Shown: positions 1 to 34,857 of the stretch, one piece after another
How positions within the stretch are numbered: position 1 is the first letter of the stretch
How the letters are laid out: every line of letters begins with the position of its first letter
Origin: Patescibacteria group bacterium
GTDB lineage: Bacteria; Patescibacteriota; Doudnabacteria; UBA920
Length of the DNA: 34,857 nt
Reading direction: 5' to 3'
Assembly: GCA_013387205.1 (NCBI GenBank)
Contig: WARV01000016.1
Location: 1 to 34,857 of the forward strand
Position numbers and translations under genes: made by a program
The notes under the pieces: model-generated
Databases searched by the model: none
Seen by the model: the letters and a program-made list of their open reading frames with translations, nothing else
Told to the model about the DNA's origin: nothing

Positions 1-152
1 GTTGGTACTTTCCAAAGGGCACTGATTTTGCTGAAATTTCCGACGAGGAGATTAGACGGGTAGAGTATGCCTTAAACACCAGGCCACGTAAACGCTTGGG
101 CTGGAAGACACCGCTTGAAGTATTACAAAGGGGTGGTGCACTTACTTGTTGA
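1..152 (+). CDS. IS30-family transposase, C-terminal fragment (truncated by window start)
   Basis: Frame 3 translation WYFPKGTDFAEISDEEIRRVEYALNTRPRKRLGWKTPLEVLQRGGALTC*, matching the typical IS30 transposase C-terminus (LN.RPRK.LG..TP.EV). Confidence 0.88.
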   Translation, partial: WYFPKGTDFAEISDEEIRRVEYALNTRPRKRLGWKTPLEVLQRGGALTC

Positions 153-160
153 ACCTAGTG
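1..160 (+). mobile_element. 3' end of an IS30-like insertion sequence; right terminal inverted repeat probably near 137-160
   Basis: Transposase 3' end; GTGCACTTACTTGTTGAACCTA at the stop codon resembles IS30-type ends. The left end lies outside the window. Confidence 0.55.
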
Positions 161-190
161 GGTGTGAGAAAGGCCAATGTTTATAGGGGG

Positions 191-223
191 TTGAATGGCT
201 CAACCGGGGCTCAAGCCATTCAA
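191..223. terminator. Hairpin TTGAATGGCT...AGCCATTCAA (10-bp stem)
   Basis: Perfect inverted arms at 191-200 and 214-223; related to the hairpin at 6103-6129. Confidence 0.5.
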
Positions 224-230
224 CTACAAT

Positions 231-241
231 TGTGGTATAAT
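231..241 (+). promoter_or_regulatory. Extended -10 promoter TGTGGTATAAT
   Basis: Exact TGTGGTATAAT 40 nt upstream of the ATG at 276 (measured from the TATAAT); same motif near 16257. Confidence 0.5.
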
Positions 242-275
242 AAATACAGACTGCACCCAAAATTTTGAAACAAAC

Positions 276-668
276 ATGGGAAATAAAATCAAGAAAAATC
301 AAGGAGGGTTTACGATCGTAGAAGTTTTAATTGCCCTTTTTGTGACTGGCTTAATGCTTTTGCTTTATTCGGCATCGGCAAATTCCGTCACATTGAACAG
401 AAATTCCAAACATGAAGATTTGGCCCATCGCATTGCCGTAAGCGAAATGGAAGATATCCGCAGTTTGGCGTTCGCAAACATTCCGGCAACCGGCCCGTTT
501 ACAGATCCGTTATTCAGCCAACTGCCATCGGCCCAAGGCCAGCTGACAATTACGCCGGTTAATCCGGATGTTAAAATAGTCAACGTAACGGTAACCTGGA
601 CTGAACCGGGAAACCCTGCCATCCACAGCGTTAATTTAGAGACATTAATTTCCAGCCATGGGTTATAA
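276..668 (+). CDS. Type IV pilin/pseudopilin-like protein with prepilin cleavage site (GFTIVEVLIALFV)
   Basis: The ORF track starts at 195, but the in-frame ATG at 276 (MGNKIKKNQGGFTIVEVL) gives a normal prepilin leader and lies after the promoter. Confidence 0.82.
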   Translation: MGNKIKKNQGGFTIVEVLIALFVTGLMLLLYSASANSVTLNRNSKHEDLAHRIAVSEMEDIRSLAFANIPATGPFTDPLFSQLPSAQGQLTITPVNPDVKIVNVTVTWTEPGNPAIHSVNLETLISSHGL

Positions 669-1227
669 AAATCAAAAATCGGAAAATGGATTCACATTAA
701 TTGAAATTTTGGTCGTAATTTTTGCGTCCACGCTTGTGATGATCGCAATCTTTTATCTTTACTCCTGGCACAGTAAGATGTATCTTTACCAGGAAGCTGT
801 GGTCAGGACTTCGGAATCGGGAAGGAACGCAATGAAAGATTTGTCTAATTACGGCTCCCAGGGCTACCGGGTTTTAACGAATAAAACAATAAACGGCACT
901 TCGTATTCTTCCGGGCCCAATGCTTTGGTGTTGCAAGTGCCGGCGCAGGACAATTCCGGCGCAGCCATAGATAATGTTTGGGATTATGTTGTTTTTTACA
1001 CTGACGGCAATAAGCTTTTTAGGCTCATTTCTGCCGATCCTTCAAGCAGCAGGGTTTCGGGCTTGAAAATTTTAAGCGATTCCTTAGGCAGCTTAACGCT
1101 AACTTATGACAATAATAATTTTGATTTGGTAAGGAAAATTTCGGTTAATATAAACACACAGGTAATAGCCAATAACCAGGCAGTGCAAAATACTTTGGAG
1201 CAGAATATTTATTTGAAGAATTACTAA
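658..1227 (+). CDS. Prepilin-type N-terminal cleavage/methylation protein (PilW-like pseudopilin)
   Basis: MGYKNQKSENGFTLIEILVVIFAS; overlaps the upstream gene. Confidence 0.82.
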   Translation: MGYKNQKSENGFTLIEILVVIFASTLVMIAIFYLYSWHSKMYLYQEAVVRTSESGRNAMKDLSNYGSQGYRVLTNKTINGTSYSSGPNALVLQVPAQDNSGAAIDNVWDYVVFYTDGNKLFRLISADPSSSRVSGLKILSDSLGSLTLTYDNNNFDLVRKISVNINTQVIANNQAVQNTLEQNIYLKNY

Positions 1228-1235
1228 AAAAATGC

Positions 1236-1326
1236 CATTCCGGGAGCCACGAAGCGAAGCGTAGAGCTGCCCGGAATCCATGCGTTGATTATAATCAAGG
1301 CGTAGATTCCCGCTTGCGCGGGAATG
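1236..1326. repeat. Composite palindromic intergenic repeat (REP/dRS3-like ATTCCCGCttgcGCGGGAAT)
   Basis: ATTCCGGG/CCCGGAAT arms (1237-1244/1270-1277), TTGATTATAATCAA palindrome (1285-1298), ATTCCCGCTTGCGCGGGAAT (1306-1325). Confidence 0.7.
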
Positions 1327-1354
1327 ACAGAAAACTAAATTTATTAAAAAGTTT

Positions 1355-3091
1355 ATGCGAAAGAGCGAACAGGGCGGGCATATTATTATTTTCACTTTAG
1401 TTTTTTTGGCCGTGATTTTAGTCGCTTCGGTATCTCTTTTAAGCTACACGACTTTGAATTTGCGCGGGGCCAGGACTGCTTACTGGGACAGCCAGGCTTT
1501 GAATTTGGCAGAGGCCGGGATTGACAAAGCAATCTACGAAATTAACCAGAATGGCAACTACAGCGGCGAATCCAATGCCAGTCTGTCAACCGGCGTTTAT
1601 TCTGTTTCGGTTTCTACCATAGACGTCAATAAAAAACAGATTATTGCCACAGGAATGGTGCCCGATGCGTCTGGCTCAAGAGCGCAAAAAACCGTCCAAG
1701 TCACTGCCACTATCAATACTTCCGACGTTTCTTTTAATTCCGGTGTGCAGGTGGGAGAAGGCGGCTTGCAAATGAGTAATGGCTCAAAAGTTATTGGCAA
1801 CGTGTTTGCCAATGGCAGCATAACGGGATCGGGGATTGTTACCGGCGATGTAATTGTGGCTGCCGGAGCTTCCTTGACGGCCAACCAGCAGGCTACCGGC
1901 ACTAACGCGGATTTTTCATTCGCAAGAACATCAGCGGCGCGGGATGCTGCACAAAGCTTTGCCGTTTCTACCACAACCCAAATTACCAAAATCGGCGTGT
2001 ATTTGAAAAAAACCGGTACGCCAAATGATCTGACTGTCAGGATCGTCAGCGATAATGGAGGCAGTCCTTCGCAGAATGTTTTATCCAGCGTGAGCCTGCC
2101 GGCATCTTTAGTTACCAGCAGTTACGGTTTTATTGAGCGCAATTTGACCACGGCTCCGACCTTGTCGGCAGGAGCAACTTACTGGATCGTCCTGTCCAAT
2201 GGCACTTACAGTTCGTCAAAATATTACACTTGGGGTATAGATTCGACTGATTCATACACAAGCGGCCTTGGCAAATACGGCCCCAATTGGAACACGGCCA
2301 GCCCCGCATGGGCTAATGCGGGCGGGGACTTGGCTTTTGAAGTTTTTGTCGGAGGGGTTGTTAATAAGATTGATGGGGTTACTGTCGGCGGAAGCGTGCA
2401 TGCTAACACCATCAATAATTGCGATATAACCAAAGATGCGTATTACCAGGCAATCACTTCATCTACTGTCGGGGGGAATTCTTATCCGAATACGCCTGCT
2501 CCATCGCCGGAAAACATGCCGATATCCGAAGCGCAAATCCAGGAATGGAAAGATACGGCAACTTCTGGCGGAGTAATTTCCGGAAACCATACTATTTTGA
2601 GTTCTGAAACTTTGGGACCAGCAAAAATCAACGGGGACCTGACTTTGACTAACGGAGCGACTTTGGAATTAACCGGGCCATTATGGGTAACCGGCAATGT
2701 TAATATATTAAATAATTCCACGGTCAGGATTGGCACTTCTTTGGGGAATAGCGGTACGGTGCTTTTGTCGGACGGCTTGGTAAACATATCGAACAATTCT
2801 ACGATTGCAGGAAACGGAAACGCAGCCAGTTTTCCTTTGATTATGACTACGTCGAGCAATGGCTCGGCTATGAGCATCCAGAATAATTCTGCCGGTGCGA
2901 TTTATTACGCGCCTTACGGTTATATAAATGTGTCTAACAATGCCGGCGGCAACCAGATTACGGCTTACGGGATAATCATGAATAATAATTCTACCGTGAC
3001 TTATACCAGCGGCTTGCAGAATGCCAATTTTGCCAACGGACCCGGCGGGTCGTGGCAGTTTTTGCCGGGCAGCTATTCAATTTCGCAATGA
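1355..3091 (+). CDS. PilX-like N-terminal anchored surface/pilus-assembly protein with choice-of-anchor-like domain
   Basis: N-terminal TM segment followed by LNLAEAGIDKAIYEI; TTTQITKIGVYLKKTGTPNDLTVRIVSDNGGSPS; polymer-like GN.T..NGS repeats. Confidence 0.7.
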   Translation: MRKSEQGGHIIIFTLVFLAVILVASVSLLSYTTLNLRGARTAYWDSQALNLAEAGIDKAIYEINQNGNYSGESNASLSTGVYSVSVSTIDVNKKQIIATGMVPDASGSRAQKTVQVTATINTSDVSFNSGVQVGEGGLQMSNGSKVIGNVFANGSITGSGIVTGDVIVAAGASLTANQQATGTNADFSFARTSAARDAAQSFAVSTTTQITKIGVYLKKTGTPNDLTVRIVSDNGGSPSQNVLSSVSLPASLVTSSYGFIERNLTTAPTLSAGATYWIVLSNGTYSSSKYYTWGIDSTDSYTSGLGKYGPNWNTASPAWANAGGDLAFEVFVGGVVNKIDGVTVGGSVHANTINNCDITKDAYYQAITSSTVGGNSYPNTPAPSPENMPISEAQIQEWKDTATSGGVISGNHTILSSETLGPAKINGDLTLTNGATLELTGPLWVTGNVNILNNSTVRIGTSLGNSGTVLLSDGLVNISNNSTIAGNGNAASFPLIMTTSSNGSAMSIQNNSAGAIYYAPYGYINVSNNAGGNQITAYGIIMNNNSTVTYTSGLQNANFANGPGGSWQFLPGSYSISQ

Positions 3092-4335
3092 AAAACATCC
3101 AGGACGAGCAAAAGCAGGAACAAGGCCCACATCAGCCAGGCCAGTGCGTTTATTGCGGCAATAACCCGGTGCCGCATTTTATCAATTGGTATAATGAGTC
3201 GCTGAACATTTTGCTGACGCCGTTTAGGCAATTCCTGCTTTACAATCCATTATCGCAAAAAATAAAAAAGTGGTTTTCGCGCGGGAAAATTTCGTTTAAG
3301 ATTTTATCTGCCGCAGAAAAATTTGGGATTGTAAAAAGACAGGACGATGTAACAAAATGCAAAGTCAGGCGGGCGCAGGTGTTGTGGGAAGAAGCAAAAA
3401 AGCGCGGTATAAATTTTTATGAGCTTCTACTGTTTGGCCGGGGTTTTGACACTTATTTGGCGGAAAAAACCGGCAAGGAGAAAATAATTTTTTCCGGGCT
3501 TCCCAGGCCGGATGATTATAACGGAAGCGTTCTTGACGTGATGGATGACAAATGGCTGTTAAAGAAAATTTTAATGGAACACGGCTTGCCCGTGCCGTTT
3601 GGCGGCAGCGCTTGGCGGTTTGGCGAGGCCGCGGCGATCTTTGAAAAGATACAAAAAAATGGCTCGGGCGGGCAGCCGGCTTGTGTGATAGTCAAGCCGC
3701 GGACCGGGAGCCGCGGTCGTCACAGTACGACTTTCATAAAAAACCTGAAAGGTTTAAAGCAGGCTTTCAAAATTGCAAAGAAGCTGAATTTTTGGGCAGT
3801 TGTTGAAGAGCAATTGGACGGCCCGGTTTACCGCGCGACGGTAATCAATAACGAATTGGTTGGGGTACTGCGGGGCGACCCGCCGCAAGTTTCAGGCGAT
3901 GGCGTGTTGAATATTGAACAGTTAGTGAATAAGAAAAATTCACAGCCCCACGAAGGCGTGGCTAATATTTTGATAGACCAAAAAATGGAAATATTTTTGG
4001 AAAAGCAAGGGCTGACGGCTAAATCAGTTCCCAAGGAAGGCGGGCTTGTGAATTTATCTGAAAAAATCGGAGTCAGCTATGGCGGGTCATCCAGCGAAGA
4101 TTTTGACATCTGCCATCCTGAAAACAAGAGCCTGTTCGTCAGGGCCGCCAGGGCGGTAGGCGACCCGATTGTGGGCTTTGATTTTATCATTCCTGACATT
4201 ACCAAGCCTTACAGCCAGCAGCACTGCGGGTTTATTGAAGCCAATTCTTTGCCGTTCATAAATTTGCACCACGATCCCTTAAAAGGCGCCCCGCGCAACG
4301 CCGCTGCCAAAATTTGGGACATGCTCGGTTGGTAA
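3088..4335 (+). CDS. ATP-grasp domain protein (cyanophycin synthetase/D-Ala-D-Ala ligase-like)
   Basis: VIVKPRTGSRGR, AVVEEQLDGPVYRATVINNELVGVLRGDPPQVSGDGVLNIEQLVN; N-terminal CVYCGNNP. The start at 3088 overlaps the upstream stop as ATGA. Confidence 0.75.
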   Translation: MKNIQDEQKQEQGPHQPGQCVYCGNNPVPHFINWYNESLNILLTPFRQFLLYNPLSQKIKKWFSRGKISFKILSAAEKFGIVKRQDDVTKCKVRRAQVLWEEAKKRGINFYELLLFGRGFDTYLAEKTGKEKIIFSGLPRPDDYNGSVLDVMDDKWLLKKILMEHGLPVPFGGSAWRFGEAAAIFEKIQKNGSGGQPACVIVKPRTGSRGRHSTTFIKNLKGLKQAFKIAKKLNFWAVVEEQLDGPVYRATVINNELVGVLRGDPPQVSGDGVLNIEQLVNKKNSQPHEGVANILIDQKMEIFLEKQGLTAKSVPKEGGLVNLSEKIGVSYGGSSSEDFDICHPENKSLFVRAARAVGDPIVGFDFIIPDITKPYSQQHCGFIEANSLPFINLHHDPLKGAPRNAAAKIWDMLGW

Positions 4336-4344
4336 ATATATAAA

Positions 4345-4378
4345 ATTTAAGCATATAAACATTTAAACATGTAAGCAT
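4345..4378. repeat. Left array of degenerate octamer TAARCATN (x4)
   Basis: ATT(TAAGCATA)(TAAACATT)(TAAACATG)(TAAGCAT); inverted and 29/34 identical to 4734-4767. Confidence 0.85.
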
Positions 4379-4741
4379 ATGGGGGATGAAAAATATTTAG
4401 ATAATTTAAAACACAAGATGGACGAATATGTTCACTTAATTTATGCGATAACAAAGAAATTTCCCAAAGACGAATTGTATGGGACCACTTCCCAACTGCG
4501 CCGAGCAACGTTATCTATAATTTTAAATTTCATTGAAGGATATGCAAGAAAAAGGAAGGCGGTAAAAAGGAATTTTTGGGAAATTTCTTTTGGATCATTA
4601 AAGGAGTCAAAGTATTTGGTTTATTTTAGTTTGATTGAAAAGTATATTAGCAAGGAAGATTATGGTAGAGCCATGAAACTTGCGGAAGAAATTGGTGCCA
4701 TGTTGTGGAGAGCATTAGAACCACTCGAAGAAAATGCTTAA
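4379..4741 (+). CDS. Four-helix-bundle protein (S23/IVS-encoded, Avd-like superfamily)
   Basis: LRRATLSIILNFIEGYARKRKAVKRNFWEISFGSLKESKYLVYFSL is characteristic of the S23 IVP four-helix-bundle family. Confidence 0.85.
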   Translation: MGDEKYLDNLKHKMDEYVHLIYAITKKFPKDELYGTTSQLRRATLSIILNFIEGYARKRKAVKRNFWEISFGSLKESKYLVYFSLIEKYISKEDYGRAMKLAEEIGAMLWRALEPLEENA

Positions 4742-4767
4742 ATGTTTGTATGCTTAGATGCTTAAAT
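4734..4767. repeat. Right array of the octamer, inverted relative to the left array
   Basis: ATGCTTAAATGTTTGTATGCTTAGATGCTTAAAT; reverse complement matches 4345-4378 at 29/34 positions. Confidence 0.85.
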
Positions 4768-4768
4768 T

Positions 4769-6049
4769 ATGATAATAAAAAATTTTGAAAAATTGGCCAC
4801 GAGCGTGGTTAGAAGGCATGCGCTGCTTATTGCCGAAGAAGGCTATAAGGCAATCAACACCAAAAAGGCGGTTGGAACAAACGTCTTTTATAATCCGAAA
4901 AACCAGGGGCTGGAAATTTTTGGGGCTAAGTTCAACCTGCAAAAATACCGCAATGTCATTTGTGTGGGTTTTGGCAAAGCAGCAACGGAAGCAGCTAGAG
5001 CGTTAAAGGAAATTTTGGGGGAGAGGATAAACAACGGCGCGGTTATTGGTTTAAAAGAAGAAGATTTGGGGAATATCAAATGTTTTAAAGGTACGCACCC
5101 TTTGCCGAGCGGACAAAACATTGAAGCGTCGGAAAAGCTGATGGAAGCCGTTTCCGGCCTTTCGGAAAACGATTTAGTGATATGCATTGTCAGCGGCGGG
5201 GGAAGCAGCTTGTTCACTTTGCCCTACGATTTGTCCGCTGGGCAGTTTGGCGAGATATTTAAAGTTTTAACTGCCAAGGGCGCGAATATCAAAGAATTAA
5301 ACATTGTCCGCAAGCACTTGGACAAGGTCAAGGGCGGCAATTTAGCCAGGATGATTTATCCGGCTACTTGCGTCAGCTTGATTTTTAGTGATGTTCCAGG
5401 AGACGACTTGAGCGTGGTAGCCAGCGGGCCAACCTTTTTTGACAATACTACCATACATGACGCAGCGAAAATTTTTAAAAAATATGAAATTTTGCAGCAT
5501 TTGGATTTTTTAAAGTGCAATTTCCACGAGACACCCAAGGAAGAAAAATATTTTGAAAGGGTGCGGAACATTTTGGCAGTGTCATCCGCCACGGCTTTAA
5601 AGGCCATGGAAAAATACGCCAGTAATTTGGGATACAAAGCAAAAATCTTTTCCAAACATTTTGAAGGCAGTGCTGCCATACTTGGACCCATGGCTGTATT
5701 GATTAATAAACCGGGGCAGTGTCTGCTTGGCGCTGGAGAAAGCACGGTGAAAATCATTGGAGCAGGAACTGGCGGACGTAACCAGCACATGGCGCTAGCC
5801 GCTTTGCCGAAAATTTCCGAACATCAAGTTTTGTTGTGTTTGGCTTCGGACGGGCATGATAACACTGAGGCTGCGGGGGCAATTATCGATCAGTCTTTAT
5901 TGGAAAGAGCGAAGGCTTTGGGGCTTAATCCAAAAAGTTTTTTGGACAACAACGATAGTTTTAATTTTTTTGGGCAAACTGACGGCTTGGTGTTTACCGG
6001 CCAGACCGGGTCGAATACTGCCGATTTTTTTGTGTGCCTTAAAATGTAA
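4769..6049 (+). CDS. Glycerate 2-kinase (DUF4147/MOFRL family)
   Basis: CIVSGGGSSLFTLP, NIVRKHLDKVKGGNLA, SDVPGDDLSVVASGPT, C-terminal GTGGRNQHMALAAL...ASDGHDNTEAAGA. Confidence 0.9.
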   Translation: MIIKNFEKLATSVVRRHALLIAEEGYKAINTKKAVGTNVFYNPKNQGLEIFGAKFNLQKYRNVICVGFGKAATEAARALKEILGERINNGAVIGLKEEDLGNIKCFKGTHPLPSGQNIEASEKLMEAVSGLSENDLVICIVSGGGSSLFTLPYDLSAGQFGEIFKVLTAKGANIKELNIVRKHLDKVKGGNLARMIYPATCVSLIFSDVPGDDLSVVASGPTFFDNTTIHDAAKIFKKYEILQHLDFLKCNFHETPKEEKYFERVRNILAVSSATALKAMEKYASNLGYKAKIFSKHFEGSAAILGPMAVLINKPGQCLLGAGESTVKIIGAGTGGRNQHMALAALPKISEHQVLLCLASDGHDNTEAAGAIIDQSLLERAKALGLNPKSFLDNNDSFNFFGQTDGLVFTGQTGSNTADFFVCLKM

Positions 6050-6102
6050 GATATAAGATTTAGGAGTTAAGATATCGAAAAACCAATAAATACAGGCAAA
6101 TG

Positions 6103-6129
6103 AATGGCTCAACCGTCGGTTGAGCCATT
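6103..6129. terminator. 13-bp-stem hairpin AATGGCTCAACCG-T-CGGTTGAGCCATT
   Basis: Perfect inverted repeat downstream of the glycerate kinase; shares GAATGGCTCAACC with the hairpin at 191-223. Confidence 0.6.
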
Positions 6130-6150
6130 TGTGTTATTTGTAATATTAGC

Positions 6151-6198
6151 CTTAAGACCTATAGGACTTAATAGGACGAATAAGACAAATGGAACGAA
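6151..6198. repeat. Degenerate ~9-bp tandem repeat (NNATARGAC-like)
   Basis: CTTAAGAC-CTATAGGAC-TTAATAGGAC-GAATAAGAC-AAATGGAAC-GAAT. Confidence 0.7.
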
Positions 6199-6276
6199 TT
6201 TTATTAAATTGGCCTATTTGACAATATTATGATATAATAATATCAACTTTTGTATTTAAGAAATAAAAACAAACCC

Positions 6277-7284
6277 GTGAAAATAGCATTTTACGAAATC
6301 ACTGAAAATTGGCAAGAAGATTATTTAAGGGCCAAGCTTTTTGGCCACCAACTTTACTTTTATGGCGCGGCTTTCAGTGACACCAGCCTGCCCAACAAGG
6401 ACGCGGAAGTCATTTCGACCTTTACCAATTCCCCTGTCACACCCAAAGTTTTAGAACACGCTAAAAATTTAAAGTTGGTTACCACCAGGACCACAGGCTT
6501 TGACCATATAGACTTAGCCGCGTGCGCCGAGAAAAAAATTACAGTCAGTAACGTGCCGTTTTACGGGGAAAACACCGTGGCGGAATTCACTTTTGCTTTG
6601 CTTTTGGCCTTGTCAAGGAAAGTTTATCCAGCCATAAAAAGAGTCAGGGAAGAAGGATTGTTCAATTACGACAACTTGCGCGGGTTCGACTTGCTCGGCA
6701 AAACCATCGGAGTCGTTGGCACCGGGCATATTGGACAGTGCGTGCTGAAAATCGCCAAAGGTTTTGGATTGGAAATTTTAGCTTACGATCCATATCCAAA
6801 AGACAGCCTGGCGAAAGATTTGGGATTTAAATATGTAAGCCTTGATGAGCTTTTGGCAAGCTCGGATATTATCACTTTGCATGTGCCTTACATGCCCGAA
6901 ACCCATCACCTGATAAACAAGGACAACATCAGGCTTTGCAAAAAGGGAAGCGTGCTGGTTAATACTGCCAGGGGAGGGTTGGTGGATACGGAAAGCCTGG
7001 TTTGGGCGTTGCAAAACAATATTTTAGCCGGCGCGGCTTTGGATGTTTTGGAAGAAGAAGGGTTCATAAAAGATGAAGCGCATTTGCTCGGCCAGGGCCA
7101 TCCTAACGAGCAGCAACTAAAAACGGTTTTGGCCGACCACGAACTTGTTTACATGGATAACGTGATAATTACGCCGCATAACGCCTTTAACACTATTGAG
7201 GCGATGAAAAGGATTTTGGACACCACGGTCGAAAACATCCAAGCCTTTGCAGCGGGAAAGCCGATAAATATAGTTAAAAAATAA
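6277..7284 (+). CDS. D-isomer specific 2-hydroxyacid dehydrogenase (D-lactate dehydrogenase-like)
   Basis: GKTIGVVGTGHIGQCVLKIAKGFG, HVPYMPETHHLI, GSVLVNTARGGLVDTESL; GTG start at 6277 preferred over the TTG at 6250. Confidence 0.9.
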   Translation: MKIAFYEITENWQEDYLRAKLFGHQLYFYGAAFSDTSLPNKDAEVISTFTNSPVTPKVLEHAKNLKLVTTRTTGFDHIDLAACAEKKITVSNVPFYGENTVAEFTFALLLALSRKVYPAIKRVREEGLFNYDNLRGFDLLGKTIGVVGTGHIGQCVLKIAKGFGLEILAYDPYPKDSLAKDLGFKYVSLDELLASSDIITLHVPYMPETHHLINKDNIRLCKKGSVLVNTARGGLVDTESLVWALQNNILAGAALDVLEEEGFIKDEAHLLGQGHPNEQQLKTVLADHELVYMDNVIITPHNAFNTIEAMKRILDTTVENIQAFAAGKPINIVKK

Positions 7285-7448
7285 AAAATCAAAGTGTAAA
7301 ATGACAGTTAAAAACGATAATCAGTTATTTCTTACACAGTTGTCGTCCCGAGTGCTGCCGAGGAATCCCTCTCCGCCTTCGGCGGATCGGGACGGCATGA
7401 ATGCCGTTTTGCATTGTCATTTTTCATTTTGATATTTGCATTTTAATT
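7285..7448. repeat. Composite element: AT-rich inverted repeats surrounding nested GC-rich hairpins
   Basis: AAATCAAAGTGTAAAATGACAGTTAAAA matches the inverse of TTTTGCATTGTCATTTTTCATTTTGAT; inner hairpins CGTCCCGA/TCGGGACG (7344-7351/7387-7394), TCCGCCttcGGCGGA (7372-7386), ACGGCAT-GA-ATGCCGT (7392-7407). Confidence 0.7.
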
Positions 7449-7449
7449 T

Positions 7450-10400
7450 ATGAAACCAAAATTTTCGTCCAAGAAAAATCGGGCGATACAAAAAAGTGCT
7501 GATAAAGCAACCAAACAAACTAAATTTATGGACAAAGTAAAAATTAAAAGGGTCAAGCGGGTAAAAAAACAAATCGGGAAAAAAGAAAAAGTCCTAGCCG
7601 GCTTTGGTTTGGGTTCCAGTTTGCTTGGCGGCGTGAGCGCGGTTGGCCAGCAGCAAAAGCAAACCCAGATTGTCGGCACCCAGCAGCAGGAACAGGGAAC
7701 CTCGACTTCCAAAATCCGCGAAAAGTTACGGAATATTTTCGGCGTGCCGGAAGCAAAGGCGAATGTGGCTGCAGAGGGTGATCCTTCGTCTGGCGGATCC
7801 GGTATCTCAAACGCCTCCACAGACAGCGGACTAACCCAGCAGCAGCAAAGCGATTTGCAGACTTTACAGGTTTGGAATACGGATAATGGGAGTAAGGTGG
7901 CTTATGTTGACGGGTTTGGCAATGTTACGGTTAATGCCGACGGTACGGCCGTGGATGGTAATGGTAATCCCATAGAGAACCAGCAGGTCATCAACGCCAT
8001 CAATAATACGCAAGCTGTAAATACGGATTCTGCTTCGGCATCCAATCCGACAGCTAATTACTCCGCCTCCGCCAATACGGCTTCAACCGGTACCGAATCA
8101 GCCAGTGGCGGTTACGATGAAGCTTTGGGTTATGCTACTGGTTCCAGAACTGGTTCCAACAGCGCCGCCGCTAATACTTCAGCGGCGGGAACCAGTGCGG
8201 CTTCCGCCGGCACTGCGTCGACCAACACAACCCCAACATCAGAAAATACAACTCCAACGGAAACTCCTGCCGAGACTTTCCAGGAAGGTCAAACCAGGGC
8301 CAATGCTCAGGGGCAGATTGAAGCTTATCATAATGGTGAATGGACCACACCCCAATCCGGTGACCAATTTACTGACGACAGCAGGATTAAGTATACCAAC
8401 ATTGGCAGCGTGAGCGGGCCGACTTGGATAGCGGATGCCGGACAGGAAAAAGTCAGTGATCAGGATGGCAAGGTATACATCAGTGACGGCCAAGGCGGCT
8501 GGACGTTAAAGGTTGAAACTCCAGCTACAACTCCTAATCCTGCGCCAATCGATCCAAATGCTCCGGCCGAAGGAACCAGTCGCAGCACCGAAGCGGGGAT
8601 AGAAGTTTATCATAATGGAGCATGGGGTTTCCCCCATATTAATGATATATTTACGGATGACAGCGGGATTAAACATACCATGTTCAGCACTGCAGGAGGA
8701 GCGCAACATTGGATTCCTTTGGCCGGACAGGAAAAAGTGGGGGATGACGGCCAGACTTATGTCTCCGACAGTAATGGCAGATGGGCACTTAAAACCGAAG
8801 CTGCGGCCAGTGCGCCAACCAGTTATGATGTTTGGCGTACCGAACAGGGCGTGGGCGCTTATTTTAATAGCGATCTGGGTTTTATTACCGTAACTCCGGC
8901 AGGCCAGGTGATTGACCAGAATGGTAATGATATTAGCTCTCAAGTTACAAACAATGCCGATTTGCAGGCTGCGGTAAATCAAATCCAACAAAAAAATCAA
9001 AGCAATGACGTACAAAACAAAGATTTTGCGCCAAGTACGACCATTTCCGGAGAGATCGCTGGCACCACTCAATGGCAGAATTTGACGCCGGAACAGCAGG
9101 TGGCTTTTGTAAATCAGTTTTCCAACGGACAAAATACGGGAAGTATCCCCAATTCTTTTTCATCGGACAGCGCCATTGCTTACGCGCTTAGCGTTGGCGG
9201 CGCCCAGCCCGGGGCCACAGTGAAAGTCGGAAATGTCACATATACTCTTGGAACGGATGGACAGTGGTCCGCTCCCGCCGAGCAGTCAACTCCCCAATAT
9301 ACTATTTATTTGCAGGAAGGCAGTAATGAAAACCAGAGGATTGCTACTCCAGCGCAGGGGGTTAATGTGACTTTCAACCGGACAACCGGAGTATATATGA
9401 TAAACGGGCTGCCCGTAACAACCGCGGATTTAGATGTACAATATCCCGGGCTTTCGAATGCCTTGCAGAGCCAAACTGTTATTGCCAATCCTGTCCAAGT
9501 GACTTTACAGAATATGGGTAATGCTGTTTACGATCCCAGTATGAATGATCAGTTAAAAACTTTGGCTGGCCAGATTAATGCCAGTAATTTGCCTCAAACT
9601 TTTTCACCCAACAGCGCGCTGGCGTACGCATCCAGGCAGCCCGGCGCGACCCTGACCAGCGATATCACCGTTGCCGGAGTGACTTATAAATTCGACGGAG
9701 CTAATTTTGTCAGGCAGGCTGCAACAACACCCACGGTCTTAATCCAAAATAACGACGGCAAGGAGGTTAGTAATACCAATCTCTTAAAAGTTGGAGATCA
9801 GGTTACTGTTAAATTGACCGGAACTCCAGGGTCGGTTGTTACAGTTTCCGTACCAGGCATGGGTACGGAAACTTTGGGGACCATAGGAACAGACGGGACT
9901 TTAACAATCACCAGAACTGTGCCAAGTAATGCCGTGGGCAGCTGGAATGAAACTTATTCGGTAGGCGGCCAGATCGTGGAAAAACAATTTTCGGTAGCAT
10001 CGGCTAACGCGGCGAATCCGCTGCTGAACCTCCCTAACTCCATTACTACATCCACTACGACCAATGGCGTTAAGGTTGATTTTACCATCAACAAAAGCAC
10101 GGACGGTAATTCCATTATGATACAATTCGTGGATCCCGCAACGAAGGAAGTGGTTACAAAAGTTGTTACCAATGCCCAGCAACTCAACGATTTAATAATG
10201 CAGTATTCTTCAAAGGGCGGAAGCTCTGCCGAGGCTGCGGCTGTGTTTGCCGGACTGTCTAATATTTCCAATAATTTTTCCAGTTTGACCGCCGGCACCA
10301 TACTTCCTATCACCGGTTCGGATATTACCGGCGGTGGCGTGTGGTCGGATTCCAGCGGCAACCGCAGCGTGTACGTTGGTTCATTAGGCGGACGGTTGTA

Positions 10401-12495
10401 TTATGATTCCGCCAGGCAACTGCTTATTTTGGATAAGGGCGACGGCAATCCGGTCGTGCTCACTAATAACAATGCTTACAACCAAACCAGAGTCAGTGAA
10501 TATACCAAAACTTTAACTGGTGCCGCTGTTACCAATAAAACCGAAGGAGACGGCTATGCTCCCGGGTACGATTTGCTGACCGAAGTTGGTCGCGTTAGAA
10601 ACGTAAACCAAATTCTGGATACCGGCGTCCAAGCAACTAACACCATCACCCAGGGTAAATATTATTCCTGGTCCGATGTAGGGTTGATTCCCGCTTACTC
10701 TGCTTCGGCCAATGCTTTTAAGATTACCTGGACTACCAATTCGTCCACCCATGCTCCGGAAGAAATTACCATAGAAACCAAGGACAGTAAAGGCAATACC
10801 GTAAACCGTACTTTTTACAGCCCGCAGGATATGATGTCGTTTTTGGACAGTACTTCAGGGGCTTTCCGCCAGGCGGACGGCTCTCAGGCGGATGCATTTG
10901 CTTCTTTGCCGGATGATGTAAAAGCTGTTTACACTGCCGCCAACGCAGCCAGGCTTTACATTGGCAATTTTCCTTCCATTCCCACTACGAACCAGCTTGT
11001 TTCTCCGCCGTCCAGCGTTTCCATAAAATTATTTAATAATGCTGTCGGCCAGGGCGTACAGACTGACTGGTGGACCACTCCCGGCCAGGCCCAGCAGGCT
11101 TTGGACGCATTTAAAAAATTATATCCCAATGCCACCATGGGGGATTGGATTAGCGGTTCCTGGCAAACCATCAACAACCCTTTTAATTGGGACTTTCAAA
11201 ATGATCCGCGAAGGCCGTTGACTATCCGTTACACCGACAGTTCCGGGCAGATGCATGAGGTACAGGCATCTTACATACTCAGCCAGATAAATTCCGCTTC
11301 CGGCCAGTTGAGCCAAGGCATTAATCTGTCCCAGCATAGTTCTGTCCCGAGCAATCCGGGAGCGGCGCCCGTGACTTCTTATAAAACTTCAGATACCATA
11401 TACCCTCAATTTATGAATGCGGCCAATTACGCCGGGTATTCATCCGCCTTGCCTTACGCTCAGACAGCTTCCAACCCGGGGACTGCTGGTACGAATACTT
11501 TTTCATCCCAGGTTCAAATTACTAATATTACTGCATATGATTCAAGCGGAAAGTTGGCCGGCGGCGTAATTGGGCCGAACTCCAAAATTGAAATCGGCGG
11601 GATGAAGCTGCAGGCTTATAGCAAATTTAAATTAGTCATCGGCCAAAAAGAATATGATTTTGCCAGGGCGGTGATAAGCGAAAATAAAGTCACATTGACT
11701 GTTCCGGATTTGAGCGGACAATTGCCGGCTGGAAGCGTTCAGGCCCAGGTGAAGATTATCAGCGATGTGGCAAATGTTGCCCAGGGAGTTATGCCGATGA
11801 AATACATGTACGTTATTCCTGCCAAAGCAGGCGATACTACAAGCACGACAGGAATAAAGCAAGATGTTGGTCCGGAATATGATATTGAAGAGAATTTTAG
11901 CGATGAGGATGCTGGTGCTGCTGGAGGCATGCAAGCGGTATCGTCAACCAGCTCTTCTGACCGGGACTTGATTATCCGGCTGCAAAAGGAAAACGCCGAC
12001 CTTCGGGCGCAATTGAACCAAGCCAAGTCGCAAAACAGCGGCGGAACGGTTTACATAAATAATTATTCTTCAGGAGGGTCTGGCGGGGGATCCGGGGGTT
12101 CTTCTGCAGGCTCAGGGACTGCCAGCAGCGGCTCAGGCGGGATAAGCGCTTACGGGTCTGCAAGCGGAATTGTTGAGAACCAAACGCCCGGCTTTACGCC
12201 AGAAGGATTGCCGAACACTTTGCGGCCAAGGGGTTTGGCTATGCCTGCCGGGTATTCGGCATCGTCAGGTTTAAGGATGCCGGAAAACTTTGAAGCAAAT
12301 AGCGTGCAGGATACAAGTCAAGTCAAAGGCGCGAATGTTTACACGGTAAAAAAAGGCGACACGCTTTGGTCAATCGCCAAAAAATATTACGGCGACGGCA
12401 CTAAATGGAGAAAGATTCTGGAAGCCAATACCAAGAAAGTCAAGAGCCCCAAAGCCTTAAAAGCCGGGACCGAGCTAAATATTCCATCTTTATAG
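7450..12495 (+). CDS. Giant (1681 aa) repeat-rich protein with C-terminal LysM domain and coiled coil
   Basis: C-terminal VYTVKKGDTLWSIAKKYYGDGTKWRKILEANTKKVKSPKALKAGTELNIP is a canonical LysM domain; coiled coil LIIRLQKENADLRAQLNQ; Gly/Ser linker; basic N-terminus with a hydrophobic stretch. Confidence 0.85.
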   Translation: MKPKFSSKKNRAIQKSADKATKQTKFMDKVKIKRVKRVKKQIGKKEKVLAGFGLGSSLLGGVSAVGQQQKQTQIVGTQQQEQGTSTSKIREKLRNIFGVPEAKANVAAEGDPSSGGSGISNASTDSGLTQQQQSDLQTLQVWNTDNGSKVAYVDGFGNVTVNADGTAVDGNGNPIENQQVINAINNTQAVNTDSASASNPTANYSASANTASTGTESASGGYDEALGYATGSRTGSNSAAANTSAAGTSAASAGTASTNTTPTSENTTPTETPAETFQEGQTRANAQGQIEAYHNGEWTTPQSGDQFTDDSRIKYTNIGSVSGPTWIADAGQEKVSDQDGKVYISDGQGGWTLKVETPATTPNPAPIDPNAPAEGTSRSTEAGIEVYHNGAWGFPHINDIFTDDSGIKHTMFSTAGGAQHWIPLAGQEKVGDDGQTYVSDSNGRWALKTEAAASAPTSYDVWRTEQGVGAYFNSDLGFITVTPAGQVIDQNGNDISSQVTNNADLQAAVNQIQQKNQSNDVQNKDFAPSTTISGEIAGTTQWQNLTPEQQVAFVNQFSNGQNTGSIPNSFSSDSAIAYALSVGGAQPGATVKVGNVTYTLGTDGQWSAPAEQSTPQYTIYLQEGSNENQRIATPAQGVNVTFNRTTGVYMINGLPVTTADLDVQYPGLSNALQSQTVIANPVQVTLQNMGNAVYDPSMNDQLKTLAGQINASNLPQTFSPNSALAYASRQPGATLTSDITVAGVTYKFDGANFVRQAATTPTVLIQNNDGKEVSNTNLLKVGDQVTVKLTGTPGSVVTVSVPGMGTETLGTIGTDGTLTITRTVPSNAVGSWNETYSVGGQIVEKQFSVASANAANPLLNLPNSITTSTTTNGVKVDFTINKSTDGNSIMIQFVDPATKEVVTKVVTNAQQLNDLIMQYSSKGGSSAEAAAVFAGLSNISNNFSSLTAGTILPITGSDITGGGVWSDSSGNRSVYVGSLGGRLYYDSARQLLILDKGDGNPVVLTNNNAYNQTRVSEYTKTLTGAAVTNKTEGDGYAPGYDLLTEVGRVRNVNQILDTGVQATNTITQGKYYSWSDVGLIPAYSASANAFKITWTTNSSTHAPEEITIETKDSKGNTVNRTFYSPQDMMSFLDSTSGAFRQADGSQADAFASLPDDVKAVYTAANAARLYIGNFPSIPTTNQLVSPPSSVSIKLFNNAVGQGVQTDWWTTPGQAQQALDAFKKLYPNATMGDWISGSWQTINNPFNWDFQNDPRRPLTIRYTDSSGQMHEVQASYILSQINSASGQLSQGINLSQHSSVPSNPGAAPVTSYKTSDTIYPQFMNAANYAGYSSALPYAQTASNPGTAGTNTFSSQVQITNITAYDSSGKLAGGVIGPNSKIEIGGMKLQAYSKFKLVIGQKEYDFARAVISENKVTLTVPDLSGQLPAGSVQAQVKIISDVANVAQGVMPMKYMYVIPAKAGDTTSTTGIKQDVGPEYDIEENFSDEDAGAAGGMQAVSSTSSSDRDLIIRLQKENADLRAQLNQAKSQNSGGTVYINNYSSGGSGGGSGGSSAGSGTASSGSGGISAYGSASGIVENQTPGFTPEGLPNTLRPRGLAMPAGYSASSGLRMPENFEANSVQDTSQVKGANVYTVKKGDTLWSIAKKYYGDGTKWRKILEANTKKVKSPKALKAGTELNIPSL

Positions 12496-12496
12496 G

Positions 12497-12658
12497 GAGG
12501 CTGTCTAAAAACTCCATTTGGGCTGCAATCGTGGAATTCCGGCCATTCGGTCAAAAAAATTTTTCCGCTTATCCTGCGGATAAGCATCAAAATTTATTTT
12601 GGCCGACTGTCTCGTAATTCCACAATTTCGCCTTCAAAGCGAGTTTTTAAACCGCCTC
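12497..12658. mobile_element. MITE-like non-coding element with 18-bp imperfect terminal inverted repeats
   Basis: GAGGCTGTCTAAAAACTC (12497-12514) vs GAGTTTTTAAACCGCCTC (12641-12658), 16/18 matching when inverted; subterminal GTGGAATT/AATTCCAC and central GCTTATCC-TGC-GGATAAGC hairpin. Confidence 0.65.
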
Positions 12659-12725
12659 AAAATAAATTTATAATCAAAAATAATTTTAACGACAAATTTT
12701 TGATAGTCGTAGAAAGGATAATTAC

Positions 12726-13544
12726 ATGACAGAACACGCGCATAAGGCAGAAGAGCACCATGAGTGCGCGCACAAAGCATGCATGGGCAAGCCAATGAGG
12801 ATTTTATCGGCCAGTATTCTTATTGGGGCAATTTTGGTTTCGGCAAGTATTTTTTACAACACGAAAATTTTACTGACCAAGGTTGACGGCTTATCGTTGT
12901 CATCCGGCACCCAGGCCGTAAACGATATTCAGCAAAACAACCAGGACAACAAGCAGGCAGCGCTGCCTCCCGATAACGGGGCGCCGGTTAAGGTCCAGGA
13001 CAGAAGTGACCAGCCGGTGATCGGCAACAGCAACGCCAAGCTGGCCTTGTATGAATTTTCCGACTTCCAGTGCCCGTATTGCGAAAAATTTTATAAAGAT
13101 ACTTTAAGCCAAATAAAGAAGAATTTTATTGATACCGGCAAAGTAAAATTGGTTTACAGGCACTTCCCGCTGCCGTTCCACCAGAACGCGCAAAAGGCAG
13201 CGGAAGCAGCCGAGTGCGCCAACCGCCAGGGCAAGTTCAGCCAGTATCACGATTTATTATTTAACAATTCCCAGCCTGACGGCAAGGGTTTGGCAATTGA
13301 GGATTTAAAAAAATACGCTGACCAGCTGGGATTGAACAAGGGGATTTTAGGCTTTAAGAAAGACCAGTTCAACCAGTGCTTGGATAATGGGGAAGCAGCG
13401 GCAACTGTAAAAAAAGATGCTGATGCCGCGTCGAGCGTCGGCATTAGCGGAACTCCAAGCTTTGTGTTGAACGGCAAAAAAATAGTCGGTGCCCAGCCTT
13501 ATTCGGTATTTGAGCAGGCTATTAATGATGCATTAAAGAAATAG
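12726..13544 (+). CDS. DsbA-like thiol:disulfide oxidoreductase (thioredoxin fold, CPYC), membrane anchored
   Basis: LYEFSDFQCPYCEKFYKDTLSQI, LVYRHFPLPFHQNAQKAAEAAECA, SVGISGTPSFVLNGKKIVGAQPYSVFEQ; N-terminal TM; AAGGA upstream of the ATG. Confidence 0.92.
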   Translation: MTEHAHKAEEHHECAHKACMGKPMRILSASILIGAILVSASIFYNTKILLTKVDGLSLSSGTQAVNDIQQNNQDNKQAALPPDNGAPVKVQDRSDQPVIGNSNAKLALYEFSDFQCPYCEKFYKDTLSQIKKNFIDTGKVKLVYRHFPLPFHQNAQKAAEAAECANRQGKFSQYHDLLFNNSQPDGKGLAIEDLKKYADQLGLNKGILGFKKDQFNQCLDNGEAAATVKKDADAASSVGISGTPSFVLNGKKIVGAQPYSVFEQAINDALKK

Positions 13545-13606
13545 GCCTCAAGATACCTGCCCTCTTAGCTAGGCTCTGGGAAACAAAAGATAATTTAGCC
13601 ATCCTT

Positions 13607-14113
13607 ATGAATACAAAAAAATGGATAATTGCCGTCATTGTGGTTATCCTGCTCTCCGCGGCAGGGATTTACCTTGCCAATAAAAAGCAGGCGCCTGCCC
13701 CGGCAAGCAATAATAACCCGATAAGCAATAACCGGCAGGTTAAGGAGAAATCCAATGGCACCGTGGTTACCTACAACGCAAAATTTACTTTGCCTAAAGG
13801 TTTTCCCGAGGCGTTTTACATAGAGCCAGATGCCCAGCCCTTAAAGACTTATTCCAAAGATGTGAACGGAATGAATGAGGTGCTTTATGAATATCTCAGC
13901 AAGAAAACCGTTGCCGATAATTACAAAGAATTTAAGGCCATCTTTGCCGCGCAGGGCTGGACGCTAGCTAATTCTATCCAGCCTGGAGCCGACAGCAAGT
14001 CAGCCCAGCTTTCCGCGACCAAGGGGAAAGATACGGCAATTGCCGCTTTGCAGGTTTTCCCCGGAAGTACGGGCAAAGTAGATGTGGTGCTGAAGTTCCG
14101 TTTTGCCAAATAA
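13607..14113 (+). CDS. Small N-terminally anchored extracytoplasmic protein (copy 1 of a local paralogous family)
   Basis: N-terminal TM; LPKGFPEAFYIEPDAQ..., KTVADNYKEFKAIFAAQGWTL resembles 19631..20284 and 25110..25601. Confidence 0.7.
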   Translation: MNTKKWIIAVIVVILLSAAGIYLANKKQAPAPASNNNPISNNRQVKEKSNGTVVTYNAKFTLPKGFPEAFYIEPDAQPLKTYSKDVNGMNEVLYEYLSKKTVADNYKEFKAIFAAQGWTLANSIQPGADSKSAQLSATKGKDTAIAALQVFPGSTGKVDVVLKFRFAK

Positions 14114-14136
14114 ATAAGTTGAAGATTGCTATTGCA

Positions 14137-14167
14137 AAAACCCCGCCTCTTTAAGAGGCGGGGTTTT
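14137..14167 (+). terminator. Rho-independent terminator AAAACCCCGCCTC-TTTAA-GAGGCGGGGTTTT
   Basis: GC-rich perfect stem followed by T tract, 24 nt after the stop. Confidence 0.9.
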
Positions 14168-14261
14168 CATGTTTAAAAATATTCGATTTTTTAGCTGGCG
14201 TTCCTGCAATCGCATATCGGTTATTTGTATTTTAAAATTCGTTTAAGATTTTTCATATAAA

Positions 14262-14289
14262 AAAGGACATCGCACGTGCGATGTCCTTT
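14262..14289 (-). terminator. Terminator of the minus-strand gene: 28-bp perfect palindrome AAAGGACATCGCACGTGCGATGTCCTTT
   Basis: Followed on the minus strand by TTTTTATATG; lies downstream of the 14357 stop. Confidence 0.85.
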
Positions 14290-14356
14290 GGTTTGTCTCT
14301 GGCCTTTGCCGGCCAAAGAAGAAGTTTTTGAGGAATACAGGAGCAGGGAAGTTTCC

Positions 14357-16135
14357 TCAATCAGTTCCCCCTTGCTCAACTTTTACTTTGTAGGAATTCG
14401 TCGCACCGGCGCACTCAATGGATAAATCCTGGTTTCCGGTTGGAGTGTCCGAGGGGACGAATATGTTTATCTGGGTCAGTCCGACATAGCCTGGTGCGGC
14501 TCCGGCATAGGCTATGGTTGCCGGTCTTCCTCCGATGCTGATTTTCGGCCAGAACTGCAGCAGCGGCAGAGGATAGACGCCGGCCGGCTTGCCGGTTACC
14601 TGGTTAGGGATGGTTTGGCCGAAGCCGTTGCCGTAAAGCGTGTAAAAATTGCCGGGCTTCAGGCTGGGCGAAACAGCGCCACTCCAGGGATCCTGGAAAA
14701 TCGGGATGCCGTTAAACTTAAACAGCGACGGATTGGCGATGGTCACCGGTCTGGCTATGGTAGTGGTTTTTTTGCCGTTTAAGTCTATCCAGCAAGAATA
14801 TTTGGTGCCGGGCAGCACTTCATAGAGGAACTGGAAGTTTACCTGTTTGGATGACACGTAATTCATAGGCAGGGCGGTCTGCTTGCCCTTATCATCCTGA
14901 CAGACGACTTTCAGTCCGCCTACTGAAGTTGGCAGGTCCGGAAGAACTGTTGGCTGTACGCCGGGAAATGATCCCAAATAGGTAACCCACATTCCAGGAG
15001 CCACTTGGCTGGACGCGATGTTTCTAAAATCCGCGCCGTCAACAAACATGCGGGTGAAAAGGTCGACTGGCTGGTCCCACATAATAATGCGGTCGGTTTG
15101 CCTGATCACGAAAGTGTTGAAACCGTCTCCGGGAACCACGAGCAGCTGCTTGTTGTCCCTGGAACCGTCAGGATTGTTAATAACCTCGCCTACCAGAGAT
15201 TTAGTCGGAAACCCCGAGTAGACAACGATAGCGCTGTTTTGCAGGACGTAGGCAAAGCTGCCGTCCGTGCCCATGAAAGTGAAATCCATGGGCTGAGTCA
15301 TAGGCAGGAAGCTGGCGGTCTTGTTTTGGATGTCAACCGCTACAATTCCCGTAACAGTATTGTCCGGACATTTGGACGAGCAGTTGTTGCCCCAGGCATA
15401 TGCAAAGCGCCCGTCCGGAGAAAACACCGGTTTTTTGGACGCAATGGGAATAGGGGCCATCCAGGTCACGGCGAGGTTTTCCACTATTGCCACGTGTCCG
15501 GTTTTGGCATAGTTTTGCGGCGGGTAGTCGTTGGACACCGCCACAAAAGTGCTGCCATCCACCGTGCTGATGTAGGGGACCGCGTCGCGCAGACTCCTAA
15601 CCGGAGAAATCGCCTTAAGATTGGGCGGTGTAATAACGCCGATTTTTTCCCTATCGTTAGGCAAAATTCCCGGGAAGCCATCAGTGACCGTTGAAGTCAT
15701 GTAGATTGCGCCCATGTTATCCACTGCGCAATCTCCGCCGCCGAAAATTCCCTGTGGCTGGATAGTCAGGTCGTGGTAAACGACAGCTCCGTCCCCGCTG
15801 ACCGTGGCCCACCGCATATAGTCGGATATTGACCCGCCAACATCCGTGCTTATCTGCAGCACGGTTCCGAGTTCGGGATGAAAGCATATCCCGACCGGAT
15901 TTTTCGCCTGGGATTGGCCGATTGGAACAGTCCAGACTGCCTGTTTGGTTTTAAGATCAATCTTGGTCAAGGCCTGGACAGATCCCACGTAGAGGTAGCC
16001 GTCAAGGCCAAGGCCCATTACGGAAGTGTTTGCCGGCACGGGGATGCTGGAAAAATTCTGGGAGTTTTGCGCCATGGCAATGGCTATTGCAAAAAACGCT
16101 ATTGCCAAAAGTTTAGCAAGAGTCTTTATCTGCAT
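14357..16135 (-). CDS. Secreted beta-propeller-like protein with C-terminal domain resembling TIGR03437 ('Solibacter' C-terminal domain)
   Basis: Signal peptide MQIKTLAKLLAIAFFAIAIAMAQ; C-terminal FYTLYGNGFGQT...WPKISIGGRPATIAYAGAAPGYVGLTQINIFVPSDTPTGNQDLSI; strong SD AAAGGAG. Confidence 0.78.
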   Translation of the reverse strand: MQIKTLAKLLAIAFFAIAIAMAQNSQNFSSIPVPANTSVMGLGLDGYLYVGSVQALTKIDLKTKQAVWTVPIGQSQAKNPVGICFHPELGTVLQISTDVGGSISDYMRWATVSGDGAVVYHDLTIQPQGIFGGGDCAVDNMGAIYMTSTVTDGFPGILPNDREKIGVITPPNLKAISPVRSLRDAVPYISTVDGSTFVAVSNDYPPQNYAKTGHVAIVENLAVTWMAPIPIASKKPVFSPDGRFAYAWGNNCSSKCPDNTVTGIVAVDIQNKTASFLPMTQPMDFTFMGTDGSFAYVLQNSAIVVYSGFPTKSLVGEVINNPDGSRDNKQLLVVPGDGFNTFVIRQTDRIIMWDQPVDLFTRMFVDGADFRNIASSQVAPGMWVTYLGSFPGVQPTVLPDLPTSVGGLKVVCQDDKGKQTALPMNYVSSKQVNFQFLYEVLPGTKYSCWIDLNGKKTTTIARPVTIANPSLFKFNGIPIFQDPWSGAVSPSLKPGNFYTLYGNGFGQTIPNQVTGKPAGVYPLPLLQFWPKISIGGRPATIAYAGAAPGYVGLTQINIFVPSDTPTGNQDLSIECAGATNSYKVKVEQGGTD

Positions 16136-16173
16136 AATCGCTCCTTTGGAAATGCAAGGTACAATGATTAACC

Positions 16174-16202
16174 AGCATACTTAATTTAAACAGATTTGTC
16201 AA
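16174..16202 (-). promoter_or_regulatory. Sigma70-like promoter TTGACA-N17-TATGCT for the beta-propeller gene
   Basis: On the minus strand TTGACA (16202-16197), 17-nt spacer, TATGCT (16179-16174), then SD and ATG. Confidence 0.7.
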
Positions 16203-16213
16203 TGTTGACAAAT
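16194..16213. promoter_or_regulatory. 20-bp palindrome ATTTGTCAA-TG-TTGACAAAT overlapping the -35 region (candidate operator)
   Basis: Perfect inverted repeat in the divergent intergenic region. Confidence 0.55.
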
Positions 16214-16256
16214 AAAATAATTAATGATTTAAATAATTTTTATTTTCCGATTTTTT

Positions 16257-16267
16257 TGTGGTATAAT
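16257..16267 (+). promoter_or_regulatory. Extended -10 promoter TGTGGTATAAT
   Basis: Same motif and same 40-nt TATAAT-to-ATG distance as at 231-241. Confidence 0.6.
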
Positions 16268-16301
16268 TAATTAAACGACAATTAAGATCTGAAACAAAAA
16301 T

Positions 16302-16952
16302 ATGGATTTGATGTTGCCGCCGGAGAGACAAAAACCGGAAGATAACAAAAATTCTAACCAGGGGATTAACAATCCAGTCCAAGCACAAAAGCGGGGTTTA
16401 TCGCGCCGCACAAAAATTATTGTCTGGTTGGCGGCATTTGTCGTGCTGGTCGCTGCGGGGTGGAGTGGTTATTACTATTGGCAAAAACAGGTAAAAAAAC
16501 AAAAAGCGGCAGATCAGCAAAAAAAATTAAAGAAGGTTTTGCCCAGCGTCAAAACCGACCAGTCAACTTTTGTTTCCAAAAGCAAGCTGGTAATGCCACC
16601 GGTTTCGGCTGTGGCATCCACGACTCCGGAAAACCTGCCTGAAGTTATGAAAAAAATTGCCGGTAGCCGTCTGGCTTCTGCATTATTAGTGGAAAAAATA
16701 ACTTACAAAGACGGCAGAACAGGATTTTTATTAAAATATGCGGACAATAATTCGCTGTTACAGGTTTTTTCTGCCACTACCAAATTGTTGGCATCCTATA
16801 AAGACTTGCAAATACTGTTTACCGGACTTGGTAATCATTTAAGCCTGATAGATTTTAAGCAGGCAAATGTTGATTTTCGCTTAACTCATGAACTGTATCC
16901 AAACAATACGGGCTACGTGATAATTCAGAGCTTGGCCTCTGCCAATAAATAA
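16302..16952 (+). CDS. Small N-terminally anchored extracytoplasmic protein of unknown function
   Basis: TM segment TKIIVWLAAFVVLVAAGWSGYYYW; precedes the giant Cys-rich gene by 11 nt. Confidence 0.65.
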   Translation: MDLMLPPERQKPEDNKNSNQGINNPVQAQKRGLSRRTKIIVWLAAFVVLVAAGWSGYYYWQKQVKKQKAADQQKKLKKVLPSVKTDQSTFVSKSKLVMPPVSAVASTTPENLPEVMKKIAGSRLASALLVEKITYKDGRTGFLLKYADNNSLLQVFSATTKLLASYKDLQILFTGLGNHLSLIDFKQANVDFRLTHELYPNNTGYVIIQSLASANK

Positions 16953-16963
16953 CCGCAAAATGA

Positions 16964-19492
16964 ATGAATACCAAATTTTTAAAAAATATTTTTAAAATAA
17001 TTTTACCGGCCGCGGTAGTTGGAATTTTTGCGCTGCTGTTTTTTGGGGCAGCAAAAATTTCTTTGGCCGAGACTGCGTGTTGTCCAAACGGATCGTATTC
17101 TTGTGATGTCGGTTGGGGTGGAACCACTTCGGCCTGCAGTGAAAATTGTTCTAGCTGCGAAGGCGCAAATCCGACCTGTACAGGAGGCGGAGGGGGACAG
17201 GAGGCTTCCTGTGACGGCTATTTGACTTCCTGTTGGGTGAGCTCATCTATGGATTGCGATCCCGGCGGAAGCATTGATAATCCTGGTACTTGTGATGGGG
17301 TGGTTGATTGTAATGGTGTATGCAATGGCGGAGCAGAAGTGGATTGCAATAACACTTGCGGCGGCAGCGCAACAGTTGATGCCTGCGGCGTCTGCGGCGG
17401 TGATGGTTCTTCCTGTGCCGGCTGTGATGGCGTGCCCGGCTCGGGAAAAACAACCGACGCCTGCGGCACTTGCGGCGGCAGTGTTGGTTCTGTGACCTGC
17501 GATGCCGATGCTTCCTCGGCCTGTACTGGCAGCAGCGCTTCCGGCACCGACTCCTGCGGCAATTCCTGCACAGTTGATGGCACCAAGGATTGCGGCGGTT
17601 CCCATTTGGCATGCTCAGGCGAAGCCTGTGTTTCTGTTTCCGGTTCCGGTAGTAACGAGTGTTCTTCGGACAATGATTGTAAAACATCCTGCACCGGCTG
17701 CAGTGCTTCCGCCCCTGACTGCGAATCTACCACTTACGGCACCGACTCCTGCAATAACTCCTGCAGCATCACTAACTCCGATCCTTGTCCTACCTACAGC
17801 CACACCGAATGTTCTAATAATTCTTGTACCACTGTTTCCGGTGTTGGCTCGGATTCGTGTGCTTCCAACGCCGACTGTACCCCTCTGCCTCCTCCTCCGC
17901 CTTCTGAGCATTACGAATGCGTCAGTAATTCTTGCAGCTTGGTTTCCGGCAGCAGCTCGGATTCCTGCTCTACTAATGCCGATTGCGCTCCCGTCACCCA
18001 CACCGAATGTTCTGGTAACTCCTGTGTCTCTGTTTTTGGTTCGGGCAGTGACACCTGTACTTCCAATGCCGACTGTACCAGCTGCTCCGGCTGCTCTGCC
18101 GATCCGTCTTCAGCCTGCGTTGGCAATCAGGCCTATGGAGTGGATTCCTGTAATAATCCCTGTTCGGTAAGTGGCAGCAGTTCGTGCGCTTGTTCTAGTT
18201 CCGAATGCGGCACTTACCCTAATTGCACTTCTCCCAGCGGCTGCGACAACACCTGTGGCAGTACCAAGACTTTTGACTGCGCCGGTAATTGCGGCGGCAG
18301 TGCAGTAGTCGGCTGTGATGGCGTTTGTAATAGCGGCAAAACTTTGGATGACTGCGGCATTTGCGGCGGCGATAGTTCCTCCTGTGCCAACTGTCCTGCT
18401 GATCAGCCCTGCGGGAGTTACCCCAACTGTACAACCAAGAGCGGCTGTGACCATACCTGTGGCAGCACTAAATTCCTGGACTCCTGCGGCGTCTGCGGCG
18501 GCCCGGTTATGTCTTTAGATTGCAGTGCCAAAGAACCGTCATGCGAAGAGACTACTTATGGCATTGACCTCTGTGGTAATCCTTGTCAAGCTACCGGACC
18601 ATCTTGCGGCACGACCACGACCGTTATTGACCCGCCCGGCTCAGTGCACGCCTATAATTCCAGCACTGACCCCTTGTCTGGCACTGACCCTGCCCGGGCC
18701 AAGTGCGGCCGGGTGCGGCTGTCCTGGACAGACTCTTCTGCTGGCCTGGCCAGCTTCCGCCTTTACCGCGACGGGACCAAACTGGCAGACGTCGCTGCCG
18801 GCAGCCCTACCAGCTACTCCTTTGCCGAAGACAGCAGCCTGCACAATTACGAGGTGGCAGCCTTCATTGGCAGCGATTTCTCCAGCCAGGCCGATGCCAT
18901 GGAAAATCCCACGGGCGCCAAGGACTGCAAAGCAGACCTGACCGGCTCGGATAAGGACATTATTAAGGTAAACAGCACGGACTACTCCAGTCAGAGCCAG
19001 CCTTGCAACGGCAGCACGGACACTGCCCCCATTCTCGCCACCAGCTTTACGTCCGGAGACAGAGTCACATTCCAGATTAACCTGTGTAATAACAACGGTT
19101 CGGACAAGGCTACGGGTATTGTCCTGACCGACACTTTAACCAACTTGAAAGCCCCTTCGGCTACTTCAGATTTTAACATCCGCTTCAACAACACTGCCCT
19201 AAGCAAGGTCCAAGATTGCACTAACCCGGGCGTGGGCGCTTATTCGGTCTGCGGCAGCGAGCCCAACCAGACCATTATCATCAACCTCTCTGGTCCTGCT
19301 TTTGACATTAGCCCTGGCTTGAAAAACTCCGTTGTTCTGGATACGGAAATTTCCGGCACCGCCACCCGCTTCCAGAATTCCTTTAGCGCCGCTTACCAGA
19401 AGGCTGCGGGCAGCAGCGGGGTGATAAGGGGTTCCATCCCCCTGATTCCTTTTTACTCCGGAAGCAGTAACCCTACAATCATTGAAAGGTAG
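16964..19492 (+). CDS. Cys-rich modular surface protein (CGVCGGDxSSC and HxxCxxxxC repeats, Fn3-like, DUF11-like C-terminus)
   Basis: Signal/TM N-terminus; repeated CGVCGGDGSSC, HTECSGNSCVSVFGSGSDTCTSNADC, CGSYPNCTTKSGCDHTCGSTK; C-terminal SSGDKVTFQINLCN..LTDTLT-type domain. Confidence 0.8.
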   Translation: MNTKFLKNIFKIILPAAVVGIFALLFFGAAKISLAETACCPNGSYSCDVGWGGTTSACSENCSSCEGANPTCTGGGGGQEASCDGYLTSCWVSSSMDCDPGGSIDNPGTCDGVVDCNGVCNGGAEVDCNNTCGGSATVDACGVCGGDGSSCAGCDGVPGSGKTTDACGTCGGSVGSVTCDADASSACTGSSASGTDSCGNSCTVDGTKDCGGSHLACSGEACVSVSGSGSNECSSDNDCKTSCTGCSASAPDCESTTYGTDSCNNSCSITNSDPCPTYSHTECSNNSCTTVSGVGSDSCASNADCTPLPPPPPSEHYECVSNSCSLVSGSSSDSCSTNADCAPVTHTECSGNSCVSVFGSGSDTCTSNADCTSCSGCSADPSSACVGNQAYGVDSCNNPCSVSGSSSCACSSSECGTYPNCTSPSGCDNTCGSTKTFDCAGNCGGSAVVGCDGVCNSGKTLDDCGICGGDSSSCANCPADQPCGSYPNCTTKSGCDHTCGSTKFLDSCGVCGGPVMSLDCSAKEPSCEETTYGIDLCGNPCQATGPSCGTTTTVIDPPGSVHAYNSSTDPLSGTDPARAKCGRVRLSWTDSSAGLASFRLYRDGTKLADVAAGSPTSYSFAEDSSLHNYEVAAFIGSDFSSQADAMENPTGAKDCKADLTGSDKDIIKVNSTDYSSQSQPCNGSTDTAPILATSFTSGDRVTFQINLCNNNGSDKATGIVLTDTLTNLKAPSATSDFNIRFNNTALSKVQDCTNPGVGAYSVCGSEPNQTIIINLSGPAFDISPGLKNSVVLDTEISGTATRFQNSFSAAYQKAAGSSGVIRGSIPLIPFYSGSSNPTIIER

Positions 19493-19533
19493 GGAAGTGC
19501 ATGTGTTGTTTTTAATTGCCAGAAATTATGAAA

Positions 19534-19544
19534 TGTGCTATAAT
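19534..19544 (+). promoter_or_regulatory. Extended -10 promoter TGTGCTATAAT
   Basis: Matches TGTGSTATAAT seen at 231 and 16257. Confidence 0.55.
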
Positions 19545-19630
19545 ATCTGTATAGATAATCTGTTTTCGATTATGGCATAATCCCTGGAAAGGGATAAGCA
19601 GCAGGCGACCATATCGAAACTGAAACAAAA

Positions 19631-20284
19631 ATGAACGAAATGAATACAAATCATATTTCCGGCAGCAGTGCTGCCGAAGTTGCCGTACCAAAACCAAGAT
19701 CCGGCAGAAAGAAAAAAATAACATTGGTTGTCCTGATTATTTTACTGGCCGCTGTTGCTGCCTCCGGTTTTTACGTTGCCCAGAAAAAGCACTTGTTTAA
19801 TTTAAAACCAGCCAACAAGCAAGCTATCCAGCCGGCAGGCCGGGAAGTACCCGCCTCGCTTACCGATGCAGAAAAGTACGGCTATGCGGATTTACATGAT
19901 AAGACAGTTAGCTACTTAAAACCCGAATCCATTCCTGATATTTTTCCGAAAGATTTTCCCTGGGAAAAAAACGCCCGAATCCTAAACAATTACATGCAGC
20001 CCAAGGACACTGCGGGGCAGTTTACACGGGCCTTCGTTTCCCAAAAAACCGCTGAAGAAAATTTTACCCTGTTCCAGAAATATTTCAAAGACAATGGCTG
20101 GAAGGTGCTTAATAGCTACGACCAAAAAGATATCAAGTTGCTGACCGTTAAAAAAGACCAATTTACAGCCAATGTCAGCATTAATTCTGGCCAAACTCCC
20201 GGTATTTTAAGCGTGGTGGAAGCCAGTATTATTGTTCCCATTTTACCTTCAAATCAAAAGTCAAATAATTTTTTTAAGAAATGA
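19631..20284 (+). CDS. Small N-terminally anchored extracytoplasmic protein (copy 2 of the paralogous family)
   Basis: TM ITLVVLIILLAAVAASGFYVA; FPKDFPWEKNARILNNYMQ...SQKTAEENFTLFQKYFKDNGWKV. Confidence 0.72.
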   Translation: MNEMNTNHISGSSAAEVAVPKPRSGRKKKITLVVLIILLAAVAASGFYVAQKKHLFNLKPANKQAIQPAGREVPASLTDAEKYGYADLHDKTVSYLKPESIPDIFPKDFPWEKNARILNNYMQPKDTAGQFTRAFVSQKTAEENFTLFQKYFKDNGWKVLNSYDQKDIKLLTVKKDQFTANVSINSGQTPGILSVVEASIIVPILPSNQKSNNFFKK

Positions 20285-23200
20285 CATATAAAAACATAAG
20301 TTTGGGATCATATCTAAAGATGTTGGCTAAGGTCTTGCCGGTGTTTTCTTTTTTCGCCTTCTTTTTTGTTATTGTCCCTGTTATTTTTTTTACGTATCCC
20401 GGCAAAGCCAAGGCTGATTGCATATGTCAGGGGCCGGCGACCTGCAGCGAAAGCGTGGTCTGGTCTAGTACGTATAATCCTGACTGTACCAATGGAGCGT
20501 CCACATATACTGATTCTTCTTATTGCCCGGGAACTTGCACAATTTATGGCAGCTATTATTGTTACTATCCCGATTTGGGTTATGCTTATTCGGGCGGGTC
20601 TTGTACTGCTGACGGTGGAACTTGTGCTGGAAGTGCTACGTATAGTTGTAATACTGGCAGTGGAGGTGGAACTGGAGGAGGTTCCTGCAGCTATGCGGAT
20701 TGCAACTCTTGCACTGCCGCTTCCGGCTGCGGCTGGTGCGGTGATGGCAGCGGCGGCTGTTCTACAGGCACCGCTTCCGGTCCTGATGCCAGCTCCTGCA
20801 GTAATTGGGCCTGGACATCCAACCAGTGCAATAGTTCTGGTTTTTCCATAACCGTCACCCCTGCCACCGCCTCGGTTGCCCAGAGCAGCACCCAGGCTTT
20901 TACGGTTACACTTACTTCCTCAAACAGTTACACCGGTACCGTCACTTTGTCCAGCAGTAACTGCCCTTCGGGGGTGGCCTGCAGTTTTGCCCAGACGTCT
21001 CTAACTGTGCCAGCTAACGGTACAATTTCTACTACCTTTACCACCACAGCCGCAGCTACTGCACCCACCGGCACCTATACCATCAACCTCAACGGTACGG
21101 GCGGCTCTGCAACCAATTCCACATCTCTTCAGCTTTCTGTCATCGTGCCGCCCAAAGTCACGGCGGTTTGCGACAATACCTGGCGTATAGTTCCTGGCAG
21201 CGGCCAGACTGACTCCCAACCGGCGTCTGTATATCTGGAAAACTGGTGGAATGGCCGTCCCGGCGGTGACCGAAGAGGAGCCGGCTCTTATTACGGTGGT
21301 TCAGTTGTGGTTAGTGTGACCGGCAAAGACAAGCGCGTGTATATGCAGGATTGTATGTTTGGAAATCACGGATATAACAACCCGCCGACCTGCGATTGGG
21401 AATATGGCTGGCAGCTCACAGACACGTCGCCAACCACTTATCCCGGCAGCCAAACCACCCAGTATTCCACCGGCGCTTTCAGGGGAGACGCCTGGGATGT
21501 TTGGATTCTCGCCGAAGACAACCATGCCTATCACAATATCAACTGGTCATATTGGACCGGTTGGTCAGATATGGGCACTGTGTCGTATCTTGGCCTGCCG
21601 TTTAGGGCTGTTGATGCCAATAAGGCCACCTGGCAATTCAGGAGAAATCCCGATTCTTCCATCAGCTATAACTGCGGACCTTCGCCAGTTTGCGTGGATT
21701 TGCCTTTCACTGCCAGTAGGAGCAGTTTGTCCTCAGCCAGCGTCAAAGTAGGGGATACTTTTACCGCCACTTGTGATTATAATTCCACTGTCACTTCCAG
21801 CATTACTGCCGTAACCGGCGCCGGATCTTGTGCCCAAAGTGGCGCCACTGGCACTACATTAAATTTTACCTGCACAGCCACTAACCCTGGCACCTTTGAT
21901 GTGAACTGCGTCACTAATACCGGTACGGCAGACAATGTCTGCGCCGCCTCCAACAAGGCCGGCACTATTACTGTCCAGCCCAAGCCTTTGCCGAATCCTG
22001 ACTTAAAGGTGACAAGCTGGATATATAATAATTCCGACGGCCCGCTCATGGTTTATTATGGCGCGCCTTATGCTTTATCTTGGGGTGCTGTCTCTAACGC
22101 CACGTCCTGCACCTTAGACGGGGCAGCGGTAGCAGTAGCCGGCGGGAGCATTAATACTTATACTGCCACGGGTTTTACCAATAACACCAAAACCCATACT
22201 TTAACTTGCACTGGCCCGGGCGGCACGGCTTCGGACAGCGTGGTGGTAAGCTATCCGCCGCCGCCGACTAACGCCACAGGATCCTGTAACGCCTTGGGCA
22301 GCCAGGCCACCCTTTCCTGGACGCCGCCGGCCGGCTATTCCCACTTCTACATTCGTGTGGACGACACTGTTGATGGTTACAAAGGCGCAGCTGACGTGTT
22401 TGACCAGGAAGACTTTATCGGATCAAGTTATAGTTTTAACACCACCCCTGGCCACACTTACAACTGGTGGATGCACACCAGGGACACGGCTGCAGGCGCC
22501 TGGAGCCAAGCCCCGGGCGGCGGCTTTACCTGCGCTGTGCCCAAGCCGGCCATTACTATTACCACTGGCGGCCCCCTGAACTTTTACGGGTTTTACGGCA
22601 CGGCCTCCGGCAACATGACGGCTCCGCCTGCGCAAAACCTTTCCTTTTCCAACACGGGCAACGCCAACTTGAACTGGACCGCTTCCACCAACATGTCCTG
22701 GTGCCATGTGTCCAAGGCTTCCGGCACGGTCGTGCCCGGAGGATCGGATACTATCTCTGTTTCCATGGATAACCCTTCGGTCGGCGGCAATTTTTCGTGC
22801 ACCATCACCATCACTGACCCGAATGCTTCCAACCCCAACCAGTTTATCACTGCCAACTACGGCGTGACCACTTGCGGCGGCACCAGACCCAACGGCGATT
22901 CCTTGCCTGGCTCTGCCGCGACCCGCACGGCTTACGTGGATAACGTGGCCAACGCGTCTTTTATTAATTTTTATACCTGGTCTGAAATCAACGGTCAGGA
23001 CGACTTGTGGACCAATAACAACGGGGTGTACTCCGGCACCAACATCGGTGGCGGCACCTGGACTGCCACCGCGGACTTGTCCCGGCACCGCGCCGGCAAC
23101 CCGGATTACGGCAACTTTTACGTGCATGTCTACGCTTACGGGCCGGGCGGCGTGGTGGGCGGCTTTTGCGGCTCGGCCAATTTTGTCCGCAACGCGCCCT

Positions 23201-25092
23201 GCGACCCGAACGCCGTGGGCAGCAACCAGATGCTGGGATGCGTTTACCAGGGCGTGAACTTTGACACTTTGCACAGCAACGCCGTTTCAAGTTCGGTTGT
23301 GGCCAGCCCCGCTGACAACGTGACGGTGTTCCCTTACACCGACATTTCAGGCGGAATCAACGGCGTACCCAACACTTTCTCCATCCGCTGGAAAGGCAAC
23401 TTTAATTTTACCGGTGGCAACTACTACTTCAATTTAGGTTCTGACGACGGCGAGAGGATTTACGTAGATGGCGTTTTGAAGTACGACGACTGGAATTACC
23501 AAGGCTATTCCGCCAAAACCACGCCGCCAATTAACATTTCCGCCGGCAACCATACTATTACTTACGAATACTTCCAAGGCATGGGCGGAGCAGCCTATAA
23601 TTTGTCCTGGACCAAGGCCTTGCCTCCCACGTCAGTGGACTTGAAAACCACGGTCTGGGCTTCCTGGGCAGGCACTGGCCGCGATACGGCTTGGGCTTAT
23701 AACAATTCCGACGGCCCGGCCATGGTTTACGACGGCGCACCTTACCAATTGTCCTGGGCAGCGGCCTCAAACGCCACGTCCTGCACTTTGGACGGGGTAA
23801 GCGTCAGTGTTTCCGGTGGGTCGTTTAATACTTACAATGCCGCTGGTATCACCACCAGGACCCACACTTTAACTTGCACTGGCCCGGGCGGCACGGCTTC
23901 GGACAGCGTGACCATCAACGTACCTCCGGCTCCCACCAACCTGGCGTTTACCTGCAGTCCTTTAGGCACCCAGATGACTATAAATTGGACTTTGCCAGGC
24001 GGCTACACCAACGCTTACTTTAAGATGGCCGAGGGTGTCGACAACTGGGTCGCCACAGTTTCGGACGATAATACTACTACCAGCAAAACCGTGGCGGTCT
24101 CGCCTGGTGTCACCTATCACGTATGGGTGGATACCAAGTACAACAGTAACGGCGCCTGGGGCTCGCCTGTCTCCGGCAACTTTTCCTGCGCCGTGGTCAA
24201 GCCGAACCAGCCGGAAAATGTCAATGCTATTAACTATTCCGGCGATCCTTCAGTCAGCTGCGGCTCCGTGAAAATCTCCTGGACTGCCCCGTCCTCGGGG
24301 CCCGCTCCGACGTTCTACAAAGTTTACGAATCTTTGACGGGCAGCCCCTACAGCTGGCAGCCCATTTACACCACCCCGGACGCTACCATGACTTCCTACG
24401 CGTACACGCCTGGCAGTAATCCGACTGCGGAAAGGTGGTACGCGGTAGTGGCTTACAACGGCGCGTCCTTCTCCGACGTCGCTGTGGCCAACAGCGGCCT
24501 GAGCAAGACGCCTACCCCGTGCGCCAGCAGCCTGTCCAGCTCGGACAAAGATATTACCAAGGTTAACAACAAGACTTACCAGTATGACGGCGTGCAGCTG
24601 AAGCAGTGTAATGGCACGGACACTGCCCCAGTGGTGAGCAATAGCTTCCACGGCGGGGATAAGCTCAGCTTTGCCATCAACTTGTGCAGCCGGGGACCGG
24701 GCGGAGCCGGGGATGTAACCGTAACCGACACCCTGACTTCCTTAGTCGCTCCTAATTCGGGGCCAAACGGCTTTAACGTCAGGTATAATGGCGCGGCTAT
24801 GACAAGGATTGCCGATTGCACCCCTGCCGCCAGCATTGGCTTAATGCAGTACTCAGTGTGCGGCAGCGAGCCGAACCAGAAAATTACCATGAAGCCGACT
24901 GCCTTAATCGCCGACGGTTCCAATGGTAAAATCGAGCTGGACGCGAAAATTGCCAATGGTTACCCCAGGTTCCAGAACTCTGCCCAGACAAGTTACAAGT
25001 TTGATGGAACGAGCTATACAAATACAAGCTTTACAACTCCCTTGATTCCCATAACAACTTCCAATAACAGCCCATCTTTCGAAGAAAATTAA
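20281..25092 (+). CDS. Giant (1603 aa) modular surface protein: Cys-rich N-terminus, Ig/Fn3-like modules, BACON-like, PA14-like, DUF11-like C-terminus
   Basis: PA14-like FSIRWKGNFNFTGGNYYFNLGSDDGERIYVDGVLKYDDW...GNHTITYEYFQGMGGA; BACON-like LSFSNTGNANLNWTASTNMSWCHVSKASGTVVPGGSDTISVSMD; duplicated module; ATGA overlap with the upstream gene. Confidence 0.85.
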   Translation: MTYKNISLGSYLKMLAKVLPVFSFFAFFFVIVPVIFFTYPGKAKADCICQGPATCSESVVWSSTYNPDCTNGASTYTDSSYCPGTCTIYGSYYCYYPDLGYAYSGGSCTADGGTCAGSATYSCNTGSGGGTGGGSCSYADCNSCTAASGCGWCGDGSGGCSTGTASGPDASSCSNWAWTSNQCNSSGFSITVTPATASVAQSSTQAFTVTLTSSNSYTGTVTLSSSNCPSGVACSFAQTSLTVPANGTISTTFTTTAAATAPTGTYTINLNGTGGSATNSTSLQLSVIVPPKVTAVCDNTWRIVPGSGQTDSQPASVYLENWWNGRPGGDRRGAGSYYGGSVVVSVTGKDKRVYMQDCMFGNHGYNNPPTCDWEYGWQLTDTSPTTYPGSQTTQYSTGAFRGDAWDVWILAEDNHAYHNINWSYWTGWSDMGTVSYLGLPFRAVDANKATWQFRRNPDSSISYNCGPSPVCVDLPFTASRSSLSSASVKVGDTFTATCDYNSTVTSSITAVTGAGSCAQSGATGTTLNFTCTATNPGTFDVNCVTNTGTADNVCAASNKAGTITVQPKPLPNPDLKVTSWIYNNSDGPLMVYYGAPYALSWGAVSNATSCTLDGAAVAVAGGSINTYTATGFTNNTKTHTLTCTGPGGTASDSVVVSYPPPPTNATGSCNALGSQATLSWTPPAGYSHFYIRVDDTVDGYKGAADVFDQEDFIGSSYSFNTTPGHTYNWWMHTRDTAAGAWSQAPGGGFTCAVPKPAITITTGGPLNFYGFYGTASGNMTAPPAQNLSFSNTGNANLNWTASTNMSWCHVSKASGTVVPGGSDTISVSMDNPSVGGNFSCTITITDPNASNPNQFITANYGVTTCGGTRPNGDSLPGSAATRTAYVDNVANASFINFYTWSEINGQDDLWTNNNGVYSGTNIGGGTWTATADLSRHRAGNPDYGNFYVHVYAYGPGGVVGGFCGSANFVRNAPCDPNAVGSNQMLGCVYQGVNFDTLHSNAVSSSVVASPADNVTVFPYTDISGGINGVPNTFSIRWKGNFNFTGGNYYFNLGSDDGERIYVDGVLKYDDWNYQGYSAKTTPPINISAGNHTITYEYFQGMGGAAYNLSWTKALPPTSVDLKTTVWASWAGTGRDTAWAYNNSDGPAMVYDGAPYQLSWAAASNATSCTLDGVSVSVSGGSFNTYNAAGITTRTHTLTCTGPGGTASDSVTINVPPAPTNLAFTCSPLGTQMTINWTLPGGYTNAYFKMAEGVDNWVATVSDDNTTTSKTVAVSPGVTYHVWVDTKYNSNGAWGSPVSGNFSCAVVKPNQPENVNAINYSGDPSVSCGSVKISWTAPSSGPAPTFYKVYESLTGSPYSWQPIYTTPDATMTSYAYTPGSNPTAERWYAVVAYNGASFSDVAVANSGLSKTPTPCASSLSSSDKDITKVNNKTYQYDGVQLKQCNGTDTAPVVSNSFHGGDKLSFAINLCSRGPGGAGDVTVTDTLTSLVAPNSGPNGFNVRYNGAAMTRIADCTPAASIGLMQYSVCGSEPNQKITMKPTALIADGSNGKIELDAKIANGYPRFQNSAQTSYKFDGTSYTNTSFTTPLIPITTSNNSPSFEEN

Positions 25093-25109
25093 CTGCATTA
25101 AGCAAATAC

Positions 25110-25601
25110 ATGATAAAAAAAATATTGGGTATATTGCTAGTTATATTGTTCGTGTGCGGCTTGAGTTTTTACCTGTACAAAGTTTTTAAGAATAACGGCG
25201 ATACGGGAAAAATCCAGCAAACCAACCAGACTCAGAAAAAAATAGTGCCCCAAACAACGCAAGTTGATAAAAACAAGCTGCCGGAAAATTTTCCGTCTAA
25301 TATTCCGGCAGGGAGCGGGGAAGCGGCTGTTTTGGATAATTATAACGCCGTCAATACACTGGGAGAGCAATTGGCATCAAGGACATTTTTGTCTGATAAA
25401 TCAGTGTCAGCGGTCACGAATGAATACATAAGCCTGCTGCCGAAACAAGGCTGGACTATAAAAAATGTCTTTAATGTCCCTTCGACCGGCGTCCAGTATT
25501 TGGTCGCGGCCAAAGATAAAAACACTTTGACTATTACAGTATCAAACGATAAAGAAAGCGGCAAGACAAAGGTGTCTGTAAGTAATATAGAAGCCAAGTA
25601 G
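25110..25601 (+). CDS. Small N-terminally anchored extracytoplasmic protein (copy 3 of the paralogous family)
   Basis: TM ILGILLVILFVCGLSFYLY; LPENFPSNIPAGSGEAAVLDNYNA...KSVSAVTNEYISLLPKQGWTIKNVF. Confidence 0.72.
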   Translation: MIKKILGILLVILFVCGLSFYLYKVFKNNGDTGKIQQTNQTQKKIVPQTTQVDKNKLPENFPSNIPAGSGEAAVLDNYNAVNTLGEQLASRTFLSDKSVSAVTNEYISLLPKQGWTIKNVFNVPSTGVQYLVAAKDKNTLTITVSNDKESGKTKVSVSNIEAK

Positions 25602-25632
25602 TTCGGCTTGCGCCAATTAATGAGAATATAAC

Positions 25633-25667
25633 AAAAAGACTCTTTGCTTAAAGCAAAGAGTCTTTTT
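25633..25667 (+). terminator. Terminator with 17-bp inverted arms AAAAAGACTCTTTGCTT-A-AAGCAAAGAGTCTTTTT
   Basis: Perfect inverted repeat with flanking A/T tracts, 32 nt after the stop. Confidence 0.88.
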
Positions 25668-25673
25668 GCTCCC

Positions 25674-25700
25674 AACGGCTAAATCATCGATTTAGCCGTT
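25674..25700. terminator. Hairpin AACGGCTAAATC-ATC-GATTTAGCCGTT
   Basis: Perfect 12-bp stem, followed by TGTTTT. Confidence 0.65.
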
Positions 25701-25713
25701 TGTTTTGTAAAGG

Positions 25714-25856
25714 TTCTAAATTCTACTAAATACTAAAAGGTACTAAACATACTAAATATCATCAACCAAGCTTTATTGATACCATTATTGGTATATGGCT
25801 TTAGTACCTTTCGTATATATTAGTATTTAGTAGAAGTACATTGGTATTTAGTAGAA
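25714..25856. repeat. Inverted pair of degenerate tandem repeats (unit ~TACTAAAT)
   Basis: TCTACTAAATACTAAAAGGTACTAAACATACTAAATA and, inverted, TTTAGTACCTTTCGTATATATTAGTATTTAGTAGAAGTACATTGGTATTTAGTAGAA; central ATACCA-TTA-TTGGTAT hairpin. Confidence 0.8.
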
Positions 25857-25862
25857 TTTTTT

Positions 25863-26378
25863 TTATTGAGGTTTAATAACCCTCTTTTTCCTATAAATAA
25901 CCACACCCAAAACTGCCAAGGCAAGAACTGATAACGCAGCGGCAATACCCCATTTCCAATTCAAGCTGTTTGAATGTTGGTTATTTAGGGTTACGTTAAC
26001 CGGAATTTTTACCCCGGTTCCAATGTTGACCGCGCTTTCAGACATTGGTTTGCTGATTATTGAGATGTTTGTGCTTAACACCTGGTTGTTTTTTAGGTTC
26101 TTTGGCTCAACGGTTACGCTGATTGTTTTCCTGGCGCCCGATTCCAGGGTAAAGCTGGAAGGATTAATCTTGAAGTTTTCGGCAAAATCATCAGCCGAAG
26201 CTTCGTAAAGCTGGACGTCAGATGTCGGATTGGAGACAATTATTTCTTTAATCGCTTTCTTTCCGTCCGTTATGGCAATATCCATCTTAGCCGGTGATGC
26301 CTGGATACCGGCAGCATGGATAATGTTCGGCGCAATGGCAAAGAATATAAAAGCAAGAAGTATTTTTTTGTAATTCAT
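25863..26378 (-). CDS. Secreted Ig-like protein with signal peptide and C-terminal TM anchor (DUF916/WxL-like fold suspected)
   Basis: IQASPAKMDIAITDGKKAIKEIIVSNPTSDVQLYEASADDF...ARKTISVTVEPKN; C-terminal TM then KKRVIKPQ. Confidence 0.65.
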   Translation of the reverse strand: MNYKKILLAFIFFAIAPNIIHAAGIQASPAKMDIAITDGKKAIKEIIVSNPTSDVQLYEASADDFAENFKINPSSFTLESGARKTISVTVEPKNLKNNQVLSTNISIISKPMSESAVNIGTGVKIPVNVTLNNQHSNSLNWKWGIAAALSVLALAVLGVVIYRKKRVIKPQ

Positions 26379-26387
26379 GGTGATTGT

Positions 26388-26525
26388 AAATTAACCTAAT
26401 TGACCTAATTGTTCCTAATTTCCGCCAGCTGGCGGACTAAAAAAATCCCAATGACTAAATATCAGAAACTAGGTAATTGGGGAATTAGACATTATTTAGT
26501 CAATTAGAGTAATTAGAATAATTTA
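26388..26525. repeat. Inverted pair of degenerate ~9-bp repeats (CTAATTNAC / TTAGNNTAA) around a 16-bp palindrome
   Basis: TTAACCTAATTGACCTAATTGTTCCTAATT and AATTAGACATTATTTAGTCAATTAGAGTAATTAGAATAATTTAG; palindrome TCCGCCAGCTGGCGGA 26421-26436. Confidence 0.8.
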
Positions 26526-28355
26526 GTTAGCTTTTGCCCAAAAGATTATCTGGCCGGATTGCTTGCCTGAGGGAAGGGCCACGTTTTTTGGGACGGTCAG
26601 CTTTAAAGTTTCATTCTTCTGTTCGTCCTGGGCAAAAGTGTCCTTAAAGTTCTTCCAGGTTGCGCCGGAAATTTGCATGCTGTCTTTGAAAATCCCGTTT
26701 CCGTTTATTACAGCCTGCACGGTTATGCCTGTTGTGCCATGGTTTTTAATGGTAATGTCCTTAGAAGCAGAATCTCCTGCCGCAAGGGAGCCAAAATCCA
26801 AGTTAGTCGGGCTAACAGTAAAAGAAATGCTGCTTTGCTGGGTCGTGGTGGAATCGCCATCGACTAATCCTGTCGGTAAGGTGACGGATAAATCAACTGA
26901 ATTCGACGATGGTTGTCCTACCTTTAGCATAGACGTGTTGCTTCTTATGTAGCCTTCCTTCTGGGAATAGACTTTGTAATAGCCATCAGCAGGGGAAAGT
27001 GATGCTTGTCCCTGGCTGTCTGTCTTAGAAGAATCTACGCCATAAATTACATTGGCGTCGGGAAGCTGGTTCCAGTTGCCGTTTTCGTAATATTCCACGG
27101 AAGCGGTCGCGCTGCCGCCGGTAGTGACTTCGCTTGGATTTAAGCTGAGCCTGGTTGGTTTCCAACCGCCGTATTCACCGAAATACCAAATAACCGAATC
27201 ACCAGACTTTAACTGGTAATCACCTGCGCCAACATTGAGCGATTCGTTGTTTACTAGGTACATCCAACCATTCAGGCCGCTTCCAATGTCGTTATTAATT
27301 TTGTTCAAATAAAGTCCGATGTTTGTGGATTTTACTTCATAAGTAAAGCCGCATGATATAGCTGCATTTTTTACTAAATCCATAGCGGTTGGCCCTGCTG
27401 CTTCTCCGCTGCAAACTGTTTCAGTCGATCCTTCTATTCTAAATGGGAATTTTTGAAGGATAATTTGCCCAGGCTTAACAGGTAAAAATTTACCGGCAAG
27501 GGCAATGACAGCTTCTGCGGTAGTTTTTGGAGCTGTACTGTCATCAATACTTGAACTCTGGTACTTGAAGTATCCTTCTGTTGCTTGGTAACTCTCTAAG
27601 AAAGATTTTGGCGTGTTACTGCCCTTGTTCCAGGTTGAGGAATTTATTCCCAAAGAATTTAAAGCCCACATGACCCAAGCGGTGGAAGAGGAGTCTGAAT
27701 CTTTACCCCATGAGGTGGTTGGGTCATATGCAAAACCACCGTCGTCATTCTGTGTGGTCTTTAAATAATTTAGAGCGTTTTGTATATGAGTGTCATTTTT
27801 ATCAGTTCCCGCTGCAACCAAAGACAAGATTGCAGCCGAAGTCATGTTGCTGTCAGAACCGCCTGAGGTTAAGTAGCCCCATCCACCGTTGGAATTTTGG
27901 TGAGAAAGGATAAAATTTTTGGTACCTGAGACAACCGAGTCGCTTGTTGGCTCGTCAGCTGCAGTAAGAGCGAGTAATCCGAAAATGTCATCATTAATAG
28001 TAGTAGGGTCGCCGAGCTGGCCGTCATGATAATAATTTTTTAGAACAGTGACGTAATCTGTGGTGCCAAAAGTTTTTGGGTTTTGGCCAATAGCCGATAT
28101 TGCAAGCATTGGAGCCTCGTAGTCAATAGCAGATGTTCCGGAAATATTTTTTAAGTAATCTGTCTGGATGTTGCTTGCACCAGTTGCTGCCAGCGCCATA
28201 GTGACCCAAGGGCTGGTTTGGTGTGCCAACAAATAGTCCTGTGCAGTAGTTGAATTGTAAGTAGCCTTGGTGGTGAGAGGGGAGAGAAGGGAGGATATGG
28301 CGAGCATCACAACTAACAAAGCTGTTTGAAATTTGTGGATTGATTTTTTTAACAT
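26523..28355 (-). CDS. Secreted alpha/alpha-barrel (prenyltransferase/squalene-oxidase-repeat, intrinsic-factor-like) + DUF4430/transcobalamin-C-like protein
   Basis: NSNGGWGYLTSGGSDSNMTSAAILSLVAAG...NDDGGFAYDPTTSWGKDSDSSSTAWVMWAL; SGLNGWMYLVNNESLNVGAGDYQLKSGDSVIWYFGEYGGW; C-terminal choice-of-anchor-like LDFGSLAAGDSASKDITIKNHG. Confidence 0.8.
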   Translation of the reverse strand: MLKKSIHKFQTALLVVMLAISSLLSPLTTKATYNSTTAQDYLLAHQTSPWVTMALAATGASNIQTDYLKNISGTSAIDYEAPMLAISAIGQNPKTFGTTDYVTVLKNYYHDGQLGDPTTINDDIFGLLALTAADEPTSDSVVSGTKNFILSHQNSNGGWGYLTSGGSDSNMTSAAILSLVAAGTDKNDTHIQNALNYLKTTQNDDGGFAYDPTTSWGKDSDSSSTAWVMWALNSLGINSSTWNKGSNTPKSFLESYQATEGYFKYQSSSIDDSTAPKTTAEAVIALAGKFLPVKPGQIILQKFPFRIEGSTETVCSGEAAGPTAMDLVKNAAISCGFTYEVKSTNIGLYLNKINNDIGSGLNGWMYLVNNESLNVGAGDYQLKSGDSVIWYFGEYGGWKPTRLSLNPSEVTTGGSATASVEYYENGNWNQLPDANVIYGVDSSKTDSQGQASLSPADGYYKVYSQKEGYIRSNTSMLKVGQPSSNSVDLSVTLPTGLVDGDSTTTQQSSISFTVSPTNLDFGSLAAGDSASKDITIKNHGTTGITVQAVINGNGIFKDSMQISGATWKNFKDTFAQDEQKNETLKLTVPKNVALPSGKQSGQIIFWAKAN

Positions 28356-28365
28356 AAATTTTTTT

Positions 28366-28482
28366 AGAATTTCTAATTATTCTAATTTCTAATTGATCTA
28401 AACAAATCCCAACTCCTAAATCCCAAATTAAGCATTAGACATTATTTAGAATAATTAGGGTAATTAGGTTAATTAGAAATTT
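28366..28482. repeat. Inverted pair of degenerate ~9-bp repeats homologous to 26388-26525
   Basis: AGAATTTCTAATTATTCTAATTTCTAATTGATCTAA and TTAGAATAATTAGGGTAATTAGGTTAATTAGAAATT; shares exact ATTAGACATTATTTAG with 26484-26499. Confidence 0.8.
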
Positions 28483-28572
28483 GCAGACTTTTTTAAATTT
28501 AGTATATTGATTTACGACGAACTATAAAGAATGGTTTAGTTTGGTATCGTGCCCGTCTCCTTTCAAAATAAA

Positions 28573-28606
28573 TACGCCCTCGGATCGGGAATTCCCGGAG
28601 GGCGTA
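28573..28606. terminator. Hairpin TACGCCCTC...GAGGGCGTA with inner CGGGAATTCCCG
   Basis: 9-bp inverted arms; followed by ATTTTTT on the plus strand. Confidence 0.6.
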
Positions 28607-28688
28607 ATTTTTTAAAAAGAAAATTATCCCTCTTTGCTCGAAGAGGCGGCTTACTGTATTGTATGCAGATAGTTAGTAGCCCGACTTT

Positions 28689-28764
28689 GTAATTTACTGA
28701 TTTATTGATTTACTGATTGAATGATTTTGAAATCATAAATCAAAAATCTTAAATCTAAAATTAC
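28689..28764. repeat. Inverted pair of degenerate ~8-bp repeats (TGATTTAY)
   Basis: GTAATTTACTGATTTATTGATTTACTGATTGAATGATTTTG / AAATCATAAATCAAAAATCTTAAATCTAAAATTAC. Confidence 0.8.
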
Positions 28765-28788
28765 TTCACGGTTGCGGCACAGTAACGG

Positions 28789-28879
28789 AATTGTAAATCA
28801 CAATTAACGATTTACAATTAACAATTGACTTTGTTCGATACCGTTAATGGTCAATCGTTAATTGTTAATTGTGGTCAAC
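28789..28879. repeat. Inverted pair of degenerate repeats (CAATTAACGATT-type)
   Basis: CACAATTAACGATTTACAATTAACAATTGAC vs the inverse of GGTCAATCGTTAATTGTTAATTGTGGTCAAC. Confidence 0.75.
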
Positions 28880-29610
28880 TCACCGTTTTCCCTAACCAAT
28901 CCCTTTAAAGAGGGAACTGCACATATATGAATGTTAAAGAATGGTAAACCAATTGTAGTTTATGGCGGGCAAATTGTCAATTCGGGTTTTAGCAAGCTCA
29001 AAAAAAATAAAAAAGCTGTGGATAAGCCTGGTCTATTGGCTTTGGTAATTTTGCATTTTTTACAGCTTTGTGTTTTAAAAATTCAAAAGGATAAGTACAT
29101 GAATTTTTGAAATTATTAAGCAATATGGGGAATTACATTTGTGTGTAACAGATTGAATTCCCGGCTTATAAATGAATGTTTAAAAGTGCTAAAATTGATG
29201 AGTTTCACTGCAAAACCGTGTTTAATAGTATATATAAATGTTCTTATCGCAATACATAAAAAGTATGTTCATTTAAATATCTTAAGTATTTACAATTTTC
29301 AAAATATTTTGGAATAATTATTAACTGTAAGTTTCATGCTGCTAAATGTTTCAAACAAAAATTTATTGAAATCTTTGATAATTTTTTATATGGACGTACG
29401 CTAGAATATAAAACTTGAAAATTTAAAATTTCATTAGCATTTTTTGAAGGCAAATTTTATGAAAAATTTCAGCAAATTTGCTTTTAAAAGTGAAACAGCG
29501 AATTTGGGTGATTTATTATGTAAATTTGATTTAGTTTTAGCCAAAAGAAATTTTGCGGAATTTAGCAAAATAATTATTTTATAGTTATAATTTATTTAGA
29601 TATCGCTCAT

Positions 29611-29657
29611 CCGAGATTTAAACAATATTCCAATTAAATATGCAAAAAAAATCTCGG
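29611..29657. promoter_or_regulatory. Leader stem-loop CCGAGATTT(N29)AAATCTCGG upstream of the fibre gene
   Basis: Perfect 9-bp arms; ends 37 nt before the GTG start. Confidence 0.5.
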
Positions 29658-29694
29658 GTAGAACTAAAACTTTCTATAAAATATCACCGAATAA

Positions 29695-32600
29695 GTGGAC
29701 CAGGAAACAAATAAAAATTCTACAAATTTCCTCTCGCTTTCAGAAGCAAGCAGGCTTACCGGATACCACCAAGATTATCTGGGTTTTTTGTGCAGGACAG
29801 GAAAACTTGCCGGCTATAAGATTGGCAGGACTTGGATGACCACTCAGGAGAACCTGAATGAGTTCCTGAAAAACTATAAAAACGGCATTACGGAAATAGC
29901 TGATGAAACTGGCAAAAAGATCCAGGTCCATGTTGCGGGTGTTATTGACAATCAGAAAACCCATGAATCCGAAGACTCAGATGTTGCGGATTCCAATACC
30001 GAAACTCAAAACAATTCCGGCATTACTGCTTCCCAAGAGCCAACAGAAAAGCCGGTCCAGTTGAACAAGTTAAAAAATGAAGTCTTCCAGAGTTTGGAGG
30101 AAAGGGTTATTGCGGTTGAGAGCAAGCTGAAAGAAACTGAAAAAAAGTTAGTAACCCTGCCGACTAACAAAAAAGAAAATCGGGAAAATTATTTACCGGC
30201 TTTCATTGCAGGAAGCGCGATTAAAGCGGGAGAAGGATTTTGGTCTTCAATCGTTAAGCCATTTTCTTTTGTTGCCGGTTTGGCAACGGTAACTTTGTTG
30301 GGTTTCTGGATAACACAAAATGGATTTTTGAATAATAATGAAAATCAAAAGGAAGTACCGGTTGTTTACCAGCGTGTCAACGTTCCGCAACAAGAAACTC
30401 CAGTGCAGCCGAAAGCAGAAAACCTGCCGGTGAAGGAAAATAAGCCTTCGGAAAATGTTACTATCAATAAAGTAATTTACCAAACCGGAGGAGCAGTTTT
30501 AAGCCAGGATACGGAAAAATTATATTCTCTAATAGACACCCGCCTTAACAAGTACTTGCAGGAAGGAAAACTTATCGGGCCAAAAGGCGACAAAGGCGAC
30601 AAGGGAGAGACTGGCCCAGCTGGTTACAGTCCGGTGTCCATAATACAGCCTTCGCAAAATTTTAACGGCGCGACAATAATGAGCGCTACTGATTTTTCCG
30701 CGCAAAGAGCAATTGTAGATAATTTTACGGCTAGCAATAATTTAACATCAAACGGCAACGCGACATTTAACGGCACTGCTGTGTTTAACGGAAGCACAGC
30801 TATTCCGAACCTGACCGCTGTAAATATCAACACCGGTTTTGCCGCTGGCAGTATTATCTTCCAAGGGCAAAACGGATTAGCGACTGATTCAGGCAATTTT
30901 TATTACAACGCCAGCACGACACAATTGGCAGTGGGAACCAATGCTCCTAACGCATCGGCCATTTTAGATTTGTCTTCAAACAGCAAAGGCTTCTTGGCTC
31001 CGCGCATGTCAGAAGCGCAAAGAGACGCGATTGTAAATCCTGCCACCGGATTAATGGTTTATAACACCGACACTAACCAGTATAACGTTTTCGACGGTAA
31101 TTTCTGGAATATGCTCGGCGGGGGGAGCGGGGGAAGCGGCAGCGGTTCGGTTGCAACAGGCACTGCCGGCTCGTTTGCTTATTATCCTTCTAATGGCGCC
31201 ATAGTTGCTTCGCAGAACGTTTTAGAAATAAAAAGCTCCAACATTGGGATTGGTACCAGCACTCCTTGGGCTAAACTTGCCGTGCAGAGCAGCGGTACGG
31301 TTAATCCTTTGCTCATTGCTTCTTCTTCCGGCGATACTTATTTAGTAGTTGCGTCTAATGGCAATGTTGGCATAGGTACGTTAATACCAACCGCAAAATT
31401 GTCTGTTGCAGGCAGCACAAACATCTCCGGCGATTTGTCAGCCTCAGGAATTACTGCGCTGAGCACGACTACTATTAGCCATCTGTCTCTCGGTTCTCCT
31501 TTGTCTGCTGCAAATGGCGGGACAGGGACTACGAGCCTGGCATCTGGGGAGATTTTGCTCGGCAACGGCGGCAGTGGCATTACTTCAACTCCCGTCCTGA
31601 GCGTGTCGAAGGGCGGCACAGGAACTTCAAGCCTGGGCAGCTTAACAGGATCTGGATTGGTTTCCGTCGACGGCGGACAGAATGTGTTAATTGGCACATC
31701 TGCTTCTGTCTCTATAAATACCGATTTGTCGCAATACAATAATGCCAATTCCAAGTTTATCAACTTAACTTCCCTTTTTGCGGTTTCTCCGGCTATCTAT
31801 AATAATGCAACTGGCGCAATTTCTATTGCCAAAGCATCTTCTACCCAAGACGGTTATTTGTCTGCTGCGGATTGGAGCTTGTTTAATAATAAAGAACCGG
31901 CAATCGCTGCAGGGACGGCCGCACAATATTATAGAGGCGATAAAACCTGGCAGACTTTGGATAGGAATGCCGTGGGCTTAGGCAATGTCATAAATTCTTT
32001 GCAATTAGTTGCATCAAATAATTTATCCGATTTGAATAATGCAGCGACTGCCAGGACTAACTTAGGTCTTGGTTCTTTAGCCGTATTAAATAATATCTCC
32101 GCAGCTAATATGTTGGCAGGTGATTATTCATCGGTTGTAACTTCCGGAACTTACTCTATTAATATTTCCGGCAACGCGGCTAATGTTAACGGAATTGTAG
32201 ACGTGGCTCACGGCGGAACAGGTACCACAACTTTGGCATCAGGAGAAATATTAGTAGGCAATGGCGCATCTGGTATCGCATCGATCCCCGTCCTGAGCGT
32301 GTCGAAGGGCGGCACTGGTGCTAATAATTCAACCGCTGCTTTTAACAATCTTTCTCCATTAACTTCAAAAGGGGATATATTAGTTTTCGATGGCAGTAAT
32401 AATGCAAGGTTTGCAGTCGGCGGAAATGGAATGTGCTTAACCGCTTCTTCAACCGCTTCATCTGGATTGGCCTGGACTTCTTGCGCCAGCGCCAGCGTTT
32501 CTAGTATTAACGGCCTAAATGCAACATCTCAAACTTTTGCCACTAACACCACGGCAACCGGTTTGATTCAAACTATAACTTCAGCCGGATCCACTCATAC

Positions 32601-34857
32601 TTGGAATTTGGGTTTTGCTGCCGGATACAGTATTCCATTAACTGCTTCTACAACAGATTGGAACACAGCTTACACTAGCCGCATCGCTTCAGCTACAGCT
32701 CCACTGAATATCTCTGCCAACAATATTGGCCTGCAGGCAGGTTATAATATACCTCTAACAGCCTCCACTACTAACTGGAACACCGCCTACAACACAATCA
32801 ATGCTTCATCTTCCAGTTGGGATACTGCCTATACCAACAGAATCACCTCAGCCATCTCACCCCTCCAGATTTCGTCTAACCAGATATCCGTTGCTGCCGG
32901 CTATAATATTCCATTAACCGCATCAACAACAAATTGGAATACAGCCTACAACACAGTTAATGCTTCTTCCGCCAACTGGGACACGGCTTACGCCAATCGC
33001 ATCGCTTCTGTAAATAATGATACGAACATAACAGGTAGCATTTCTGCCAATTCTTTGACCTTAGGTTTTACCGGTATCTTATCTCCTGCAAGAGGTGGGA
33101 CAGGGACCACAACCTTGGCAGTGGGGGAGATTTTACTCGGTAACGGTGCATCCGGAGTTGTTTCTACTCCCATCCTGAGCTTGTCGAAGGGTGGTCTTGG
33201 CTTTAACGCATCAACCGTTGCCAAAGGCGGACTTATTACCGGCACGGGCGCGGGAACAATGGGTGTTCAAACTATCGGTGCCGATGGCTTGTGCTTAACC
33301 GCTTCTTCAACAGCCTCTTCCGGAGTAGCCTGGACTTCCTGCTCTGCAGCCGCAGGAGGAATACAAAATTTGAACGGCTTAGCCAATTCTTCCCAAACTT
33401 TTGCCACGGGTAGTGATACCAACCTTGGTTTGACTATTACTTCTTCCGGTTCCACCCACACCTTTACCCCGACTTGGACAGGAACATTAGCCGACAGCAG
33501 GATTGCCTCAGCAGGCAATTGGAATACTGCTTATAATAACCGCATTATTTCTGCCACAGCTCCGTTAAGCATCTCAGCCAATAATATTGGTTTACAAGCC
33601 GGCTACAACATTCCTCTCACCGCATCAACAACCAACTGGAACACTGCTTACAACACAGTCACTGCTTCTTCCAGCAACTGGACCACTGCATATAATACAG
33701 TCAACGCTTCTTCTTCCAACTGGGATACTGCTTATGCTAATAGAATCACCTCAGCTGTCTCTCCGCTGCAAATTTCCAGCAACCAAATTTCAGTGGCTGC
33801 TGACTATGCTATTCCTTTAACCGCCTCCACTACCAACTGGAATAATTTCTACAATACGCCATCTACTCAAATATCAGCAGGAACAGGCTTGTCCTGGGCA
33901 GGTAACACCTTAAACTCCGTGTGGACTAAGACTGGCAATGATATCTACAATAACAATTCCGCCAATATCGGAATCGGCACTTCTACGCCAGGTTCAAAGC
34001 TTGTCCTGGGCAGCGGGCAATTAGAGTTGCCTTCCGGAACAAATACTTCTCCTTCCATAGTTTTTACGAATGACCTGAACACTGGTATTTATAACTCAGC
34101 AGCCGACGCATTATCCATTAGCACTGCAGGCATCGAGCGCATGAGGATTTACAATAATGGCAATGTGGCTCTTGATGATTTTACCAATCTGTCAGGTGCG
34201 GCTTCCAACAGTACTTATAAAGTGATGCATTTTGCTTCGCCGACTGTTGGCGGGTCAACCATGCTTTCCATGGCTTCGCGCGGCACCCATACGGTATTTT
34301 ACGGCAACCTGGCCAACCAGGGGTTTGTCATTGGCTCAGAAGGTACCAACCGCTCAATTTCCTTTAAGACCGGAATGGTTTACGGAGACAATGATACGCT
34401 GAATACCGGCACCACCAGAATGATTATTACCGGCAATGGCAATGTGGGGATTGGCACTACCACTCCGAACCAGGCTTTGACAGTAGCCGGTACCGGTTTA
34501 TTCACTGGCAACTTGTCCGCTTCCAATCTTTCCGGCACCAACTCTGGCGATGTCACTTTAGCAGGACAAAACTATCTGTCCATATCAAACCAGCAGATTA
34601 CAGCTAATGCCATTGATCTTTCCGGCAGTAATGTCACTGGTACTTTAGCCGCTGCCAGATTCCCGGCATTAACAGGGGATATTATTACTACCGCTGGTTC
34701 TTTATCTACTTCTTATAACAACATTGTACCGGTCAGCAAAGGCGGTACTGGCACCTCTACTATCCCGGCCGATAACGGCATCTTGGTAAGCAACGGTTCT
34801 GCTTATATCTCTTCTTCCTTGCCTTCCTGCGACTCTGCTTCCCAGAAACTCATCTTT
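29695..34857 (+). CDS. Giant fibre protein, 3' truncated: N-terminal HTH (excisionase/MerR-like), TM, collagen-like and phage tail-fibre-like repeats
   Basis: My translation from GTG 29695: VDQETNKNSTNFLSLSEASRLTGYHQDYLGFLCRTGKLAGYKIGRTWMTTQ...FVAGLATVTLLGFWITQ...GPKGDKGDKGETGPAG...NIGIGTSTP...NNLSDLNNAATARTNLGLG. No stop in the parts I translated through to the window end. Absent from the ORF track, probably because it runs off the edge. Confidence 0.88.
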   Translation, partial: MDQETNKNSTNFLSLSEASRLTGYHQDYLGFLCRTGKLAGYKIGRTWMTTQENLNEFLKNYKNGITEIADETGKKIQVHVAGVIDNQKTHESEDSDVADSNTETQNNSGITASQEPTEKPVQLNKLKNEVFQSLEERVIAVESKLKETEKKLVTLPTNKKENRENYLPAFIAGSAIKAGEGFWSSIVKPFSFVAGLATVTLLGFWITQNGFLNNNENQKEVPVVYQRVNVPQQETPVQPKAENLPVKENKPSENVTINKVIYQTGGAVLSQDTEKLYSLIDTRLNKYLQEGKLIGPKGDKGDKGETGPAGYSPVSIIQPSQNFNGATIMSATDFSAQRAIVDNFTASNNLTSNGNATFNGTAVFNGSTAIPNLTAVNINTGFAAGSIIFQGQNGLATDSGNFYYNASTTQLAVGTNAPNASAILDLSSNSKGFLAPRMSEAQRDAIVNPATGLMVYNTDTNQYNVFDGNFWNMLGGGSGGSGSGSVATGTAGSFAYYPSNGAIVASQNVLEIKSSNIGIGTSTPWAKLAVQSSGTVNPLLIASSSGDTYLVVASNGNVGIGTLIPTAKLSVAGSTNISGDLSASGITALSTTTISHLSLGSPLSAANGGTGTTSLASGEILLGNGGSGITSTPVLSVSKGGTGTSSLGSLTGSGLVSVDGGQNVLIGTSASVSINTDLSQYNNANSKFINLTSLFAVSPAIYNNATGAISIAKASSTQDGYLSAADWSLFNNKEPAIAAGTAAQYYRGDKTWQTLDRNAVGLGNVINSLQLVASNNLSDLNNAATARTNLGLGSLAVLNNISAANMLAGDYSSVVTSGTYSINISGNAANVNGIVDVAHGGTGTTTLASGEILVGNGASGIASIPVLSVSKGGTGANNSTAAFNNLSPLTSKGDILVFDGSNNARFAVGGNGMCLTASSTASSGLAWTSCASASVSSINGLNATSQTFATNTTATGLIQTITSAGSTHTWNLGFAAGYSIPLTASTTDWNTAYTSRIASATAPLNISANNIGLQAGYNIPLTASTTNWNTAYNTINASSSSWDTAYTNRITSAISPLQISSNQISVAAGYNIPLTASTTNWNTAYNTVNASSANWDTAYANRIASVNNDTNITGSISANSLTLGFTGILSPARGGTGTTTLAVGEILLGNGASGVVSTPILSLSKGGLGFNASTVAKGGLITGTGAGTMGVQTIGADGLCLTASSTASSGVAWTSCSAAAGGIQNLNGLANSSQTFATGSDTNLGLTITSSGSTHTFTPTWTGTLADSRIASAGNWNTAYNNRIISATAPLSISANNIGLQAGYNIPLTASTTNWNTAYNTVTASSSNWTTAYNTVNASSSNWDTAYANRITSAVSPLQISSNQISVAADYAIPLTASTTNWNNFYNTPSTQISAGTGLSWAGNTLNSVWTKTGNDIYNNNSANIGIGTSTPGSKLVLGSGQLELPSGTNTSPSIVFTNDLNTGIYNSAADALSISTAGIERMRIYNNGNVALDDFTNLSGAASNSTYKVMHFASPTVGGSTMLSMASRGTHTVFYGNLANQGFVIGSEGTNRSISFKTGMVYGDNDTLNTGTTRMIITGNGNVGIGTTTPNQALTVAGTGLFTGNLSASNLSGTNSGDVTLAGQNYLSISNQQITANAIDLSGSNVTGTLAAARFPALTGDIITTAGSLSTSYNNIVPVSKGGTGTSTIPADNGILVSNGSAYISSSLPSCDSASQKLIF
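31596..33191. repeat. Three in-frame copies of CCTGAGCKTGTCGAAGGG inside the fibre ORF
   Basis: 31596-31613, 32292-32309 (CCTGAGCGTGTCGAAGGG) and 33174-33191 (CCTGAGCTTGTCGAAGGG). Confidence 0.85.

Follow-up and report, generated by a model that had tools for sequence, protein, structure and literature searches.

Inverted tandem arrays around an S23/IVP four-helix-bundle ORF in a Doudnabacteria genome: a probable copy of a widespread small mobile element

The window analysed here, a stretch of 34,857 nucleotides from contig WARV01000016.1 (assembly GCA_013387205.1, a Patescibacteria group bacterium of the Doudnabacteria), contains a small ORF that is held between two inverted arrays of a degenerate octamer and is situated between two protein-coding genes, outside any rRNA gene. 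The features of the locus, and one likely relative of it elsewhere in the window, are as follows.

3052..4335, + strand: upstream host gene, conserved, with a C-terminal end (...AAKIWDMLGW) that can be recognised in relatives at the orthologous junction
4336..4768, + strand: entire inserted element, approximate outer limits, spanning from the upstream stop codon to the next start codon
4345..4378, + strand: left array, four degenerate TAARCATN octamers abutting the ORF's ATG
4379..4741, + strand: S23/IVP four-helix-bundle ORF, 120 aa, identified by PF05635, TIGR02436, AlphaFold2 and Foldseek
4734..4767, − strand: right array, the inverse of the left array, containing the ORF's stop codon
4769..6049, + strand: downstream host gene, glycerate kinase, identified by its DUF4147 and MOFRL domain matches
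26388..26528, no strand assigned: likely ORF-less relative, an intergenic TAATTNNYC-type hairpin whose unit is that of the IVP element L015 on contig C20

The left array reads ATT TAAGCATA TAAACATT TAAACATG TAAGCAT and is followed directly by the ATG at 4379. An inverted-repeat search places the two arms at 4344-4378 and 4734-4768, where they are 35 nt long and 86% complementary; the stop codon of the ORF (TAA, 4739-4741) is located inside the right array, and a single base, 4768, separates this array from the ATG of the glycerate kinase at 4769. The inverted octamer arrays that the initial annotation had placed around the ORF were thus recovered with their coordinates, their complementarity and the stop codon within the right one. 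When the element is folded as RNA (z=-4.1), the arms pair as a terminal stem. The upstream host gene has no match in Pfam, the window none in Rfam, and no transposase, nuclease or polymerase domain was found in the element.

Structures of S23/IVP proteins have been solved since 2006, and we know of no function assigned to them; their genes are commonly annotated as "four helix bundle protein". The window protein matches PF05635 (E=7.8e-25, 87.6 bits against a curated cut-off of 33.8) and TIGR02436 (23S_rRNA_IVP; E=5e-23, 81.4 bits against a cut-off of 24), and its AlphaFold2 monomer model consists of four helices with a pLDDT of 95.8, so that the four-helix-bundle identity first read from the letters alone is borne out by profiles and fold alike. 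The nearest structures in Foldseek are 2GSC (XCC0516; TM 0.86-0.88 to the model) and 2RLD (BT_0352), followed by the DGR protein Avd (4DWL). XCC0516 has been described as a pentamer (PMC4990558), and by analogy with the solved relatives the S23/IVP protein is probably a pentamer as well. The likeness to DGR Avd and bAvd is confined to the four-helix fold and a weak profile match: the window protein scores 36.2 bits on the Avd equivalog profile, below its cut-off of 80, and no RT gene lies beside it, those of this genome being on contigs C12 and C2 and the window on C8.

To measure how closely such arrays are tied to the ORF, a flank score was used that compares the upstream flank with the reverse complement of the same ORF's downstream flank, with flanks paired across genomes as the control. 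The window ORF scores 22.5, against a median of 9 among 228 other ORFs of 90-350 aa from a 428-kb sample of the same genome, 2.6% of which reach 18. This genome (1.30 Mb, 24 contigs) contains five PF05635 ORFs, and all five bear inverted tandem arrays, with a different unit at each: TAARCATN in the window, approximately CTTAGTNC, TAAGATNT, AATTGACAN and TAATTNNYC. In the bacterium's family, 91 PF05635 ORFs were collected from 17 of 22 genomes; the median score is 16.25 for own pairs and 8.5 for cross-paired flanks, and 77 of 88 ORFs exceed the 95th percentile of the cross-paired control. A score of at least 14 is reached by 79% of 87 family IVP ORFs and by 3.5% of the other ORFs of the window's genome, while about 20% of IVP ORFs lack arms under the score used. 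Two of the lowest scorers, L096 (7.0) and L099 (8.0), adjoin RTs and are true DGR Avd genes by NCBIfam; they form an internal negative control, true Avd genes without arrays.

The same arrangement extends far beyond the family. PF05635 proteins are present in 85 of the 145 genomes of a phylum sample, and the control's 95th percentile is exceeded at 27 of 30 loci from this sample and, among 80 named loci taken from one genome per species, at 13 of 17 in CPR and 51 of 61 in other phyla, including Planctomycetota, Clostridia, Bacteroidota, Acidobacteriota, Proteobacteria, Nostoc and one Methanophagales archaeon. Inverted arrays were found at about 72% of 60 PF05635 ORFs outside CPR. Eight non-CPR genomes searched in their entirety have 2-11 PF05635 matches each, and the arms score at least 14 in 24 of 30 tested ORFs, with a unit that mostly differs from ORF to ORF. 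A period of 7 (or 14) is the commonest, followed by 8 and 9, and no shuffled arms pass the threshold. Flanking inverted arrays, which the initial annotation had proposed to look for at homologous ORFs, therefore occur both within CPR and far outside it. Its view of the array as a feature of the window holds, but the octamer is the unit of the window copy only, others having 7-9 nt; likewise, the combination of ORF and arrays is real, but it is typical of the S23/IVP family at large and not peculiar to this locus. The breadth of this pattern bears on the simplest alternative, in which AT-rich intergenic DNA and repeats grown by slippage came to flank a small gene by accident. Intergenic palindromes are indeed common in this genome and slippage can grow short tandem arrays, but such flanks accompany only 3.5% of other ORFs, the cross-paired and shuffled controls contradict chance, and the trait recurs, as paired arrays, in distant phyla of high GC; we regard accident or convergence as extremely improbable.

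Arrays of the window's unit are also found without an ORF. Runs of three tandem TAARCATN octamers occur at 8 overlapping places, corresponding to five loci, in the whole genome, and the reversed pattern at none. Compact ORF-less TAARCATN hairpins fill the four other gaps, which we take, from translations read by eye, to lie at rplK, yebC|ruvC, rplT/rpmI and rpsK|rpsD. The units of the other IVP elements were searched in one third of the genome, with reversed units as the control: that of L014 occurs at 20 other places, 14 of them hairpins (control 2 and 0), and that of L015 at 13, nine of them hairpins (control 0); the unit of L013 (12 against 7) is close to background, and that of L011 has no ORF-less copies against 2 in the control. 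In the 428-kb sample there are 152 short-loop inverted repeats, 136 of them intergenic, where shuffles give 3, although many of the 152 are terminators or other palindromes and not array hairpins.

Comparison of orthologous junctions in relatives reveals occupied and empty forms. Glycerate kinase orthologues are present in 18 of the 22 genomes of the family, and the junction between the upstream gene and the glycerate kinase measures 5 nt in G012, 10 nt in G014 and 19 nt in G010, whilst G006 carries an ORF-less hairpin of a different unit there. The locus is thus not invariant, and empty sites, the absence of which would have spoken against the insertion first proposed, do exist. The yebC|ruvC gap is empty in four genomes and holds an IVP element in two; in seven, including the window's own, ORF-less array hairpins of differing units occupy it, and in the remainder other DNA. 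A further observation concerns the gap 3' of a lexA-like gene, a recurrent insertion site in which IVP elements with different units are found in four genomes (L089, L040, L049 and L038).

In cyanobacterial plasmids that are 97-98% identical, the insertion is clean to the base. Plasmid site 1 reads AAAAAGTAATTAACAAATAAATATG when empty (N. linckia, N. carneum) and AAAAAG-TAA-element-TAA-TTAACAAATAAATATG when loaded (Trichormus, Scytonema); Brasilonema has an ORF-less hairpin with the unit of the loaded form, and Nostoc C052 a relic with a truncated ORF. Site 2 takes three forms on three plasmids of Nostoc sp. ATCC 53789, one loaded between A and B, one loaded between B and C and one empty, and the B|C element differs from the A|B element in both unit and protein. 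Loaded and ORF-less forms were found at site 3, and loaded and empty forms at site 4. An alignment of the site 1 and site 2 elements shows homology starting and stopping at the outer edges of the arrays. Direct repeats of 3 bp at the element edges (TAA, ATG and CTA, at three plasmid sites, CTA being imperfect) may point to a target duplication; the window element's relatives are too diverged for its own edges to be read in this way. Together, the empty junctions of relatives and the base-level empty plasmid sites of sister elements uphold the initial proposal of an insertion between two protein-coding genes, and the mobility of paired-array elements is well supported. A search of phage records with the IVP query gave no match, so carriage by phages is unsupported. 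On the cyanobacterial plasmids L271 and L277, S23/IVP elements with heptamer arms are situated between cas6 and cas4 of CRISPR operons, of type I-D in L277, and such insertions may explain the 'CRISPR-associated' 23S rRNA IVP calls of guilt-by-association screens.

The polymorphism of these sites is what led us to drop regulation as the main explanation. A regulatory cassette, in which the protein acts as a regulator through arrays that serve, whether or not they enclose an ORF, as operators or RNA control sites before ribosomal and other genes, would account for the three of four ORF-less TAARCATN hairpins that lie among ribosomal protein genes, for arrays adjoining start codons and for the match between protein and unit. 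The same junctions, however, are empty or hold unrelated units in relatives, several proteins with differing units coexist in one genome, and the neighbours are random, with conjugation genes, cas6|cas4 and sufA|sufB among those on plasmids; a regulatory cassette is accordingly very unlikely.

The protein and its array unit are matched. Across 81 ORFs from unrelated sites, array similarity rises with protein identity (Mantel rho 0.17, p=0.001), a correlation that is weak over all pairs; among pairs with at least 60% protein identity, 49% have a unit in common, against 5% in an opposite-strand control. The same unit thus accompanies similar proteins at unrelated sites, and the nearest relatives of the window protein (69% identity), in G007 and G004, have the related array cores TGATCATT and TAAACANN. 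The S23/IVP protein probably recognises, by binding, its own array.

This matching also weighs on the possibility that the array hairpins are separate repeats, spread by other machinery (REP-like with Y1, or copied by an RT), with the IVP ORF as a passenger or an Avd-like accessory in their loops. ORF-less hairpins are more numerous than ORF-bearing ones, for several hairpin families the genome contains no cognate IVP, Y1 genes are present in 14 and RT genes in 10 of the 22 family genomes, and Avd has the same fold as the IVP protein, all of which fit such repeats. Against them, such arrays are a feature of IVP ORFs and not of ORFs at large, the unit changes with the protein from site to site, and ORF and arms move together as one. 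RT is absent from G006, G014 and G018, and Y1 from the IVP-bearing G003, G004, G005 and G008 (drafts being among the 22 genomes); G008, rated 100% complete, contains two IVP elements and has no RT match and no Y1 match. We therefore consider separate repeats unlikely, and IVP genomes without either gene weaken the case for an RT or a Y1 transposase as an obligatory partner.

The window locus is best interpreted, with a probability of roughly 0.7, as one copy of a widespread kind of small mobile element in which an S23/IVP gene is carried between paired arrays. A typical copy is about 430 nt long and consists of 3-5 degenerate units of 7-9 nt, a sense ORF and the inverse array. Of 84 IVP ORFs, 72 share the orientation of both flanking genes and one opposes both; left arms tend to be rich in purines, and 45% of them have stops in all three frames, against 16% of shuffled arms. 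The sense orientation and the left-arm stops fit an element that enters at stop/start junctions and relies on read-through for its expression, and either an insertion preference or selection could have produced them. The element would insert at, or just 3' of, a stop codon in the sense of the host operon, its left-array stop codons would terminate upstream translation, and its ORF would be expressed through read-through. In the RNA, the arms would pair and allow the host message to be processed around the inserted element, in the manner of RNase III on the intervening sequences (IVSs) of 23S rRNA. The presumed pentamer would bind its own unit and aid the copying or insertion of the element in cis, a recognition that would keep protein and ends together; it may also act in trans on ORF-less array hairpins, which would explain the ORF-less cognates. 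The cutting and joining of DNA would call for a host enzyme or some activity not yet described, since several IVP genomes lack RT, several lack Y1 and G008 lacks both.

IVSs of 23S rRNA with an S23p ORF, inverted ends and RNase III processing are known from Leptospira, Coxiella and Brucella. The window element resembles them in carrying a gene of the same protein family in the loop between its inverted ends and in being of similar size, but it and its like lie between protein genes, occur in many copies with different units per genome, have arrays in both arms and are accompanied by ORF-less copies of the same unit. Since it lies outside rRNA, the window locus is classed as an intergenic multi-copy IVS variant and not as a 23S IVS, and the best reading is that paired-array elements are kin of the 23S rRNA IVS elements. 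The Coxiella IVS is 428-444 nt long and has tandem heptamers (GACAGAT) in variable number directly 5' of the S23p ATG; its S23p is apparently untranslated, a point against the explanation preferred here (PMC4990558). In CPR, insertions in 16S and 23S rRNA contain IVP ORFs (PMC11270868). In the open-access literature, which includes few subscription journals or preprints, no paper was found that joins S23 ORFs, arrays and mobility, the Coxiella heptamers being the sole fragment. S23 ORFs within rRNA IVSs with inverted ends are thus known, and what appears to be new is the intergenic, multi-copy, paired-array S23/IVP element.

Short intergenic tandem repeats have, to our knowledge, no known maker. 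REP/BIME-RAYT (Y1) systems and MITEs likewise consist of short palindromes between genes, some coding and others non-coding within a single genome; they differ in that the ends described here are tandem 7-9-nt arrays with copy-specific units and the protein is unrelated to Y1. Intergenic 7-nt arrays are also shared with the STRR of cyanobacteria, GGGAATC of Xanthomonas and GGGGA(C/T)T of Nostoc, and the IVP elements of Nostocales have heptamer arms such as GGGAACA, AGGTGAC and GAGTCAG; the literature, however, treats those heptanucleotides as repeats of unknown origin and not as ends of S23 elements. The Xanthomonas GGGAATC heptamers are intergenic and sometimes form paired inverted repeats, for which no cause was given (PMC4692102). 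The unexplained heptamers between genes of Xanthomonas and Nostoc may be paired-array elements as well. For the broader proposal, that PF05635 genes generally code for unrecognised pan-bacterial mobile elements reading their own 7-9-nt arrays and that the unexplained heptamer and octamer repeats found in CPR, cyanobacteria and xanthomonads stem in large part from their ORF-less derivatives, we see the balance as about even. Pairing the protein with its own array would supply both a function for S23/IVP proteins and an origin for intergenic repeats, and it adds an Avd-fold family with no recognisable nuclease to the possible agents of change at bacterial gene junctions. It also suggests that DGR Avd was recruited from paired-array elements or shares a common ancestor with them.

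Other intergenic repeats were seen in the window and elsewhere in its genome. At 7285-7445 of the window, an array-type hairpin (AAATCAAAGTGTAAAATGACAG ... CATTGTCATTTTTCATTTTGAT) encloses in its loop a second repeat (TCGTCCCGAG...GGAATCCC), and a similar repeat occupies yebC|ruvC in G013. At 28800-28865 there is an intergenic hairpin with 7-nt units of the ACAATTAAC type. A family of intergenic TCTACTAAATACTAA... hairpins of about 113 nt has at least five copies in the sample (window 25721-25835; L159:189, L156:12012, L150:19260, L143:14059), and no coding partner is known for it. The genome sample L141-L160 contains many perfect loop-less intergenic palindromes of 36-58 nt, with cores such as TTTGACGGCCGTCAAA, which are probably bidirectional terminators. 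Finally, three ORFs of about 116-121 aa with the DUF559 domain, which has a Vsr-like endonuclease fold (L148:1120-1470, L146:18315-18665 and L152:13369-13734; flank scores 36, 19 and 16), have strong inverted flanks of another kind in the same genome and may represent a second family of small elements bounded by palindromes.
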